From: Halorhabdus rudnickae | Lineage (GTDB): Archaea > Halobacteriota > Halobacteria > Halobacteriales > Haloarculaceae | Length of the DNA: 64,000 nt | Assembly (NCBI RefSeq): GCF_900880625.1 | Contig: NZ_CAAHFB010000001.1 | Span: 1,426,001 to 1,490,000 of the forward strand | Direction of reading: 5' to 3' | In this document: positions 1 to 64,000 of the stretch, piece by piece | Layout: each line of letters begins with the position of its first letter | Numbering within the stretch: the first letter of the stretch is position 1 | Translations under genes and position numbers: made by a program | The notes under the pieces: model-generated | The model's database searches: none | Seen by the model: only the letters and a program-made list of their open reading frames with translations | What the model was told of the DNA's origin: nothing

Positions 1-2
1 AG

Positions 3-680
3 TCGGCGAGTTACTCACCGGTCTCGGGGTCGTACAAGACGATCCTGCTGGACAACGCCGAGCGGATGCGCGAGGACTTCCAGCAGGCGCTCCGGCGAGT
101 CATGGAACAGTACTACGAGGCGACACAGTTCGTCATCGCGACGCGGCAGTCCTCGACGCTGATCCCGCCGATCCGATCGCGATGTTTCCCCCTGACAGTC
201 AGAGCGCCGACCCACGACGAGATCGTGACCGTGCTGGGGCGTATCGCCGAAGCGGAGACAGCCGAGTACGACGAGGAGGGCTTAGAATACGTCGCGGGCT
301 ACGCCGACGGCGACCTCCGGAAGGCGATTCTCGGCGCGCAGACGACACACGAGGCGGCCGGCGAGATCACGATGGACGCCGCCTACGAGGCACTGGGGGA
401 GGTCCAGACCGACGACCGCGTCGAACGCATGCTAGCCGCTGCCGACGAGGGGGAGTTCCGGGATGCCCGCTCGGAACTCGACGACTTGCTGGTCGAGGAA
501 GGCCACAGCGGTCCTGAAGTGTTGGCGGCGATCCTCCGGGTGGGTCGCGCCCGTTACACCGGGGAAACACTGGTACGCCTCCACCGACTGGCCGGCGAGA
601 TCGACCTGGATCTCGCAGCGGGGACCGACGACCGGATCCACCTCTCACATTTGCTGGCCGAACTCGGGGCGAGCGAGTGA
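3..680 (+). CDS. Replication factor C small-subunit-like protein, 3' part
   Basis: This is the C-terminal 225 residues of an AAA+ clamp-loader subunit; the reading frame runs open to the window edge, so Walker A lies outside. Visible are a Walker B-like LLDNAE segment, the stretch MREDFQQALRRVMEQYY typical of RFC small subunits, and the SRC arginine-finger motif in IRSRCF, followed by the helical lid and collar. The first internal ATG is at 66, but similarity starts before it. Walker B reads DNAE rather than DEAD, and the sensor-1 region reads IATRQ rather than the usual SCN, so this is probably one of the divergent haloarchaeal RFC small-subunit paralogues working with RfcL to load PCNA. Which paralogue it is cannot be settled from the fragment. 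Confidence 0.85.
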   Translation, partial: SASYSPVSGSYKTILLDNAERMREDFQQALRRVMEQYYEATQFVIATRQSSTLIPPIRSRCFPLTVRAPTHDEIVTVLGRIAEAETAEYDEEGLEYVAGYADGDLRKAILGAQTTHEAAGEITMDAAYEALGEVQTDDRVERMLAAADEGEFRDARSELDDLLVEEGHSGPEVLAAILRVGRARYTGETLVRLHRLAGEIDLDLAAGTDDRIHLSHLLAELGASE

Positions 681-806
681 CGGGGTGGACGGCCGAAGGT
701 GGGCGACTGAAAGCGGAGACGGAAGCGAAGACAGAATCCACCGGGCGGAAACCGTTCGCTTCGAAATCCTTATACACGTTTGCGGGGGACGTATGAGTAA
801 CGAACT

Positions 807-1118
807 ATGGACATCGAGATCATCGAGGAAGAGGACAATCCGATGTTGCATCGGACGGACGTCCGCTTCGAGGTAACCCACGAGGAGGCGACGCCGTCGC
901 GGCTCTCCGTGCGTGACTCCCTGGCGGCGATGCTCAACAAGGACGCCGAAGAAGTGGTCGTCCACGAGCTGGACACGAAGTACGGCATGCGCAAGACCGT
1001 CGGGTACGCGAAGGTGTACGACGACCCGGAGTTCGCCCGTGAGGTCGAACAGGAGCACATGCTCGAACGCAACAAGATCCTCGGCGAGGAGAGCGATGCC
1101 GAGGCAGAGGAGGCCTGA
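807..1118 (+). CDS. rps24e: 30S ribosomal protein S24e
   Basis: A 103-residue protein with the S24e fold signature: an N-terminal beta strand ([16 protein letters not shown]), then [15 protein letters not shown] and a basic [22 protein letters not shown] segment. It is a structural component of the small ribosomal subunit in archaea and eukaryotes. The acidic tail ([11 protein letters not shown]) is a haloadaptation. A TATA-like CCTTATAC about 30-40 bp upstream supports a near-leaderless transcript. It is followed after 2 bp by S27ae, the usual archaeal pairing. An ATG at 793 is out of frame and was not used. Confidence 0.95.
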
Positions 1119-1120
1119 CG

Positions 1121-1255
1121 ATGGCCCGGCACGAACTCTACGACGACGACGGCACCACCGAGCGTGAACAGTGCCCCCGCTGTGGCGACGCGTTCCTCGC
1201 CGAGCACGGCGACCGACAGCACTGTGGCCGGTGTGGCTACACCGAGTGGAACTAG
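1121..1255 (+). CDS. rps27ae: 30S ribosomal protein S27ae
   Basis: A 44-residue zinc-ribbon protein beginning [11 protein letters not shown] and ending CGYTEWN. Two CxxC pairs are visible (CPRC and CGRC), as expected for the single zinc site of archaeal S27ae. It starts 2 bp after the S24e stop and is almost certainly translated from the same mRNA. It corresponds to the ribosomal half of the eukaryotic ubiquitin-S27a fusion. Confidence 0.95.
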
Positions 1256-1343
1256 GCGGTTGCGAAGCCGAACTGTTGTTCTTTTGATCCACCCACAGTG
1301 ATATCCTTGTCCCATTTGTGAGGGACACTACCCATCGTTCGTG

Positions 1344-1363
1344 ACGTATCCCCAGGGATACGT
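1344..1363. terminator. Perfect 9-bp hairpin downstream of the S24e-S27ae operon
   Basis: ACGTATCCC (1344-1352) pairs with GGGATACGT (1355-1363) across a CA loop. It lies about 90 bp after the S27ae stop in a 240-bp gene-free stretch. No clear T-tract follows, so a terminator or RNA-processing role is only inferred from position. A regulatory site for the damaged SDR gene downstream is the alternative. Confidence 0.35.
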
Positions 1364-1495
1364 GGCGTATTGGTTGTAGAAGTTGTTACCTGACGCCGCC
1401 GAACATAACCCAATTGGTACCAGTCCCCACGGCGTGAGAATGGAATTATAGTTTTTTGATTCTCAGATGGAATATTTGTCTGGAATAGTATATAA

Positions 1496-2239
1496 GAACT
1501 ACAGAATGGCGTCGCGATCGTCACAGGTGCGAGTACTGGAATCGGTGCGGCAACAGCCAAACGGTTCGGTGAGGAGGGAGCCAACATCGTGGCGGCCGAC
1601 GTCAACGTGGAAGATGGCGAGCAGACAGTCGCCGAGATCAACGACGCGGGCGGAGAAGCGACGTTCGTCGAGGTCGACGTCAGCGACCCAGCGGACGTAA
1701 CAGCACTGGTCGAGACAGCTGTCGAGACGTATGGCGGACTCGACTTCGCCGTCAACAACGCCGGCATCGAAGGAGAAAACGCAGCGACCAGTGATCAGCC
1801 ACTCGACAACTGGGAGCAAGTCATCGATGTCAACCTCAAAGGAGTGTTCCTCGGGATGCAGGCCGAAATCGATGCTATGCTGGAAGATGGCGGTGGCTCG
1901 ATCGTCAACATGTCGTCGATCGCCGGCCAAGTCGGGTTTCCGAACTCGAGTCCCTACGTCGCGAGCAAACATGGCGTCATCGGATTGACAAAGACAGCCG
2001 CCGCCGAATACAGTGAGTCCGGCGTCCGCGTCAACGCGATCTGTCCTGGCGTGATCGAAACGCCGATGGTCGAGGCAAGTGACCAGGCGATGATCGAGGG
2101 GATCACCGCGGCGACCCCGATCGGTCGCCTGGGCGAACCGCCGGAGATCGGCGATGCCGCCGTGTGGCTGTGCTCTGAGGAGGCCTCGTTCATCACCGGT
2201 GAGTCCCTCGTGATCGACGGCGGGTACATCACCCAGTAA
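1496..2239 (+). pseudogene. SDR family NAD(P)-dependent oxidoreductase with lost start codon
   Basis: The frame encodes an almost complete classical short-chain dehydrogenase/reductase: the nucleotide-binding TGASTGIG motif (1523-1546), NNAG, the catalytic Ser in NMSS, the YVASK catalytic motif, and the IDGGY C-terminus; 247 residues is normal for the family. But the frame opens with TAA at 1493-1495 followed directly by GAACTACAG, where homologues would begin M-E-L-Q. No ATG, GTG or TTG exists in frame until GTG at 1589, which lies after the Rossmann glycine motif. A protein from 1589 would lack cofactor binding. Either the start was mutated and this is a recent pseudogene, or there is a sequence error. 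A TATA-like TATATAAG overlaps the expected start. Confidence 0.7.
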
Positions 2240-2329
2240 CGGCCCGCAGTCGCGGTGGCTCCCGGACTGCTGAGGCCGAGTGGGATCGAAGTCGTCTTTT
2301 CCATCGACGATAGAGCCTCTACCGATTGA

Positions 2330-4147
2330 ATGGAACGGACAGCGAGTAACGACGACGCCACCCGGGTACTCGGAATTGAAGGCACAGCCTGGGCCGCCAG
2401 CGCAGCCATCTACGACGTCGATGCTGACGACGTCACGATCGAGACGGACGCATACGAACCCGACAGCGGCGGCATTCACCCGCGGGAAGCCGCCGAACAC
2501 ATGCAAGAAGCCATCCCGGAAGTCGTTGAGCGTGCGCTCGATATCGCTCGCAAGCAGGCCCAAAAGGCGGGCGAAGACCCCGAGGAGTCGCCGGTCGACG
2601 CCGTCGCCTTCTCGCGAGGTCCCGGACTCGGTCCCTGTCTGCGGATCGTCGCCACGGCCGCACGGGCACTTGCCCAGCGACTCGACGTGCCGCTGGTCGG
2701 CGTCAACCACATGGTGGCACACTTGGAAATCGGTCGCCACCGCTCGGGCTTTTCCTCGCCGGTCTGTTTGAACGCTTCCGGCGCGAACGCCCACGTCCTT
2801 GGGTATCGCAATGGCCGCTATCGCGTCCTTGGCGAGACGATGGACACCGGTGTCGGCAATGCTATCGACAAGTTCACCCGTCACCTCGGGTGGTCTCACC
2901 CCGGCGGGCCGAAAGTCGAGAAACGCGCCAGGGACGGCGAATATATCGACATGCCCTACGTCGTCAAGGGGATGGACTTCTCCTTTTCGGGGATCATGAG
3001 CGCCGCCAAGCAGGCCGTCGACGGGGTTCCCGCGAGCGAAGCGAGCGGGAGCTCGTCGGACCGTCAGTCCGACGGTGGGGAGGCAGTCGAAGACGTCTGC
3101 TACTCGCTGCAGGAAAACATCTTCGCGATGCTGACCGAAGTCAGCGAGCGCGCGCTCTCGTTGACGGACGCCGACGAACTCGTCCTCGGTGGTGGCGTCG
3201 GCCAGAACGAGCGTCTTCGGGAGATGCTTGCGGAAATGTGCAAACAGCGCGGGGCGGACTTCTACGCCCCCGAACCGCGATTGCTGCGGGACAACGCGGG
3301 GATGATCGCCGTCCTCGGCGCAAAGATGTACGCGGCGGGCGACACGATCGCGGTCGAGGACTCGACGGTTCGCCCGGACTTCCGGCCCGACGAGGTGGCC
3401 GTCAGCTGGCGTTCAGGTGAGTCCGTTGGCTCGTGGGCGGGCTCAAGCGATAGTGAACGGGTTCAGGGTGCCGAGGCGACCGTCACCGTCGAGAATGGCC
3501 GCGTCCGCAAACGCCGGAACCCGCGCACGTACCGCCACCCCACGCTCGACGAGCGCCTACGGACCGAACGCACACGCGAGGAAGCGCGTCTCACCAGCGA
3601 GGCGCGGCGGGCGGGCGTGCCGACACCGGTCGTTTACGACATTGATCCACAGGACAGCGTGCTGGTCTTCGAGCGCGTCGGCGACCGGGACCTGCGGGCA
3701 GAACTCACCGTCGAGCGCGTGAGGGATGTCGGACGACATCTGGCGACGATCCACGACGCGGGGTTCGTCCACGGTGATCCGACGACGCGCAACGTCCGGC
3801 TCGCGGGCGGCGCGAGCGAAGAGAGCGCCGCCGACAGTGCGAGTAGCGCGGAACGGAGTTCCGCAGACAGTCAAGCGGCGAAGCCGCGAGGCGACGGTGA
3901 CAGACGGAGCCGTGAGCAGGCCCCGGATCGCACATACCTGATCGACTTCGGACTGGGCTACTACAGCGATCACGCCGAGGATCACGCGATGGACCTGCAC
4001 GTCTTCGGCCAGTCGCTATCGGGGACAGCCAACGACGCCGAACCACTGTGTGAGGCCGCAGAAGCGGCCTACCGCGAGGCAAGCGAGCGGGGCGAAACCG
4101 TCCTGGATCGCCTGCGGGAGATCGAAGGCCGCGGCCGGTATCAGTGA
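2330..4147 (+). CDS. Bifunctional tRNA t6A synthase subunit Kae1 / atypical kinase Bud32
   Basis: A 605-residue fusion of two KEOPS subunits. Residues 1 to about 330 form the Kae1/TsaD ASKHA domain with the metal-binding NHMVAHLE motif, the SFSG loop and GGGVGQNERL; this half transfers threonylcarbamoyl to A37 of ANN-decoding tRNAs. Residues about 390-605 are Bud32, with the VHGDPTTRN catalytic loop and the LIDFGLG metal motif; this is a KEOPS P-loop-less kinase/ATPase. The fusion is common in Euryarchaeota. Two low-complexity Ser/Ala/Asp-rich inserts are odd: one in Kae1 (nt 3031-3085) and one of about 40 residues between the Bud32 catalytic loop and DFG (nt 3806-3920). Both are built of small DNA palindromes. 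Confidence 0.95.
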   Translation: MERTASNDDATRVLGIEGTAWAASAAIYDVDADDVTIETDAYEPDSGGIHPREAAEHMQEAIPEVVERALDIARKQAQKAGEDPEESPVDAVAFSRGPGLGPCLRIVATAARALAQRLDVPLVGVNHMVAHLEIGRHRSGFSSPVCLNASGANAHVLGYRNGRYRVLGETMDTGVGNAIDKFTRHLGWSHPGGPKVEKRARDGEYIDMPYVVKGMDFSFSGIMSAAKQAVDGVPASEASGSSSDRQSDGGEAVEDVCYSLQENIFAMLTEVSERALSLTDADELVLGGGVGQNERLREMLAEMCKQRGADFYAPEPRLLRDNAGMIAVLGAKMYAAGDTIAVEDSTVRPDFRPDEVAVSWRSGESVGSWAGSSDSERVQGAEATVTVENGRVRKRRNPRTYRHPTLDERLRTERTREEARLTSEARRAGVPTPVVYDIDPQDSVLVFERVGDRDLRAELTVERVRDVGRHLATIHDAGFVHGDPTTRNVRLAGGASEESAADSASSAERSSADSQAAKPRGDGDRRSREQAPDRTYLIDFGLGYYSDHAEDHAMDLHVFGQSLSGTANDAEPLCEAAEAAYREASERGETVLDRLREIEGRGRYQ

Positions 4148-4154
4148 GGCGGGT

Positions 4155-4171
4155 CCTGTTTTCTCAACAGG
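4155..4171. terminator. Hairpin after the kae1-bud32 gene
   Basis: CCTGTT (4155-4160) pairs with AACAGG (4166-4171) around a TTCTC loop, starting 7 bp after the Kae1-Bud32 stop. The position suggests a transcript end or a stabilising hairpin. No long T-run follows. Confidence 0.35.
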
Positions 4172-4321
4172 CGAGTGAACGGTCGCCACACCCCTAGACG
4201 AACGTACAGATGACAGACATGTTGACATCGGCACGACCCATACAGACAATAATTTCACCAGACCTCTAGTAACAATAAAGGGGCCCGTGTCGGGACGAAT
4301 TGACCTGCGATTGAAACGGAG

Positions 4322-5341
4322 TCAGTCTTCTTCGTCTTCGGATAGATTGAGTTCCGCGAAAAGACGTGCAGTGATGATTTGTTCGATAATATCGAGTAAC
4401 TGGTCGTCGTCGGACGTGTAGTCGGCAAAGATACCGAGTGGGATTTCACCGCCCGCAACGTCGTGATGGCCACCGCCGCTGCCGACATCCTCGAACGCCT
4501 CGTTCAGTATATTCTCGACGTTCACTCGTGCATCTGGTGACCGAGCGCTGATGTGAATGGCGTCCTCGACGAGTCCAAACACGATAGCGGTTTGAACGCC
4601 CTCCAGTCGCACGAGATAATCGACAGCTTGGGGGAGCGCATCCCGTTCAGTCGTTCGGCCGACATGTGAGATGAGTACTGCGCCGTTTATTCTTCGATTA
4701 GCGATGGCGGTCGAAATCGCGTCGATAGTCTCGCCAGTCACTGATGGCGTCGAAAGTTGGCGGAGCATCTCTTGATCTGCGAATTCGTGAAGTTGTCCGG
4801 CTGCATCGTAATCCTCACGCGTGGCTCCACGGAGGAAATCGAGCGTATCCGAACGAATGGCAAACAGGAGTGCCGTCGCAAGATCTGCATCTAGATCGAT
4901 GTCGAGAGTGCAGACATATTCTGTGAGAATCGTCGCTGCTGCCCCCAGTTCAGCACGATGATCGACGAACCGAGCCTCAACGGTATCGGCAGGATGATGA
5001 TCGATCACGATATCTACGTGCGTGTCCGGCGGAACCTGGTTGTTCTCACCGGAAATAGCATGATCGACGAACGCAAGTAACGAGTCCGGTTGGCGGTTCT
5101 GGACGGTCGCAGATTCGAACGGTTGGAGGTCGATATCGAGGAGATTGACGAATGCGCGGTTTTGCTGGTGTGAAATCGTCCCGCTGTAGAGGATAGTCCG
5201 TTCTTCGATACCGGCAGCGCCCGCGATCCGGCCTAACGCCAGCGCACTCGCCAGACAATCTGGATCAGGGTTATTATGGCAGACGATGTTGATTTCGCTG
5301 CCGTCACCGAGAAGCTCATACAGTTGTTGTGGCTGGCTCAT
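4322..5341 (-). CDS. DHH family phosphoesterase
   Basis: A 339-residue RecJ-like/DHH-DHHA1 protein. Motif I is CHNNPDPDCLAS, the DHH signature is VIDHHP, and the C-terminal DHHA1 substrate-binding motif is GSGGGHHDVAGG. These coordinate Mn2+ and hydrolyse phosphodiesters. There is no membrane segment, unlike the paralogue at 37959-39152. Substrates of this subgroup include oligonucleotides (nanoRNase) and cyclic dinucleotides; the sequence does not decide between them. It lies 33 bp downstream of a universal stress protein gene on the same strand, so the two may be co-transcribed. The acidic end LSEDEED is typical of the host. Confidence 0.85.
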   Translation of the reverse strand: MSQPQQLYELLGDGSEINIVCHNNPDPDCLASALALGRIAGAAGIEERTILYSGTISHQQNRAFVNLLDIDLQPFESATVQNRQPDSLLAFVDHAISGENNQVPPDTHVDIVIDHHPADTVEARFVDHRAELGAAATILTEYVCTLDIDLDADLATALLFAIRSDTLDFLRGATREDYDAAGQLHEFADQEMLRQLSTPSVTGETIDAISTAIANRRINGAVLISHVGRTTERDALPQAVDYLVRLEGVQTAIVFGLVEDAIHISARSPDARVNVENILNEAFEDVGSGGGHHDVAGGEIPLGIFADYTSDDDQLLDIIEQIITARLFAELNLSEDEED

Positions 5342-5374
5342 TGTAGTTGTGTGGCTGTTCCGTACTTGGTCCCG

Positions 5375-6118
5375 TCACTTTGCTTCAGCCGCTTCGCGCA
5401 CGTCGGTTTGTTCGTGTTGTACCACGAACACTGGGCCGAGAAACTGTTTGGCGACCTGATCTGCAGTCATCCCGAACAGGAACGTCGTCACTGAGGGATC
5501 GGATTCACCCATGATGATCGCATCGTAGTTGTCGGCTGCATCGACGATCAGCTCTTGATGAGCGTCCCCACGTGAAATTTCGATATCGACCACAGCTTCG
5601 GACACCCCTTGCTCGGAAAGACGTGCTTTGATTCCGTTGAGGAGTGTCTCCACGTCCGCATCAGTTTCGTCCGCTTCGGCGACGTGAAACAGGGTCACGT
5701 TGATGTCCTTCGGTCCGAACAGCCCTGAAACCAGACGGACGAACCGATCGATACCGACGACGCCCCGAACCGCGACGAGTACGTGCTCGATCGGCCTCGT
5801 TGCGTTCGGAATGAGGACCGCGAGACAGTCATGTTCCGTGGTCACCCGATCGATCGTTGTTTGTGCATCGTGGGTGAACACGAGCTGGGAGTCGACTGTC
5901 GCCCCCGCATGCGCGAGTATCGCCGTGAGGTCGTCAAGACGGCGGGTGGCTTGATCTGTGAACTGGGCCTGTGCCTGGCCGGTCGCTGTCTGGTCTGGCA
6001 CGACGTGATAGCCCAGTAAGACGACGTGGGCATTCGTGAGGAGTGCGGGAACCCCCTCCGGAATCGATTCGCGCTCGAGAACGCGAATCGGGATCAGGAT
6101 GGTCGGTCTCTCTTGCAT
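5375..6118 (-). CDS. Tandem-domain universal stress protein
   Basis: A 247-residue protein with two UspA-like alpha/beta domains: residues about 5-110 (TILIPIRVLE to LAVLIPNA) and about 112-235 (HVLVAVRGVV to GPVFVVQH). The second half keeps a stretch resembling the nucleotide-binding G-x2-G-x9-G-S/T region (MGESDPSVTTFLFG). The first half is degenerate there. UspA proteins bind ATP or other nucleotides and help survival under stress, but the exact role is unknown. It sits immediately upstream of the DHH gene and is divergent from nothing close by. Confidence 0.75.
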   Translation of the reverse strand: MQERPTILIPIRVLERESIPEGVPALLTNAHVVLLGYHVVPDQTATGQAQAQFTDQATRRLDDLTAILAHAGATVDSQLVFTHDAQTTIDRVTTEHDCLAVLIPNATRPIEHVLVAVRGVVGIDRFVRLVSGLFGPKDINVTLFHVAEADETDADVETLLNGIKARLSEQGVSEAVVDIEISRGDAHQELIVDAADNYDAIIMGESDPSVTTFLFGMTADQVAKQFLGPVFVVQHEQTDVREAAEAK

Positions 6119-6271
6119 TGTCTGAACAGTCCGTTCCGGCCGTGGGGCCTACTCTAGAACTTGTGGCGCCACCGATAAGAAACCCAGTGCGAATGGTGAC
6201 AAATCTCGGATGCAGTACGTCCGAGATGATGCTGTTTGCCCTGCGAGAGCCGCTGGGCTGTTGGGCTACCT

Positions 6272-8119
6272 CTAGATGTACTCGCTCATCCGATCGAGGG
6301 CGTCGTCGTACTCCTCGATGGCGTCCTCGATCGGATCGGACTCGGACATGTCGACGCCGGCTGTCCGGAGGAGTTCGAGCGGATAGTCACTGGAGCCACT
6401 CGCGAGGAACTCGCGGTAGCTCTCTGCGGCCGGCTGCCCTTCTTCCTCGATCGAACGAGCGATCGCCACGGCAGCGGAAATGCCCGTCGCATACTGGTAG
6501 ACGTAGAAGGAGCGATAGAAGTGCGGGATGCGCATCCACTCTCTGGCGATCCGGTCGTCGATCTCACCTGGCTCGTAGTAGTCGGCCTTGAGTTCCCGAT
6601 AGAGATCGTTCAGCCGGTCGGGTGTCAGGGGCTCGCCGGCCTCGCTCATCTCGTGGGTGCGGTGCTCGAACTCCGCGAACATGGTCTGGCGGTACAGCGT
6701 CGAGCGGAAGCGTTCGAGGTAGGTGTCCAGAACGTGCCGGCGGAAGCGATCGTCCTCGACGGTATCAAGCAGGTGTCGAGTCAGCAACGCCTCGTTGACC
6801 GTCGAGGCGACCTCGGCGACGAAGATCTCGTAGCCCGAGTAGATGTACGGCTGGGCCTCGCTGGTGTACTCAGAGTGCAGCGAGTGACCGAGTTCGTGCG
6901 CCAGCGTGTACATCGACTCGACGTCATCCTGATAGTTCATCAAAATGTACGGCTGGGAATCGTAGGTGCCCCCGGAGTACGCGCCCGACTGCTTGCCGCG
7001 GGTCTCGTAGACATCGACCCACCGCGAGTCCAGTCCCTCGGCGACACGGGACTGGTAGTCCTCGCCCAGCGGCGCGACGGCGTCGACGACGTGCTCGCAG
7101 GCGTCCTCGTAGCTGATCTCGGGACTCTCGGTCTCGGTCAGTGGGACGTACAGATCCCACATCCGCAGATCGTCGCCGTCGGTGTGTTCGCGCTTGAGAT
7201 CGGCGTGGCGGTGCAGTGTCCCCAGGTTGTCCCGGACAGTCTCGACGAGGGTGTCGTAGACTTCGACGGGGACGTTCGGGCCGTTCAGCGACGCCTGGCG
7301 GGCGCTGTCGTAGTTGCGCGCGGCTGCCATTTTCGCGTCCGTCTTGACGGCTTTGGCGTAGGCCGTACCGACAGTGTTGTGGACAGTCTCCCACTCGTCG
7401 TAGAAGGCCTCATAGACATTTTGACGGAACTCCCGGTCGTGGCGCTTCTGGAGGGTCGTAAAGTTATTGAGCGTGATTTCGACCGCGTCCCCGCCTCGCG
7501 GTTCCTTGTCGTCACCGCTCGACCTGTCCGAGGCACTTCGCGCCTCGCTGTCCGGTTCCTCGACAGTGGGAAAGGACATGTCGGCGTTGGTCAGCATGTC
7601 GTAGACCTCGCCGGGTGCGCCAGTGACCTCGCTCAGATCCGCGAGCAAGGATTCGACTTCCGTCGAGCGCGTGTGGGGTTTCATCCGCAACACGTCGTCG
7701 AAGTAGTGCTCGTACTCAGCGAGTTCGGGTTCGGCCTCGATCATCGTCTCGACGTCCTCGCGTTCGAGTGCCTGAATTTCGGGATCGAGGAAACTCGCCG
7801 CGCTTGAAGCCTCGGCCGAGAGCGACTGGGCACGGGTCAACATTGCCTGGGCCTCGTCACGACGGGTGTCCTCGTCGCGACGCATTCGCGCATAGGAGAC
7901 GACGTTCGAAACAGTCCGCATCAGATCCTCGTAATCATCGAGTACCGAGAGGAGCGTCTCGGCGTCGTCCGTGGCTTGCCCCTCGTAACTCGCGACGACC
8001 TCGGTCAACTCCTCGGCCTCCTCGTAGGCTGCTTCCCACTCGTCGCTGTCAGCGTACAGCGACTCCAGAGCCCACGTGTACTCCTCGTCGACTTCGTTGC
8101 GCTCCGGGACTGAACTCAT
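6272..8119 (-). CDS. pepF: Oligoendopeptidase F (M3 family metallopeptidase)
   Basis: A 615-residue cytoplasmic zinc peptidase of the M3B family. The HExxH motif appears in YTLAHELGHSLHSEY, and the downstream Glu lies in the following EIFVAEVASTVNEALL helix. The N-terminal oligopeptidase-F helical domain (residues about 10-200) precedes the catalytic domain. Length fits the family. It cleaves short peptides in protein turnover. An odd insert of about 20 residues rich in Ser, Asp and Arg (SEARSASDRSSGDDKEPRGG, nt about 7490-7555) separates the two domains and contains a GAGGC/GCCTC palindrome like those in Kae1-Bud32. Confidence 0.92.
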   Translation of the reverse strand: MSSVPERNEVDEEYTWALESLYADSDEWEAAYEEAEELTEVVASYEGQATDDAETLLSVLDDYEDLMRTVSNVVSYARMRRDEDTRRDEAQAMLTRAQSLSAEASSAASFLDPEIQALEREDVETMIEAEPELAEYEHYFDDVLRMKPHTRSTEVESLLADLSEVTGAPGEVYDMLTNADMSFPTVEEPDSEARSASDRSSGDDKEPRGGDAVEITLNNFTTLQKRHDREFRQNVYEAFYDEWETVHNTVGTAYAKAVKTDAKMAAARNYDSARQASLNGPNVPVEVYDTLVETVRDNLGTLHRHADLKREHTDGDDLRMWDLYVPLTETESPEISYEDACEHVVDAVAPLGEDYQSRVAEGLDSRWVDVYETRGKQSGAYSGGTYDSQPYILMNYQDDVESMYTLAHELGHSLHSEYTSEAQPYIYSGYEIFVAEVASTVNEALLTRHLLDTVEDDRFRRHVLDTYLERFRSTLYRQTMFAEFEHRTHEMSEAGEPLTPDRLNDLYRELKADYYEPGEIDDRIAREWMRIPHFYRSFYVYQYATGISAAVAIARSIEEEGQPAAESYREFLASGSSDYPLELLRTAGVDMSESDPIEDAIEEYDDALDRMSEYI

Positions 8120-8170
8120 GACCCTTCCGTAGGATGGGCGGGCGCTAAAACGTTCGGCTCCAAGTGTCTC

Positions 8171-8308
8171 TCAGGGCGACGGCTCGACTGCAAGATCCGT
8201 CGCGATCCAGCCGTCGGGATTGCCCTCTTCGGTGAAGACCGTCCGTTCGGGCGAGGACTGAAAGGATTGGACCTCGCTGTCGCCGTCCGGGTCGTCGGCG
8301 CGTGGCAT
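8171..8308 (-). CDS. Small haloarchaeal protein of unknown function
   Basis: A 45-residue acidic protein starting MPRADDPDGD and ending DLAVEPSP. The core ERTVFTEEGNPDGWIATDL resembles a set of very short haloarchaeal hypothetical proteins with a conserved GWI-x-TD ending, but I cannot name a family with certainty. Codon use and strong third-position GC agree with its being coding. It is divergent from the ribbon-helix-helix gene at 8415 and shares a 28-bp palindrome with it. Confidence 0.6.
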   Translation of the reverse strand: MPRADDPDGDSEVQSFQSSPERTVFTEEGNPDGWIATDLAVEPSP

Positions 8309-8336
8309 TACCCGACCGTAGGCGACCGCGTGGTCT

Positions 8337-8364
8337 TATGTGTTTTGGCTAGCCTAAAAACATA
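8337..8364. promoter_or_regulatory. 28-bp imperfect palindrome in a divergent promoter
   Basis: Arms TATGTGTTTTGGC (8337-8349) and GCCTAAAAACATA (8352-8364) are complementary at 11 of 13 positions and meet at GGCTAGCC. The site is 28 bp before the small minus-strand gene and 50 bp before the RHH gene. The core resembles operators of DtxR-type metal regulators (TTAGG...CCTAA). It could instead be the autoregulatory site of the RHH protein. It contains CTAG, the predicted target of the methyltransferase at 19366. Confidence 0.55.
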
Positions 8365-8414
8365 GGAATGCTTCGAGGGATAGATTCATCCCGGTGGACC
8401 TCTCACCCCCGGAT

Positions 8415-8663
8415 ATGCCGAAAATATCGATATCATTGCCCGACCGTATCGAGAACGACATCGACCGACTCGTCGAACAGGGCGAGTTCGTCAACCGCGA
8501 TCAGGCTGTCGAGGAACTGCTCACAATGGGTGTCTCCGCCTACGGGACGACCGACGAACCGAACGAAACGCCCGCCGAAGAGGACATGTTCTCCCAGACG
8601 GTCGAAGACCAGCAAGACCCCGCGATTCAGGACGACGACCCCGACGAAGGCTACACGTTCTGA
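8415..8663 (+). CDS. Ribbon-helix-helix (CopG-like) DNA-binding protein
   Basis: An 82-residue protein. The N-terminus PKISISLPDRIENDIDRLVEQGEFVNRDQAVEELL is a standard ribbon-helix-helix: one beta strand for DNA contact, then two helices for dimerisation. The C-terminal 35 residues are acidic and probably disordered. The start at 8415 was chosen over 8394 because homologous RHH proteins begin with MPK-type residues directly before the strand. It likely acts as a dimeric repressor, perhaps on its own promoter. No toxin gene follows, so it is not obviously an antitoxin. Confidence 0.75.
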   Translation: MPKISISLPDRIENDIDRLVEQGEFVNRDQAVEELLTMGVSAYGTTDEPNETPAEEDMFSQTVEDQQDPAIQDDDPDEGYTF

Positions 8664-8733
8664 GCGTGGGGCCGACTTCGTGTTTCAGCCGTCTTGACCG
8701 GCAGGACTGTGCCGCAAGCCTTATGTCCATGTC

Positions 8734-8753
8734 TGTACGTTAGTGTACGGTAA
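8734..8753 (+). promoter_or_regulatory. Tandem TGTACG boxes at the trpC start
   Basis: TGTACGTTAG (8734-8743) is followed directly by TGTACGGTAA (8744-8753), whose last base is the A of the trpC ATG. The repeat period is one helical turn. TGTAC is the core of the TRP box (TGTACA) bound by TrpY in Methanothermobacter. A TATA-like CCTTATG lies at about 8719-8725, so the boxes cover the likely transcription start, a position suited to repression. Confidence 0.5.
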
Positions 8754-9538
8754 TGGACGCTAGTGAGGAGGTCGCACCCGAAGTGCGGTCGATCATCGAC
8801 GCAGCCCGCGAGCGTGGCGGGGCCGACGGGCAGGTGCAAGCGCGCCCGCGCTCGTTGCCCGAGGCGTTCGCACGCGCCGAGGACGACGGGCGCGTGCCCA
8901 CGATCGCCGAGGTCAAACCGACGAGTCCGACGACGGCGCGGACTCGGGAGGATAACCCTGTAGCACTCGCCGAGGCGATGGTCGCGGGCGGTGCGGCCGC
9001 GCTGTCGGTACTGACCGAACCCGAGCACTTCGGGGGCTCGCCCGAGACACTCAAGCGCGTCCGCGCGGCCGTCGACGTGCCGGTCCTCCGGAAGGACTTC
9101 CTGCTGTACGAAGAGCAACTCGACGTTGTCGAGGCCGACCTGGTACTGTTGATCGTTCGATTTCTCGAAGCGGACGGGACAGCTGATCTCGAAGACATGC
9201 TCGCGGCCGCTCACGAGCGGGGGTTTCAGGTCCTCGTCGAGACTCACTCCCGCGAGGAAGTCCGGACGGCCGTCGATGCGGGGGCGAAGATCATCGGCGT
9301 GAACAACCGCGACCTCGGTGCGCTGGACCTCGACCTTTCGACGTTCGAGGAGGTGGCTCCCACCGTCCCGGATGACGTGACGCTGATCGCCGAGAGCGGG
9401 ATCGAGACGCGGGCGGACGTGGCGCGAATGCGGGCGGCAGGCGCGGACGGACAACTCGTCGGCTCGGCGATCATGGACGGCGACGTGCGTGCGAATACTG
9501 AACGACTCACGACGCTACCGGAGAACACGAACACATGA
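8753..9538 (+). CDS. trpC: Indole-3-glycerol-phosphate synthase
   Basis: A 261-residue TIM-barrel enzyme that converts CdRP to indole-3-glycerol phosphate in tryptophan biosynthesis. Family motifs are EVKPTSPTT (strand 1), [25 protein letters not shown] (catalytic Lys), GVNNRDL and AESGI at the phosphate site. It is the first gene of trpCBA and overlaps trpB by 4 bp (ATGA). A TATA-like box 27-35 bp upstream suggests a leaderless mRNA, and two TGTACG boxes sit at the start. The trpD, E, F and G genes are not in this window. Confidence 0.96.
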
Positions 9539-10779
9539 GCACCGATTCAAACGGCAAGTTCGGCGGCTACGGCGGCCAGTACGTCCCCGAGGCGCTGATG
9601 CCCGCGATCGAAGAATTGCGCGACGCCTACGAACGCTACGTCCTCGAAAACGAGGACGGTTTCATGGACGAGTTCCGCGAGCGTCTCGCGGACTTCGGCG
9701 GCCGGCCCACGCCGCTGCAACACGCAGAGCAGTTGAGCGAACGCTACGACACCGAGGTGTACCTCAAGCGCGAGGACTTGCTGCACGGCGGCGCACACAA
9801 ACTGAACAACGCACTGGGACAGGTCCTGTTGGCGAAGTACATGGGCAAAGATCGGATCATCGCCGAGACGGGTGCCGGCCAGCACGGTACGGCGACTGCG
9901 ATGGCCGCCGCCCACCTGGACATGCCCTGCGAGATCTTCATGGGCTCGACGGACATCACGCGCCAGCGGCCCAACGTCTTCCGGATGCGCCTAAACGGTG
10001 CCGAGGTCAAGCCAGTCACGACCGGACGGGGGACGCTGAAGGAAGCCATCAGCGAGACGATGCGCGACTGGGCGACGAACGTCGAGGACACCCACTACGT
10101 CATCGGATCGATCGTCGGTCCCGACCCGTTCCCGCGGATGGTCCGTGACTTCCAGTCGGTCATCGGCCGGGAAGCCCGCGAGCAGATCCGAGAGAAGACC
10201 GGGCGCCTGCCGGACTCCGTGGTGGCCTGTGCGGGCGGGGGCTCGAACACGATGGGAGCCTTCCACGAGTTCCGTGGTGACGACGTGGATCTGATCGCCG
10301 TCGAGGCTGGGGGGTCCTCCCTGGCGGTCGACGAGGAGGCGGGCGTCGCGCCCAACTCGGCGACGCTGTCGACCGGCGAGGAGGGCGTCCTCCACGGCGC
10401 GCGGACGAAACTCCTCCAGGATTCCGACGGCCAGATCATGGAATCTCACAGCGTCTCCGCGGGCCTGGACTACGCGGGCGTCGGTCCGGAACTGGCCCAC
10501 CTCGTCGACGAAGGCCGCGTCGACGCCGTCAACGTTGACGACGAGGCCGCCCTGGAGGCGTTCCATCGCCTCTCGCAGCTAGAAGGGATTATTCCCGCCC
10601 TGGAAAGTGCCCACGCGTTCGGGTATCTAGAGGAGCATCCCGAGGAAATCGGGGATGTGACGATCGTCAACCTCTCCGGACGGGGCGACAAGGACCTGGA
10701 GACCGTCGTCGAGGAGACCGAGAAGCACGACCTCGACGTGGACGTGGACATGAGCGTGTTCGGGGAGGTCGACCGATGA
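9535..10779 (+). CDS. trpB: Tryptophan synthase beta subunit
   Basis: A 414-residue PLP enzyme joining indole and serine. The PLP lysine is Lys89 in [13 protein letters not shown], and the phosphate-binding glycine loop is [10 protein letters not shown]. The N-terminal [22 protein letters not shown] and overall length place it in the classical TrpB1 group that pairs with TrpA, rather than TrpB2. It overlaps both trpC and trpA by 4 bp, so translation is coupled. Confidence 0.97.
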
Positions 10780-11615
10780 GCGACGCCATCGACGCGGTCT
10801 TTGCCGAGGGCGAGCCCGCGTTCATCCCGTATCTCGTCGCTGGCGATCCCAACTACGAGGCCTCCCTCGAATACGTCGAGGCGCTGGAACGCGGCGGCGC
10901 AGACGTGATCGAACTCGGCCTTCCGTTCTCCGAGCCGATCGCCGAGGGATCGACGATCCAGGATGCGATCGTTCGATCCCTGGAAGCCGGAATGACGCCC
11001 GATCGATACTTCGATTTCGTCGAAGATCTGGACGTCAAAGCGCCGCTGGTCTGTATGACCTACTACAACCTGATCTACCAGTTTGGGTCCGAGCCAGGAC
11101 CCGAGTCCTTCGTCGAACGAGCCGCCGAAGCCGGGATCGCGGGCCTGGTCGTTCCCGACCTCCCGGCCGAGGAGGCCGACCCACTCCGGGCGGCCTGTGA
11201 CGAACACGGTCTCGACCTGATCTTCATCGTCGCGCCGACGACCGAGGGCGACCGCCTCGCGCGGATGATGGAGCGGGTCTCGGGGTACGTCTACGTCCAG
11301 GCACGGCTGGGGACGACTGGCGCGCGCGAGGACGTCAGCGATCAGACCGACGAGAGCCTCGCGCGACTCTCCGAGTGGGACGTCCCCAAAGCAGTCGGAT
11401 TTGGGATCAAGACCGGCGCGCACGCCGAGCGGATCGTCTCGGCGGGCGCTGACGGCATCATCGTCGGCTCGGCGCTGGTCGACATCGTCGCCGAAGGGAC
11501 GGACGGAGACGAGTCGACCGAGGCAGTCGCGGAGCGACTCGAAACCAGGGCCAGAGAGCTCAAGGAAGGTGCGCTCCGCGGCGCCGGCATCGCGACGCCG
11601 GAGTCTGGGGACTGA
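10776..11615 (+). CDS. trpA: Tryptophan synthase alpha subunit
   Basis: A 279-residue TIM barrel that releases indole from indole-3-glycerol phosphate. The general-base Glu is Glu46 ([11 protein letters not shown]). The position of the second catalytic acid, Asp60 in Salmonella (PLADG), is Glu57 here (PIAEG), and the preceding SDP is SEP. I recall this variant from other haloarchaeal TrpA proteins, so it is probably a lineage feature rather than inactivation. The phosphate loop is [11 protein letters not shown]. It ends the trpCBA operon, 13 bp from the convergent lipoprotein gene. Confidence 0.95.
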
Positions 11616-11628
11616 ACGACGATAGCCG

Positions 11629-12390
11629 TCACGCCCCGGGACAGCCGCCGTCCCAGGTTTCGCCGGTGATTTCGGGGACATCGACGTAGGCTGGCTCACC
11701 GTAGTCCGTGTAGTCGATCATCACGTTCGCCGTCGCCTCGCCGCCGTTGCCCGAAATTTCGACTTGCAAGAGCGACCGAACCGGACGGGCGGTTTCCTGA
11801 TCGACCCACAGCTTGGCGGTGATGTTCTCGACGGTGGCGTCAGTGTTCGCGAGGTCCGTCTGGCTCTTGCCGGGCAGCGATGACACCGTCTCCTGGGAGG
11901 GATAGGCGACGATGATTGACGTCTCCCGCCCGTTGATCGTCGCAGTACCGTCCCAGTAGACGTTCGTCCGTTCGAACAGCTCGACCTGCCGACCGAGCGA
12001 CGTCAGCGTCAGCCACTCGACGTCGGTCGACTGGTTCTGTCGGCCCCACCCGGACCACGGGCTGGAACATTTCGTGTAGACCGTTCGATCGTCGAGATAG
12101 CTGGTCGCGGTCCGGCCGTCGGCAGTGGTGTTCATCCGCATCACTCGGGCTGTCCGGTTGACGACGCCGTCGCCGTCGATGGAGACCGTCCGGTCCCGTC
12201 CGTCGGCCGAGGCAGAGACGTCGCCGTCCATCGACATCCGGAGGGTAGAGACGTCGGCGAGTGCGTCGACAGTCTCGTTTCGAACCTCGAGGGCGCGGTC
12301 GTCGCTCGGCGGCGCGCTATCGCCGAGCATGCCACACCCTGCGAGGGCGATCAGGGTAACCAGGAGGGCAGCGGGGACCGCGCGGTGCAT
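11629..12390 (-). CDS. Secreted lipoprotein of unknown function
   Basis: A 253-residue protein. The start MHRAVPAALLVTLIALAGC at 12390 gives a signal peptide with a lipobox (LIALAGC), so the Cys would be lipidated and the protein anchored outside the membrane; the longer upstream frame has no signal peptide and was rejected. The mature part begins with an acidic stretch and contains repeated beta-strand patterns (MSMDGDVSASADG, TATINGRETSIIVAYP, AKLWVDQETARPVRSLLQVEIS) resembling LolA/LppX-like lipoprotein folds. No substrate can be assigned. Confidence 0.75.
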   Translation of the reverse strand: MHRAVPAALLVTLIALAGCGMLGDSAPPSDDRALEVRNETVDALADVSTLRMSMDGDVSASADGRDRTVSIDGDGVVNRTARVMRMNTTADGRTATSYLDDRTVYTKCSSPWSGWGRQNQSTDVEWLTLTSLGRQVELFERTNVYWDGTATINGRETSIIVAYPSQETVSSLPGKSQTDLANTDATVENITAKLWVDQETARPVRSLLQVEISGNGGEATANVMIDYTDYGEPAYVDVPEITGETWDGGCPGA

Positions 12391-12498
12391 GCGTCCGGAC
12401 GTGTTCAGACGGTGTCTAATAATCCTTGTGTGTCGAGTAGACAGGGATGACGCCGGGACCGGAACGCACATTACCGTCACTTGCCACACCATGACACA

Positions 12499-13293
12499 AT
12501 GACTGCTGGCAAGCACGCACGTCTCGAACGTATCGGTACAGGGGGGCGACACCTCGTCGTCCCGATGGATCACGGCCTCACGATGGGTCCGGTAACGGGC
12601 CTCGTCGACCTAGAATCGACCGTCGCATCGATCACGCGCGGCGGCGCGGATGCCGTTCTCACCCAGAAGGGCGTCGCCGAGCGCGTCCACGGGAACTTGA
12701 ATGGTGCGGGCTACGTCGTCCACCTCAACGGCTCGACGACGATCGGTCCCGACGAGAACGACAAGCGCCCGACCGGGACCGTCGATGATGCCGTGCGAGC
12801 GGGCGCCGACGCCGTCTCCTTTCACATCAACGTCGGCAGCACACACGAACCCGACCAGTTGACCCAGCTGTCCGAGGTCGCGAGCGAAGCCGATCGACTC
12901 GGCATGCCCGTGCTGGCGATGGCTTACGCCCGGGGACCGGGCGTCGAGGAATCGGATCCGACGGCACTCGCTCACGCCGTCCGGCTGGCGGAGGAGGTGG
13001 GCGCTGACGTGATCAAGACGGGCTACAGCGGTGATGCAGAGAGCTTCGAGACCGTCGCGGCCGCCGCGAGCAAGCCGGTCCTGATCGCGGGCGGGTCGCG
13101 CGGGACCGACCGTGAGACCCTGGCGATGGTCCGGGGGGCGATGGATGGCGGCGCCGCTGGCGTCTCGATGGGACGATCGATCTTCCAGCACGAGGACCCC
13201 GAGGCGATCACGCGCGCGGTCTCGGCAGTCATCCACGATGACGAGAGCGCGGACGCAGCCGCCGAACGGGCCGGACTCGCGATCGACGCCTGA
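12499..13293 (+). CDS. 2-amino-3,7-dideoxy-D-threo-hept-6-ulosonate synthase
   Basis: A 264-residue class I aldolase-like enzyme (AroA' in archaea) that condenses a deoxyketohexose phosphate with aspartate semialdehyde, the first step of the archaeal route to 3-dehydroquinate. Motifs are HLVVPMDHGLTMGP, the Schiff-base lysine in ADVIKTGYSG, and the phosphate-binding IAGGSRGT and SMGRSIFQ. The start MTAGKHARLERI at 12499 was chosen over the TTG at 12481. It functions with the 3-dehydroquinate synthase II at 15285. It is divergent from the lipoprotein gene. Confidence 0.93.
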   Translation: MTAGKHARLERIGTGGRHLVVPMDHGLTMGPVTGLVDLESTVASITRGGADAVLTQKGVAERVHGNLNGAGYVVHLNGSTTIGPDENDKRPTGTVDDAVRAGADAVSFHINVGSTHEPDQLTQLSEVASEADRLGMPVLAMAYARGPGVEESDPTALAHAVRLAEEVGADVIKTGYSGDAESFETVAAAASKPVLIAGGSRGTDRETLAMVRGAMDGGAAGVSMGRSIFQHEDPEAITRAVSAVIHDDESADAAAERAGLAIDA

Positions 13294-13370
13294 CTGACTG
13301 TTGGGGGAGACCCAGCGGAAACGAAGTGGGGCGTCGGTACAGTATCGTTTTGAACTGCGACGCGCGCCGA

Positions 13371-15146
13371 TCAGTCTTCGGCAAGCAACACGTCAAGCGT
13401 CCCTTCGTCGACGTGTTCGTTCTCCCGACCGGCGATGTAGGTCTTGGCGGCCGCGACGACACGGCCGGTGTGGGGATCGCCGATCTCGGCGATATGATCC
13501 GATTCGAGCAGTTCGGCCGTCCAGAAACACTCCTCGTAGTCGATCTCGCCGCGGATCAGGCGCCGGCACAGCGCGACGAAGACGCTGTTCATCGCGTCGG
13601 AGACGTGGCTCGTCTCGAATCCAATGCTGTCGGCCAGTGCATCGACGTCGATCGGCTCGCGGACAGTTGTGGCCGCAAAGAAGACGGCCCCGGCGGCCAG
13701 TTCCGGCGCGGCGAAGGAGCCGTCTTCCTCCGGGCGGTAGTGTTCCAGGGTCCGGAGACTCTCCTCGCGGATCCGCTCGGAGAGGTCAAGATCCTCGATC
13801 AGAGACTCGACGACGTCTGCCGGGCTGCGCTGGGGGATCTCGACGTCGGCGTTCTCCCCGAGACGGCCGAGCCACTCATAAAGCGCCCGGGGTTCGAACT
13901 CCCGTTCGGCGGCGACGGTCGCCGGGTCAAGGGCACCGTCGTTGAGACGGCTGCTGGCGATCAGCGCGGCACCGGCGAACTCGGCGGCGTCCTCGACGGG
14001 CACGTCACCGGCAGCGTCGCTGACGAGTCCGCGTGCGAACAGCCGGAGCGACGCGTCGGTGTCCAGAATGTCTGCCAGCGCGTCGACTTCACCCTGGACG
14101 GCGTCGATCGTCAGATCCGCACCGAGTTCCTCCTGATCACCGGGGATCCAGGCGACGGTCTCGCCGGCACGCCTGGCCTCGATCTCGCCGTCCTCTGTGA
14201 GGGCCTCCAGCCGCCGAGCGACGGCATCCTCGTCCTCATCGAGGGTCTCGGCGACGGTCGCCGTCGTCGGGAGTTCGTCCGGGAACATCTCACGGACGGC
14301 GTCCATACACGCCGCCCGCGAGACTGCCGACGCACTCTCGGCCGTTCCGTCCCCGTTTGACTCCGCGGCGTCAGCTCCGGGGGCTGTCTCTTCAGCTGGG
14401 TCGTCGCTGGACGCCTCCCCGGCAGTCTCGGCGTCCCCGTTCGTGGCTGGCTCTTCGACGTTGGACTCCTCGGCTTCGAGAGACGGATCCTCCACGGACG
14501 AGGCCTGATAGTGCTCGGCACCCAGGGCCTCCTCGCCGAGGGCTTCCCGAAACGCCTTGTAGCGGTTCTTTATCGTGACGCCGCCAGCCGAACCGACATC
14601 GGCGATGTCGCTCGGGCCAAGCCCGTCGTCACCGTTTGCCTCCGCGGCGAGGACGAGCGCCGCACCGGCCGTCTCCCCTGGAGAGGATGCCTCGGCGACG
14701 ACCCGCGGCGCCTCCCGGAAGGTGTCCCGGAGGATCCGCCTGGCGATCGTCCCCACTGCCTCAGGCAGGTCGAGCGCATCCACGTATTGCTCGACCAGGG
14801 CGTCGGGCTGTTCCGGGGGATGATCGATATCGAGTCGGTCGGCGACCGCCTCGATCTGCTCTGGCAAGCGTTCGGGATCGAGCCCAGTCTCCTCGGGATC
14901 GGCCAACAGTTCGACCCACGGCTCGACGATATCCCGGTCGGTGATCGGGAGCCCGTCCTCACGACAAGACAGCGCCAGTACCGCCGGTGCGATACGGTCG
15001 AGGTGGGCCGCATCGACGTTCGACTCGCCGCTGAGACGGTCGAGGCGGACGCGGGTGATCTGAAGTGTGCTGTCCGGGAGTTGTAGCCGTTCGGCGACTT
15101 CGTACAGCCGACTTTCGTAGGACTCGTTGCTTCCTGATTCTGCCAT
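13371..15146 (-). CDS. Large TFIIB-like tandem cyclin-fold protein without zinc ribbon
   Basis: A 591-residue acidic protein starting MAESGSNESYESRLYEV (15146); the upstream 107-codon extension overlaps the divergent aroB' start region and was discarded. Residues about 10-210 resemble a TFB core: a cyclin-like first repeat and a second ending AGAALVLAAEANGDDGLGPSDIADVGSAGGVTIKNRYKAFRE, the same pattern as TFB at 21540. An Asp/Glu/Ser-rich linker follows (about 215-270), then a winged-helix-like segment (about 275-325), then a second core (about 335-560) with AGAALIASSRLNDGALDPATVA and AAGAVFFAATTVREPIDVDALADSIGF. There is no CxxC pair, so no B-ribbon. A transcription-regulatory role is likely but unproven. 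Confidence 0.65.
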   Translation of the reverse strand: MAESGSNESYESRLYEVAERLQLPDSTLQITRVRLDRLSGESNVDAAHLDRIAPAVLALSCREDGLPITDRDIVEPWVELLADPEETGLDPERLPEQIEAVADRLDIDHPPEQPDALVEQYVDALDLPEAVGTIARRILRDTFREAPRVVAEASSPGETAGAALVLAAEANGDDGLGPSDIADVGSAGGVTIKNRYKAFREALGEEALGAEHYQASSVEDPSLEAEESNVEEPATNGDAETAGEASSDDPAEETAPGADAAESNGDGTAESASAVSRAACMDAVREMFPDELPTTATVAETLDEDEDAVARRLEALTEDGEIEARRAGETVAWIPGDQEELGADLTIDAVQGEVDALADILDTDASLRLFARGLVSDAAGDVPVEDAAEFAGAALIASSRLNDGALDPATVAAEREFEPRALYEWLGRLGENADVEIPQRSPADVVESLIEDLDLSERIREESLRTLEHYRPEEDGSFAAPELAAGAVFFAATTVREPIDVDALADSIGFETSHVSDAMNSVFVALCRRLIRGEIDYEECFWTAELLESDHIAEIGDPHTGRVVAAAKTYIAGRENEHVDEGTLDVLLAED

Positions 15147-15284
15147 GCGAGGGGATTCTACGTCCACGCTCTTAACTGTTGGACGACTAGGATGGTGAAC
15201 CGACGAGCGGACCGGTGGCCCCGACGCGACGGCTCGATCGCGTGATCCGCCACGTTCAAGCCGGGCCCCCGCGAGTGTCGAGAT

Positions 15285-16448
15285 ATGACACGCTCCGTGT
15301 GGCTCAAGGCCGACGACGCCGTCGGTGACTGGGAGGCGCGCAAGCGACGTATCACTGCAGGACTGGAGGCCGGCGTCGACTGGGTACTGGTCGACGAACG
15401 CGACGTCGATCGCGTCCGCGAACTCGGCGAGGTGAACGTTGCTGCCTTCACTGGCGACGACGTCCACGTCATGGAAGCCGAGGCAGCGGACGCTCCGACG
15501 GCCGACGCGGTGATCGTCGGCAAAGACGGCGAAGGTGACGGCACGGTCGATCTCCCCTCCGATTTCTCGGGATCAGCCGACCTCTCGGCACTCCGGAGCG
15601 GCGGCGCCGACGGCGGATACGTCCGGATCTTCGATCAGTCCTACGAGGCTTTCGCCGAAGCGATCGCCGGAGACGCCACCTACTCGATCGTTGTCTCCGA
15701 GGACTGGCAGATCATCCCCCTGGAGAACCTGATCGCCCGAGTCGGCGAGGAGACGACGCTGATCGCCGGCGTCCAGACCGCCGAAGACGCCCGCACTGCC
15801 TACGAGACCTTAGAGATCGGGGCCGACGCCGTCCTGCTCGACACTGACGACCCCGACGAGATCCGGGAGACCTGTGAGGTACGCGACGCCGTGGGACGAG
15901 AGACCCTGGACCTGCAGTACGCCACGATTACGGCGATCGAGCAGACCGGCTCGGCCGACCGAGTCTGTGTCGACACGGGGTCGATCATGGATCACGACGA
16001 GGGGATGCTCGTCGGCTCGATGGCCCGTGGACTGTTCTTCGTCCACGCCGAGACCGCCGAATCGCCGTACGTCGCCTCCCGTCCCTTCCGGGTCAACGCC
16101 GGGGCCGTCCACGCCTACGTCCGCACGCCCGGCGGGGAGACGAAATACCTCTCGGAGCTGTCCAGCGGCGACGAGGTCCAGGTCGTCGACGCGGACGGCA
16201 ACACCCGCGAGGCGATCGTCGGCCGCGCGAAGATCGAGCAACGCCCCATGTTCCGGCTTCAGGCCGAGACCGAGGACGGGGATACGATCGAAACACTGCT
16301 GCAGAACGCCGAGACGATCAAGGTCGCCACCCCCGACGGACGGACGGCCGTGACTGACCTCGAAGCCGGCGACGAACTGCTGGTCTACCATGAAGACCAG
16401 GCACGGCACTTCGGTGAGGCTGTCGAGGAGAGTATCATCGAGAAGTAA
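15285..16448 (+). CDS. 3-dehydroquinate synthase II
   Basis: A 387-residue NAD-dependent enzyme (AroB') that oxidatively deaminates and cyclises ADH to 3-dehydroquinate, unlike the bacterial AroB route. Diagnostic stretches are TRSVWLKADDAVGDWEARKRRITAGLEAGVDWVLVD, the central ICVD-like RVCVDTGSIMDHDEGMLVGSMARGLFFVHAET, and SRPFRVNAGAVHAYV. It lies apart from its partner ADH synthase, with the TFB-like gene between them on the other strand. A TATA-like element near the start is weak. Confidence 0.96.
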   Translation: MTRSVWLKADDAVGDWEARKRRITAGLEAGVDWVLVDERDVDRVRELGEVNVAAFTGDDVHVMEAEAADAPTADAVIVGKDGEGDGTVDLPSDFSGSADLSALRSGGADGGYVRIFDQSYEAFAEAIAGDATYSIVVSEDWQIIPLENLIARVGEETTLIAGVQTAEDARTAYETLEIGADAVLLDTDDPDEIRETCEVRDAVGRETLDLQYATITAIEQTGSADRVCVDTGSIMDHDEGMLVGSMARGLFFVHAETAESPYVASRPFRVNAGAVHAYVRTPGGETKYLSELSSGDEVQVVDADGNTREAIVGRAKIEQRPMFRLQAETEDGDTIETLLQNAETIKVATPDGRTAVTDLEAGDELLVYHEDQARHFGEAVEESIIEK

Positions 16449-16739
16449 AAGCCCAGCACAGGGAGCCATGGAACCGTTTCCAGGTAGTGGGTTCTAAGAG
16501 CCGATATTCCGACTGATTCGGGCAGTAACTCGACACGTCAAAGCGAGCGAGTGGCGCTGATGGAGCCGGTGTTCACCCCGCTTCCCCGCCGTTGAGGCGA
16601 ATACAATCTCCGGCTGGATCCCGCGTATTCGATTGCACACCGTCTCAACCACCAATTCGGTCCACGAAACTGTTCAATTCTCAACGTGCACAGCTGAGAA
16701 GAAAAGATATTTTGATCGGCTCTACATCGAATCGTCCTG

Positions 16740-17039
16740 ATGTCGGACGAACCGCCAGAATTTCTCGACCAGTTGATCGAAGCCGATCCGGAATTCGGTG
16801 AGCCAGTCGGAGAGGCGTTCGAACAGGCCCTCACTGACGGCGAACTCCCGCCCAAAACGAAGTTCCTGATCATGATGGCTCTTGACGCGGCGGCGGGCCA
16901 CGAGGAGGGCGTCGAGAACCTCGCGGAGCAAGCACGTTCGGCAGGGGCCTCCGACGCGGAAATCTTGGAAACGATCGAGGTCGTGACGATGACGAATGGG
17001 TTTCAGGGGCTCGCGACCGGCAGTGCGGCCTTGCAGTAA
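16740..17039 (+). CDS. Carboxymuconolactone decarboxylase / AhpD-like protein
   Basis: A 99-residue all-helical protein with the CMD core: KTKFLIMMALDAAAGHEEGVENLAEQARSAGASDAEILETIEVVTMTNGFQ. The family includes gamma-carboxymuconolactone decarboxylases and AhpD alkylhydroperoxidases. It contains no cysteine, so the AhpD CxxC peroxidase chemistry is absent. A TATA-like AGATATTTTG at about 16706-16716 fits a leaderless transcript. The 291 bp before it (16449-16739) hold nothing else I can recognise. Confidence 0.75.
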   Translation: MSDEPPEFLDQLIEADPEFGEPVGEAFEQALTDGELPPKTKFLIMMALDAAAGHEEGVENLAEQARSAGASDAEILETIEVVTMTNGFQGLATGSAALQ

Positions 17040-17226
17040 TAGGCACCATCCAATCTTCCTCATCTGTGCAGTGGCAAATACACGGGATTCTAGAATTGCG
17101 TGACGAATACCTTGACCCTTGCGGGCGGGGTAGAAGCCGACACTCTATTTTACCGTTCTATGACGCCCTGGCGTCGCATCGAAACGTGGTGACTCGGTTG
17201 AGGCGCTTTGCTTCCAAAACCGATTT

Positions 17227-17658
17227 TCAGAGCCCTGAACGTGTGTTCTCGTCTTCCGGCGTCCCGTCGAGTTCGGACCCACACCACGGACAGAAGGCGA
17301 GGTCCGTGTCTTCGAGTTCGTGCCCGCAGTGGGGGCACTGCTGGCCCGTCTCGACCGCGGTTCGGTTTTGGGCCTGGCGGGCGATGACGTAGGCGTCGAA
17401 GACGTTCAGCGTTCGCAACGCGAGAATGACAAGCGAGAGGTCCGTCGGCAGGTTCCGGCTGGCTGCCATCACTGCGTCGAACGTGACTTCCTGCGGGACG
17501 ATCGATGGCGGGAGCAGAAAGGAAACGACCGCCACCATGAGCGCGAGCCACATCCCCATGCGGAGCCACTCCCGAAGGTACGCGTGGCCAAGGCCCGGAA
17601 AGAGCACCGAGAGCGCAGCCGCAACCCACGGTCGTCGACGCTTGTGTGTCTCGTTCAC
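17227..17658 (-). CDS. Membrane protein with C-terminal zinc ribbon
   Basis: A 143-residue protein. A basic N-terminus (HKRRRPW) leads into hydrophobic segments at about 11-28 and 33-52 and a weaker one near 75-90, and the chain ends with a zinc ribbon of two CPxCG pairs (CPHCG and CPWCG, about 108-131). The pattern VAAALSVLFPGLGHAYLREWLRMG resembles small TM2-like membrane proteins. The function is unknown; the ribbon is probably cytosolic. Confidence 0.7.
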   Translation of the reverse strand: MNETHKRRRPWVAAALSVLFPGLGHAYLREWLRMGMWLALMVAVVSFLLPPSIVPQEVTFDAVMAASRNLPTDLSLVILALRTLNVFDAYVIARQAQNRTAVETGQQCPHCGHELEDTDLAFCPWCGSELDGTPEDENTRSGL

Positions 17659-17756
17659 TGTCCGACTAGGGGCAGTCCGTGGACGTTAACCTTTCCAAGT
17701 CCCACCGGACGCCCGGTCACCCGATCCGGGCTCAGCACCGACCGCCTCGACTGCGA

Positions 17757-18431
17757 TCAGACGCCGTTCAGCTCTGAGACGAGTTCGGCAAGCGTCGCCA
17801 GGTCGTACTGTCCGGGTGCTGTCGCCTCGGCCGGATCAACCGGCGCGTACCCGATCCGCGAGCCATAGAGCGGCGCGACCGCTCGGGAGTGCCGGCCCGC
17901 CTCGCCCATCGCCATCGTCGCGACGGTTTCTCCCTCAACGGTCGCCGCCCGTGTCGCCACCAGCAGGTCGAGCACGTCGTCGGGCGTCTCGGCCGTGACG
18001 GCGAGTTTGCCGACATCGCCGTACTCACAGGCCGTCCGGAGGGCAGCCTGCAACTCGCCCATCGGCGGCGTCCCCTCGAAGTCGTGCGTCGAGACGATCA
18101 CACTGACGTCGTGTTCCCGAGCGGTCTCGATGACGCGATCGGCCGCGCCCTCGCGAGCGCTCTGTAGTTCCACGTCGACGGCGGCGACGGCATCGTCAGT
18201 GACCGCTGCCTCCAGGGCCGCCAGCCGACCATCCGCCTCGGCCTCCCCACCCTCCCACTCGGGGCGGTTGGTCACCAACAGCGGTAATTCGCCGCCGTAG
18301 TCCGACAACTGCGAAAGGGGGTCGGCCGCCATGTCCATCCGCAACTCGACCAGGTCGGCGTGCTCGCGGGCCGCCGGCTCGTCGTCCAGATCCGCCGTAG
18401 CAGCCGCCAGTCGAAACGACTCGAAGTTCAT
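17757..18431 (-). CDS. aroD: Type I 3-dehydroquinate dehydratase
   Basis: A 224-residue class I aldolase-type enzyme that dehydrates 3-dehydroquinate to 3-dehydroshikimate. It shows ELRMD near the N-terminus, the conserved VIVSTHDFEGTPP (catalytic His) and the Schiff-base Lys in GKLAVTAET, followed by MAMGEAGRHSRAVAPLYGSRIGYA. It takes the product of the 3-dehydroquinate synthase II encoded 1.3 kb away. It is a single gene on the minus strand. Confidence 0.95.
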   Translation of the reverse strand: MNFESFRLAAATADLDDEPAAREHADLVELRMDMAADPLSQLSDYGGELPLLVTNRPEWEGGEAEADGRLAALEAAVTDDAVAAVDVELQSAREGAADRVIETAREHDVSVIVSTHDFEGTPPMGELQAALRTACEYGDVGKLAVTAETPDDVLDLLVATRAATVEGETVATMAMGEAGRHSRAVAPLYGSRIGYAPVDPAEATAPGQYDLATLAELVSELNGV

Positions 18432-18612
18432 ATCGGGCCTGGGTCGCCAGTTGGCAAAAACGCCCCGTCTCGATTATCTCCGAAATCTCTGTGCTTCGAG
18501 GCTCAGGGAGTTACCGCCCTCGACCAGTGTCACCGCTATCCGCTGTGACTGAATGGGACGTCTCTCTTCGACACCCATTACATCTATTACTCGTTGTTAC
18601 ATAGGTTTCGTC

Positions 18613-18966
18613 ATGCCCATCGACATCAAACACTTCGAAGAACGTCCCATCGAGGAACTCAAGGCGGGTGGACGAACAAACGCGGAGGAAATCCTTTCCT
18701 TTCTCGCTTCGTCACCGGACCAAGCGTACACGCCAAAGGAGATCCACGAGGCCACTGGCGTCAAACGAGGGAGCGTCGGTGTCGTCCTCTCTCGTCTCGA
18801 GGGACGGGGACTCCTGAGACACCGGGGGGATTACTGGACGATTGCCGACGACGTGGACGTGGGAACGACGCTGAGTGCGATGTCGACCGCGCGGACGGCA
18901 TCTGATCGCCTCGGATCGGAAGACCCCGACGAGTGGGGCCCCGGCGTAGACGAAAACGAGGGATGA
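18613..18966 (+). CDS. Winged-helix (MarR-like) DNA-binding protein, partner of a PemK-like protein
   Basis: A 117-residue protein. Residues about 5-75 form a winged helix: RTNAEEILSFLASSPDQAYTPKEIHEATGVKRGSVGVVLSRLEGRGLLRHRGDYWTI, with the recognition helix in KRGSVGVVLSRL. The acidic C-terminus may contact the partner. The start at 18613 was preferred to the upstream in-frame ATG at 18553 because the domain begins just after it. Its TGA overlaps the ATG of the PemK-like gene by 4 bp, typical of a toxin-antitoxin or regulator-effector pair. Confidence 0.7.
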   Translation: MPIDIKHFEERPIEELKAGGRTNAEEILSFLASSPDQAYTPKEIHEATGVKRGSVGVVLSRLEGRGLLRHRGDYWTIADDVDVGTTLSAMSTARTASDRLGSEDPDEWGPGVDENEG

Positions 18967-19301
18967 GTCACGAACAGGGAGCGGTTTGGTGGGGGCCAGC
19001 ACCACACAAAGCCGATCCGGCGTACCGCCCCTGGCTGGTTGTCAGCGATACCGCCCATCCGTTTGCGGACGTCGAGTCGATCGTCGTCGGGATGACGACC
19101 CAACGACATCCAGACGGGATTGTCGTCCCCGACGACGCGTGGATCCGGGGCGGATCAGAGAAACGTGCGTACATTTCACCATAGTACGTGATGACGATCA
19201 AGGACCGCGACCTCGAGGACCACCAGGGGACACTGACCCCTGCCTTGGTCACGGAAGCGATCGACGCACTCCAGCAGTATCTCCCTGCGCCCACCGGCTA
19301 A
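18963..19301 (+). pseudogene. PemK/MazF-like protein interrupted by an in-frame TAG
   Basis: The frame starts MSHEQGAVWWGPAPHKADPAYRPWLVVSD, the beta-barrel start of PemK/MazF-type proteins, and would run 112 residues to TAA at 19299-19301. Codon 74 (19182-19184) is TAG. The frame continues in register as YVMTIKDRDLEDHQGTL, and the position is where I expect Trp in haloarchaeal homologues (SP-W-YV), so a single TGG-to-TAG change explains it. The product would be a 73-residue fragment lacking the C-terminal strand and helix. MazF-type proteins are RNA-cleaving toxins; loss of the effector with an intact upstream HTH gene is plausible. Confidence 0.75.
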
Positions 19302-19365
19302 GTCGCCATCTCTGCTCGATGGGCGACAGCAGTCGCGCTACTTCGTCGAGAACTGCCGGCAGTGT

Positions 19366-20400
19366 TCACTCCTGCGCTTCGAGCGGTACGTGCATCGCCG
19401 CGTAGCCGTCCGCTGTCTCCCGTACCGACTCGACTGCGTACAGTCGCAACTCCCGCTCCTGTTTCGTCCGGACGGGCGTTTCGTAGTGCTCGTTCTCGTA
19501 GGCGAGATCCGCTCCCTCGGCCTCCTGTTCGGTGACCCACTCGCGGTGACGTTCGAGCCGTCGGGTCGCACGCTCGCGGGACCGTTCGGCAACCCCCTCG
19601 ATACGGTCGTCGAACGTCGCCCGGAGGTCGGCGTCGCGTTCGTAGCCGACCGAGTTTCGACCGGCCAACAGTGTCGCGAGCGTCGTCGTCCCGGTCCCCC
19701 AGAAGGGATCGAGGACGGTGTCGCCGTAGACGGAAAACATCCGGATCAAGCGAAGCGGGATTTCGATCGGGAACGCGCCAGAACGGTCACGGACGCTCTC
19801 GGCGAGCGTCTGATCGGTCCCCCGAACGTCCCAGAGGTCGGAGAACCAGCGATTGCGCTCCTCCCAGAAATAGGCGCTCTCGTAGCGCGCCTCGTCGCGG
19901 GGCGGAAACGAACGACGTTCGCCGTTGCGAAAGAGCAGAATCGACTCGTGTTCGAGAGTCGGGTAGGCGTTCGGCGGAAGCATGCCCGATCCCATGAACT
20001 TCGCGGCGCTGTTGGCGGGTTTGCGCCAGACGACGTCCGGCAGCACGTCGAATCCCAGGTCACACATTCGATCCGTGATCTCGGCGGCGTTTGGGTACTG
20101 CTGGAAGCGCTCCAGCGTGCGCGTGGCGTCGCCGACGTTGATCGCAGCCATACCCCCGTCGACGAGCACGCGTCGGAGTTCCGTCCAGACCGTCCCGAGG
20201 AGGTCGTGCATCAGCTCGAAGGCCCGCTCGCCGTTCTCGGCGGCGAGCGCGTCGCCGATCGCGGGATCCTGTGCGGTGAAAGCGTCGTCCCACATCTCGA
20301 TCATCGGATACGGCGGCGAGGTGACGACGAGGTCGACCGAGTCCGACGGGAGATCCAGCTCGCGGGCGTCCCCCGTGACGACCGCGTGGGTGGTTTCCAT
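19366..20400 (-). CDS. Solitary beta-class DNA methyltransferase, probably CTAG N4-cytosine
   Basis: A 344-residue amino-methyltransferase. The catalytic motif TSPPYPMIEMWDD (residues about 28-40) precedes the SAM-binding DPFWGTGTTTLATLLAGRNSVGYE (about 230-255), which is the beta-class order. SPPY is typical of N4-cytosine enzymes. The sequence around it recalls the haloarchaeal orphan enzyme Zim, related to M.MthZI, which modifies CTAG; this is recognition from memory, not a search. No restriction endonuclease gene is adjacent, so it is an orphan with a likely regulatory or protective role. In Haloferax I recall zim lying near aglD, and an AglD-like gene is 2.4 kb away here. Confidence 0.8.
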   Translation of the reverse strand: METTHAVVTGDARELDLPSDSVDLVVTSPPYPMIEMWDDAFTAQDPAIGDALAAENGERAFELMHDLLGTVWTELRRVLVDGGMAAINVGDATRTLERFQQYPNAAEITDRMCDLGFDVLPDVVWRKPANSAAKFMGSGMLPPNAYPTLEHESILLFRNGERRSFPPRDEARYESAYFWEERNRWFSDLWDVRGTDQTLAESVRDRSGAFPIEIPLRLIRMFSVYGDTVLDPFWGTGTTTLATLLAGRNSVGYERDADLRATFDDRIEGVAERSRERATRRLERHREWVTEQEAEGADLAYENEHYETPVRTKQERELRLYAVESVRETADGYAAMHVPLEAQE

Positions 20401-20546
20401 ATCCGGGAGTAGTCCCGAGGAGTGACGTGGTTTGTGATCCGAACCGACGGTCGGATCGGTAGCGACCGGGACTGGGGACGAATCGACGTGACCGTCGAAT
20501 CGAGTCGAAAAGAGACTGCGACAGACGGCCTACAAGGCAGCGAGGT

Positions 20547-21434
20547 TCACTGGTTCAGCATCGACTGCAGTTCGTTGACCTTCGCGGACTGTTGCTGGTT
20601 GGCGGCGGCGATGTCCTCGATCTCCTCGGCAACCTCTTCGGCAGTCTCTGCGGTCCGGTCGACCATACTGGCGACTTCCTCGGTGGAAGCGGCCTGATCG
20701 TCGGTGGCCTCGGCAACCTCCTGGGCACCCTCGGCGGCCTCGGTGACAGCCTGGTCGATCTTCTGGAGAATGTCGACGGTCTCGCCCACCTGATCGATCC
20801 CCGCCTCGACCTGTTCGTTGGCCTCTTCGATACTCTCGACGGTGCTTTCGGTGTCGGCCTTGATGTCGGCGACCATGGCCTCTATCTCCGTGGCGTTCTG
20901 CTGAGACTCCTCGGCGAGACTCTTGACCTCGTCGGCGACGACAGCAAAGCCCTCACCGGCCTCGCCGGCGCGGGCAGCCTCAATGGAGGCGTTCAGCGCC
21001 AGCATGTTCGTCTGGTCGGCGATGTCGTTGATCACCTCGACGATCTCGTCGATCTCGTCGATGCGCTCGCGCAACTGCTCGACGTCTGTCGAGACGTCCT
21101 TGTTCGCGTCGTCGACGGACTCCATGGCGTCGATCGCGTCGTCAGCGACGTCCCGTCCCTGGTCGGCCAGCTGGCTGGCCTGCTGGCTGACGGCCTTGAC
21201 CTCGTTGGCGCTCGAGGCGACCTCCTCGACCGTCGCCGAGAGGTTCGACACCTCGCCGGCGACCTCTTGCATGTTTGTCGACTGTTCCTGAGCGAGGTCG
21301 GTGATCTGTTGGGAACTCCGCGAGACGTTCTCGGATGTCTGCAATAGCTCGTCGATCGCGCTCCCGAGTTCCGTCGAGGACACCGAACTGACGCCGTCGA
21401 GATCAGCGCCCGCGTTACCCGAATCTGATGCCAT
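20547..21434 (-). CDS. Soluble methyl-accepting chemotaxis transducer
   Basis: A 295-residue protein that is almost entirely the cytoplasmic signalling coiled coil of an MCP/Htr. The hairpin tip is INDIADQTNMLALNASIEAARAGEAGEGFAVVADEVKSLAEES, which binds CheW and CheA. There is no transmembrane segment, HAMP or recognisable sensor domain, only about 30 preceding residues. Gln/Glu pairs on either side could be methylation sites. It may sense through a partner or an intracellular signal. No che genes adjoin it; cheF is at 55064. Confidence 0.85.
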   Translation of the reverse strand: MASDSGNAGADLDGVSSVSSTELGSAIDELLQTSENVSRSSQQITDLAQEQSTNMQEVAGEVSNLSATVEEVASSANEVKAVSQQASQLADQGRDVADDAIDAMESVDDANKDVSTDVEQLRERIDEIDEIVEVINDIADQTNMLALNASIEAARAGEAGEGFAVVADEVKSLAEESQQNATEIEAMVADIKADTESTVESIEEANEQVEAGIDQVGETVDILQKIDQAVTEAAEGAQEVAEATDDQAASTEEVASMVDRTAETAEEVAEEIEDIAAANQQQSAKVNELQSMLNQ

Positions 21435-21539
21435 ATACCTAAAGGAGTTCGTGCAGGCGGATTAAACGTGACCCTTCGGTTATCAGGTCTGATAGGATTC
21501 GGTGCTGGTCCGTAATCGGCCGGCCAGCTGCGAGCCCGA

Positions 21540-22511
21540 TCAGGCCGCGGGGATCGACTGCTCGGCTTCCAGCAGTTCGTGATAGCGGTTGCGGATGGTG
21601 ACCTCGGAGATGTCCGCGACCTCGCTGACGGCCGCCTGGGTCGTCTTCTCGTTGGTCAACAGGGAGGCGGCGTAGATCGCTGCCGCGGCGAGGCCGACGG
21701 GGCTCTTCCCGGAGTGGACGCCCTCCTCCTTGGCGTTCTGGAGGAGTTCACGGGCACGGCGCTCGGCCTCTTCGCTCAGTTCGAGATCGGACGTAAAGCG
21801 CGGGACGTAACTTTCGGGGTCGGCCGGCTTGACCTCGAGACCGAGTTCACGGACGACGTAGCGGTACGTCCGGGCGATTTCGTCTTTCTCGACGCGGGAG
21901 ACCTCGGTCAGCTCGTCGAGGCTGCGCGGGACGCCAGCCTGGCGTGCGGCGGCGTATACCGAGGCCGTCGAGACACCCTCGATGGAACGACCGGGGAGCA
22001 AGTCCTCGTCGAGGGCGCGCCGATAGATGACCGAGGCCGTTTCGCGGACGCTCTCGGGCAGACCAAGCGCCGACGCCATGCGGTCGATCTCGCCTAAGGC
22101 CTGCTTGAGGTTGCGCTCCTTGGAGTCACGCGTCCGGAAGCGCTCGTTCCACTTCCGGAGGCGCTGCATCTTCTCGCGCTGGCGGGCACCCAGAGAGTTG
22201 CCGTAGGCGTCCTTGTCACGCCAGTCGATGTTGGTCGAGAGCCCCTTGTCGTGCATCATGTTGGTGGTGGGGGCGCCGACGCGTGATTTCTGGTCTTTCT
22301 CTTTGGCGTCGAAGGCGCGCCACTCCGGCCCGGGGTCAATCTCGTCTTCCTCGACCACCAGGCCACAGTCAGTACAGACGGTCTCGCCGCGTTCGGTGTC
22401 AGAAACGAGATTGCCGTCGCACTCCGGACAGGAGACGTCTGTCGATTCCTCTTGCTCTTCGGTCACTGCCGACGATTTCTCGAGTCGCGCTCGTGTGTTT
22501 GTTTCGCTCAT
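21540..22511 (-). CDS. tfb: Transcription initiation factor IIB
   Basis: A 323-residue TFB. Residues about 20-55 are the zinc ribbon (CPECDGN...CTDCGLVV), followed by the B-reader/linker (PGPEWRAFDAKEKDQKSRVGAPTTNMMHDKGLSTNIDW) and two cyclin repeats (about 125-215 and 220-315), the second ending AAIYAASLLTNEKTTQAAVSEVADISEVTIRNRYHELLE. It bridges TBP-TATA and RNA polymerase. Haloarchaea carry several TFBs; which paralogue this is cannot be told. A TATA-like CTTTTACAG lies about 85 bp upstream (22593-22601). Confidence 0.96.
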   Translation of the reverse strand: MSETNTRARLEKSSAVTEEQEESTDVSCPECDGNLVSDTERGETVCTDCGLVVEEDEIDPGPEWRAFDAKEKDQKSRVGAPTTNMMHDKGLSTNIDWRDKDAYGNSLGARQREKMQRLRKWNERFRTRDSKERNLKQALGEIDRMASALGLPESVRETASVIYRRALDEDLLPGRSIEGVSTASVYAAARQAGVPRSLDELTEVSRVEKDEIARTYRYVVRELGLEVKPADPESYVPRFTSDLELSEEAERRARELLQNAKEEGVHSGKSPVGLAAAAIYAASLLTNEKTTQAAVSEVADISEVTIRNRYHELLEAEQSIPAA

Positions 22512-22832
22512 GAGTGTGAAGACGAATACGATCCGGGCGGAGACGTCGAAAACCCGGGCGTTCGATCGGTGAACGATAGGTTATTCCGAAAACTGTAAAA
22601 GTGTTTTGGTACCCTACGAAGTCCCGGCGTTCTGGCGTCCCTGTATACTATTTGGGAACTATTCACACCCCCATTAAAGTATACAACAGTTCGGTTCACA
22701 CCCCGCTCGCTCGTGGAGGGAGCTCTAGTACTCGGCGGGTCGAACGAACTCACCCCAAGTCGAGACGCCGAGCGCTCGCCCAGTAAGGACGCCAATTACT
22801 GGATCAGAGATACCCCTGGGGGACGGTCCGTC
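22512..22832. promoter_or_regulatory. tfb upstream region with paired GTATAC sites
   Basis: This gene-free stretch holds the minus-strand tfb promoter (CTTTTACAG, 22593-22601). Upstream of it are two GTATAC palindromes at 22643-22648 and 22679-22684, starting 36 bp apart, and a TTCACACCCC motif repeated at about 22662 and 22695. The arrangement suggests a regulatory platform, possibly for a dimeric factor. The part nearest 22833 shows nothing recognisable. Confidence 0.4.
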
Positions 22833-24650
22833 TCAGTCCTGACACGCGGCAGACTCGACGCTCCCCTCGGCCTCGGCGCTCTCCTCGACGGCGGTCGTCA
22901 GCGAGACGTTGAGCCAGGCCATCGAGACGAGACCACCGACAATCGTGACGGCGTTTTTCACCGCGTGATCGACGATCGCAACACCTAGCGCGACGGCTGC
23001 CCCGACCGGCGTGAGTCCGACGACGATCAGCGTGAACGCCCCCTCGTAGAGTCCGACGCCGCCCGGCGATAGCGGGAGCACCTTCGCGAGGTTGCCGACG
23101 CTGACGGCGAAGAAACAGACGACGCCGAGCGTGACGATCGACAGTGAGACGTCGAAGGCGGCGAAGACGACGATCGCCGTCACCACGTCGATGGTCCAGA
23201 TCAGGACGCTGGAGGCCGCGACGCGGGCGAAAGCGCGTGAGTCGCTTGCAATCCGCTGGACATCCCCGACGAAGCTCTCGATGACGCCCGCCACGTACTC
23301 GGCGTAGGCGTCGTCACTGAGGCGGGTGAGGACGTCCCGAACGTAATTTTGCTCCGAGCGGGCCGTCAGGACAATCACGGCCGTCACGGCGATGGCCGCC
23401 AGTCCAACCCCGGCAGCGACGAGCAATCCGAGCCGGCCACTCTCACGGCCGTTCGTCAGTTCGGCACTCAACCCAGCGAGGCGAGCCGGATCGCCGACGG
23501 CCAGACCGACCAACATGACACCCGCCAGCGCGGCTATCGTCAGTAGGTCAAAAACGCGTTCGACTGCAAGCGACGCGAACCCGGACGGATACGGGATCGT
23601 TCGTCGGGCTTTCATCACGTACGCACGGATCCCGTCGCCCAGTCTGGCCGGGAACACGAGGTTGCCGGTCTGGCTGATGAAGATCGCTCCCGTCAGGAAG
23701 CCTACGTCCGAAGAAAACCCGAGTTCGGCGAGGATATCCCGGTAGCGATAGCCACGGAGCGGCCAGGAGGTCAGATAGACGAGTCCGGACAGGACGATCA
23801 ACAGTGGGTCGGCCCCACGCATCTCCGCAAGGACTGTCGAAGGATCGAGATACACCGTCATCAGCGCCAGCGCGACGATGACCAGGACCGTCCCCGCGGC
23901 CATGCTCCGGGTGCGCGTGATCCGTGGACTCACCGATAGTTGCCAGAACGTCCGCATAATCTGGCTGCCCATCCCGAAGACGTCCCGAACGAGATCGACT
24001 TTCGAGTCGCCCTTTGGCGTCCAGGAGACCGGGAACTCCGTGACGTCGAACCCGCGACGCTGGGCGCGCACGAGCAGTTCCGTGTCCCAAAACCAGTGTT
24101 CGTCCTCGACCTCGTCGACCAGCGCCTCGAAGGCCTCGCGGTTGATCGCCTTGAAGCCACACTGGTGGTCCTGTAAGTCCGACCGGAGGAACAGGCGCAC
24201 GAGCGTGTTGTACCCGAGACTCGGGATCCCGCGTTTCTTCGGCCGATCGGCCTGACTGTCCGGCAGCCACCGCGACCCCGTTGCCACATCGTAGCCCTCC
24301 GTGCGGACGCTCTCGATCAATTCCTCGAGGTGGGCCATGTCCGTGGCGAGGTCGGTATCGAAGTAGACGAGGGTCTCTCCCTCGGCCCGCTGGAAGGCAT
24401 ACTCCAGGGCGGCGCCGCGGCCCAGCCGCTGGTCGCTGTGGACGTGCCGGACGCGGTCGTCCTCGTTCGCCAACCGGGTGGCGATCTCGGGGGTTCGGTC
24501 CGCACAGCCGTCCTCGGCGACGATCACCTCGAAGCTTCCCCTTGGGAGAAACGTTTCGAGGCGGTCCAGCGTCTCGGCGACGGTCCGCTCGATGGTGTCC
24601 TCCTCGTTGTACGCCGGGAGGACGACGCTGACCGCGACGTCCGACTCCAT
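22833..24650 (-). CDS. AglD-like glycosyltransferase 2 fused to a flippase-like membrane domain
   Basis: A 605-residue protein. Residues 1 to about 240 are a GT2 dolichyl-phosphate sugar synthase: SVVLPAYNEEDTI, VIVAEDGCAD, the DxD-type YFDTDLATDM and DHQCGFKAI, as in DPM-like enzymes. Residues about 255-580 contain seven or eight transmembrane helices of the lysylphosphatidylglycerol-synthase/flippase-like family, with NLVFPARLGDGIRAY and LPLSPGGVGLYEG. The architecture matches AglD of Haloferax, which charges dolichol phosphate with the last hexose of the S-layer N-glycan. It probably supplies a lipid-linked sugar for surface protein glycosylation. Confidence 0.88.
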   Translation of the reverse strand: MESDVAVSVVLPAYNEEDTIERTVAETLDRLETFLPRGSFEVIVAEDGCADRTPEIATRLANEDDRVRHVHSDQRLGRGAALEYAFQRAEGETLVYFDTDLATDMAHLEELIESVRTEGYDVATGSRWLPDSQADRPKKRGIPSLGYNTLVRLFLRSDLQDHQCGFKAINREAFEALVDEVEDEHWFWDTELLVRAQRRGFDVTEFPVSWTPKGDSKVDLVRDVFGMGSQIMRTFWQLSVSPRITRTRSMAAGTVLVIVALALMTVYLDPSTVLAEMRGADPLLIVLSGLVYLTSWPLRGYRYRDILAELGFSSDVGFLTGAIFISQTGNLVFPARLGDGIRAYVMKARRTIPYPSGFASLAVERVFDLLTIAALAGVMLVGLAVGDPARLAGLSAELTNGRESGRLGLLVAAGVGLAAIAVTAVIVLTARSEQNYVRDVLTRLSDDAYAEYVAGVIESFVGDVQRIASDSRAFARVAASSVLIWTIDVVTAIVVFAAFDVSLSIVTLGVVCFFAVSVGNLAKVLPLSPGGVGLYEGAFTLIVVGLTPVGAAVALGVAIVDHAVKNAVTIVGGLVSMAWLNVSLTTAVEESAEAEGSVESAACQD

Positions 24651-24818
24651 TGATAGTTCGTCGGCCAGCGTGGGTCAAGAACCTTCTGATACGATAGGTC
24701 AGAAAACACCCGATCAAGACGCGACTGATCGAGCAATGTCCAGAGTGTGAATTAGCAAGCCCTAACCCGATCACGGCTCCGCCAACGTATAGATGGGACG
24801 ACGATCGGGCGTGCCACC

Positions 24819-26048
24819 TTGGGCGAACGACCGGAGGTCGAGATACCGGTGAACCCACTCGCGTCGATCCGCCGGGAAGCGGCGGCACTGTGGAGCGATG
24901 GGAGAGGCTGGTCGCTGAGCGTCGTCGCCGGCACGTGGGGGCTGTTGCTCGGGGTACGGATGATCTATCCAGTCCTCCTGCCCTCGATCCGGGAGACGTT
25001 CGATCTCTCGCTGACCGTCGCCGGTCTACTGGTTACCATCCTCTGGCTGGGATCCGCTATCGGGCAACTCCCGAGCGGGATGCTCGCCGACCGCTACAGC
25101 GAGCGAAGTGTCATGGCGGCGGGCGTACTGGTCGCCGCGCTGGGGGTCTCGCTGGTCGTTCTCGCGCCGACGGCCGCCGTGCTGTTCGGGGCGACGGCAC
25201 TCGTCGGTCTCGGGCAGTCGCTGTACCCGATTGCTCGGATCACGATCCTCACCGACATGTATCCCGACCGGATCGGCAGCGCACTCGGCGTGACGATGGC
25301 GACCGGCGACCTCGGGCAGACAGTCTTCCCGCCGATCGCGGGGGCCGTAGCCGCCGCGGTCGCCTGGCAGGCCGGTCTCGGGATGATGATTCCCGGCCTC
25401 CTCGTCGGAGCGCTCGCACTCGTGGTCGTACTCCCGGCACAGACTGGCGCTACGGGGAGTGAAACGGAAGACGGCGGGACACTACGGGAGCTTATCGCCG
25501 ACCTCCGGGAGGGTGACATCCTCTTTTTTGCGTTCATCCTCTTTCTGTACATTCTCGTCTGGCAGTCGTTCACGAGCTTCTACCCGACGTATCTCGCCGA
25601 ACAGAAACCACTCTCGGAGACGACAGCGGGACTTCTCTTTAGCCTGTTTTTCGCCGTCGGCGTCGTCGTGAAACCGGCCGCGGGGGTCGCCTACGACCGG
25701 ATCGGGCCGCGCCGCTCGCTGGTGGCGGTGCTCTCCGGCCCGGTGCTCGGGCTGGCAGCACTGCCACTCGTCGACAGCCTCGCGGGAATTATCGTCATCA
25801 CCGCCCTCGTGAGCACGATGCTCGGATCGGGCGCGATCACGCAGTCGTTTCTCTCGGAGGCATTCTCCGAGGAGGCCCGCGGGACTGGTCTCGGCATTGT
25901 CCGGACGACGGCAGCAACGCTGGGCGCAGCGGGGCCCCTGGTCTTCGGGCTGATCGCCGATCGCGGGTTCTTCGACGAGGGGTACTTCCTGCTCGCGGGG
26001 CTGATGGCCGTCATCGTTCTTCTCACGTTGCAGTTCTTCGAGGAGTGA
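24819..26048 (+). CDS. MFS transporter
   Basis: A 409-residue twelve-helix major facilitator. The first helix is WSLSVVAGTWGLLLGVRMIYPVLLPSI, the loop 2-3 signature is GMLADRYSERSVM, and a related loop at helices 8-9 is AGVAYDRIGPRRSLV. The start is uncertain: TTG at 24819 or GTG at 24849, with no in-frame ATG upstream. A TATA-like GTATAG at about 24787-24792 favours the TTG. The substrate is unknown; it resembles drug/organic acid MFS proteins. It is divergent from the AglD-like gene. Confidence 0.85.
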   Translation: MGERPEVEIPVNPLASIRREAAALWSDGRGWSLSVVAGTWGLLLGVRMIYPVLLPSIRETFDLSLTVAGLLVTILWLGSAIGQLPSGMLADRYSERSVMAAGVLVAALGVSLVVLAPTAAVLFGATALVGLGQSLYPIARITILTDMYPDRIGSALGVTMATGDLGQTVFPPIAGAVAAAVAWQAGLGMMIPGLLVGALALVVVLPAQTGATGSETEDGGTLRELIADLREGDILFFAFILFLYILVWQSFTSFYPTYLAEQKPLSETTAGLLFSLFFAVGVVVKPAAGVAYDRIGPRRSLVAVLSGPVLGLAALPLVDSLAGIIVITALVSTMLGSGAITQSFLSEAFSEEARGTGLGIVRTTAATLGAAGPLVFGLIADRGFFDEGYFLLAGLMAVIVLLTLQFFEE

Positions 26049-26083
26049 GCTGTCGATCGAGCGCAAGCGAGCAGAGATCGCCC

Positions 26084-27799
26084 TCAACTCGGCGACTCAC
26101 GACCGACCGTCGTGAACGCGTCCAGATCCGCCTCCTCAATGTCCGGCAGTGACTCGTAGGGCTGATCAACCACAATGTTCCCCGCGGTCTGTGAACCGAT
26201 ACCCGGGATCGCCTGTAGTTCGTCCATCGACGCCACGTTGAGATCCAGGGGATGGGGCACGCCCGTCACGGAGCGATACCCGTGGTCGGTGATCGCCACG
26301 TCGATCGTCTTCCCGAGAGGGCGCTCGCCCGGAACCCCGACGAGCAGCGGGTAAGTCCCCAACTGGCGGCCGAAGGTCTTGCCGTCCTGGTGGTATTCGA
26401 GGTGAACGTCCGGCAGGACCGTGCCCGGCGGGGCGACGCGCTGGAGCATCGGGTTGTCGATCGTCTCCCGCACATCTCGCTTGTACTCTTTGAACTGGCG
26501 CTTGTGATCGTGGGCGATCTCGGCGCCCGTCTCGTCCATTTCGGTCCCCGGGAACGCCATGACCTGGCGGATGTTCACCCGCCGGATCATGAGCCCCTCC
26601 TCGAGGATCCGCTGGAGGAACCGCTTGTTGTGCTCGAAGGTCTCGCTCGTCTCGCCCTTCAGTCCATGGACGAGATTGATCCCCGGCAGGAGTTTCGGGA
26701 GCCGGGACGCGGCGTCGTCGCCGAAGTTGGGTGCGCTATCCCTATCTTCTCCCGGTCTCCAACCGCCTTCCTCGTTGACGATCCGGACCGCTTCCAGCGC
26801 CTCCTCGGCGGTGACATTCAGGTTGTTGTCGCTCTGGACGGCGGGATCGGCCGACTCGACGCCGAAGGCGGCAGTGTCGCCGGGTGTGTTGTGCTCGGCG
26901 ATGATCCGGATGCCCTCCCTGGCTTTCTCGGGCCACTCGACGACTGTGATCGGGTTCATATTGTCCAGATGCAGCGTCTCCAGCTCGGGCGCCACCTCGC
27001 GGATCCCGCCGTACAGCTCCCGGAGTGCCTCGAGATTCGGCGCTTCGCCGTCCCCCCCATAGGCGAGGATGTCGGCCTGCCGGCCAAGCCGGAAGTTGGC
27101 GACGCCGTGATCGGCCAGTGCGTCGACCTCGCTGACGACTGCCTCGGGTTCCCGGAAGGAGGCGTCGCCGTACAGCGGCTCCGTACAGAACGAACACCGG
27201 TAGGCACACCCCCGGCCGGTCTCGATCTCGCAGATGAGATAGTCCGGATGGTTGGGGTGTTGTTCGACGATGAACGCACCCTTCTGTGCCCACCGGGATG
27301 ACTCTTCCATCGTGCGATAGCGGGGGTCGAACCCCTCCAGGCCGTTCGCGACGAGATCGAAGGCAGCGGCCTCGACGTCAGCACCGGCGAGAAAATCGAA
27401 GTCCAGGTCGTCGCGTTCGGGTTCGCTCGCCCCCTCGTTCTCCTCGCCGACGCCGAAGCGGACCGGGCCACCCATGAGACTCGTGCCGTCGGCCGTCCAG
27501 GCGATCCGGCGGACTTCGTCGGGTTCGGCCGGCGTCCCGCCGACGTAGTTTCCGGGGACGGTCATCCCGCCGACGTAGATCGTGAGATCGGCCTCCTCGA
27601 CCGCTTGCCAGCGGCGTTTCTCCTCGCGGAGTCCGTCGATCGTGTGGTACGTGATCGCGTCGTGAGAGACGCCAGCATCGACCAGCGCGCCGGCGACGTA
27701 CCGGGGATACGTGGAGATATACGGGGGGACCCCGAAGTGGGCCGGTTCGTCGACGTAGCCGTCGACAATCGTCACAGCGAGATCCGCAGGGTCAGTCAT
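26084..27799 (-). CDS. Radical SAM protein with C-terminal helix-hairpin-helix
   Basis: A 571-residue protein, start MTDPADLAVTIVDGYVDEPAHFGVPPYIS. The N-terminal 190 residues look like a B12-binding-type Rossmann region of the YgiQ/archaeal radical SAM group. The 4Fe-4S motif is CxxxCxxC in RGCAYRCSFCTEP, about residue 200. The C-terminus carries LNVASMDELQAIPGIGSQTAGNIV, a helix-hairpin-helix typical of nucleic-acid contact. A role in nucleic acid or RNA modification is therefore possible, but the reaction is unknown. The longer upstream frame to 27922 overlaps the divergent gene region and was not used. Confidence 0.82.
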   Translation of the reverse strand: MTDPADLAVTIVDGYVDEPAHFGVPPYISTYPRYVAGALVDAGVSHDAITYHTIDGLREEKRRWQAVEEADLTIYVGGMTVPGNYVGGTPAEPDEVRRIAWTADGTSLMGGPVRFGVGEENEGASEPERDDLDFDFLAGADVEAAAFDLVANGLEGFDPRYRTMEESSRWAQKGAFIVEQHPNHPDYLICEIETGRGCAYRCSFCTEPLYGDASFREPEAVVSEVDALADHGVANFRLGRQADILAYGGDGEAPNLEALRELYGGIREVAPELETLHLDNMNPITVVEWPEKAREGIRIIAEHNTPGDTAAFGVESADPAVQSDNNLNVTAEEALEAVRIVNEEGGWRPGEDRDSAPNFGDDAASRLPKLLPGINLVHGLKGETSETFEHNKRFLQRILEEGLMIRRVNIRQVMAFPGTEMDETGAEIAHDHKRQFKEYKRDVRETIDNPMLQRVAPPGTVLPDVHLEYHQDGKTFGRQLGTYPLLVGVPGERPLGKTIDVAITDHGYRSVTGVPHPLDLNVASMDELQAIPGIGSQTAGNIVVDQPYESLPDIEEADLDAFTTVGRESPS

Positions 27800-27912
27800 C
27801 GAGATCGGATAGCCGTCCGAGGCGTAAAACCGTGTCTCCACGCACACGACGGCGTCCGGACCACACTCAAGCCGGCGTAACCGGTATCCGTCATCCGCGC
27901 CAACGCTCGACC

Positions 27913-28068
27913 ATGCCAGCAACCGAGGAAGTCCGTTGTACGGCCGAGGAGTGTTTTCTCGACATGTTCGAGGTCCACTACACCTACGACCTGCCCGACG
28001 ATCACGGCATCGAGGACCTTTCGTGTCCGGTCTGTGGCGGGTCGGCCCTGGAGGCCATCGAACTGTAG
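27913..28068 (+). CDS. Small zinc-ribbon-like protein
   Basis: A 51-residue protein, start MPATEEVRCTAEECFLDMFEVHYTYDLPDDHG, ending CPVCGGSALEAIEL. Cysteines C-x5-C and CPVC could hold one zinc. It looks like a small haloarchaeal zinc-finger family (I recall DUF7559) of unknown role. It is divergent from the radical SAM gene, 113 bp from its start. Confidence 0.75.
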   Translation: MPATEEVRCTAEECFLDMFEVHYTYDLPDDHGIEDLSCPVCGGSALEAIEL

Positions 28069-28292
28069 GAAAGCGGTTACGGTGCCCCGCAAGCCGACCG
28101 TCCCGATCACCGCCGGATAGGTACCTCCGTCCGTCTGTACTCGGCAGCTACTTTTTTAACCCCGGGAATTACCAGTACATATTGAGCGGTCAGTAGGCCG
28201 ATGCTTACCATTACTATGTACGTATCTGTGGGTTACCATATATAGATGGATATGTAATATTAAATTACAAACCGGTGTGCCGGACACGCCTC
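28069..28292 (+). promoter_or_regulatory. Upstream region of the ECF transporter operon
   Basis: An AT-rich stretch with several repeated elements. TTACCAT occurs at 28205-28211 and 28233-28239. An imperfect dyad TTACcATAT/ATATGTAA spans 28233-28257. TGTAC cores occur at 28136-28140, 28175-28179 (reverse) and 28217-28221, spaced about 40 bp. A TATA-like TAATATTAAATTA at about 28254-28266 would place the transcript start near the ATG at 28293. I see no known riboswitch. Confidence 0.4.
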
Positions 28293-29159
28293 ATGTGCAT
28301 GTCCGAGGTAACGACGATGGACCGGTCGAGTTGGTTCAGTTTCGAACAGGGAGACATGACGATATTCATCTTCGTGATGGCCCTCAGCGGCCTGCAGTAC
28401 GCGATAACGGAGATCATCCCGGGGTTCGACGTCGGGCCGCTGGAGATCGGCGTCGGCGACTTCATCTTCATCCCGATCGTCCTCGTGTTGCTGTTCCGGA
28501 CGTTCTGGGCCGCCCTCGCCGTGCCGGTCGGAGAGATCGTCTTCGAAGACATCCTGCTGGGTGACTTCAACGGACTCGGCGTGATGGAGGATCTGCTGTT
28601 GGTCTCGACGGCGTTTTTCTTCGCCGCCCTCTTGCTGCGAGATCCGGAAAACAGAGTGCAACTCGCGGTCGTCGTCCTGATCGCGGAGGGACTCAACGAG
28701 TTCCTCGCGATGTTCGTCGACGTGGGGAAGGTGTACGTCGGGGTCGAAGAACTGGAGGCAGTTCCGGGTCTCCCCGAGAGTGTCCTGGTTCTGGAAGGGG
28801 TCGATTTCGCGGTACAGATGGCTATCACGGGAATCCTGTTCGGCGTCGTCCCCGCGCTGTACCTGTATCCGAAACTCCACGGGAAGATCGAACCATTGCT
28901 GGGTATGGAACCGTACCGCGGGACGCCCGGAGCCTCCATGTTGGAAGGGTTCTCCTGGAAAGCAGCTACGATGGCCTTGATCGCGTTCCCGCTCGCGTTC
29001 GCGTTCGCCGCCGCGGGCGAGGCCGGCTTCGGTTTCAACATCGTCTGGGAGGCGGAGTTCCTGGAGACCTACGGACAGCCCTTCATCCTGGTCCCGGTCG
29101 CCGTCGCGGCGGCGGTCGCACTCGTCGTCTGGCAACTCGCGAAACGGCGGTCCGCCTGA
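28293..29159 (+). CDS. ECF transporter S-component-like membrane protein, substrate unknown
   Basis: A 288-residue hydrophobic protein with about seven transmembrane segments. It is placed by context: the next two genes encode fused ECF ATPases and the T component. It is longer than typical S components (about 180-220 residues) and I could not match it to BioY, ThiT, RibU, CbiM or similar. Starts at 28275 (GTG), 28293, 28299 and 28317 are all in frame; 28293 fits the TATA-like box. It would bind the substrate and dictate specificity. Glu and Asp residues lie inside or next to predicted helices (VGEIVFEDILLGDF, LIAEGLNEFLAMFVDVG), unusual for a simple anchor. Confidence 0.65.
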   Translation: MCMSEVTTMDRSSWFSFEQGDMTIFIFVMALSGLQYAITEIIPGFDVGPLEIGVGDFIFIPIVLVLLFRTFWAALAVPVGEIVFEDILLGDFNGLGVMEDLLLVSTAFFFAALLLRDPENRVQLAVVVLIAEGLNEFLAMFVDVGKVYVGVEELEAVPGLPESVLVLEGVDFAVQMAITGILFGVVPALYLYPKLHGKIEPLLGMEPYRGTPGASMLEGFSWKAATMALIAFPLAFAFAAAGEAGFGFNIVWEAEFLETYGQPFILVPVAVAAAVALVVWQLAKRRSA

Positions 29160-29163
29160 GACC

Positions 29164-30882
29164 ATGTCCGGGACACAAGCGGCGATCGACGTCTCCGGGT
29201 TCTCCTTCAGGTACCCCGGGGCCGAGGAGCCGACACTCACCGACGTGGACTTGCGGATCGACAGCGGCGAATTCGTCGCCGTCCTGGGTGGGAACGGCTG
29301 TGGCAAGACGACGCTCTGTAAGACGTTCAACGGCCTCGTCCCGCATTTCTTCGAGGGGGAATTCGACGGAGCAGTGACCGTGGCTGGACAGGAGACGCGG
29401 GGGGCCTCTGTCGCCGAGCTATCCCGTGAAGTCGGCTACGTCTTCCAGGAGTTCGAGAACCAGCTCGTCACGCCGACGGTGTTCGAGGAGTTGACCTTCG
29501 GTCCGCTGAACTACGGCCGGGAAGACTATCGCGAACGCGCGTTCGAGACGCTGTCGGCCCTGGACGTCGCGGACGTCGACGATCGCTTCATCTGGGAACT
29601 CAGCGGCGGCCAACAGCATCTGGTGGCGCTCGGAGCGGCGCTGTCGATGGAGCCGAGCGTCCTCGTCGTCGACGAACCGGCGGCCCAGCTCGATCCCGGC
29701 CACGCCCGGGACACCTACGAACGCCTGCGGGCACTCAACGACGCGGGGATGACGATCGTCGTCATCGAGCACCACACCGAGTTCGTCGCCGAATACTGTG
29801 ACAGCGTCGCCCTGGTCGCGGACGGCACGGTTCGCTGGAAACGACCGACTGGCCGAGCCCTCAACCGGATCGAAGAGTTGCGCGAACAGCGAATTCATCC
29901 ACCCCAGGTGACGCGGGTCGCCGAACGGACGCTCGGAGAACCGTCGCTCCCGACGACGGACGCCGAGGGCATCTCACGGCTGCGATCGCTGGAAACCACC
30001 GACTCGACGCTCGGGTTCGATGGCCCGACACCCCGACCGTCCGGGGACCCACTCGTTTCCTTTCGGAACGTCGAACACGGATACTCGACACTCCGGGACG
30101 GCGACATACCGGTGCTGGAGGGGCTTTCGCTGGACATCTATCCCGGCGAGCGCGTCGCCCTGATCGGTGCCAACGGGGCCGGAAAGTCCACGCTGTTACG
30201 GTTGCTGACCGGACTCGAACGACCGGACCGCGGCGACGTCGTCGTGGATGGGATCGACACCAGCGACGTACTGCCGGAGGACCTCGCGGAAGACGTGACG
30301 TACGTCGATCAGAACCCCGAGGAGATGTTCATCCGGGACACCGTCAGGGGCGACATCGCGTACTTCTTAGAGGAGCGCGGGTTCGAGGGCGTCGCGGACC
30401 GGGTCGACGAAATCGTCGAGTTCCTGAATCTGGAGTCGCTACAGCACCGCGACGGCCGCCTTCTCAGCGTGGGCGAACAGCGGCGTGCCTCCCTGGGGAT
30501 CGGGCTGGCGACCGACCCGGCGATCGCGCTGTTCGACGAACCGACCGGGAGTCTCGACCTGGCGAGTCGCCGCGAGGTCGATCGGACCATCGAGCGTGCG
30601 GACGACCGGGTCGAGACCACGATCGTCGCCACGCACGACCTCGAACTCGTCGCTGAGTGGGCGACCCGCGTCGTCGTCTTACAGGACGGGGTCGTTCGGG
30701 CGGACGGCCCGCCACGGGAGATCCTGGCGGACCGGACCCTGCTGATCGAGGCCGGTCTTCGACCACCGCAGGTCGTCCGTCTCAGCCGGAAACTCGGACT
30801 CTCCCCGGTTGCACTGACGGTCCCGGAGTTGGCCGCCCGTCTCGACCGGCCGAGGGGTGAGCCAGAGGTGTCCGACAGATGA
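29164..30882 (+). CDS. ECF transporter ATPase with two fused ABC domains
   Basis: A 572-residue protein equal to EcfA1 plus EcfA2. First half: Walker A GGNGCGKTTL, signature LSGGQQHLVALGAAL, Walker B VLVVDEPAAQLDPG. Second half from about residue 295: Walker A GANGAGKSTLL, a divergent signature LSVGEQRRASLGIGL, Walker B IALFDEPTGSLDLAS. It powers uptake with the T protein (EcfT) encoded by the overlapping next gene. It starts 4 bp after the S-component-like stop, so the operon order is S-AA-T. Confidence 0.93.
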   Translation: MSGTQAAIDVSGFSFRYPGAEEPTLTDVDLRIDSGEFVAVLGGNGCGKTTLCKTFNGLVPHFFEGEFDGAVTVAGQETRGASVAELSREVGYVFQEFENQLVTPTVFEELTFGPLNYGREDYRERAFETLSALDVADVDDRFIWELSGGQQHLVALGAALSMEPSVLVVDEPAAQLDPGHARDTYERLRALNDAGMTIVVIEHHTEFVAEYCDSVALVADGTVRWKRPTGRALNRIEELREQRIHPPQVTRVAERTLGEPSLPTTDAEGISRLRSLETTDSTLGFDGPTPRPSGDPLVSFRNVEHGYSTLRDGDIPVLEGLSLDIYPGERVALIGANGAGKSTLLRLLTGLERPDRGDVVVDGIDTSDVLPEDLAEDVTYVDQNPEEMFIRDTVRGDIAYFLEERGFEGVADRVDEIVEFLNLESLQHRDGRLLSVGEQRRASLGIGLATDPAIALFDEPTGSLDLASRREVDRTIERADDRVETTIVATHDLELVAEWATRVVVLQDGVVRADGPPREILADRTLLIEAGLRPPQVVRLSRKLGLSPVALTVPELAARLDRPRGEPEVSDR

Positions 30883-31694
30883 GTTACGAGCGGGACCTCC
30901 GCGATGCGCTGTCGATCGAGGCACTCAAGGAGGACTTGCTCCGGACGGCCTACGACAACGAGGGGACGCTGTTCGACCGCCTCGACCCGCGGGTGCTTCT
31001 GGCGTGGTACGCGGCCTTCCTCGTCATCCCGTGGCTGTTTTACGATCTCCGCATCCTCGGCGGCCTCCTAGCGTTCGTCTCGCTTTTGGCTATCGTGTCA
31101 CGGGTGAGCAAGTACCTCGTCGGACTGCTGGCGCTTGGGGTGTTCACGAACGTCGTCCTCTATGCCGTCGTGACGGTGTTGCTCGGTGGGGACTTCGTGG
31201 GGAGTACGATGGCGCTGTTGCCCTATACGACGAAGTTGACCATCATCTCGGTGACGTCGATCGCCGTCTTCTCGGGGATGTCCCCGAAGAACATTAGCCG
31301 GGCGTTCATGAGCATCGGCGTCCCCCGGCAGTTCACCTTCGCCATCAGCTACGGCTACCGGATGTTGCCGGTCCTGATCGAGGAGTATCACGACCTCGTG
31401 AACACGTATCGACTCCGAAGCGACGCACCGGACACCCCCGGGTTGTTCCGGTGGCGTCACTACCGGTATCTCCTCGTCCTCTCGATACGGGCGTTTTACC
31501 CCATGATATTCAACGTCGCCAAACGGAGTCGCGTCACCGTCGAAGCTCTTGAGACGCGGGGGTTCTCCCACTCGCTAAATCACGACGGGAGTCGGGAGTT
31601 ACAGCTCAGTGCCCTCGGGATCAAACGCTTCGACGTGCTCTTCGTTCTCGGCTCGGCGATCGTGGTCTGCGGGATCGTCGTGCCGTTCCGGTAG
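30879..31694 (+). CDS. ECF transporter transmembrane T component
   Basis: A 271-residue EcfT-like protein with about five transmembrane helices. The coupling motifs are the two Ala-Arg-Gly-type segments; here AFMSIGVPRQFTFAISYGYRMLPVLIEEY and the later VTVEALETRGFS match the family pattern around the coupling helices. It overlaps the ATPase gene by 4 bp. Together the three genes form a complete and self-contained ECF importer, with no enzyme gene nearby to indicate the vitamin or metal imported. Confidence 0.9.
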   Translation: MSYERDLRDALSIEALKEDLLRTAYDNEGTLFDRLDPRVLLAWYAAFLVIPWLFYDLRILGGLLAFVSLLAIVSRVSKYLVGLLALGVFTNVVLYAVVTVLLGGDFVGSTMALLPYTTKLTIISVTSIAVFSGMSPKNISRAFMSIGVPRQFTFAISYGYRMLPVLIEEYHDLVNTYRLRSDAPDTPGLFRWRHYRYLLVLSIRAFYPMIFNVAKRSRVTVEALETRGFSHSLNHDGSRELQLSALGIKRFDVLFVLGSAIVVCGIVVPFR

Positions 31695-31714
31695 CCTCGC
31701 GATATCGTTTTCGC

Positions 31715-32491
31715 TCACGTACTCGCGGAACCACCGGAGACGAGCGAGACGAGTTCCCGGTGGATGTGTGGGTTGGAAGCCAGCACCATCTCGCTGTTGT
31801 CCCCGTCCAGCCGCTCGATCCGGGTCACTTCGCCGCCGGCCTCCTCGACGAGCAGCGTTCCCGCGGCGGTGTCCCAGACCCGGAGCATCCGTTCGAAGAA
31901 CACGTCGAAGTAGCCCGCGGCGACCATCGACAGTTCCGCCGCGGCCGATCCGAGCCGTCTGACGCCCTGTGTCCGGTCGATGAACGCCCGGAACTGCGTC
32001 AGATCCTGTGCCTCCATGGTCATCGGATCGAACCCGGTTGCGACCAGCGCCTCCGAGACCGACCGCGTCTCCGAGACCGACAGCGGTGTGCCGTCCGCGA
32101 ACGCCCCCTCGCCTTCGACTGCCGTGAACACCGTCTCGGTCGGCCCATAGTAGACGACGCCGACGTCCTTGGCCTGGTTCCCCTCGAAGGCGATCGAGAT
32201 CGAGTAATGTGGGACGCCGTTGCGGTAGTTGACAGACCCGTCGAGCGGGTCGACGACCCATCGCGGCTTGGTGGCAAACTCGGGGGACAGTTCGTCGGAA
32301 ACGACCGCCTGTTCGGGGAAGTGTCGGTCGAGCTCCGTCAGGATCGCCTCCCCGACGGGACGTTCGTACTCGGCCGTTGACGTCGGCCCCGACGGACCGG
32401 GCGTCGCCGTCCGCGGGGGATGGGTCGCAAGTACCTCTGCCCCGCGACGCACGGCCAGCAATGCGGCCCATAGCTGTGGGTACCGTTCCAT
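31715..32491 (-). CDS. Inositol monophosphatase family protein
   Basis: A 258-residue Mg2+-dependent phosphatase. The metal motif WVVDPLDGSVNYRNGVPHY and the second motif RVWDTAAGTLLVEEAGG are present, and the metal Glu lies in VVSDELSPEF. Archaeal members hydrolyse inositol-1-phosphate and often fructose-1,6-bisphosphate. It is convergent with the ECF operon (20-bp gap) and 96 bp from an IS element that lies upstream of its start, so its promoter region may have been altered by the insertion. Confidence 0.88.
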   Translation of the reverse strand: MERYPQLWAALLAVRRGAEVLATHPPRTATPGPSGPTSTAEYERPVGEAILTELDRHFPEQAVVSDELSPEFATKPRWVVDPLDGSVNYRNGVPHYSISIAFEGNQAKDVGVVYYGPTETVFTAVEGEGAFADGTPLSVSETRSVSEALVATGFDPMTMEAQDLTQFRAFIDRTQGVRRLGSAAAELSMVAAGYFDVFFERMLRVWDTAAGTLLVEEAGGEVTRIERLDGDNSEMVLASNPHIHRELVSLVSGGSAST

Positions 32492-32587
32492 AGGCCGTCA
32501 TCCGCACCCGACACTAATGACATTACTATGATATCTATGGACCGCTGGGGAGGACTCGATAGCCGTTTTGGCAACGTCGAACGGGTC

Positions 32588-32602
32588 GTGTTTAGTTTAG
32601 CG
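32588..32602. repeat. Left terminal inverted repeat of the IS6-type element
   Basis: GTGTTTAGTTTAGCG; pairs with 33259-33273 with one mismatch. It overlaps the end of the transposase reading frame. Confidence 0.8.
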
Positions 32603-33223
32603 AGTTCGACCATGTTGCGAAGCTTTGAAGCCACTTTTCGGCTGTTTCCGGTTCAGCGTGACTGAAACAGTTTGAGAACGAAGAGGTACGGCGTTTTACC
32701 TCACGAAAGATACGTTCGACGCTGTTCCGATTTCCGCTGCGTTCAACGTGAAATCGGAGCCCCGCTCGTTGCAGCGCAGTTTGGAGATGTTGGGCTCCAT
32801 CGACGAGAAACACAGCGTTTTCGACATCGTGTTTTTCGCGGAGTTCCTGCAGGAACATCTCAGTCAACGCAGTCGTAGTCGTCGAATATAGCCGAATATG
32901 CAGTAATTCGTTCGTTTCCGGATTCGCCGCGGCATACAGCCAGTACTGCTGGTCGTTGATTCGAATCACTGTTTCGTCGAGCGCGATTTGATTCGGGGAT
33001 TTCCCGCTGGCTGTAGATCGGCCTTTTGAGTCCAATCGTGGATTGCTTTCTGCGAGCGTTGGACACCGAATTTCTCAAGTTCCGAAACTGTATTCGAAAG
33101 TGATAGTCCAGCCAGATGCAGGCGAATACCAAGCTCCATCAGCGGGTGCGGTGTCCGCTCGCGCTCCACAAAATCTAACTCAATCCAGTCGCTACTGCCG
33201 CTGAGGCGGGTGATTTCGGCCAT
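32592..33223 (-). pseudogene. IS6 family transposase, frameshifted
   Basis: Two overlapping frames together make one DDE transposase of about 210 residues: 33223-33000 encodes MAEITRLSGSSDWIELDFVERE to IHDWTQKADLQPAG, and from about 33002 on a second frame encodes KSPNQIALDETVIRINDQQYWLYAA to the end. The catalytic acids are in ALDETV, LVDGAQ and HVERSGNRNSVERIFREVKRR. A one-base loss in an AAA run (TTT on the plus strand, 33000-33002) explains the shift. The product is probably inactive unless ribosomal slippage restores it. Confidence 0.85.
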
Positions 33224-33258
33224 GGATCATCCGAAAAATCTGCCCGCCTCACTTTTTA

Positions 33259-33273
33259 CGCTTAACTAAACAC
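33259..33273. repeat. Right terminal inverted repeat of the IS6-type element
   Basis: CGCTTAACTAAACAC, the complement of the left end except for one base. It lies 36 bp upstream of the transposase start. Confidence 0.8.
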
Positions 33274-33286
33274 CGCCGTCGAACGA

Positions 33287-34399
33287 TCACTCGACGTAAA
33301 ACGGTTGCGTACAGGTGCGTGCGTCGCCGTCGCCGTGGATCACAGCCCTGACGTAGGGCTCGTCGGCGACGCGTTCGTACACGACGGTGTCAGCCGTTGT
33401 GACAGTATCACCGGCCGCGATCCACTCGATCCGGGTCGCTGCGGGAGCGTCGATCGTGATCGCTCGCTCTGTGACCTGGATCGACTCGATGAACGGCGCG
33501 TGGGAATCGCCGTTGTACTGGACGTAACTCCGCCCGTGACGCAGTGCATCGCTGGCTGCCTCCTTCGTCAGTTCGGGGAGTAACAACACTAGCCGGGAGC
33601 GATCGAACCGTTTGCCGTCGGACGGCCGGGCACGTCCGTGATAATCGTCACCAGCCACCGCCCATACCGGTCGATCGGCTCCCAGTTCCGTCAGCAGTCG
33701 ATCCCAGAGGGTTCGGCTCGGATACCGGTCGTGGGCGTTGAATATCTCGAGTCCCCGAAGCACGTCGAAGGACTCGAACAGCGATCGGTACTCCCCGACA
33801 CTCACCGTGTCACGATATTTACTCGGATGGGGGAGGAGTGCGATGCCGTCTTGATCGGCGATCCGGTCGAGAAGGGCCCCCATTGCCTCCTGGCGGCCGT
33901 GTCCGATGTCCGTCTCGAGGCCGATGACGTCCTGGAGCGTTCCCTGAAAGCGGCCCCGCAGTTCGGTTCCCCTGAGTGCGACCAGGTCTCGCTGTGCCGG
34001 GTCGAACCCAGTCTGATCCGCTGATTCGGGGGGTTTCCCGGTCGATACATCGTCTGTTCGATCGGTCCACGGCCAGCTGGGTCGAGACAGCACGTCCGGC
34101 AGTTCCTCGTAAGCGGTGTCCTTGTACTTCGTGCGATCGACGTAGTACTCGTGCTCCGTCAACGCGAAGACAGTATACCCGGAATTCCGATACTTCCTGG
34201 CGAGAACGGCAGGAGGTGACGCCGGAGAGAGGTTATTCTTGCCCAGATCATCGATCGGAATCCGTTCGACGTCGATCGCGGGTTCGTGACTGTTCGTGTC
34301 TGCCCGAATCGTATTCCGTGGTTGGTGCGTATGGAGCTGCGTCAGATGTCGGCTGTGTTCTACCCAGTCCACCGGTTCGTACGGATGAGTGAATCCCAT
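33287..34399 (-). CDS. PHP-domain-like metal-dependent phosphoesterase
   Basis: A 370-residue protein. A polymerase-and-histidinol-phosphatase fold is suggested by LHTHQPR near residue 22, FALTEHEYYVD, GTELRGR, ALLPHPSK and VAGDDYHGRARPS, which supply the usual His/Asp/Glu metal ligands in order. The C-terminal 90 residues form a beta-rich domain (ITIDAPAATRIEWIAAGD). The substrate is unknown. Its stop is 14 bp from the IS element. The upstream 34400-34490 region is AT-rich and carries its probable promoter. Confidence 0.7.
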   Translation of the reverse strand: MGFTHPYEPVDWVEHSRHLTQLHTHQPRNTIRADTNSHEPAIDVERIPIDDLGKNNLSPASPPAVLARKYRNSGYTVFALTEHEYYVDRTKYKDTAYEELPDVLSRPSWPWTDRTDDVSTGKPPESADQTGFDPAQRDLVALRGTELRGRFQGTLQDVIGLETDIGHGRQEAMGALLDRIADQDGIALLPHPSKYRDTVSVGEYRSLFESFDVLRGLEIFNAHDRYPSRTLWDRLLTELGADRPVWAVAGDDYHGRARPSDGKRFDRSRLVLLLPELTKEAASDALRHGRSYVQYNGDSHAPFIESIQVTERAITIDAPAATRIEWIAAGDTVTTADTVVYERVADEPYVRAVIHGDGDARTCTQPFYVE

Positions 34400-34729
34400 G
34401 CGGCTGGCAACCTGCAGTCCGCAAAAAAGGCTTGTGGTCGACCATAATTGAAAAATTATTGATTATTTTGGTGCCTAAATATCTCCGTAGACCACTCGTA
34501 TCGACACTCTCGTCAGCGGGGGCCAGTCCCCCACCGACGACCCGTACCGATTGGGTCTCTTTCAAAAGACCCGGGGGGAATGTGTTGGACAGACGGGTAT
34601 CAAGCACTATATATCCGAGGTTGCCTCCGGAGAGCGAGTGGGTCGACCATGGAAACCATCGAGGCATAGTTTCTGTCGGCTCGCCGCGGGCACAACGGCT
34701 AAGGTCGCGCCGGCCGAACGCTGGGACAC
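34400..34729. promoter_or_regulatory. Divergent intergenic region between PHP and Hsp20 genes
   Basis: No gene seen in these 330 bp. The first 90 bp are AT-rich (AATTATTGATTATTTT near 34460) and probably hold the PHP promoter on the minus strand. ACTATATATCC at about 34606-34616 is a TATA-like box for the Hsp20 gene. A GGGGG/CCCCC hairpin occurs at about 34519-34533. Confidence 0.4.
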
Positions 34730-35239
34730 ATGAATCAGCTCCGCGAGTTCACCGAAGCGATCGGCGAGAGTGTGCTGGAGAACGTCGGGCGAGCGGTCGG
34801 CCGCACCCAGGAACACACGCCGTTGCCGGTCGACCTGCTGGAAAGCGAGGAAGCCTACCTGGCTGTCTTTGACGCGCCCGGTGCCGTCGGTAGCGACGTA
34901 CAGGTTCGGATGAACGGCCGGACGATCGAGGTGCGGATCGACCGCTTCCGGGAGTACCGTGAGGGATTCGAGATGCGCTTCCCGGGACGCGGACAGACCC
35001 TCGACGGTCACGTGACCCTACCGGCGGAAGCGAGTGTCGAGGGAGACGACGCCAGTGCGACCCTTCTGGAAAACGGGACGTTACAGGTTCGGCTCCCCAA
35101 GAGTGACGACGGCACGACTGTCGACGTTGCTGAGCACCAAGACGAGGAACACGACGACGGCGAGCACGAGCACGACGGTGAGGATGAACACGACGATGAC
35201 GAGCATGCCGGTGCGGACGAACACGGCCACGACAAGTAA
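34730..35239 (+). CDS. Hsp20/alpha-crystallin family protein with His/Asp/Glu-rich tail
   Basis: A 169-residue protein. Residues about 30-130 resemble an alpha-crystallin domain: VDLLESEEAYLAVFDAPGA, VQVRMNGRTIEVRID and the DGHVTLPAEA...LENGTLQVRLPKS ending that mirrors the GVL-x-I/V-x-LPK motif of Hsp20. The last 35 residues are almost only Asp, Glu and His (about eight His), a possible metal-binding or solubilising tail. Hsp20 proteins hold unfolding proteins. The haloarchaeal gas-vesicle protein GvpH is related; no gvp genes are nearby. Confidence 0.75.
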   Translation: MNQLREFTEAIGESVLENVGRAVGRTQEHTPLPVDLLESEEAYLAVFDAPGAVGSDVQVRMNGRTIEVRIDRFREYREGFEMRFPGRGQTLDGHVTLPAEASVEGDDASATLLENGTLQVRLPKSDDGTTVDVAEHQDEEHDDGEHEHDGEDEHDDDEHAGADEHGHDK

Positions 35240-35245
35240 GTCGAC

Positions 35246-35836
35246 TCAGGCCGGTGAGTTCGGCCCGGCCTGACATTCTGGCCCGGAGGGCGGTTCCCAG
35301 TCGGTCGCGAGTTCCAGCAACTGGACGAGCATGCGAGCGGTTGCTCCCCAGACGGTGTACCCGTCGACGTGGAAATAGTGCAAGCGGACAGACCCGTGGG
35401 ACGGGTGCTCGCGACACTCCGTCTCGTAGTTGTCGAGGTTGATCAGTTCGGCCACCGGGAGGACGGCGATCTCCGCTACCTCGGCGTCCCCCGGTTCGTA
35501 CGTTCGGTCCGGGATCCGACCGACGAACGGCCGGATCGAATAGTCTGTAACGGTCAGGATGTCGTCGATCCGACCGACAACAGTCGCCTCAGACGGCGAG
35601 AGGCCGACCTCCTCGCGGGCCTCGCGCAGGGCCGTCTCCTGCAGGTCGGCGTCGAACGGTTCGCGACCGCCACCCGGGAAACTCATCTGACCCGGGTGAT
35701 CCTCGAGGTCTTCGGAGCGCTTCGTGAACAGGATGTGAGGGCCGGCAGGCCGCTCGACGATTCCCGCAAGCACCGCCGCTTCCCGCTCGCCGGACACTGT
35801 CGCGGAGTCGTACTCGACGACCGGCCCGAGGTCCAT
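35246..35836 (-). CDS. NUDIX hydrolase, CoA-pyrophosphatase-like
   Basis: A 196-residue NUDIX protein. The Nudix box is GGGREPFDADLQETALREAREEVGL, and the upstream FTKRSEDLEDHPGQMSFPGG matches the UPF0035 motif of CoA pyrophosphatases (NudL/PCD1), which split CoA or acyl-CoA into phosphopantetheine and 3',5'-ADP. It is convergent with the Hsp20 gene. Confidence 0.85.
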   Translation of the reverse strand: MDLGPVVEYDSATVSGEREAAVLAGIVERPAGPHILFTKRSEDLEDHPGQMSFPGGGREPFDADLQETALREAREEVGLSPSEATVVGRIDDILTVTDYSIRPFVGRIPDRTYEPGDAEVAEIAVLPVAELINLDNYETECREHPSHGSVRLHYFHVDGYTVWGATARMLVQLLELATDWEPPSGPECQAGPNSPA

Positions 35837-35878
35837 GGTCGAAAACAGGTTTTCCCGACTCTTAACTCGCTCGGGCGA

Positions 35879-36358
35879 TCACTCCGTTTTCGTACCTTCG
35901 AGGGCATCATCGAGCCGAACGCGCGTCTCGGCAAGGTCGACCGGGGCCCAGGCCTCGAGCTCGTAGCTGACGTCGAGCAGCCGCTGGATACGTTGGCGGT
36001 CGCCCGCCGCGACGGCTCGCCCGGCGTCACTCCGGAACCGACGCTCGGCGGCAGTCGCCAACCGTTCGCGATCGACGGTCCGCTCGTCGATATCGAGGAT
36101 GTGGGGCAGATCACGAGCGTTTTCGGGAAGTGTGGGAAACGCGACCGGCCCCGCGACGAACAGTGGTGGGGTGTCGTCCTGAAGTTCGATCAAGTGATAG
36201 GAGTCGACTGCGTCCGCGACGATATCCCCGAAAAACGCGGGGTCACGCTCGATGCCGCGCTTGTAAGCGAGTTCGGCGAGTGCCTGCCGGAGCGTCGCCG
36301 GCGGGAGCGCGCCGAAGAGATCGACCACCCCGGCGATCTCGTCGGGAGTGATATCCAT
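35879..36358 (-). CDS. Uncharacterised haloarchaeal protein
   Basis: A 159-residue mostly helical protein, start MDITPDEIAGVVDLFGALPPATLRQALAELAYKRG. It has a conserved N-terminal helical region and then DAVDSYHLIELQ..LFVAGPVAFPTLPENARDLPHILD. I recall it as a haloarchaeal DUF (DUF7109) of unknown function. It stands between a NUDIX gene and a glycosyltransferase gene, both on the same strand, with gaps of 42 and 57 bp. The start was set at the ATG that follows the 10-residue non-conserved extension. Confidence 0.65.
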   Translation of the reverse strand: MDITPDEIAGVVDLFGALPPATLRQALAELAYKRGIERDPAFFGDIVADAVDSYHLIELQDDTPPLFVAGPVAFPTLPENARDLPHILDIDERTVDRERLATAAERRFRSDAGRAVAAGDRQRIQRLLDVSYELEAWAPVDLAETRVRLDDALEGTKTE

Positions 36359-36415
36359 GGCCGAGCATCCGGGCCCCCGTCCCTTCAATCATCGCGTCCG
36401 GAGCACACCGCACCC

Positions 36416-37513
36416 TCAGACAAGCGCCCGTTCGAGAGCGTCCGTGGCCACCGTCGCGATCCGTTCGGGATCCAGTTCCGTCCGTTCCCAGGCCGGCAGT
36501 CGATCATCGGAGTTGGGGGCGACGACGGCCTCGGCGTAGGTCTCGACCTGATCGCGTTCGTCGGCCCGGTCGTATTCGAGCCCGTTGAACGCCGCGTCGG
36601 CGGCGTAGCGATCGACGAACGACGATGCTGTCTGCCGATACCGATCGGGGAGCGTCTCGTAATCCGGTGTGACGCCGTGGCTCTCGGCCGCACGAGCGAC
36701 TGCGGCGGTGACCTCCGTCGCCATGTCGCTCAACCCTGCGGGACCGGCGACCGAACGATGATCGTGCTCGTGAATGCCGAGATCGACCTGGGACGTCCCG
36801 TCGAATCCGGCGACATCGTAAGCGTCCCCGAGCGTCCCGACCTCGAGTCCCCAGCCGCGGGGAGTGGCCAACTGACGGGCGAGATCAGCAGTTGCGGCGA
36901 ACTCCCCTGCCAGGGCGTACCGGAACGCACCGAGGTATGCGAGGATCGGCGCGTCGTGGGCGTCGGCGAGTGTGCGAACCAGCGGTGCGTACAGCAGCCG
37001 AAACAGCCGGCCGTACAGGCGCTGGTTCTCGACGCGGGCGTAGTAGCCCTTCGTGAACTCATAGCCGTTCGCGAGCGGGAACAGCAGTCGCGGGACGTGC
37101 GTCTCGGCGTAACTCCGGGCGTCGGCGTCGTGGACGACGACATACTCCGTGCGGGCAGCGGCCAGACCCAGTGCGAGCCAGACGTCACGACCCTTCCCGC
37201 CCGAACCATCGAGTCCCACCTCGGCGAGAACCGACTCGACGGCCGGAGCCGAACACCAAAGCGTCGTCAGCGGCAGGTCGAACGTCGACAGCCAGTCCGT
37301 GATCGCCGGCAGGCGGTCTGGAGCGGCCCGTAAGGCCACGATCACCTCCCGTGGTTCGACTGCAGCTAATTTCGAGAGAACGCGTTCGGCCGCCAGCGTG
37401 GTCCCGTCCCGGCCCGTCATGGGAACGACCACGGCGGCACGATCGGTCGGTGCTGTCGGTGTGGCACCACCGAAGTCGTGGAGGGTCGCGATCCGCTCTT
37501 GGACGTACTCCAT
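36416..37513 (-). CDS. GT2-type glycosyltransferase, glucosyl-3-phosphoglycerate synthase-like
   Basis: A 365-residue GT-A protein without membrane helices. It shows VVVPMTGRD, the GSGGKGRDVWLALGLA phosphate/UDP region and the DxD-type VVHDADARSY, followed by KGYYARV and EVGTLGDAYDVAG. This order recalls GpgS enzymes that make glucosyl-3-phosphoglycerate, the precursor of the compatible solute glucosylglycerate, but other GT2/GT81 roles are possible. It may therefore serve osmolyte rather than glycan synthesis. Confidence 0.7.
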   Translation of the reverse strand: MEYVQERIATLHDFGGATPTAPTDRAAVVVPMTGRDGTTLAAERVLSKLAAVEPREVIVALRAAPDRLPAITDWLSTFDLPLTTLWCSAPAVESVLAEVGLDGSGGKGRDVWLALGLAAARTEYVVVHDADARSYAETHVPRLLFPLANGYEFTKGYYARVENQRLYGRLFRLLYAPLVRTLADAHDAPILAYLGAFRYALAGEFAATADLARQLATPRGWGLEVGTLGDAYDVAGFDGTSQVDLGIHEHDHRSVAGPAGLSDMATEVTAAVARAAESHGVTPDYETLPDRYRQTASSFVDRYAADAAFNGLEYDRADERDQVETYAEAVVAPNSDDRLPAWERTELDPERIATVATDALERALV

Positions 37514-37647
37514 CCGAGGGAACTCCGGGCGGGACGGGCAGAAAGGTTACGGCTGGGGCCAAGCATCACTCCGTAGCGACGGGCGGGACGTGACCATCCA
37601 CTGTATCGGGCGCGGGCTTTTTGTCAGGTGCTCACATACTACGACGT

Positions 37648-37818
37648 ATGCAATCCGTCAGGAAGGGTCTCCGGGCGGGCGACCTCGAGAAGGATACCTA
37701 CGAGCGCCTGCGCTGTACCGCCTGCGGTGAAGAGCTGAAGACCGAGAACGACCCCGATGCGATCGGGTCGGTGCGCGTCTGTCCGGAATGTGGCGGAGAG
37801 TGGAAACAAGTCGGATAG
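37648..37818 (+). CDS. HVO_0758-type zinc-finger microprotein
   Basis: A 56-residue protein, start MQSVRKGLRAGDLEKDTYERLRC, with two CxxC pairs (CTACG and CPECGG) forming one zinc site. It matches the small haloarchaeal zinc-finger family represented by HVO_0758 of Haloferax. The ORF can be extended upstream to 37621 but conserved sequence starts at 37648. The role is regulatory or RNA/DNA binding, not established here. Confidence 0.85.
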   Translation: MQSVRKGLRAGDLEKDTYERLRCTACGEELKTENDPDAIGSVRVCPECGGEWKQVG

Positions 37819-37958
37819 CCGGCAGTGACACCGACAGCGAGCAGTCGGCACTCACACGTCGAAACCGTTCGAGCAGTCGGAGCCGGTCGTCGATCCCGGA
37901 GAGAACTCGTTTTCGCTCTGATGCCGATCTACCTTCGCCGATAACTTCCTGCCGTCGG

Positions 37959-39152
37959 TCACTGTCTGTCGCCGGTCATCGCGTCGAACAACCGTTCGTG
38001 TAGCTCCTCACGGGTAATACCGTCACCCGGACCGATCCCTTCCATGTGGTCGATCTGGACCTGGCCCCCACCCATCCGGGCGTGTCCGCCGGCCTCGGCC
38101 ATCGGGATGTCTTCGATGGTCGCCTGTAACGCCTTGCCCATATGGACGCGATCGTCCCGGGACCGACCCGAGAGGTGAACGGTACCGTCGGTGTCTCCGA
38201 ACACGACGACAGCCGTCACTCCCTCCAGCCGGAGGAGTTCGTCGGCTGCCTGCGGGACGGCGTCGACGTTCGAGATCGTCCCCACGTCGCTGCAGGCGAA
38301 CGCGCCGCGGACGTCACGCTCGATGATCGCCCGCGCTTTGACCTCCAAGACCTCTGTGTCGACCTCCGGGTTGGCGATCCGGTCGAGCGATTCCTCGTCG
38401 ATCCCACAATAGAGATAGGCCGCAGCATCGAACTCGGCCGGTGAACACCCCTTCGTCAGGTTCTTCGTATCGGCCTGGATGCCGTACAGCAGGCCCGTCG
38501 CGACCGCGGGCGGGAGCGTCTCGCCGGTTTCGTGTCCGTCGTGATTCTCCGGGTCGATCGGGTCGAGCCCGACGTCCTCGGCGTACTCCGTGACGATAGT
38601 CGCAGCGGCGCCGTAATCAGGTCTGACGTCCGTGAACGACGATCCTGTCCCGCCACCGGGATGGTGATCGATCACGGCGACCGGGGAGACCTGCTCGTCG
38701 CCCGTGAACCCGCGGGGTTCGTTGTGATCGACGAGCACGACGGCGTCACCATCGAGTCCCGCCGCGGCCTGGATCCGATCCAGATCCAGATCGAGGACGG
38801 TCTCGAACGCCCGATTCTCCTGGTGGCGGATCAGTCCGGGATGCTGGAGTGTCGTCTCCGTATCAACCGTCGCGGCGAGTTCAGCCACCCCCTGGGCGGC
38901 CGCCATCGCGTCGGGATCGGGATTCGGGTGCATCAGGACGCTGATATGGTCGTACTCCGCGAGAACGCGGCCAAGTCGCTCCCCGGGTGAGCGAGTCGTT
39001 CGACGAACGACGAGGGCGAGGACGACGAGAGCAGCAAGGGCCGCAACGAACACGGCCGCGGCGAGCAGCGAATCGGCGGCGACACGATCGAGGAGTTCGC
39101 CAACACCCGCCTGTGCAACCGTGCCGGCGCCAGCGGGGCCCGGTACCGACAT
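37959..39152 (-). CDS. Membrane-anchored DHH family phosphoesterase
   Basis: A 397-residue protein. One transmembrane helix at about residues 29-49 (LLAAAVFVAALAALVVLALVV) precedes the DHH domain (LMHPNPDPDAMAAAQ, VIDHHPGG) and the DHHA1 domain (AEAGGHARMGGGQV). It is the paralogue of the soluble protein at 4322. The membrane helix and fold recall GdpP/DhhP-type c-di-AMP phosphodiesterases, though the PAS/GGDEF parts of GdpP are absent. Degradation of c-di-AMP or short oligonucleotides is a reasonable guess. Confidence 0.83.
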   Translation of the reverse strand: MSVPGPAGAGTVAQAGVGELLDRVAADSLLAAAVFVAALAALVVLALVVRRTTRSPGERLGRVLAEYDHISVLMHPNPDPDAMAAAQGVAELAATVDTETTLQHPGLIRHQENRAFETVLDLDLDRIQAAAGLDGDAVVLVDHNEPRGFTGDEQVSPVAVIDHHPGGGTGSSFTDVRPDYGAAATIVTEYAEDVGLDPIDPENHDGHETGETLPPAVATGLLYGIQADTKNLTKGCSPAEFDAAAYLYCGIDEESLDRIANPEVDTEVLEVKARAIIERDVRGAFACSDVGTISNVDAVPQAADELLRLEGVTAVVVFGDTDGTVHLSGRSRDDRVHMGKALQATIEDIPMAEAGGHARMGGGQVQIDHMEGIGPGDGITREELHERLFDAMTGDRQ

Positions 39153-39212
39153 ACGGACAACTGTCTCTCCGATCTGTTAAGAATGTTCGCCAACGGAAAA
39201 GAATACCCGACC

Positions 39213-40100
39213 TCAATCGTCCAGTTCGCCCGTTTTGTAGGCCTCTATCGCCGCTCGGTACCCCTCTCGGTAGGTCGGGTATGCGAATTCATAGCCCAGC
39301 GTTGCCAGCCGGTCGTTACTGACACGCTTGTTCGCGCTGATACGGCGGCTCGATTCGTCGTCCTCGCCAGTCAGCCGCTCCTCGATGGTTTGTTTCGGCG
39401 GGAACGGCTCATCACACTGCTCGGCCAGCCAATCGGCGAAACCCCACTTCTCGACCGGTTCGTCGTCGACGACGTTGACGACGGCGTCTCGCCCTGCATC
39501 CGACTGCAGCAGGAACGCGATCGCACCCGCCGCGTCGTCCCGGTGGACCATGTTCAGATAGCCCGCAGTGACGGGGCCCTCGAGATAGCGTTCCAGGCGG
39601 TACCGGTCAGGACCATAGAGCCCACCGAAGCGCGCCACCGTCCCGTCGATCCCGTCCGGGATATCCAGAGCGATCTGTTCGGCCTCTGCAAGCACACGCG
39701 TCTTCTCGGTGGCCGGCGACAGCGGCGTATCCTCCGCGACCCACGCGCCGTCGTGATCGCCGTAGACGCCCGTACTGGAGGTGTAGACGAGCCGGTCTGG
39801 CGAGTCGTCGCGTCCGTCGAAATGTTCGATCGCCGTCCGGAGCCCCGTGACGTACGTCTCGCGGGCGGCCGCAACGTCCCGCCCGCCCGCGCTGGCTGCG
39901 AAGACGAGCCAGTCGGCGTCCGGCACGCTCGCCAGGGAATCCGGATCCGTGACGTCCGCCCGGACGGGTTCGGCACCTGCCGCCTCGACGGCCGCCAGTC
40001 CGTCCGCCGAGCGACGGACGCCGACGACGTGGTGATCGTCCAGCTGTCGGGCCAGTTCACAGCCCACGTATCCACAGCCAAGGACGACGACGTGGGTCAC
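39213..40100 (-). CDS. NAD-dependent epimerase-like (extended SDR) protein
   Basis: A 295-residue Rossmann protein beginning HVVVLGCGYVGCELARQL (GxGxxG). It has a Tyr in SSTGVYGD but no Lys three residues on, so it belongs to the atypical extended-SDR group exemplified by YeeZ, where the substrate is unknown. It overlaps the next gene (40097) by 4 bp, indicating a bicistronic operon. Confidence 0.75.
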   Translation of the reverse strand: MTHVVVLGCGYVGCELARQLDDHHVVGVRRSADGLAAVEAAGAEPVRADVTDPDSLASVPDADWLVFAASAGGRDVAAARETYVTGLRTAIEHFDGRDDSPDRLVYTSSTGVYGDHDGAWVAEDTPLSPATEKTRVLAEAEQIALDIPDGIDGTVARFGGLYGPDRYRLERYLEGPVTAGYLNMVHRDDAAGAIAFLLQSDAGRDAVVNVVDDEPVEKWGFADWLAEQCDEPFPPKQTIEERLTGEDDESSRRISANKRVSNDRLATLGYEFAYPTYREGYRAAIEAYKTGELDD

Positions 40101-40513
40101 GATTCCCCCGCGATCGCCGCCTGAATCCGGGCGTACTCCGCCAGCGTCAGCGGATGGCGGCCCTCGATCTTCGCCTGGAGTTCCTTGGCCTGGACGTCCC
40201 CGTCGAGACGCCTGGCGAGGGCGTCGACATCGAGGACAGCACTCGACATCCCGAGCAACAGCCGGTCGCGCGCATCGGCGGCGATGGCGTCGGCGGTCCG
40301 GTCATCGACGATGGCGAGGATCGCCGTCGCCTCGGTCAGCGTGATTCCGTCGTTCTCGCCGGCAGCGACCTCCTCGACAATGGCGGGATCCAGGTCAGTC
40401 GCCTCCGCGATCTCGGAGACGCCGGTCGCCTCGATCGCGTCCCGGAGCGTGCGTCCGTACGCCTCTCGCAACGACCCGGGGGAGTGGTCGGCCGGATCGA
40501 CGTCAGCAAGCAT
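40097..40513 (-). CDS. Small helical haloarchaeal protein (DUF5791-like)
   Basis: A 138-residue protein, start MLADVDPADHSPGSLREAYG. It is predicted all helical, with a helix-turn-helix-like GVSEIAEATDLDPAIVEEVAAGE and a conserved end LLLGMSSAVLDVDALARRLDGDV..EGRHPLTLAEYARIQAAI. I recall this as DUF5791. It is the first gene of an operon with the epimerase-like gene and divergent from the CBS gene. Confidence 0.7.
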   Translation of the reverse strand: MLADVDPADHSPGSLREAYGRTLRDAIEATGVSEIAEATDLDPAIVEEVAAGENDGITLTEATAILAIVDDRTADAIAADARDRLLLGMSSAVLDVDALARRLDGDVQAKELQAKIEGRHPLTLAEYARIQAAIAGES

Positions 40514-40661
40514 GGTCGCCTTACGCGTGGCACCCACAAGGGGGCGTCGCCATCGGAAACCTGGGGGACCCGATCGTCCGAGTGATGGTCTCGAGGACAG
40601 TGCGGGGGTGGCGGCGCGAACCAAGTTTGATAACCCTTGCCATCCAAGTACCACTGGTACG

Positions 40662-41804
40662 ATGGATATTGCCGATATAGCTACCCGCGAATACGTGGAA
40701 GTCGACGCCGATGAACGCCTGGGGAAGGTCCGGTCCATCTTCGAGCGCAAGAACCCCAAAGGAGTCATCGTCACTGACGACGGGAGCTACGCTGGCGTGA
40801 TTACCCAAAAACAGCTCGTCCAGTCACACGTCGAGGACCGAGCGAAAGCGTCTGCCCTGATGCAGCACGCCCCCAAAGTCGAGCGGACGGCCGACGTCCG
40901 GGAGACCGCCCGCGTCCTCGTCGAGAGCGGGACCAAGATCGCACCCGTCTTTGAGGCCAACAAGCTCTGGGGGGTCATCACCGACGACGACATCCTCACG
41001 GCGGTCTTGGACAACTTAGACGCCCTCTCGGTCGGTGACATCTACACGGCCGACGTGACCACTGCCACCGAGGACACCGAGGTCGGCCAAGCGATCAACC
41101 AGTTGCGCAAGCACGGCATCTCCAGGCTGCCTGTCCTCGACGAGGACGGCTCTCTCACCGGGATGGTGACCCGTCACGATATCGTCGACGTGGTCGTCCG
41201 CGACATGGACAAGGCAACCACCGGTGAACGCGCCGGGGACGTCGACCGTATCCTCGATCTCCCCGTCTACGACGTGATGTCCAACCCCGTCACGACGACC
41301 ACCGTCGAGGAGAGCGTCGAGGACGCTGTCCGGCAGATGCTGGAGAACGACTACGCCGGCCTCGTCGTCACGCCCCAACGGGACGACTCGCTGGTAGCCG
41401 GCATCGTCACCAAGACGGACGTTCTCCGGGCACTCACCTTTACCGAAGAGGAGCACATGGACGTCCAGATCACCAACATCAAGTTGCTGGATACGATCTC
41501 CCGCCAGGACGTCCGCGTCGAAATCGAGGAGGTCGCTGACAAGTACCAGGCGATGCAAGTCCAGCATGCCCACGTCCGCTTCCAAGAACACAAAGAGAAG
41601 CTCCGCGGAACGCCCCTGATCAGCTGCAAGATCCGGCTCCGAACCAACAAAGGCCAGGTCGCCGGCAGCGGTGAGGGTTACGGCGCAAAGACCGCTTTCA
41701 ACGTCGCCCTAGACAAGCTCCAGCGCAACGTCCTCGAACTGAAAGGCGTCGAGAGCGACGAGGAGTACCGCGGCCAGGTACTGCGGAAACTCGGCGAGCT
41801 GTAA
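40662..41804 (+). CDS. CBS-tetrarepeat protein with C-terminal ribosome-hibernation-like domain
   Basis: A 380-residue protein. Residues 1 to about 265 form four CBS motifs (VIVTDDGSYAGVIT, IAPVFEANKLWGVIT, SRLPVLDEDGSLTGMVT, GLVVTPQRDDSLVAGIVT), expected to form a Bateman module that senses adenine nucleotides. The last 105 residues (VQITNIKLLDTISRQDVRVEIEEVADKYQAM to DKLQRNVLELK) have the beta-alpha-beta-beta-beta-alpha pattern of RaiA/HPF ribosome-associated factors. Archaeal CBS-tetrarepeat proteins (aRDF of Pyrococcus) dimerise 30S subunits, so this may be a nucleotide-regulated ribosome hibernation factor. The start is the ATG right after a GTACC-ACT-GGTAC dyad. Confidence 0.75.
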   Translation: MDIADIATREYVEVDADERLGKVRSIFERKNPKGVIVTDDGSYAGVITQKQLVQSHVEDRAKASALMQHAPKVERTADVRETARVLVESGTKIAPVFEANKLWGVITDDDILTAVLDNLDALSVGDIYTADVTTATEDTEVGQAINQLRKHGISRLPVLDEDGSLTGMVTRHDIVDVVVRDMDKATTGERAGDVDRILDLPVYDVMSNPVTTTTVEESVEDAVRQMLENDYAGLVVTPQRDDSLVAGIVTKTDVLRALTFTEEEHMDVQITNIKLLDTISRQDVRVEIEEVADKYQAMQVQHAHVRFQEHKEKLRGTPLISCKIRLRTNKGQVAGSGEGYGAKTAFNVALDKLQRNVLELKGVESDEEYRGQVLRKLGEL

Positions 41805-42064
41805 GTCCCCGTTTTCGTCTCGGTGTCGGGGGCTACTGATTTCCCGGAAGTAGTGTGGGGCCAGTTGGGAGGTCTCCGGAAGTTCGATCGGGCATCACGT
41901 TTCGTCTCGCCCAGTAAAAGGTGAGAGAGGTCGGCGACCAATCGGTAGCATCCGGCGGTCGAAGCCCGCGGTTCACTGCGCGTGAAGCGACAGCGCAGGA
42001 CGGTCCCGTGACGGTTTGTAAGGAGTGTGAGCGCGGGCCGTTCACACCCGAGGCAGGAAACGGA

Positions 42065-44293
42065 TCACTGGAAGCCGATACGGTCGGACCCACGGCGGCG
42101 GTCAGGTTCCGGGGCGCCGCCCTTGAACTCGTCTGCCATCTGCTCGAAGTACTCGCGGATGTCGTCGTCGATCGTCGGGCGGACGTCCTCAAGGGCAGTC
42201 CGGAAGTGGCTCATGCCGATCTCCTCGGCGTCCTCGTTCTCCCGGAGGGCGCGGATCGCCGCCTCACGGCTGATCGACTCCAGATCGCTGCCGACGTAGC
42301 CGTCGGTGACCTCGGCGAGTTCACGCAGCGAGACGTCCGGCGACAGCGGCGAGTCGGCGGTGTGAATCCGCAAGATTTCCTCGCGGCCCTCGACGTCGGG
42401 TTCGCCGATGTAGACGAGCCGGTCGAAGCGACCTGAACGGATCAGTGCGGGATCGATCATGTCCGGGCGGTTGGTCGCGCCGATGATCATGACGTCCTCC
42501 ATGTCTTCGAGGCCGTCCATCTCGGTCAGCAACTGGTTGACGACGCGTTCGGAGACGTTCGAACCCGTGCCCTGCCCGCCACGGCCGGGGGCCAGCGAGT
42601 CGAGTTCGTCGAAGAACACGACCGTCGGGGCGACCTGCTTTGCCTTCCGGAAGGTCTGGCGGATGGCCTTCTCACTCTCACCGACCCACTTGCTCAACAG
42701 CTGGGGGCCGCGCACGGAGATGAAGTTGGCGTCGGTCTCGTTGGCGACGGCCTTGGCCATCAGCGTCTTGCCCGTGCCGGGTGGCCCGTAGAGGAGGACG
42801 CCACTGGGTGGGGAGACGCCCATGCGCGTGAACTTCTCCGGACTGGACATGGGCCACTCGACGGACTCCTGGACTTCACTTTTGGCCGTCTGGAGGCCGC
42901 CGACGTCGTCCCACGACACTTTGGGCAACTCGACGAGGACCTCCCGCATCGCCGACGGGGAGACCTCGTTCAGCGCGCCCTTGAAGTCGTCGCGCTTGAT
43001 GATCATCCGGTCGATCAAGCTCGGCGGAACCTCTTCCTCGTCTAAGTCGATCTCGGGGAGGTACCGCCGGAGGGCCTTCATCGCGGCCTCCTTCGTGAGG
43101 CTCTCGATGTCAGCGCCGACGAAGCCGTGGGTGTCTTCGGCCATCCGGCCCAGATCCACGTCGTCGCTGAGTGGCATCCCGCGGGTGTGGATCTGGAGGA
43201 TCTCCTCGCGGCCCATCTCGTCGGGGACGCCGATCTCGATCTCCCGATCGAAGCGACCCGGGCGACGGAGGGCGGGATCGACCGAATCGACGCGGTTGGT
43301 CGCCGCAATGACGACGACCTGGCCGCGCGATTCCAGGCCGTCCATCATCGTCAGCAACTGAGCGACGACACGCCGTTCCACTTCGCCGGTGACGTCCTCG
43401 CGCTTGGGCGCGATCGAGTCGAGTTCGTCGATGAAGATGATCGAGGGAGCTTCTTCGGTAGCATCCTCGAAGATCTCCCGCAACTGCTGTTCGCTTTCCC
43501 CGTAGTACTTCGAGATGATCTCCGGGCCCGCAATGGAGAAGAAACTCGCAGAGGTTTCGTTGGCGACGGCCTTCGCCAGCAGCGTCTTGCCCGTCCCGGG
43601 CGGACCGTGCAGGAGGACGCCCGAGGGGGGCTCGATCCCCAGTTTCTTGAAGATCTGGGGGTGTTTCATCGGCAGCTCGACCATCTCCCGGACCCGCTGG
43701 ATCTCCTTCTCCAAGCCCCCGATGTCCTCGTAGGTGATGCCGCCGCCGGTCTTCTCGTAGCCCGAGATCGGCTCTTCGCGCAGCTCGACGTCGGTATCCT
43801 CGGTGATGAGCACGACGCCTTCGGGCTCGGTCTCGACGGCGATCAGCGGGATCGCCTGGCCCGGCGAACGCATGAAGGGATGGTTCGTCGAGGACATCAC
43901 GGGGACGATGTCGCGCTCGACGACTGGACGCTTCAGGATCTGGCGTTTGACCATCCCAGCGGCGTCGCTACCGAACTGGACGCTGGCTTCTTCGGGTGGC
44001 GCAAGCACCAGTGAGTCGGCCTTTTCGGCCTCGGCTTTGCGAATCTCGACTCGTTCGCCGATCCCCACGTCGGCGTTCTGGCGCGTGAAACCGTCGATAC
44101 GCACAGTATCAGTATTCCAGTCCTGGCGGTCCGCGCGCCAGACCTTCGCGGCGGTCGTCTCGCCGCCCTCGATCTCGATGATATCACCAGGGGAGAGCTT
44201 CAGGTGCAACAGCGTGTCGGGGTCGAGGCGCGCGATACCCCGGCCCGAGTCGTTCGGGTAGGCTTTCGCGACCTCTAGCTGGACTTCGTTCAT
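42065..44293 (-). CDS. CDC48/VCP family AAA+ ATPase
   Basis: A 742-residue protein with an N-domain (double-psi barrel plus cap, residues 1 to about 185) and two AAA modules, D1 and D2, each with GPPGTGKT Walker A, a Walker B ending in DELDS ([18 protein letters not shown]) and SRH-type arginine fingers in [13 protein letters not shown] and [12 protein letters not shown]. It is the archaeal unfoldase that feeds the 20S proteasome or remodels complexes. It is divergent from larC. The 260-bp region after its stop (41805-42064) holds only a GTGTGA/TCACAC hairpin. Confidence 0.96.
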
Positions 44294-44437
44294 GAGGGGA
44301 GTGTGTCACACTCGGGCATCCCGAGAGATATGCTTTTTGCTACCGGGAACAGAGCCAGCCGGAAGCCGGCCCCACCGTCGGTGTCGTCGCCACCAGGGAA
44401 CCGGCCGTTTTTGTCTCCGTGGCGTCACCGTCTCCCC

Positions 44438-45763
44438 ATGCAGACGATCGCGTTCGACGGCCGGATGGGCGCCAGCGGTGACATGATCCTGGCGGCGCTG
44501 CTCGACGCCGGGGCCGATCCGACCGTTCTGAAACCCGTCGCGGACACACTGGACGTCGAATACGTCCGCGGCCACACGACGACAGGCGGCATCCAGGCGG
44601 CGACGGTCGACGTTCGGTACGCGGACGATTCGGGCGGTGACGCCGGTATACCCGCGGGCGAGGGCGACGAAACCGGACACAATCACGACGAAGGCGCTCA
44701 CGAGCACGACGAAGCTCACGAGCACGACAGTGGGCACTCCCACGACCGATCTCATGGCCACCCGGTCGAAGGACACGGACCGACGCGGACATATACCGAG
44801 GTCGTCGACACCGTCGAAGCAATGGGTCTGCCCGAGACAGTCCAAACGCGGGCGCTTTCGATATTCGAACGCCTGGGCACGGCCGAGGCGGCCGTTCACG
44901 GGACCGACCTCGAAGCGACGCACTTCCACGAGGTCGGGGCCGACGACGCCATCGCTGACGTGGTCGGTGCTGCGCTCTTGCTCGAAGACCTCGATCCCGA
45001 CCGAGTCGTCACGACGCCACTGTCGACGGGCGACGGCGAGGTCGAGATGGCTCACGGGACGACGACGGTGCCCGCACCGGCCGTCGTCGAGATCGCTGCC
45101 GACGCCGACTACACGATCCAGGGCGGCCCCGTCCAGCGCGAACTCCTGACGCCAACCGGAGCGGCCATCCTCGCCGAAGTAGCCGAAGGCGTCGAGTCGC
45201 TGCCGGCCATGGACGTGACAGCCTCGGGCTACGGGGCGGGGGATCACGACACCGACGACCGGGCGAACGTCCTCCGGGTACTCGTCGGTGAGACGACCGG
45301 CGACCTCCGTCGCGAGGCGATCACGGTCCTGGAGACGAACGTCGACGACGCGACGCCGGAAGTGCTGGGCGGCCTCCAGGAGACCCTCGTCGAGGCTGGC
45401 GCGCGGGACGTCTCGATCGTCCCCGCGACGATGAAGAAGGCCCGGCCCGGTCACCTGATCAAGGTCGTGGTCAAACCCGAAGATGCCGATCGCGTGGCCC
45501 GACGGCTGGCCGAAGAGACCGGCACGCTGGGCGTTCGTGAACACGGGGCTGGGCATCGCTGGATCGCAGACCGGGAGACTCGTACTGTCAAGATCGAAGT
45601 CGAGGGCGAATCCTACCACGTCGACGTGAAGGTCGCAACCGACCGCGATGGCGCGTGGCTGGACGCCAGCGCCGAATACGAGGATGCCCTGGCGATCGCC
45701 CGGGAGACCGATCATCCCGTCCGCAAAATCATCGAGCGGGCCGAGCGGGCACTCGGCGAATAG
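44438..45763 (+). CDS. larC: LarC-type nickel insertion protein with histidine-rich insert
   Basis: A 441-residue protein starting QTIAFDGRMGASGDMILAALLDAG, typical of LarC (DUF111), a CTP-dependent cyclometallase that places Ni into the pincer cofactor of LarA. Family motifs HFHEVGADDAIADVVG, PLSTGDGEVEMAHG and PTGAAIL follow. Residues about 70-115 are an insert with about 14 His and many Asp/Glu, a likely nickel store. larA, larB and larE are not in the window. The ORF track's longer start at 44303 adds an unrelated extension; 44438 was chosen for the conserved start. Confidence 0.88.
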   Translation: MQTIAFDGRMGASGDMILAALLDAGADPTVLKPVADTLDVEYVRGHTTTGGIQAATVDVRYADDSGGDAGIPAGEGDETGHNHDEGAHEHDEAHEHDSGHSHDRSHGHPVEGHGPTRTYTEVVDTVEAMGLPETVQTRALSIFERLGTAEAAVHGTDLEATHFHEVGADDAIADVVGAALLLEDLDPDRVVTTPLSTGDGEVEMAHGTTTVPAPAVVEIAADADYTIQGGPVQRELLTPTGAAILAEVAEGVESLPAMDVTASGYGAGDHDTDDRANVLRVLVGETTGDLRREAITVLETNVDDATPEVLGGLQETLVEAGARDVSIVPATMKKARPGHLIKVVVKPEDADRVARRLAEETGTLGVREHGAGHRWIADRETRTVKIEVEGESYHVDVKVATDRDGAWLDASAEYEDALAIARETDHPVRKIIERAERALGE

Positions 45764-45776
45764 GCGACTGCGACGG

Positions 45777-46514
45777 TCACTCCTCGCTACCACGGTGTTG
45801 GGCCAACGCTTCTTCGATGCTCAACTCGCCGGCCGCGACCCGACGGGCCAGCCGTTCGTCGATCGCCCGGTTGTCGGCCCCGGCCTCACGCGAGCGGTCC
45901 TTGATACGCTGGAGCTCGCCAGCGGTTGGCTCGATGTCGATCGAATCGACGCGCTTGCCCTCGATCCGGGCGATGTTGACCGCTGCGAGGACGTCGCCCA
46001 TCCCCCGGGCACCCGTGCCGAGGTAGGGGGTCGTCCCGGTCTCGTCGACGACTTCGACGGGGACATCTGCCAGGTCGTCGACGATCCGTGAACCGACCAG
46101 CCGCGCGCCATCGCCGATCCGGACCAGCGGGTCGGTCGCCCCCTCGATCTCCCGGCGCACCACATCACCCACCTGTGCCGCAGGGACCTGGAAGGCCCCG
46201 ATCACCACGTCGCCAGCGAGCACCGCGATCCCCGGCTTCTCGCCAGGGTCGACGCCGACGATCACCTGCCCTTCCCCGCCCCGCAGAGTCGCGAGCAGGT
46301 CCTCGACGGCCCGGCGAGGTTCGGCTGGATCGGCTTCGACGACTGTCACGTCTTCGAGTCCGTCGATCGAGTCCTCTGGACCCACGACGACCGCCTCGGT
46401 CCGCTCGGGGAGTGGGTCGTCGGGTTCGATCGTCGTGAACGTCACGCCGCGGTCGCGTAGCTCCGTGACCACACCGTGGTACAGCTCGAAGTCCGCGGTG
46501 GCGACGACGATCAC
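45777..46514 (-). CDS. RuvC/RNase H-like fold protein of unknown function
   Basis: A 245-residue protein. After about 85 residues of alpha/beta domain the sequence IVGVDPGEKPGIAVLAGDVVIG shows the first-strand DxG pattern of RuvC/RNase H-like nucleases, and a later DVLAAVNIARIEGKRV could carry the last acid. The second acid is probably in VEVVDETGTTPYLG. A nuclease or nucleic-acid-processing role is inferred. It is convergent with larC (13-bp gap). Confidence 0.6.
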   Translation of the reverse strand: MIVVATADFELYHGVVTELRDRGVTFTTIEPDDPLPERTEAVVVGPEDSIDGLEDVTVVEADPAEPRRAVEDLLATLRGGEGQVIVGVDPGEKPGIAVLAGDVVIGAFQVPAAQVGDVVRREIEGATDPLVRIGDGARLVGSRIVDDLADVPVEVVDETGTTPYLGTGARGMGDVLAAVNIARIEGKRVDSIDIEPTAGELQRIKDRSREAGADNRAIDERLARRVAAGELSIEEALAQHRGSEE

Positions 46515-46599
46515 TGATTGTGGTTATGTGGCCCGGGAAATAAAGCCGCCGCGAACCCGCAGCACTCGTTGGGTTGTCCACTTTGTCCTGTGCACCCGT

Positions 46600-46624
46600 C
46601 GAGGCCGAACCTCGTTCGGCCTCG
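46600..46624. repeat. Perfect 11-bp stem hairpin upstream of a TrmB-type gene
   Basis: CGAGGCCGAAC (46600-46610) and GTTCGGCCTCG (46614-46624) around a CTC loop. It lies between the divergent RNase H-like gene and the TrmB-type regulator. It could be a protein-binding site, a DNA structure or a transcription terminator; there is no T-tract. Confidence 0.5.
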
Positions 46625-46666
46625 CGGCTCGTACTCAGCGCTTGCGCGTTCGGGAGCCTCCGGGCG

Positions 46667-46692
46667 GTGCAACGGGAAACCGGCGGTTGCAC
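46667..46692 (+). promoter_or_regulatory. Inverted repeat next to the promoter of the TrmB-type gene
   Basis: GTGCAAC (46667-46673) and GTTGCAC (46686-46692) are separated by 12 bp. A TATA-like CCTTAATG at about 46694-46701 follows directly, about 27-32 bp before the ATG at 46727, giving a probable leaderless transcript. The inverted repeat therefore covers the usual BRE/activator position and may be an autoregulatory operator. Confidence 0.5.
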
Positions 46693-46726
46693 ATCCTTAA
46701 TGGACCGGCGGCGTGAAGGGCCGACG

Positions 46727-47572
46727 ATGACCGACGACAGCGCGGCGGCGCTACTCGAGCACCTCGATCTCGGGGAGTACGAGTCGACGGCGCTGACGCA
46801 GTTGCTCACGCTCGGGCGGACGACGGCGCCGAACCTCGCCGAAGCGACGGGGATCCCGCGGGCCCGGATCTACGACGTTCTCGGGACGCTCGCAAACGTC
46901 GGATACGTCAAAGAAATTCCCGGGCGACCGAAGGAGTACGAGGCCAGACATCCCGAGGAGATCGTCGATCGGGCGATCGAGAACCGCCGACAGTCCTTCG
47001 AGTCCTTCCGGACCGACGTCGAGTCGGCCCGGACGGAGTTCCTCGCGCAGTTCGGGCCACTGTACGAGCGCGCCAACGAGGACGTCACGCCGACCGAGGA
47101 CCTCTTTCACGTGGTGGACGTCGGCGAGCCGAGCGAGACAGAGACCCGAACGCTCTATCGGAGTGCCGACCGCGAGATCGAAGTCCTGACCAAGTCCTTC
47201 GAGTACTTCGAGTCGATCCGGCCGGCCTTCGCCGACGCCGACGAGCGCGGCGTCTCGATCCGCGTTCTCCTGCTCGATCCGTCACACCTCTCGGATCACA
47301 ATCGTTCGATCCAGACCGATGTCGTCGAAACACTCAACACGGAGTTCCCGGACGTCGAACTGCGCTTCAGCAACGAACGCCTCCCGTGGCGCGGAACGAT
47401 CGTCGATCCGAGCATGGACTACGAGACGGGAAAGGCGATCGTCCTGGTCGAAGAGAAAGACATCCCGCTGTCGATGCGACAGGCCGCCGTCACCGAGAAC
47501 GGGTCGTTCGTCGCCGGACTTGGCCGGTACTTCGAGTTGATCTGGGCACACGAGAGTTCGCCTGTCGAGTGA
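46727..47572 (+). CDS. TrmB family transcriptional regulator
   Basis: A 281-residue protein. Residues about 5-75 are a TrmB-type winged helix (YESTALTQLLTLGRTTAPNLAEATGIPRARIYDVLGTLANVGYVKEIPGRPKEYEA), followed by a short coiled coil (RRQSFESFRTDVESA) and a C-terminal effector domain (REIEVLTKSFEYFESIRPAF ... ISIRVLLLDP). TrmB proteins respond to sugars. The start was put at 46727 to fit the TATA-like box; an in-frame ATG at 46700 is possible. It is next to the nucleotide-sugar cluster, but whether it acts on it is unknown. Confidence 0.83.
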   Translation: MTDDSAAALLEHLDLGEYESTALTQLLTLGRTTAPNLAEATGIPRARIYDVLGTLANVGYVKEIPGRPKEYEARHPEEIVDRAIENRRQSFESFRTDVESARTEFLAQFGPLYERANEDVTPTEDLFHVVDVGEPSETETRTLYRSADREIEVLTKSFEYFESIRPAFADADERGVSIRVLLLDPSHLSDHNRSIQTDVVETLNTEFPDVELRFSNERLPWRGTIVDPSMDYETGKAIVLVEEKDIPLSMRQAAVTENGSFVAGLGRYFELIWAHESSPVE

Positions 47573-47574
47573 CA

Positions 47575-47594
47575 CGCTCAATTCGACTTGAGCG
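47575..47594 (+). terminator. Hairpin after the TrmB-type gene
   Basis: CGCTCAA (47575-47581) pairs with TTGAGCG (47588-47594) around a TTCGAC loop, immediately past the TGA. Position suggests a transcript-end hairpin; no T-tract follows. Confidence 0.4.
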
Positions 47595-47706
47595 GCCTCC
47601 GAGCGGGACGCTGTAGACCGCACAGAGTGACTGGTTCGTCGCTTTCGAGGTGAGAAGCGCTAACGAGCTCGAATTGGTCGATACCGACAGTGGACTGCCT
47701 ACTCAA

Positions 47707-48702
47707 TCAGTCCAGGTGACGGTCGAGACGGTCACGGACCGTCGCCTCGATCGAGTGGCGAACCTCCCAGCCGAGCGTCTCACGGGCGGCTGCGGTGTCG
47801 ACACTGAACTCCGAGACGAGCGTCTCGTCTCCGGCTCGGGGATTCTCGACCAGTTCGACGTCGGCGTCGATACCGTACTCCCCGGCGATGGACTGGATCC
47901 GCTCGGCGACGGTCATGACGCTCGGATCCTCGTCGCTGGCGATCTCGTATCGTTCGACACCAGTCTCACCCGCCGCGAGTTGTTCGGCGAGGCGTTCGGC
48001 GCTCCGGACGTACGCCCGGGCGACGTCCTTGACGTGGATGTAGTTGCGCGCTTGAGTGCCTGGTTCGTAGACGGTCAGCGGTTCGTCGGCGAAAAGTCGA
48101 CCCAGGAAGAAGTTGATGACCGTCCCCTTCGAGACGGTTCGGTCCCCGACCTCGTGGCTGCCATAGAGGTTCGACTTCAGGAACAGGTGAGCCGGGAACG
48201 CACCGTCGGCGTAGGTCTCGACGGCCTGTTCGCCGAGCACTTTCGTCCGGCCGTACCAGTTCATCGGATCGCGGGGCTGCTCGGCGGTGATCGGGAACGA
48301 GTCGGGATCCCCCAGCACGGTCATGCTGAACGGGAACACCATCGCCGCACCGGTCGTCCGGCAGAACCACGCGACGTTGTTCGTCCCGACGACGTTGGTC
48401 TCGTAGGTGAGATCAGGATTGTCCGCTGCATCGTCGACGCCGCTGATGGCTGCCAGGTGCATCACGATGTCGGCACCCGCGAGGGCGTCTGCGAGGCGGT
48501 CGCGATCCCGGACGTCGACGTGTTCGACGGTAACGTCACCGATCTCACGGACGTCGCCGAGATAGAAGTTGTCGATCGCCGTCAGTTCCCAGTCGGGGTG
48601 GGCGTGCTGTAAGCGATCGACCACGCGCGAGCCGATGAAGCCCGCCGCGCCAGTGACGGCGATCGAAAGCGGGTCGTCGGAATTGGAGCCATTACCTGTC
48701 AT
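47707..48702 (-). CDS. NAD-dependent sugar epimerase/dehydratase
   Basis: A 331-residue extended SDR. The GxxGxxG motif is TGAAGFIGSRVVDRL, and the catalytic Tyr-Lys is WYGRTK. It probably acts on a nucleotide sugar. Start MTGNGSNSDDPLSIAVTG; the longer frame to 48768 was not used. Its ATG overlaps the stop of the upstream epimerase gene by 4 bp, so it is the last gene of the SQD1-like operon. Confidence 0.88.
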   Translation of the reverse strand: MTGNGSNSDDPLSIAVTGAAGFIGSRVVDRLQHAHPDWELTAIDNFYLGDVREIGDVTVEHVDVRDRDRLADALAGADIVMHLAAISGVDDAADNPDLTYETNVVGTNNVAWFCRTTGAAMVFPFSMTVLGDPDSFPITAEQPRDPMNWYGRTKVLGEQAVETYADGAFPAHLFLKSNLYGSHEVGDRTVSKGTVINFFLGRLFADEPLTVYEPGTQARNYIHVKDVARAYVRSAERLAEQLAAGETGVERYEIASDEDPSVMTVAERIQSIAGEYGIDADVELVENPRAGDETLVSEFSVDTAAARETLGWEVRHSIEATVRDRLDRHLD

Positions 48703-49646
48703 GTATCGATTTCCTGTCGTTCGCGGAGAACGGCTGCGAGGTCGCGGATGCCCTCCCGGAGGGTCCACTCGGTCTCGAAGCCGGTCTCGTCGAGGCGATC
48801 GAAGTTAACGTGATAGGAGGGGCCGGGATGTTCGTCCTCGAGGTAGGTCACGTCCACGGGGGCGACCTCCTCGCTGACGATCTCGGCGATCTCGCTGATG
48901 CGATAGTTGTCGGCGTCGCTACCGACGTTGTAGACCGGTTGGGGCCACGATCCGGGGTCGCGGGCGGCGTGGTCGAACGCACGGGCAGCGTCCCGGACGT
49001 GGATGAACGGCCGCCAGTTCGAGCCGTCGCCATAGACCGTCAGGGGTCGGCCGGTCAACGCCCGGAAGACGAAGTGATTGACCACGAGGTTGAACCGTAC
49101 CCCCGGGGCGTGGCCGTAGTTCGTACTCATCCGGAGGGCGGTCGCGTTCGCGCCGGTCTCGTCGGCAAACTCGGCGACGACCGTCTCGGCCTGCACTTTC
49201 GCCTCGGCATACGGGTTCAACGGATCGGGCTCGGTGTCCTCGTCAATATCGGTGGTCGCTGTGCGGCCGTAGTTGTTACACGACGAAGCGAAGACAAGGT
49301 TCTCGACGTCGAGTTTCCGGGCCGCATTGACGACGTTCTCCGTCCCCTCGCGATTGACCGCCATCGTCTCTTCGCGGCGATCGTGGGTACTCGCCGCACC
49401 GGTGATCGCCGCGAGGTGGATCACGGTGTCGATACCGCGCATAGCGTTCTCGACGTCACCGTACTCCCGGACGTCGCCGCGCCGGAACTGGAGATCGCCA
49501 TCGACGCGGGCTTCCAGGAGATGTCGGGGCGAGCCGCTCGCAAGCGAGTCGAGCACGACGATCCGGCTGACGTCGTCGGCGTCGGCGAGTTGCGGGAGGA
49601 GGGCGCTACCGATGTAGCCCATCCCGCCCGTTACGAGGACGTCCAT
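48699..49646 (-). CDS. NAD-dependent sugar epimerase/dehydratase
   Basis: A 315-residue extended SDR with MDVLVTGGMGYIGSALLPQL, the ASSCNNYG region, and the catalytic NPYAEAK (YxxxK). It resembles UDP-glucose 4-epimerase and related enzymes, but the substrate is not determined. It starts 10 bp after the SQD1-like stop and overlaps the next epimerase by 4 bp, a sign of coupled translation. Confidence 0.88.
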   Translation of the reverse strand: MDVLVTGGMGYIGSALLPQLADADDVSRIVVLDSLASGSPRHLLEARVDGDLQFRRGDVREYGDVENAMRGIDTVIHLAAITGAASTHDRREETMAVNREGTENVVNAARKLDVENLVFASSCNNYGRTATTDIDEDTEPDPLNPYAEAKVQAETVVAEFADETGANATALRMSTNYGHAPGVRFNLVVNHFVFRALTGRPLTVYGDGSNWRPFIHVRDAARAFDHAARDPGSWPQPVYNVGSDADNYRISEIAEIVSEEVAPVDVTYLEDEHPGPSYHVNFDRLDETGFETEWTLREGIRDLAAVLRERQEIDT

Positions 49647-49656
49647 GACCGACAGA

Positions 49657-51885
49657 TCACTCCTCGTCCGCAGTCAGCACGCCGGGGAGGAACCGATCCT
49701 CGTGGGCCGTGATCCGATCCTCGTACCCGAGGAGGGTGTCCAAGATCGACCGGACTCCCGCCTCGAATGTCGTTCCCTGGCCGTCGATGAGGGCGGCGTA
49801 GCGGTCGTTCTCGATCTCCATCTGGTGAGTCTCGTCCTCGTCCCGGGGGTTCTCGTAGTGTTCGACCGCGACGTCGAGATCGAACTCACCGGCGACGTCG
49901 GCGATGGTCTCGGCAACTTCGACGATGGAGATGGCCCGGGTGACCTGGTTGTAGACGACGTGATCGGCCGGTCGATCCTCGGGATCACCGAGGGCCAGTC
50001 GTGCCAGCCCTTCGACAGCGTCCTCCATGGCGATGAAGGGCTTGCGCTGCTCGCCCTTGCCGTAGACGGTCATCGGATAGCCCGCGACGGCCTGAGCGGC
50101 AAAGCGGTGGGCGACGACGCCGAAGTAATAATCGAAGTCAAAGCGCGTCGCGAGTCGCGGATCGGCCTCGGTCTCCTCGGTTCCCGTGCCGTAGGTGATC
50201 GCCGTCCGCACGTCGCTGATAGGGATGTCGAACTGCGAGTGCGCGAGGCGCATGTTCGCCGCGTCGTGTGATTTAGAGTTCCCACACCAGACCGGGTTCC
50301 CATCACGGCGAACCAGAATAATTCCACCATCGACCGTGCAGCAATACACGGAACCATCGTACTGTTCACGACCAAACGCGTCGCCACCCTGGTTCGTCTG
50401 TACACACCAAGACGGACTGATAGCCACCCGGTACTCGCGTTTCGTTTGATAGTTGTCTTGGTCGCTTCGGTCGAGATGGTGGATCGTCGCACCGTATCCG
50501 AGTTTAAGTGCGATTTCCTGTACGTCGTCAGCCAGCCTTTCGTTTGACGTGTAGAACGTCCACCCACGACCGTTTTCGCTTCCGTCACCCTCGATGAGAG
50601 CTTCGAGAAGTACTTCCAGACGATCACGCGACAGATTCCGCATCCACTCGGGGATACGTTTGTCGTCCTTGAACTGCCGCAGATAGGTCGCTAACTGGTG
50701 GTCAGAGAGCTCGACGTATTCCTGCTTGTGATCAACGTGATGGCGGACCTTTTCTCGGTCAAATCCAATTTCCTCGAACAACTCAGCCAGATGTTCGCCC
50801 TCCGATTGATAGAGTCGGACGTTACTCGTCTGTCCGGCCTTGCCAACGGTACCTTCCGTCACCCACCAGCCGAAGAAACGGAGCCACGCGTCGATTTCAA
50901 TTTCGCGCTGCTGCAGTCTGATGACTTTCGCGTGGTTAACCTCACGATCACACCCGGGGAGTTCGAAAGATTCGAGATCAGTACCGTTCCAATCCGGGAA
51001 CGACGTGAAAATGCACGGATGCTGGTACTCGTCACCGAGTCGGTCAGCTTCGACGACTTCCCGTCGATCCTCGAAGGTTTCGTGACCACCCTGCGCCCAA
51101 CTTGTCCCGATAAGCATCCGGTGATTTGGCGTCACCCGCAAGTCGACACGGCGGTTGGAAACGGTCACCATCTCGCCGGAGTAATCGTACGCTTGGACGT
51201 CGGTGGGCGTCGTCCACCTCGTCTCGCCTGTATCGACATCCATCGACATAACCTCGTCCTGTGCGGTCAGGTCGGGGAAACGTTTCCACCCTTCCTTCGT
51301 TAGAATCTCCGTCTCGTCGTCGTAACATTGGTGATACCAGCTGCCCGCCATCGCCGGGAACGGCACCTCGTCGTCCTCGCCCTGGTTTTCCATCGTCGCG
51401 CCGCCCTCCGGGATCGGGAATTCGGGGGCGCCGTAGACGCCGGTCGTGGTCGTCTCGATGAAGTGGGTGTCCGTCAGATCGTGTTCCTCAAGTCCCCACA
51501 GCAGGTTCCGGGTGGCCTGCATGTTGTTGTGCTGGGTGTAGTTGGCCCGCTCGCCGTTGATCTGCGAATAGGGGGCGGAGGGCTGGGCGGCCGTATGGAC
51601 GATCGTGTCGGGTTCGTGGACCGCGAGCAGTTCCTCGACGAAGGCCTTCTCGACGAGGTCGCCCTCGACGAAGGAGAGGTTCCTGACGCCGTGGACCGCC
51701 TCGGCGGCCTCGATGCGTTCGTCGACCGAGGCGATCGGGACGCCGCTGACGGAGCCGACTTCCTCGACCCACTCCCGCCGGGCGAAGTTGTCCACCAAGA
51801 TCACGCGGTCGTCGGTGCGCGTGGCGATGCGCAGGGCGGTCGGCCAGCCGATGTGGCCGTCACCCCCGGTGACGATGATCGTCAT
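49657..51885 (-). CDS. SQD1-like NAD-dependent epimerase containing an intein
   Basis: A 742-residue precursor. Residues 1-186 and 537-742 together make a 392-residue extended SDR with close likeness to UDP-sulfoquinovose synthase SQD1: TIIVTGGDGHIGWPTALRIA, VDNFARREW, SAPYSQINGERANYTQHNNMQATRNLLW, TTTTGVYG and MTVYGKGEQRKPF. Sulfoquinovose synthases join sulfite to UDP-glucose. The catalytic motif is YHQSK: Tyr184 is before the intein and Lys188 (spliced numbering) after it. The activity thus requires protein splicing. It begins a three-epimerase operon behind a TrmB-type operator. Whether the sugar is sulfoquinovose is not proven. Confidence 0.9.
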   Translation of the reverse strand: MTIIVTGGDGHIGWPTALRIATRTDDRVILVDNFARREWVEEVGSVSGVPIASVDERIEAAEAVHGVRNLSFVEGDLVEKAFVEELLAVHEPDTIVHTAAQPSAPYSQINGERANYTQHNNMQATRNLLWGLEEHDLTDTHFIETTTTGVYGAPEFPIPEGGATMENQGEDDEVPFPAMAGSWYHQCYDDETEILTKEGWKRFPDLTAQDEVMSMDVDTGETRWTTPTDVQAYDYSGEMVTVSNRRVDLRVTPNHRMLIGTSWAQGGHETFEDRREVVEADRLGDEYQHPCIFTSFPDWNGTDLESFELPGCDREVNHAKVIRLQQREIEIDAWLRFFGWWVTEGTVGKAGQTSNVRLYQSEGEHLAELFEEIGFDREKVRHHVDHKQEYVELSDHQLATYLRQFKDDKRIPEWMRNLSRDRLEVLLEALIEGDGSENGRGWTFYTSNERLADDVQEIALKLGYGATIHHLDRSDQDNYQTKREYRVAISPSWCVQTNQGGDAFGREQYDGSVYCCTVDGGIILVRRDGNPVWCGNSKSHDAANMRLAHSQFDIPISDVRTAITYGTGTEETEADPRLATRFDFDYYFGVVAHRFAAQAVAGYPMTVYGKGEQRKPFIAMEDAVEGLARLALGDPEDRPADHVVYNQVTRAISIVEVAETIADVAGEFDLDVAVEHYENPRDEDETHQMEIENDRYAALIDGQGTTFEAGVRSILDTLLGYEDRITAHEDRFLPGVLTADEE
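50278..51327 (-). mobile_element. Intein with LAGLIDADG homing endonuclease
   Basis: A 350-residue intein, from Cys187 (CYDDETEIL, block A) to Asn536 (VWCGN), with Ser as the first C-extein residue. Block B is LRVTPNHRML, the endonuclease blocks are LRFFGWWVTEG and LEALIEGDG, and block F is DGSVYCCTV. The C-terminal dipeptide is Gly-Asn rather than the usual His-Asn, a variant seen in some active inteins. The sequence is visibly less GC-rich than the exteins. Splicing restores an uninterrupted YHQSKSHD. It lies in the enzyme's most conserved site, a typical homing target. Confidence 0.93.
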
Positions 51886-51887
51886 GT

Positions 51888-51908
51888 GTTACTCACGCCG
51901 TGAGTAAC
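51888..51908. promoter_or_regulatory. TrmB-type operator before the SQD1-like gene
   Basis: A perfect 9-bp inverted repeat GTTACTCAC / GTGAGTAAC with a GCC centre. Within it lies TACT-N8-GAGTA, the published binding consensus of the haloarchaeal glucose regulator TrmB (TACT-N7/8-GAGTA). On the minus strand the TATA-like CTTATTG is at 51914-51920, so the operator covers the expected start site (within 25 bp of it), an arrangement linked to repression. Confidence 0.75.
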
Positions 51909-51993
51909 TACCTCAATAAGTCTTCCGTTCGGAACAGATCATGACGTCGTCGACTGGCGGACCTACAGGCCGCGACCAGTGGCGTCTCGGCAG

Positions 51994-53799
51994 TTACTCC
52001 ACGGTGACGCTCTTGGCGAGGTTCCGCGGTTTGTCGATCGGGCGGTCGAGTTTCGCGGCGGTGTGATAGGCCGCAAGCTGGAGTTGGACATTCGCCAGCA
52101 CGGCAGCGGTCCGGGGCGAACTTTCGGGGATCGAGAGGACGTGATCGGCGTACCGGGAAACATCGCTCTGGCCGTCGGTCACCGCCACGACCGGCGCGTC
52201 TCTGGCCTCGACCTCCTTGACGTTGCCGATGGTTTTGCTGGCCTGCTCGTCGTCGCCGGTCACGATAGCGAAGACGGGTGTATTGCTCGTCACGAGAGCG
52301 AGGGGTCCGTGTTTCAACTCGCCGGCGGCGAAGCCTTCGGCGTGTTTGTACGTGATCTCTTTCATCTTTAGAGCACCTTCCAGGGCGACGGGATACTGCA
52401 GGCCACGACCGATGAAGAAGTAGGCGTCGCTGTCGAGATACGCCGTAGCGATCGCCTCGGCCGCCGAGTCATCGAGCACTGCCTGGACGTTCGCGGGGAG
52501 GTCACGCAACGAGGCGATAGCCTCCCGGTCGTCCTTGCTCGGGGCCATCCCGATCGAGAGCAGATTCAGCGACGCCAGCTGGGAGGCGAAAGTCTTGGTC
52601 GCGGCGACGCCGATCTCCGGTCCCGCCTTGATGTAGAAAACGTCGTCGCACTCGCGGGCAACCGTCGACCCGACGACGTTGGTCACGGCGAGCGTCCGAG
52701 CGCCACGAGAGCGGGCCGCCCGGAGCGCCGAGAGCGTATCAGCGGTCTCGCCGCTCTGGGTAACGCCGACGACGAGTTCGTCGCCGATCGGCGGCGGTGC
52801 GCTGGCGTACTCACTCGCAAGGAACGCCTGAGCGGGGATCCCGGCAGCGCGAAACAGCTGGGCGCCGTACAGCGCCGCGTGATAGCTCGTCCCGCAGGCG
52901 ACCAGGTGGACGCCACGCGGATGGAGATACGCCAGATCCCCGATCTCGACCTCGCCCGCGAGTTCGTCGACCCGCTCGGAGAGACACTGCCGCAACGCCC
53001 GGGGCTGTTCGTTGATCTCTTTCTGCATGAAATGATCGTAGCCGGCCTTGCCTGTCTCTTCTGGGTCCCACTCGACGGTATCGACTTCGGGATCGGCAGG
53101 CTCGCCCGCGAGGTCCGTGACGGTCCAGCTCGCCGACGACACCCTGACGAACTGGCCGTCCTCCAGATAGACCACGCGGTCGGTGTGTTCACGGAACGCC
53201 GGAACGTCACTCGCCAGGTAGTACTGCCCGACGCCGTCAGTCTCGTCACCGATCCCGAGCACCAGCGGCGAGTCGTTGCGGGCGGCGAAGATCGCCTCAC
53301 ACCCGCCGATCACGGCAGCGACGGCGAAACTCCCCTCTAGTCGGGAGACTGCTTCTCTGACAGCCGATTCGGGATCGGCCCCGTCCGCCAGTGCCGCTTC
53401 GATCAGGTGCGGGACGACCTCCGTGTCGGTGTCGCTCCGGAACGTATGGCCCGTCTCGCGGAGTTCGTCTCGAAGCGTCTGGTAGTTCTCGATGATGCCG
53501 TTGTGGACGACGGCGACCTCGCCGGTACAGTCAGCGTGGGGATGGGCGTTCTCGTCGGTCGGCGGGCCGTGGGTGCTCCAGCGCGTGTGCCCGATCCCGA
53601 GCGCCCCCTCGGGAGCGACCGTCTCGACGGCCGTCCTGAGGTCGTCGATCGAACCCGACTGTTTGACTACCTTGAGGGCCCCGTTTCCCAGCGCGACGCC
53701 GGCCGAATCGTACCCGCGATACTCCAACGTCGACAGTCCCTCGAGGAGGACATCGGTCGTCTCAGGCCCGTGGCCGACACAGCCGATGATGCCACACAT
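51994..53799 (-). CDS. glmS: Glutamine-fructose-6-phosphate aminotransferase (isomerizing)
   Basis: A 601-residue enzyme that makes glucosamine-6-phosphate for UDP-GlcNAc. The N-terminal Cys nucleophile of the Ntn glutaminase is in MCGIIGCVGHG; a GHTRWSTHG motif follows. The C-terminal half has two SIS domains (VGVTQSGETADTL; IGRGLQYPVALEGALKMKEI) and ends AKSVTVE. It starts in a 4-bp overlap with the upstream nucleotidyltransferase gene, so the two form a hexosamine operon. Confidence 0.96.
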   Translation of the reverse strand: MCGIIGCVGHGPETTDVLLEGLSTLEYRGYDSAGVALGNGALKVVKQSGSIDDLRTAVETVAPEGALGIGHTRWSTHGPPTDENAHPHADCTGEVAVVHNGIIENYQTLRDELRETGHTFRSDTDTEVVPHLIEAALADGADPESAVREAVSRLEGSFAVAAVIGGCEAIFAARNDSPLVLGIGDETDGVGQYYLASDVPAFREHTDRVVYLEDGQFVRVSSASWTVTDLAGEPADPEVDTVEWDPEETGKAGYDHFMQKEINEQPRALRQCLSERVDELAGEVEIGDLAYLHPRGVHLVACGTSYHAALYGAQLFRAAGIPAQAFLASEYASAPPPIGDELVVGVTQSGETADTLSALRAARSRGARTLAVTNVVGSTVARECDDVFYIKAGPEIGVAATKTFASQLASLNLLSIGMAPSKDDREAIASLRDLPANVQAVLDDSAAEAIATAYLDSDAYFFIGRGLQYPVALEGALKMKEITYKHAEGFAAGELKHGPLALVTSNTPVFAIVTGDDEQASKTIGNVKEVEARDAPVVAVTDGQSDVSRYADHVLSIPESSPRTAAVLANVQLQLAAYHTAAKLDRPIDKPRNLAKSVTVE

Positions 53800-54992
53800 C
53801 AGCGCCGCACCTCCGCGTCTCCCGGAACGGAGCCGCTCACGTGGACGCCCGTACCGATCCTGGCGTTCGGGCCAACCAGCGTTCCGGGAGCAAACGACAC
53901 GTTCCCTTCGGCACGCACCCGATCGGCCAGTAACGCACCCAGCGGCCGCCCTTCGAGGATCCGGTTGTCGACCCGGACTTCGGCCGGTCCGCCCGGGACG
54001 ACGCTGCCCGCACCCACGCGAACGTCCTGTCCGGTGACCGCCTCGACGAGCGTTGAGCCTGGCCCGATTCGCGTATCGTCGTCCAGCACTGCGGTAGTGA
54101 CCGTCGCATTCGCGCCGACAGTAACGTTCCGTCCGAGCGCGACATCCGGACCGACGACCGCACCTGGCCCGACCTCGCTGTCCGGGCCGACAACGGTCGG
54201 TCGCTGGACGGTTGCCGTCTCGTGAACCCGTGCGCTCTCGGCGATCCAGACGCCACGCTCGCGCTCGCCGACGGTCGGGACGCCGTCAGCAAGGACTTCG
54301 CGAGTCAACTCCAGAAGGTCCCAGGGATAGGTTGCGTCGACCCACGTGCCATCGGTCTCGGCGGCCCCCACCTGCCGATCGTCGATCAAGCCCACCAGCG
54401 CGTCAGTCAACGCAAGTTCACCACGTTCTCGTGGCGTCGCCTCGATCCTCGCGAAGATAGACCCCTCGAAAGCATAGACCCCGGCGTTAATTAATCGATA
54501 GTCGTCGGCATCCGGTTTCTCGACGAGATCGGTGACGACGTCCCTCTCGACATCGACGGCACCGTACTCTTGGGGATCTGGGCCGTCCAGGACCGCCAGC
54601 GTGGCCGCCACGTCACCCTCAGCGAAGCGGTCGGCGACATCGCCGACGATCGTCGGGTCGATTAGCGTGTCGCCGTTGACGACCAGCATCGACCCGTCGA
54701 CGGCGTCGCGGGCTTCCAGCAGGGCATGACCGGTTCCCAGTTGCTTGTCCTGGCGGACGTACGTGATCGGTCGGTCCCGGTAGGATGGACCGAAGTAGTT
54801 CTGGACGCGATCACGCTCGTACCCCACGACAAGGACGAGTTCCTCGATACCAGTCTCGACGAGTGCGTCCAGAACGTGCTCTAAGATCGGCCGGGTGGCC
54901 GCCGGAAGCATGGGCTTTGGCCGGTTGCGCGTCAACGGCCGCAACCGGGTCCCCTCGCCCGCCGCGAGGACTACTGCCGTCTGAATGCTCAT
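53799..54992 (-). CDS. glmU: Bifunctional sugar-1-phosphate nucleotidyltransferase/acetyltransferase (GlmU-like)
   Basis: A 397-residue protein. Residues 1 to about 230 are a nucleotidyltransferase (VVLAAGEGTRLRPLTRNRPKPMLP, VNGDTLI, VEKPDADDY), and residues about 240-395 a left-handed beta helix of hexapeptide repeats (GPGAVVGPDVALGRNVTVGANATV). It resembles archaeal GlmU (GlcN-1-P acetyltransferase and UDP-GlcNAc pyrophosphorylase), which suits the glmS partner. The start is at MSIQTAVVL (54992), rejecting a 15-residue upstream extension. Confidence 0.85.
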   Translation of the reverse strand: MSIQTAVVLAAGEGTRLRPLTRNRPKPMLPAATRPILEHVLDALVETGIEELVLVVGYERDRVQNYFGPSYRDRPITYVRQDKQLGTGHALLEARDAVDGSMLVVNGDTLIDPTIVGDVADRFAEGDVAATLAVLDGPDPQEYGAVDVERDVVTDLVEKPDADDYRLINAGVYAFEGSIFARIEATPRERGELALTDALVGLIDDRQVGAAETDGTWVDATYPWDLLELTREVLADGVPTVGERERGVWIAESARVHETATVQRPTVVGPDSEVGPGAVVGPDVALGRNVTVGANATVTTAVLDDDTRIGPGSTLVEAVTGQDVRVGAGSVVPGGPAEVRVDNRILEGRPLGALLADRVRAEGNVSFAPGTLVGPNARIGTGVHVSGSVPGDAEVRR

Positions 54993-55063
54993 GTGGGTGG
55001 CAAGCGTGGCACGCGCTTGAACGTTCTGGGCCCCCAATCCGCTCTCGCTCGCCCGGTCTCGAC

Positions 55064-55930
55064 CTACTGGTTGCCCATCTCCTCGCTGGCGACCTGTCGA
55101 CCGCGGGAGGTCATCTCGACTTCAGTCCGTTCTCTGATCGTCTCGATGACGTCGAGTTCGATCAGCCGATCGAATATCTCCTCGATCTCCTCGACGTCGC
55201 TGTCGACGAACTCGGGCAGGTCAAACGGCGAGACGCCCGAGTGCAGTGCCATGACGATCTGCTGTTCGATTGGTGAAAGATCCAGATTCGCGCGATTGCG
55301 CTCGGCCCCCTCCTGAAGTATCTCCTCTAAGATGGTCACCTGTTTGTCCTCGCCCGTCAGGTTGGTCTCGACGCTCGTCCCCGCCTCGTCGGTATGTTCT
55401 ACCTCGAAAACACGGCGTTCGGTGCCATCGACAGTCTGTTGGTCGGTCTCGACGTCCCCGATGTCGTCCCGGTCGATCGTCACGTACTGCCCATCCGAGA
55501 GCGCCAGTTGGAGTGCCTCGTCTGTGAGCTTTATCTTCGCCCGCTGCCAGTCGGCACCCTGAACGACGCCGCCTTTCACCGCGGGATGCTGGACGTAGAC
55601 GATCGTGTTGTCGACGAACGCCCGGTAGAGATCCGTCTCGAACTCGTCCTGTTCGGGCGCTCGCAACAGCAGGACGTCCTCTTCCTCGACGTGGAGCGTG
55701 ACGTAGCTGGCGACGCCCGCCGCGTTCTGATTGACGTCGTAGCGGCCACCGACGTCGGTGATTGTCTCGAGTGGGATCGTCTGCTTTTCCTCCGCGAGAA
55801 GGACGATCCGTGCCGTCGTGAGGACGATCCGACACTGCGTCCAGTCAGCGTCCTGTACCTCCCGGCCGCCACGGACTGCCTGAAGGAACTGCCCGCGATC
55901 GTCCATCAACTTGCGCTCGTCCTCGCTCAT
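55064..55930 (-). CDS. cheF: Chemotaxis protein CheF
   Basis: A 288-residue acidic protein that resembles CheF (DUF439), an archaea-specific adaptor that links the Che system (CheY) to the archaellum. The N-terminal two thirds (DWTQCRIVLTTARIVLLAEEKQTIPLETITDVG; DWQRAKIKLTDEALQLALSDGQYVTIDRDDIGDVE) are two PH-like beta repeats, and the end is a winged-helix-like segment (SPIEQQIVMALHSGVSPFDLPEFVDSDVEEIEEIFDRLIELDVIE). Here it has no che or arl neighbours. The gap to 56103 shows no feature. Confidence 0.85.
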   Translation of the reverse strand: MSEDERKLMDDRGQFLQAVRGGREVQDADWTQCRIVLTTARIVLLAEEKQTIPLETITDVGGRYDVNQNAAGVASYVTLHVEEEDVLLLRAPEQDEFETDLYRAFVDNTIVYVQHPAVKGGVVQGADWQRAKIKLTDEALQLALSDGQYVTIDRDDIGDVETDQQTVDGTERRVFEVEHTDEAGTSVETNLTGEDKQVTILEEILQEGAERNRANLDLSPIEQQIVMALHSGVSPFDLPEFVDSDVEEIEEIFDRLIELDVIETIRERTEVEMTSRGRQVASEEMGNQ

Positions 55931-56102
55931 TCCGGCGATCCTTATTGCCGAGTACTCGCGCCAGACGATTAGGAGTTACGGCCGGCGGCGATCCCCGACG
56001 GTAGAGCCACCGCTGTTCGACGTGAAAGAATGAAAAACCGCACGTCAGAACCGCTTTCGGCGGTCAGTCGTGGTTCGAGTAGACGGATCACCGATCAGTG
56101 CG

Positions 56103-58808
<2,706 letters not shown>

Positions 58809-58887
58809 AGTTGTGTGCGTTTGTGTCTGCGTTTTGCGATTGGTATATGCTTTGTGTATTATTCATTAGGCGACTCTCGTTTGGAAT

Positions 58888-61752
58888 TTAACCCATGTAG
58901 TCCGTGATAGGGGCGTCGTTGAGGTACGACGCGATGACGTCGTTGATCTGGTCGTCCGACAGATCGTCGTTGAGGTAGTCGTTGACAGCATCGTTGAGGC
59001 CGTCGTCCCCGACGACATCGTTGCTGTCGACGTAACCCGTGTACCAGTCAGTCGGGACATCATCGAGTTCCAGCTCTTGGAGGCTGATACCGGCCGTAGT
59101 CGTCCCGGACACCAGGTTCTCAAGCTGGCCCTCGTTGAAGCCAGTGTATTCATTCCCATCAGCGTCCACGAAGGTCGCAACGACGCGGTAGTCCTCGCCT
59201 GTCGGGACGTTCTGGAAGGTGAACGAGCCGTCCGTACCGGTGGTCACCGACCGATTCTCGAAGGACACGAAGGCACCGGTCGAGTTTTCGATCTGCAATT
59301 CGATCGTAGCGCCCGGAACCTGCTCCTGATTCGCGTCGATGACGTCACCTTCGATGTTACCGGTAGTGACAAGTTCGACCTCTGCCTGATCAGCGATAGC
59401 GTTGATGCTGTCAGTGGAGCCGTCAGTCCGGTACTGGGTGTTTTCAGAGTTCGTGATCGACGCCGTGATGTTGACGATGCCGGTCTGCGTCTCAACGCCT
59501 TCGATCGCCGTGTAGGCGACTCCGTTCGAGTTCGTCTCAACGGTGGTGTTGACCAAGTTGGCCACACCGGAATCACGGATCAGTTCGAGGTCGATCTCCT
59601 CATTCGCGGCGGACGTGAAGTCAGCCGGATCCTGGCCGACCTCGCCGGAGGCGACTTCGATCTGGACCTGACGACTCTCCGTGTCGGGGAGAGTGGTCGA
59701 CTTCACAAAGTCACCCTCCGCGTCAGCGACGGTCACGTTGAGGTCGTAGGCCTGCGCTGTCTCGTAGAGGACGTGCGAGTAGACGTCGTCCTCGCCGCTG
59801 CCTTCGTCACCTGCGATGGTGTTGTTGACGTCGAAGTCGGCCACGTAGGTGTCGCCTGCCAGGCCAGTCTGAGCACTCAGCGTGTTGCCGTTCGAGAGTG
59901 TAGCCTCGGACGAGTTGAAGACGTCGTAGTCGTCCTTCTGGACGTAGACGTTGAAGCGCGGACTGTCGCTGTCAGCGCTGCCGATAATGCCGTCGATGAC
60001 GGCCATACCGTTCTCGTTCGTCTCGTCGACGAGGAAAGCGTCACCAGACAGGTCGGTGATGCTCTCCGCTGCGTCGAGGTTCTGGGAAGCGTTCTGGTAG
60101 GCAACCCACACGGTCGCATTCTCGATTGGCTCACTGTCGGTGCCAACGACCTGGTGCTGGGTGGCCTTGTCGCCCTTCAGGAAGTACGTGACGTTGCCGC
60201 TGTCCGTCAGAGGGGACGTCTCGTTCTGCGCGGACGCGGTGAGCGGCTGATCCGCGATCGGATCGAGGTTGTTGGATTCCAGCCGGTCACGCGTAGCGTT
60301 GTCAGCCGTCACCTCGAAGGTGGCGTAGCTGACGGTACCAGCGCTGACCTTGTCGTAGTCACTGTCGAGTTGCCAGGTGTCCGACCCGTTGATCGTGACG
60401 GACGTACCGCGGTCAAGCGTCTCGTTGTCGATGAAGTCACCCACAGAGACGCCGTGCGTCCCACCAGTCAAGTCGTACGCATCACCGGAAATGTCAAGGG
60501 AGACATCGAGCGTGCCGGAGATGCCATCGTTGGCCTGGTTCTGGGTGACCACAGCGAACGTCTGAGTGTTCTCAGACTCGCCGTCGGCCAGCAACGATCC
60601 CTGGTCGCTGTCGACCGGCTGACCGTTATCGTTCACGCGAACGATTTCGAGGTGCTGGGCATCGAGGTTGGACTGCAGTTCAGGGAAGACCGTCTCCTCG
60701 TTGTTGTTGACCGTGAGCTCCGCAGCACGGTTGTCAGCCTGGAACCGATCTTTGTTGGCCACAACGATGTACTCGACGGGACTGCCGGAGGTACCGACTG
60801 CCAGATCCTCGTATCGGATCCGGTTGTCGTTCGGCCCACCGTCGGCGACGCCAGTTGCGACGACGTTCGTCGAATCAACGGAGCCGACGTACAGCGTCGT
60901 ATTGGCGTTGTCGATCGGGAAGCCTTGGGTGTTGCGGACTTCCGCAGTGACGGCGCCTTCCGTGCTCTGACCACTGACGTAGAACTCGGTCGCCGCAGCG
61001 TCCTGTTTGTCACCCGAGATGTTGTCCGCGAGGTAGACACCGTGGTAAGTGTCCGTATTCGCGGAAATCCCAGCGTTGAGGTAGTCATCGTAGGTGTTCG
61101 GCGTGAACGTCAGCGTTGTAGACGCACCACCAGCCAGCGACGTGTTCATCTGGCTGGCGACCGTCGTGGTCGCCGAATCGCCCAGTACATTGGATTCAGT
61201 ACCGTCCGCAAGGAAGCTGATGTCCGTGTTCTGAGCGGACGAGCCGACGTTCTCGACCGTCACCTCGACGGTAACGCCCGTCGCGTTCGGCGCGACGCGC
61301 GGTGCGTCGACGTTCGTCACGACGACTGTCTGGACCTCGACAGACGCAGTGGCAGCCTCAGCAGTGCTGCCGGAGGTCAAGGAACTGCTCTGAGCGGCTG
61401 CAACATCGTAGCTGCCTGCACTCAGACCAGTTGTGTCAAGGCCACTGAATGGGACGTTATCGCCTGCCGAGAACTGCCCATTGGCTATCGTCGTGTTCGG
61501 TTCGCCTGAATTGAATGTGCCGCTATCGTCTGTGTCAATCCAGACGTGTAGGTCTGGACTTCCACTATCTACCACCACGGTCCCACTGACAGCATCTCCC
61601 TCGGCAACTGGGTCGTTGTCAAGAGAGACGCTGTTAGCGGCTGCTGCGGCCGATCCGGAGATGGCTACCACTCCGGCAAAGACCGACAGCACCATGAGGG
61701 TAGCGAGGAAGGCTGCTCTCGCCTTCTCATATGGTGTTGAATTTCCTGTCAT
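58888..61752 (-). CDS. S-layer-type surface protein with dockerin-like C-terminal module
   Basis: A 954-residue secreted protein. The signal peptide is KARAAFLATLMVLSVFAGVVAISGSAAAA, then Ig-like beta domains (CARDB-like near residues 40-250, a peptidase-associated/CarboxypepD-like one at about 830-900). Around nineteen N-x-S/T sequons are present. Instead of PGF-CTERM it ends in a 50-residue WYTGYVDSNDVVGDDGLNDA...YLNDAPITDYMG segment shared with the subtilase at 62164. The next gene (901 residues) is 79 bp away. It is probably a major surface component, but PGF-type anchoring is not visible. Confidence 0.85.
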   Translation of the reverse strand: MTGNSTPYEKARAAFLATLMVLSVFAGVVAISGSAAAAANSVSLDNDPVAEGDAVSGTVVVDSGSPDLHVWIDTDDSGTFNSGEPNTTIANGQFSAGDNVPFSGLDTTGLSAGSYDVAAAQSSSLTSGSTAEAATASVEVQTVVVTNVDAPRVAPNATGVTVEVTVENVGSSAQNTDISFLADGTESNVLGDSATTTVASQMNTSLAGGASTTLTFTPNTYDDYLNAGISANTDTYHGVYLADNISGDKQDAAATEFYVSGQSTEGAVTAEVRNTQGFPIDNANTTLYVGSVDSTNVVATGVADGGPNDNRIRYEDLAVGTSGSPVEYIVVANKDRFQADNRAAELTVNNNEETVFPELQSNLDAQHLEIVRVNDNGQPVDSDQGSLLADGESENTQTFAVVTQNQANDGISGTLDVSLDISGDAYDLTGGTHGVSVGDFIDNETLDRGTSVTINGSDTWQLDSDYDKVSAGTVSYATFEVTADNATRDRLESNNLDPIADQPLTASAQNETSPLTDSGNVTYFLKGDKATQHQVVGTDSEPIENATVWVAYQNASQNLDAAESITDLSGDAFLVDETNENGMAVIDGIIGSADSDSPRFNVYVQKDDYDVFNSSEATLSNGNTLSAQTGLAGDTYVADFDVNNTIAGDEGSGEDDVYSHVLYETAQAYDLNVTVADAEGDFVKSTTLPDTESRQVQIEVASGEVGQDPADFTSAANEEIDLELIRDSGVANLVNTTVETNSNGVAYTAIEGVETQTGIVNITASITNSENTQYRTDGSTDSINAIADQAEVELVTTGNIEGDVIDANQEQVPGATIELQIENSTGAFVSFENRSVTTGTDGSFTFQNVPTGEDYRVVATFVDADGNEYTGFNEGQLENLVSGTTTAGISLQELELDDVPTDWYTGYVDSNDVVGDDGLNDAVNDYLNDDLSDDQINDVIASYLNDAPITDYMG

Positions 61753-62163
61753 GTATTATCTATGATTGTGTGTCATTTGGTGAACAATACACCTGGTCGA
61801 TTGTTGTTGTAGTAGTGCTCGTGTCCATGTTTTGGACCGTCAGGTCCCTCAGTCCGACCCACTCGCTCGCCGCGAGTTTGGATTGGGCGACTGGGTACTG
61901 ACGGTTCACGTTCGAACCAATCTGCCGAATGAGGTAAATGCTTTCTGGTTCACCCCGGATTTGACAACGGGGCGCAAATCGATATATAGGTACTCCAGTC
62001 CGTGATTTCGACCGTTTGAGCGATACTGAAACACTCCGCTACCAGAAAGACTTTAAGTAGTATGTGGATTTCGTATTGGAGAGACAATAATATAGATATC
62101 TTCCATCCACACTCCCAAGCGCTCTCAGATTATGCGTCTCCACGAAAAACGATCGCCCGGCGC
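61753..62163. promoter_or_regulatory. Upstream region of the S-layer-type gene
   Basis: 411 bp without a coding region. On the minus strand, TATA-like CTATATATCG lies at about 61978-61989, giving a long leader of roughly 200 nt before the ATG at 61752; a second AT-rich block with CTTAAAGTC is near 62046-62054. GGTTC/GAACC pairs surround the ACGTTC near 61911-61926. The 62060-62110 stretch (TAATATAGATATC) is AT-rich. No terminator hairpin clearly follows the subtilase. Confidence 0.4.
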
Positions 62164-64000
62164 TTACTCGATGGGCGTCCCATTGAGGTACGACGTCACG
62201 ACGGTATTGAGCCGTCGATCGGTGAGATCCCCTTCGAGATAGTCCTTGATCGCCGCGTTGATCCCGTTGGCGTCGACCACGTTCTTGTCAGTGACGTAGG
62301 GCACGTACCATTGCTCGTTCGTGGTTATCTCTGTGACGGTCGAGATAGACACTGATCCCAACGACGCGTTAACGGTCACAGGATAGGAGCCATTGGCCAC
62401 CTCCGGCACGTCGAGACGGAACGTCACGTCGGCCGATTCGCCCGGTCCTGGGACCGGCTCTGAAACGCCCAGCAGAGAGAAGTTACTGCCAATGACCTCA
62501 AGGGAATCCGGGATGGACGTGAGCTGAACCGACCCGGAACTCGGCTGGGTAACCCCTTCGTTAACCACTGTGTAAGTCAGGTTCGCGGTCGTCCCCGCTG
62601 GGGCATGAACCTGTTTCGGCCCCTCGATCGAAAGCGTCTCGGAGGCACCGACCGTCAACGACCCGACTACCTCGCCGTCGGGGGTGTAGACACCGTATTC
62701 GACCGTCCCGACCTCGTTTCCGTCGGTCGAAATCGTGAACGATACCGACTCGCTGGTACCGGCCCCGAGCGAGACCGATTCGCTGTCGACTGTCTCTCCG
62801 TCGACGCGTACCTCGGCCGTTTTCGTATCCGAGACGTCACCGGTATTGGTCACAGTCGCCGAGATGTCGACAGATTCACCGGCAGTCACCGTGATGTTTC
62901 CGGGTTCGAGGGCCGACAGCTCGAACGTAGCCGGTTCGAGGACCGTCAGCGTGCTCGTCCGCTCGTCGTGGGGACTAGTAACCGAATACGAGTGTGTCCC
63001 CGGATTCAGATTGGTCGTGTGGAACCCAGGAAAGGAGACTGTCGTACTGCCTCCGGGCGCAAGGGAGACGGACTCGCTATCGATCGTCTGCCCATCGAGA
63101 CGGAGTTCGACCGTCTCCGTGCCGGTTTCCGAGCCGGTGTTTGTGACGATCCCGGAAACAGTCACCATCTCACCCTGGACGACAGACGTCCCGCCGGGGG
63201 AAAGACCCTCGATCGAGAACGTAGCACCATCGGCCGGGCTGCCCTCCACCGCCTCAGTCGCGACGACCAGGCCGTGGCCGCTGCGCCTGTCGATCCCGTC
63301 AGCCTCAATGTCGACCGCGGCGTCCTGCAACCGGGTCCGGACCTCGGCCGGTGACAAGTCCTGGCTCCCATCTTCGAGATCCTGTGCGATCACGAGAGCG
63401 GCTACGCCGGACACGTGCGGAGTAGCCAGAGAGGTACCCGAAACGCTGACAAGCCCACCACCTCTCCCGGTCGTGGTGATATCGACCCCGGGCGCAGCCA
63501 GTTCGACCGTATCACCTTCAGCACTGTAGTCCCACGTTTCGTTCAACTGATCGGTGGCTGCGACGGCGATCGCCCCGTCGTACCGAGCTGGATACGTGAC
63601 TTCATCAGTGGACACATCGTCGTCGCCGGAATTGCCCGCCGCGGCGACGACGACAGCGTGATCACTCGCGTCGTTTATCCAGTTTTGGTAGGAGGAATAC
63701 CCACCAAAGGATCCCAGACTGAGCGACAGGACATCGGCGTCGTCGTCGGTCCCGAGCGTCCCGTCTTGGCCCTTCAACGATGCGTCAATACCGTCGATGA
63801 TCCAGCTGAGGCGCCCCACTCCGCTCTCGTTCAGAACTTTCACCGAGTACACGTCGACCCCGGGAGAAACACCTACGACGCCATTCCCGTCGTCAGCAGC
63901 GGCGACAACGCCGGCCACAGCGGTCCCGTGGCCCTGATTGTCCAGTCCAGCGTACCGACCGTACTCTTCAACCCCGTTGGCGAAGTTCGCTCCCCACGCC
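62164..64000 (-). CDS. Secreted subtilisin-like serine protease, 3' part
   Basis: The frame is open to the window edge; about 612 residues are visible. The His motif NQGHGTAVAG lies at the start of the visible part, the oxyanion Asn in AAAGNSGDDD, and the Ser motif in SGTSLATPHVSG; the catalytic Asp is outside. After the protease domain (to about residue 225 of the visible part) there are two or three CARDB-like domains (GGTSVVQGEMVTVSGIVTNTGSETG; NITVTAGESVDISATVTNTGDVSD) and a C-terminal module WYVPYVTDKNVVDANGINAA...SYLNGTPIE shared with the S-layer-type protein. An exoprotease that is held at, or acts upon, the surface layer is likely. Confidence 0.88.
   Translation of the reverse strand, partial: AWGANFANGVEEYGRYAGLDNQGHGTAVAGVVAAADDGNGVVGVSPGVDVYSVKVLNESGVGRLSWIIDGIDASLKGQDGTLGTDDDADVLSLSLGSFGGYSSYQNWINDASDHAVVVAAAGNSGDDDVSTDEVTYPARYDGAIAVAATDQLNETWDYSAEGDTVELAAPGVDITTTGRGGGLVSVSGTSLATPHVSGVAALVIAQDLEDGSQDLSPAEVRTRLQDAAVDIEADGIDRRSGHGLVVATEAVEGSPADGATFSIEGLSPGGTSVVQGEMVTVSGIVTNTGSETGTETVELRLDGQTIDSESVSLAPGGSTTVSFPGFHTTNLNPGTHSYSVTSPHDERTSTLTVLEPATFELSALEPGNITVTAGESVDISATVTNTGDVSDTKTAEVRVDGETVDSESVSLGAGTSESVSFTISTDGNEVGTVEYGVYTPDGEVVGSLTVGASETLSIEGPKQVHAPAGTTANLTYTVVNEGVTQPSSGSVQLTSIPDSLEVIGSNFSLLGVSEPVPGPGESADVTFRLDVPEVANGSYPVTVNASLGSVSISTVTEITTNEQWYVPYVTDKNVVDANGINAAIKDYLEGDLTDRRLNTVVTSYLNGTPIE

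Follow-up and report, generated by a model that had tools for sequence, protein, structure and literature searches.

The window, a 64,000-nucleotide stretch of the genome of the haloarchaeon Halorhabdus rudnickae, carries on its reverse strand a single open frame whose translation comprises an SQD1-like sugar-nucleotide enzyme interrupted by an intein (Table 1). The intein spans residues 187-536 of the precursor, starting with Cys-Tyr-Asp-Asp-Glu-Thr-Glu (Cys1 codon, 51325-51327) and ending with Trp-Cys-Gly-Asn (Asn350 codon, 50278-50280) directly before Ser537. The catalytic YxxxK motif is split at the Gln186/Ser537 junction, with Y184-H-Q on one side of the insert and S-K on the other. Fused for comparison, the flanks give 392 amino acids with one YxxxK (Y184-H-Q-S-K), and they align without gaps to the structure of Arabidopsis SQD1 (1qrr) up to Q186, resuming at S537 (E = 8.7e-62). 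The N-extein is 96% and the C-extein 91% identical to uninterrupted genes of the same genus. Base composition also sets the intein apart from its host gene: the GC content of the insert is 55.5% against 65.6% for the host gene, and across all five carriers of the element described below the intein lies at 54-57%, with the host gene at 66% here.

A sequence-only reading of this DNA had placed a LAGLIDADG intein at 50278-51327 within the catalytic YxxxK, which our boundaries match to the base. Its claim that the enzyme would be dead until splicing is strongly implied by the arrangement, as the catalytic Tyr and Lys would lie 350 residues apart in the precursor.

Table 1 Features of the SQD1-like gene, its intein and the neighbouring genes in the window
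Feature	Position	Strand	Description
SQD1-like sugar-nucleotide enzyme precursor	49657-51885	(-)	742 aa: 392 aa host and 350 aa intein
N-extein, residues 1-186	51328-51885	(-)	Rossmann NAD-binding motif, Thr145-148 region, catalytic Tyr184; ends Y-H-Q
Gln -1 codon CAA	51328-51330	(-)	Half of the proposed co-conversion footprint
Intein, 350 aa	50278-51327	(-)	Cys1, block B T66-P-N-H69, block F Cys329, C-terminal W-C-G-Asn350
Linker and LAGLIDADG endonuclease region, about intein residues 111-310	50398-50997	(-)	
Endonuclease acidic residues at the two motif ends	E158 codon 50854-50856; D248 codon 50584-50586	(-)	
Ser +1 codon TCT	50275-50277	(-)	Other half of the proposed co-conversion footprint
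C-extein, residues 537-742	49660-50277	(-)	Ser537 (+1), catalytic Lys538, then substrate domain
Epimerase-family gene, 315 aa	48699-49646	(-)	Neighbours the SQD1-like gene in the majority of related genomes
Second epimerase-family gene, 353 aa	47707-48768	(-)	Usually next in line
GlmS, glutamine--fructose-6-phosphate transaminase	51994-53799	(-)	708.7 bits against a cut-off of 418; intein-free here
Sugar nucleotidyltransferase with hexapeptide repeats	53799-55037	(-)	

Architecture of the insert

The insert matches the LAGLIDADG_3 model (PF14528) above its cut-off (E = 1.7e-8), and the Hint_2 and intein N-terminal models match it weakly, both below their curated cut-offs. An AlphaFold model of the intein (pLDDT 90.4) has Hint and LAGLIDADG parts, and its best matches in the Protein Data Bank are inteins with homing endonucleases, TliVMA (7qsu; E = 1.2e-16) and PI-SceI; the fold also matches PI-PfuI, and the endonuclease part matches I-DmoI. 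The model of the whole precursor (pLDDT 59.7) is too low in confidence to place the intein relative to the enzyme.

Most of the residues that define a class 1 intein are present. The nucleophilic Cys at position 1 is found in 38 of 38 related aligned inteins, as are His69 and the block F Cys329, which stands where Asp is usual; Thr66, completing the block B T-x-x-H as T66-P-N-H69, is nearly invariant among the same 38, as are Gly349 and the C-terminal Asn350, which is followed by Ser537. The penultimate His is replaced by Gly349. Absence of this His is a known variant that does not by itself exclude class 1, and because Gly349 is nearly invariant in the related inteins we take it to be characteristic of the group and not a sign of decay. 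The endonuclease part has two LAGLIDADG motifs with acidic residues (FFGWWVTEG and LIEGDG) in addition to the fold. We infer a class-1-type intein, with Cys1 as the nucleophile and with its own LAGLIDADG homing endonuclease, that would be capable of both splicing and cutting. A bacterial intein-like or Hedgehog Hint domain was ruled out, as the flanks complete one conserved host protein.

Identity and surroundings of the host enzyme

The host matches the family model NF041015 in two pieces (E = 1.5e-94) with 317 bits, below the cut-off of 575 bits. Y184 and K538 align to the YHLSK of SQD1, and a run of Thr at residues 145-148 lies in the aligned catalytic-Thr region; we take the catalytic residues of SQD1 to be Thr145, Tyr182 and Lys186. 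The earlier description of the host as SQD1-like is upheld by the match to 1qrr, but its identity as a UDP-sulfoquinovose synthase is unproven because no haloarchaeal homologue reaches the NF041015 cut-off (best score among 391 genomes, 365 bits). That the host is some other sugar-nucleotide enzyme of the same fold is a serious possibility, somewhat short of even odds, and would leave the account of the intein unchanged. Besides the low family scores, the two epimerase-family genes, GlmS and the nucleotidyltransferase alongside point in this direction, whereas among solved structures SQD1 matches best by a wide margin and the catalytic Thr, Tyr and Lys positions are kept. The open-licence literature yielded no papers on SQD1 in haloarchaea or on sulfoquinovosamine in Haloarcula.

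The order of the SQD1-like gene followed by the two epimerase-family genes is kept in most relatives, and GlmS and the sugar nucleotidyltransferase are close by in the window and in three other carriers of the intein (G373, L067 and L068, introduced below). Further along the window, a lower-GC stretch at 56103-61752 beside a subtilase gene (62164-63918) holds two long frames; the first (901 aa) is without a Pfam match and the second (954 aa) has only a carboxypeptidase-regulatory-like domain.

Distribution of the allele and of empty sites

Searched with the intein, 392 genomes of the order contain the allele in only two cases, the window genome and G373 (79% identical, full 350 residues); other matches are mostly less than 40% identical, mostly partial and in far longer frames. 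A collection of named genomes supplied three more same-site copies, in a Salinirussus metagenome-assembled genome (MAG) (L066; 74% identical, full 350 residues), a Haloferacaceae MAG (L068; 73%, full 350 residues) and Halobacteriales QH_10_67_22 (L067; 79% over 335 residues, truncated). Three of these four further carriers are metagenome assemblies. Recurrence of the element at an identical position in four genomes, with all 350 residues present in three, excludes chance. The L067 gene is frameshifted by a 53-base deletion near 11005 that removes the last 15 intein residues together with SKS, and this copy may be either a dead or decaying allele or an assembly fault.

An SQD1-family search of 391 genomes of the class found 150 uninterrupted homologues among the matches listed, in frames of 380-499 codons, and a gene split by this intein only in the window genome and G373 (2/391). 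Empty sites in relatives, for which the sequence-only reading had proposed a check, are thereby found, and its refuting case, an insertion site already widely catalogued, did not arise. All six sampled same-genus relatives are uninterrupted at the site. The closest sampled allele is just 79% identical, and no donor of a recent arrival was seen.

On viral contigs, neither peptide patterns nor a DNA pattern across the N-terminal junction detected a same-site intein, and an alignment scan picked up nothing but distant relatives located in other genes. Phages and plasmids searched by tblastn gave only distant inteins (best, 31%), and where haloarchaeal plasmids carry the host gene, it lacks the intein.

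Two genomes with weaker family matches, G246 and G411, were considered as possible intein holders, and both are empty at the site; a frame break and another insertion lie near residues 61-75. In G411 the SQD1-like gene (L272; G411:C1, 1474924-1477378) is disrupted around residues 69-75 by roughly 1.1 kb of DNA, partly masked, that holds a reverse-strand frame of 302 aa, TnpB-like by eye. Because the gene is broken by this other insertion, it is apparently not essential there.

The window genome has other LAGLIDADG elements: two inteins in an MCM frame of 1784 aa (G000:C1, about 2147070-2149409) and further matches on the same contig at 2279215 and 651668-652168, in frames of 1445 and 1081 aa.

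Movement and selection

The window gene groups among the six empty same-genus genes in one host-gene tree (SH-aLRT 99) and with two of the six in another (support 100/99), and the host genes of the other carriers are placed elsewhere in these trees. The five inteins form one clade (support 100). Forcing the carriers' host genes to be monophyletic gives an lnL difference of 212 (approximately unbiased (AU) test, p = 2.6e-6), and the host tree requires five or more changes in intein presence. Since the inteins form one clade and the host genes do not, the intein has travelled separately from the gene, seemingly between distant species.

Across the whole intein, including the endonuclease, dN is 0.12-0.25 with synonymous sites saturated; identity by codon position in the endonuclease core is 0.80/0.86/0.47, and mean identity among the five alleles is 72% in the endonuclease region versus 75% in the N-terminal splicing part. 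These values indicate purifying selection on the whole element, endonuclease included. Long-lived inteins often lose their endonuclease and the L067 copy shows decay, which would suit an element that still splices with a dead endonuclease and is kept because it cannot be cleanly removed. We regard such a degenerate element as distinctly unlikely here, given that both LAGLIDADG motifs retain their acidic residues in the carriers and that the endonuclease core changes at about the same slow rate as the N-terminal splicing region.

We propose, with a probability of about 0.88, that the insert is a mobile parasite, a splicing intein with its own LAGLIDADG endonuclease for which the SQD1-like gene is a niche. 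The precursor would be translated as one chain, inactive with Tyr184 and Lys538 350 residues apart. Cys1 would attack the bond at Gln186, the chain would pass to Ser+1 and Asn350 would cyclise, joining the flanks as YHQSK to give the active enzyme. The freed intein would then cut intein-less copies of the gene at the conserved YxxxK codons, and repair would copy the intein in together with a few flanking bases, turning a recipient YHLTK (Leu/Thr) into YHQSK (Gln/Ser). A conserved catalytic motif would be a good niche of this kind, since it does not readily mutate and an intein cannot easily leave it other than by precise excision. Splicing, the inactivity of the precursor, DNA cutting and co-conversion are all steps that we infer from sequence comparison.

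The sequence-only reading had gone on to suggest that splicing links sugar synthesis to salt or redox conditions. Such a switch serving the host, in which salt or redox state sets the splicing rate and so gates the sugar-nucleotide pathway, has precedents: other inteins are known to splice conditionally, in response to cues that include redox and salt (reviewed in PMC7765530), and a salt-dependent intein of Halobacterium salinarum is cited within PMC5790916. Insertion in the catalytic motif means that splicing would gate activity, and six of the seven intein cysteines are common to all five alleles. However, Cys348 is replaced by Ser in L066, the acid content of the intein equals that of the host protein (19% Asp plus Glu), and no sequence feature marks a salt sensor or points to a redox link. 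The sporadic and mobile distribution is in keeping with a homing parasite, the intein is absent from all same-genus relatives, and the gene is dispensable in G411, where another insertion has broken it. We therefore did not retain this suggestion and consider a switch very improbable.

A footprint at the junction

Gln/Ser flanks the intein in all four intact carriers. Among about 109 distinct empty genes, most have Leu/Thr, one sub-clade has Gln/Thr and a single gene (G238) has Gln/Ser; the codons are CTC/ACC or CTC/ACG in the six same-genus empty genes, against CAA/TCT in the window gene. A Fisher test of Gln/Ser in carriers versus empty genes gives 8e-7, a value that ignores phylogeny and shared ancestry, and with just three supported independent pairs behind the link a sign test could not be significant. 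The simplest reading, and a likely one, is that Leu/Thr became Gln/Ser by co-conversion during homing; co-conversion of a flanking Pro to Ser has been reported for the haloarchaeal MCM-d intein (PMC10643990). A longer co-conversion tract of 11 bases, with limits chosen after it had been seen, is altered at 8 of 11 sites relative to the four nearest same-genus relatives and at 5 of 11 relative to two others. It was withdrawn, as two same-genus species share part of it, and we claim the two junction codons alone.

The Gln/Ser junction might instead be a precondition, such that the intein invades, or splices in, only those genes that already have it. Empty genes do vary at the +1 position, some having Ser and some Thr, with Gln/Thr in the one sub-clade, and the empty G238 gene (L195/L233; G238:C4, about 626926-628077), the sole empty SQD1-like gene found with Gln/Ser, is sister to the intein-bearing Salinirussus gene (SH-aLRT 100). 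Because of this sister relationship, the G238 gene may be either the scar of a precise intein loss or a site pre-adapted to invasion, and the former explains it equally well. Against a precondition, all six sampled empty relatives in the genus of the window have Leu/Thr, and the separate branches on which Gln/Ser arises are those on which the intein appears. We consider a precondition unlikely and favour co-conversion, under which the change from Leu/Thr to Gln/Ser gives a straightforward way to test what share of an active-site motif a homing element overwrites, and whether old invasions are readable from the scar.

Other inteins in the same enzyme fold

Inteins occur elsewhere in enzymes of this fold. 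An SQD1 gene in a Candidatus Omnitrophota MAG (L085:10001-11011; JAFGFD010000062.1) has one between KLG and TMGEYG, directly before a Thr that aligns to residue 155 of 1i24 and residue 145 of 1qrr. This is the catalytic Thr, and it would serve as the +1 nucleophile of that intein. In an epimerase/dehydratase gene on two viral contigs (L113:4493-6475 and L114:3530-5512), an intein is inserted immediately ahead of CYDEGK, leaving one residue between it and the catalytic YxxxK Tyr. A third viral contig (L276:3953-6901 and 450-3743; IMGVR_UViG_3300035698_016077) encodes an SQD1 homologue with an unrelated 465-aa intein between RADIDS and CFGTML and an adjoining B12-dependent ribonucleotide reductase, itself intein-bearing, along with several surface-sugar genes.

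Because the L085 and L113 inteins fall outside the group of the window intein in a tree, they represent independent entries into one type of niche. The SQD1 host family is a repeated intein target, with unrelated inteins at three sites, of which two are at or beside catalytic residues. This pattern favours the view that an intein depends on its target DNA being conserved, and not on the gene being essential. A more ambitious combination, in which a niche recurrent at three sites (with at least three independent invasions) is left with a lasting Gln/Ser scar that alters the enzyme even after loss (possibly so in G238) and splicing is perhaps salt-gated, is speculative, and we think it improbable as a whole.

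Relation to known systems

TliVMA, PI-SceI and PI-PfuI (7qsu, 1vde and 1dq3), which have been studied biochemically, resemble the window intein in combining a splicing domain with a two-motif LAGLIDADG endonuclease fold, but they reside in different hosts and are only 11-16% identical to it over aligned columns. On the host side, the window sequence aligns with SQD1 (1qrr and 1i24) over nearly its whole length; the plant enzyme, by contrast, is intein-free, and the haloarchaeal homologues fall below the curated family cut-off.

The inteins of the Methanomicrobiales MCM (cdc21) genes, inserted between EAMEQQ and SISVAK, are full-length relatives that match across all 350 residues, sharing the Cys1-YDDETE start, a V/IYC block F and a (W)CGN end. 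They are nevertheless about 33% identical, occupy another host gene and site, and form a separate clade. The junction recalls MCM-d of Haloferax mediterranei and its relatives, in which every occupied site has Ser at +1, unlike the majority of empty sites, and co-conversion of flanking codons was also inferred (PMC10643990). There, however, the host is a replicative helicase and the residue in empty sites is Pro, which blocks splicing, whereas empty SQD1-like sites have Thr, which could act as a nucleophile in its own right, and the change here extends to the -1 residue.

Insertion at catalytic or otherwise conserved residues is the rule for inteins and not the exception (PMC2814812). The sequence-only reading had called the host unusual, and this holds in part. 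Neither SQD1 nor an epimerase is among 24 catalogued haloarchaeal intein alleles (PMC4071816), and we found neither SQD1 nor any other epimerase as an intein host in the open-licence literature; yet those 24 include 'udp', in UDP-glucose 6-dehydrogenase, which is likewise a haloarchaeal sugar-nucleotide enzyme. The udp intein differs in enzyme family and site, and is probably an older, wide-ranging allele (PMC4071816). The SQD1-like host gene and its allele thus appear to be new within a class of sugar-nucleotide hosts that is already known, and they add a metabolic, apparently dispensable host to an intein catalogue dominated by genes of DNA metabolism.

Follow-up and report, generated by a model that had tools for sequence, protein, structure and literature searches.

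A 954-residue S-layer-type protein and a subtilase, both encoded in a 64,000-nucleotide stretch of the Halorhabdus rudnickae genome (the window), end in a common C-terminal module that most likely belongs to a degenerate cohesin-dockerin-like system by which cargo is tethered to the S-layer. We favor, with reasonable confidence, a mechanism in which the module, as a shortened dockerin-like helical hairpin, would dock onto a cohesin-like domain at the N terminus of the neighboring gene's product, an S-layer glycoprotein. That glycoprotein would be anchored by its PGF-CTERM signal, and the two module-bearing proteins, without an anchor of their own, would be held non-covalently on the S-layer. 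Elsewhere in haloarchaea, multicopper oxidases and peptidases would be held on PGF-CTERM scaffolds that bear as many as five receptor domains. The two pseudo-symmetric halves of the module would present equivalent faces, like those of dual-binding dockerins.

All of the features concerned lie on the minus strand (Table 1), which is also the coding strand of the module; the plus-strand frame of 58888-59050 is noncoding. The 954-aa protein consists of a haloarchaeal surface-glycoprotein signal peptide, a carboxypeptidase-regulatory-like domain and then the module, with its C terminus reading ...DWYTGYVDSNDVVGDDGLNDAVNDYLNDDLSDDQINDVIASYLNDAPITDYMG-stop. The complete subtilase gene encodes 797 aa (L006:13164-15557), and its product ends ...QWYVPYVTDKNVVDANGINAAIKDYLEGDLTDRRLNTVVTSYLNGTPIE-stop. 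An earlier note on this DNA had claimed that the two proteins have a C-terminal module in common and that neither carries PGF-CTERM, and both statements were borne out. The tails of ~50 residues align without gaps at 23 of 48 identical positions (48%; BLASTP E=4e-16) and, as judged from this alignment, are homologous, while a search of both proteins for the PGF motif, a hydrophobic helix and a basic end found no PGF-CTERM. In the 3.36-Mb genome, a two-row profile found only these two strong copies, the next match (E=0.275) being noise.

Table 1. Positions in the window of the module-bearing proteins, the candidate receptor and their parts
Feature	Position	Strand	Basis
901-aa PGF-CTERM S-layer glycoprotein (HVO_2072-like), 79 bp downstream of the partner gene	56103..58808	-	translation, domain matches
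PGF-CTERM archaeosortase signal (aa 873-900), anchor of the candidate receptor	56109..56192	-	domain match
Candidate receptor: Ig-like, cohesin-like "ADR" domain (aa 41-150), directly after the signal peptide of the 901-aa glycoprotein	58359..58688	-	
954-aa S-layer-type partner protein	58888..61752	-	translation, domain matches
C-terminal dockerin-like module of the 954-aa protein (aa ~901-954), stop codon included	58888..59052	-	translation and alignment
Second 13-aa helical half-unit of this module, LSDDQINDVIASY	58924..58962	-	alignment and half-symmetry test
First 13-aa helical half-unit of this module, VGDDGLNDAVNDY	58975..59013	-	alignment and half-symmetry test
Subtilase (S8) with CARDB domains and C-terminal module; gene continues past the window	62164..64000	-	translation, domain matches
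C-terminal dockerin-like module of the subtilase, stop codon included	62164..62328	-	translation and alignment

The module should also occur at the C terminus of other secreted proteins if the earlier note was right, and a profile search found it there in many haloarchaea. The family is present in 62 of the 392 genomes of the order, and the module lies within 8 aa of the stop codon in 36 of 39 match lines; some copies elsewhere are tandem or internal. Three scans of viral contigs for relatives found none, and among plasmid records there was one each for the scaffold, partner and module queries. A promoter and terminator scan, which applied a bacterial consensus to an archaeal host, gave nothing useful.

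The resemblance to dockerin suspected in the earlier note was upheld by EF-hand relatives, the strict C-terminal place, enzyme carriers and a two-fold symmetry that takes in recognition positions. Compared with the PDB, the family-wide module profile matched EF-hand chains (best E=7.2e-5). Pfam EF-hand matches, all below the cut-off, were obtained for 8 of the 10 module relatives tried, and the window copies alone were unmatched. Divergent relatives retain the EF-hand loop, with one full loop in the proteins at L048, L065, L068 and L080. The first loop of both window copies lacks one residue and has G at the E12 ligand position, and the second unit has no loop, so the pair of complete, calcium-binding loops of the F-hand type (Dx[DN]xDGxIxxxE-like) is absent. 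Because these loop residues are lost, the bond would need no calcium, and the system is probably calcium independent. Pfam gave no family above noise for either window tail, Dockerin type I (PF00404) included, and PF00404 found nothing over its cut-off in the whole genome (best score, 13.1 bits versus the 22.9 bits needed). True dockerin membership was rejected on these failed profile tests.

Like Dockerin type I (PF00404), the module has internal two-fold symmetry, with duplicated recognition positions. In an alignment of 38 modules, its first half was identical to its own second half at 5.47 of 13 positions, compared with 2.94 (sd, 0.22) when the pairing was shuffled, and none of 20,000 shuffles reached the observed value. 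This alignment comprised the window's two modules and 36 of 68 listed tails, leaving out near-duplicates, MMPL rows (L059 and L085-L088), tails added by eye and some others. The test was repeated with 23 nonredundant modules drawn from all profile-selected C-terminal matches of the fetched loci (65 of 67 usable), with a similar outcome (5.22 versus 2.69 [sd, 0.28]; 0 of 20,000 shuffles). In these 23 modules, the half-to-half excess was greatest at EF-loop positions 10, 14, 17, 18 and 20; positions 10 and 11 are described as dockerin specificity positions in a passage of PMC8063739. Recent duplication does not explain the symmetry, since agreement between the codons of paired halves (92 of 184 identical) does not exceed what codon usage would give (expected fraction, 0.503).

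The earlier note had seen no cohesin, which is probably wrong: the adjacent glycoprotein begins with a domain that, from its model, is probably a candidate cohesin-like receptor for the module. This domain is additional to the TIGR04216 match of the 901-aa protein, which begins at aa 198. Of the 12 Foldseek PDB matches to the domain model (pLDDT, 70; pTM, 0.64) at an E value of ≤1e-3, 11 were cohesins, one of them archaeal (2xdh), and from this model we infer a cohesin-like fold, the cohesin fold proper being a nine-stranded jelly roll. With VIA-align, cohesins (Z up to 10.7) tied with other Ig-like domains, among them pilin BcpA (10.9) and an integrin (9.7). Pfam Cohesin (PF00963) matched the domain with 14.8 bits (E=0.034), below its cut-off of 24.1, gave sub-threshold matches in 2 of 25 receptor-domain members and made one match across the genome (E=0.199), and a receptor-domain profile had no significant match among PDB sequences. 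True cohesin membership was rejected because these profile tests failed. We also modeled a bacterial relative in which domain and module are naturally fused (L136); its Ig part looked like adaptin ears rather than cohesins, and the part with the module (pLDDT, 54) was too poor for docking.

The arrangement of their genes speaks for the binding that we infer between module and domain. In nine genomes from six families (the window's own, G004, G224 [Halolamina pelagica], G148, G225, G169, G024, G055 and G145), the gene immediately upstream of a PGF-CTERM gene that has a receptor domain carries the module. Scaffold-like PGF-CTERM proteins with 2 to 5 tandem receptor domains adjoin module genes in G384, G248, G189, G118, G308 and G043, to which G318 was added from match coordinates; the PGF-CTERM of the scaffold at L156 was assigned by NCBIfam. 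The domain, single on the window's PGF-CTERM protein and tandem on these, is thus carried on anchored scaffolds, as expected of cohesins. The control loci numbered 40 and had 52 PGF-CTERM frames, and L110 alone combined a clear receptor domain with a module; the 40 loci were high-scoring halo_sig_pep matches taken from distinct genomes in a score-sorted listing, nonrandomly and with some genomes skipped. At the genome level, receptor domains of non-MMPL size were found in 24 of 61 module genomes and 8 of 331 others (p=2e-15), an association inflated because the receptor-domain profile was built from module loci. This test drew on the 113 best-scoring halo_sig_pep rows of the listing, on 95 domain frames and on 61 of the 62 module genomes, and MMPL size (1,115 to 1,375 aa) was assigned by length alone. 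In 18 inspected genomes of 20 with domains outside the profile, the module was in cis or in a nearby gene in 13, weak in 1 and not found in 4.

Domain and module also occur in one chain, which would fit a module that acts in cis as a structural unit, capping or stabilizing Ig-like domains of its own chain in the possible manner of an X-module/dockerin pair, with the genes clustered merely as building blocks of surface proteins. Such chains, with the module last, occur in G169 (L079), G024 (L050), G233 (L056), G288 (L145), G276 (L147) and G396 (L154) and in Bipolaricaulota (L136 and L137), and in MMPL-type membrane proteins of ~1,200 aa (L059 and L085-L088), a receptor-like domain immediately precedes a module-like tail. 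Fusion in cis is, however, also expected of interacting parts. Moreover, the window's module proteins have no receptor domain and its domain protein has no module, and the scaffolds with 2 to 5 domains adjoin module genes without carrying a module themselves. We therefore regard a cis unit as unlikely.

Even less probable, in our judgment, is a module that forms an S-layer lattice contact or dimer, module to module or module to glycan, with the cohesin-like domain not a receptor. The mirror symmetry of the module would suit symmetric self-contact, and in at least five loci (G044, G267, G185, G163 and G068) a module-type partner lies near a PGF/AGF protein with no clearly detected receptor domain (E=0.009 in G267). 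A Mantel test of module against receptor-domain similarity across 19 genomes, with the module halves of G225 set by hand owing to an insertion, likewise gave no significant covariation (r=0.05; 1,739 of 5,000 shuffles as high), nor was there any among pairs from different families (r=0.01). Both the five loci and the Mantel test also count against the docking reading. Against a lattice contact stand the association of module genes with domain genes and the presence of the module on such enzymes as subtilases and multicopper oxidases, which are not S-layer proteins. Several of the closest pairs are alike in both module and domain, which was noticed after the Mantel test and was not counted.

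The earlier note had left two roles for the module, alternative surface attachment or secretion signal, and the former is the best reading of these sequences. A tag read by a dedicated processing enzyme in place of PGF-CTERM would explain the strict C-terminal place and the number of unrelated proteins that carry the module within one genome (17 matches in G276), but it is very improbable, and a secretion or sorting signal was rejected as the main reading, given the lack of a hydrophobic stretch or basic end, the tandem and internal copies, the EF-hand ancestry, a conserved mirror symmetry foreign to known sorting signals and N-terminal signal peptides of the ordinary kind (in the 954-aa and 901-aa proteins; that of the subtilase was judged by reading).

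A comparison with G004, a genome of the same genus that has the same three genes in synteny, also speaks for docking on the S-layer. The two subtilases are 46% identical in an alignment that ends before the module. The G004 subtilase and partner have another module type in common (17 of 26 positions identical; 12 of 26 for the window's pair), while orthologous modules of the two species are identical at only 6 and 8 of 26 positions. We see an even chance that haloarchaea use a cohesin-dockerin-like attachment code that has lost its dependence on calcium, in which the main S-layer glycoprotein, or else a PGF-CTERM scaffold bearing as many as five receptor domains, takes up anchorless cargo (S-layer partners and enzymes) and unrelated cargo proteins of one species change their recognition type together, as is seen between these two species.

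Among known systems, the module is closest in kind to the Type I dockerin of cellulosomes (PF00404): it is small, helical, EF-hand-derived and C-terminal on enzymes and surface proteins, with two pseudo-symmetric halves, common recognition positions and lineage-specific types. Its unit is 17 aa, whereas that of Type I dockerin is ~22 to 24 aa, and it differs further in the loss of the calcium-ligand glutamate and one residue from the first loop, the absence of the second loop and the lack of a Pfam match. The candidate receptor is like Cohesin (PF00963) and scaffoldins in its modeled fold and its single or tandem occurrence on surface-anchored proteins, but it is ~110 aa, falls below the Pfam cut-off, is N-terminal on the S-layer glycoprotein itself and relies on a PGF-CTERM/archaeosortase anchor. 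PGF-CTERM proteins processed by archaeosortase A are likewise retained at the haloarchaeal surface through their C termini, there by a hydrophobic tail anchored by a covalent lipid, and the module has none of their tail features. PMC9012536 describes S-layer/dockerin proteins in ANME archaea, as well as scaffold-like proteins that carry as many as five cohesins. The haloarchaeal parts are archaeal and noncellulosomal like these and those of Archaeoglobus fulgidus, but unlike them do not match public domain models. Dockerin type I domains are also noted in a Halobacterium subtilase (NP_280653.1; PMC2605481) and a natronoarchaeal GH26 (PMC10963439), haloarchaeal secreted enzymes with dockerin-like tails; the relevant passages of these papers annotate them by domain model alone, as substrate-binding or cellulose-related, and name no cohesin partner. 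A literature search for a haloarchaeal receptor found none in print.

To our knowledge, how haloarchaea retain secreted proteins at the surface without a lipid anchor is largely open, and the usual picture of their S-layers is of a single anchored glycoprotein. If the pairing is true, a dockerin-like bond would hold together the two components of some of these S-layers, and the cell coat may offer other proteins, proteases and oxidases among them, a surface on which to dock. With recognition positions that are symmetric and lineage-specific, the specificity code lends itself to direct testing, and a cohesin-dockerin pair that tolerates salt and needs no calcium would be useful as a tool. For one pair of this kind, the RefSeq names are "CARDB domain-containing protein" and "cyanophycinase," so that the system is invisible there to present annotation.

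The earlier note had proposed that the 954-aa S-layer-type protein (here referred to as the partner) and the subtilase share a C-terminal module, and that neither has PGF-CTERM. Alignment of the two tails, each a module of about 50 residues, gave 48% identity over 48 residues without a gap (E=4e-16), and a signature search found PGF-CTERM in neither protein, while the 901-aa neighbor does carry it. A profile search of the whole genome scored only these two tails, indicating that the resemblance is neither chance nor a general tail of Halorhabdus rudnickae. A divergently oriented gene just upstream of the subtilase, beyond the window (L006:15761-17281), encodes a secreted 506-aa protein in which no module was seen.

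Features of the S-layer region in the window
Feature	Position	Strand	Remark
Subtilase with module as C-terminus	62164 to past window edge	-	full length 797 aa
954-aa protein with module as C-terminus	58888-61752	-	from translation
901-aa S-layer glycoprotein with PGF-CTERM	56103-58808	-	third gene in row
ADR domain, candidate receptor	58359-58688	-	aa 41-150 of the 901-aa protein
GlmS-like and nucleotidyltransferase (GlmU-like) genes	51994-55037	-	names from sequence reading
NAD-dependent sugar epimerase frame	49657-51885	-	742 aa

The suggested profile search for C-terminal copies elsewhere, run with a four-row profile (E<=0.01), gave module matches for 62 of 392 genomes in the order, with 1 to 17 matches each. 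At the fetched loci, 36 of 39 matches end 8 residues or fewer before the stop codon; the remaining three are either the leading copy of a tandem pair (two matches) or internal (one match). By eye, the approximate consensus is Y-x-N-x-[DE]-G-x-V-D-x-x-G-L-x-x-A-[IV]-x-D-[WY]-x-x-G-x-[IL], continuing x-x-x-x-[LI]-x-x-V-[IV]-x-x-[WY]-x-x-G-x-P-[VI]. Remoter relatives retain a complete EF-hand loop (YDANDDGDISTDEL in genome G024, YDTNDNGQIDINEV in G267), a 38-module profile matched PDB EF-hand proteins with a best E of 7.2e-5, and Pfam EF-hand matches, all under the Pfam cut-off, came from 8 of the 10 relatives tried; the module is therefore probably descended from an EF-hand pair. The likeness to dockerin noticed earlier holds for the EF-hand relatives and the two alike halves but not for intact loops in the window copies, whose first loop lacks the glutamate ligand and is one residue shorter and whose second loop is absent. 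Genome G276 has 17 module matches, and a very large protein of this genome (L053:10594-17001) ends in two modules in tandem. Four tandem genes of G045 (L074:5417-14764) share, at the C-terminus of each product, a DDGE[VM]I-type helical repeat that is two-fold and more widely spaced (23 aa), perhaps a further type of the same module.

The search for cohesin-like partners, where the earlier note had seen no cohesin, yielded a candidate in the adjacent gene. This extra domain, called ADR from its first residues, lies directly behind the signal peptide of the 901-aa glycoprotein and precedes its TIGR04216 match, which starts at residue 198. Iterated searches of the fetched loci located it in the same position in PGF-CTERM S-layer proteins encoded next after a partner with the module, in nine genomes from six families (our own, Halolamina pelagica [G224], G225, G024, G055, G148, G145, G169, and the same-genus G004). 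The window's ADR was modelled with AlphaFold2 from six sequences (pLDDT 70, pTM 0.64); its sequence match to Pfam cohesin is under the family cut-off. With the model, Foldseek matched 12 PDB chains at E<=1e-3, and 11 of them are cohesins, among them the non-cellulosomal Archaeoglobus fulgidus cohesin. Since VIA-align scored pilin BcpA, integrin, and YcnI domains in the same range as cohesins (Z 8.8 to 10.7), a cohesin-like fold is likely, not proven.

ADR also occurs in tandem on PGF-CTERM proteins, with five copies in G384 and G248 (G318 agrees with the latter by match coordinates), four in G189, and two in G118, G308, and G043; an array of five in G067 lies in a gene within which the contig terminates. 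Genes adjoining the tandem-ADR proteins carry the module. Their cargo includes multicopper oxidases (G384 and G230) and, on the Natronosalvus amylolyticus plasmid NZ_CP101160.1 (G118), an S51 peptidase; in RefSeq, the two members of this pair are labeled "CARDB domain-containing protein" and "cyanophycinase." Module-bearing subtilases occur in our own genome, G224, and G004.

Leaving aside frames of MMPL size (1,115 to 1,375 aa, assigned by length alone), a module match lies within 6 kb of 30 of 45 ADR frames, compared to 6 of 113 halo_sig_pep matches, the best-scoring among those listed. At the genome level, such ADR frames occur in 24 of 61 module genomes versus 8 of 331 others (p=2e-15). 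Because the ADR profile derives mostly from module loci, the 20 genomes outside it, of which 18 were inspected, give a fairer figure: the module was in the same chain or a nearby gene in 13, weak in 1, and not found in 4 (one with ADR on a 5-kb contig). In 40 control loci (52 PGF-CTERM frames), picked by the haloarchaeal surface signal peptide as high-scoring rather than random matches, a clear ADR appeared only in L110, the same locus as the only module; three weak partial matches (E 0.0007 to 0.036) fell in other frames. Two results count against the pairing: ADR was undetected (one at E=0.009) at loci of G044, G267, G185, G163, and G068 with a module-type partner near a PGF/AGF protein, and module and ADR showed no overall co-variation in a Mantel test across 19 genomes (r=0.05). 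Two Bipolaricaulota/Atribacteria MAG proteins (L136:9083-11317 and L137:6276-8510) carry two cis pairs in which an ADR-like Ig domain precedes a module-like helical repeat, so the pairing may far predate haloarchaea; the L136 model is weak, its Ig part resembling adaptin ears and its module part being unreliable. In many haloarchaea, ~1,200-aa MMPL/RND-like membrane proteins (L059 and L085 to L088) have a C-terminal ADR-like domain and a module-like tail.

The module consists of two helical units of 13 residues spaced 17 residues apart, and its halves are alike, with the type varying by genome: LMELSxxAxAY in both halves in G055, QDELTxxAIAF in G148, and, with one exchange, TTxFLxxVxxW in G068. 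Half-half identity was 5.47 of 13 residues in 38 modules, compared to 2.94 (SD 0.22) with random pairing (0 of 20,000 shuffles), 5.33 versus 2.71 in a non-redundant set of 24, and 5.22 versus 2.69 in a non-redundant set of 23 picked by profile only. Shared descent by itself should bring the two halves of one module no closer than halves across modules; recent duplication or selection can. Recent duplication was ruled out, as codons agree at 92 of 184 identical half residues, matching the 0.503 expected from codon usage. In the 23 modules, symmetry exceeds expectation at EF-loop positions 10 (15 observed versus 3.9 expected) and 14 (12 versus 2.7) and further at 17 (14 versus 5.5), 18 (8 versus 2.0), and 20 (19 versus 9.0). 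Positions 17, 18, and 22 are among those that matter in dockerins. In each dockerin repeat, positions 10 and 11 are described as determining specificity, with the symmetry permitting two binding modes (PMC8063739).

The three-gene row recurs in G004, as does the gene downstream of it (82% identity). The subtilases of the two species align over 674 aa at 46% identity, and the alignment stops short of the module. In G004, the subtilase and partner modules both have FQDVLxxIxxY-type halves and agree at 17 of 26 positions; the window pair agrees at 12 of 26, and orthologue modules across the species at only 6 and 8 of 26. Unrelated cargo proteins of one species therefore have a common module type that sets them apart from their orthologues, which is what binding of both to one altered receptor would predict.

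Beyond the observed homology, symmetry, and gene neighborhood, we infer a mechanism in which the module would be a dockerin-like plug binding ADR, a cohesin-like socket on the S-layer, and cargo would be retained at the surface by a non-covalent bond, perhaps a calcium-free one. In the open-access literature, cohesin, dockerin, and "haloarchaeal" were not found together, and "cohesin," "dockerin," and "haloarchaea" are co-mentioned only in a climate biotechnology context, going by title and start of abstract. Peer et al. 2009, reportedly the main survey of cohesin/dockerin-type modules, may mention haloarchaea. Archaeal cohesins and dockerins are already known, scaffold-like proteins are described in ANME genomes (PMC9012536), and haloarchaeal enzymes have been labeled with dockerin type I (PMC2605481, PMC10963439).

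The GlmS-like and GlmU-like genes adjoin the S-layer genes, which suggests a surface-sugar cluster. The epimerase frame has an apparent mid-frame intein-like insert (CYDDETEILTKEGW... to ...VWCGN).
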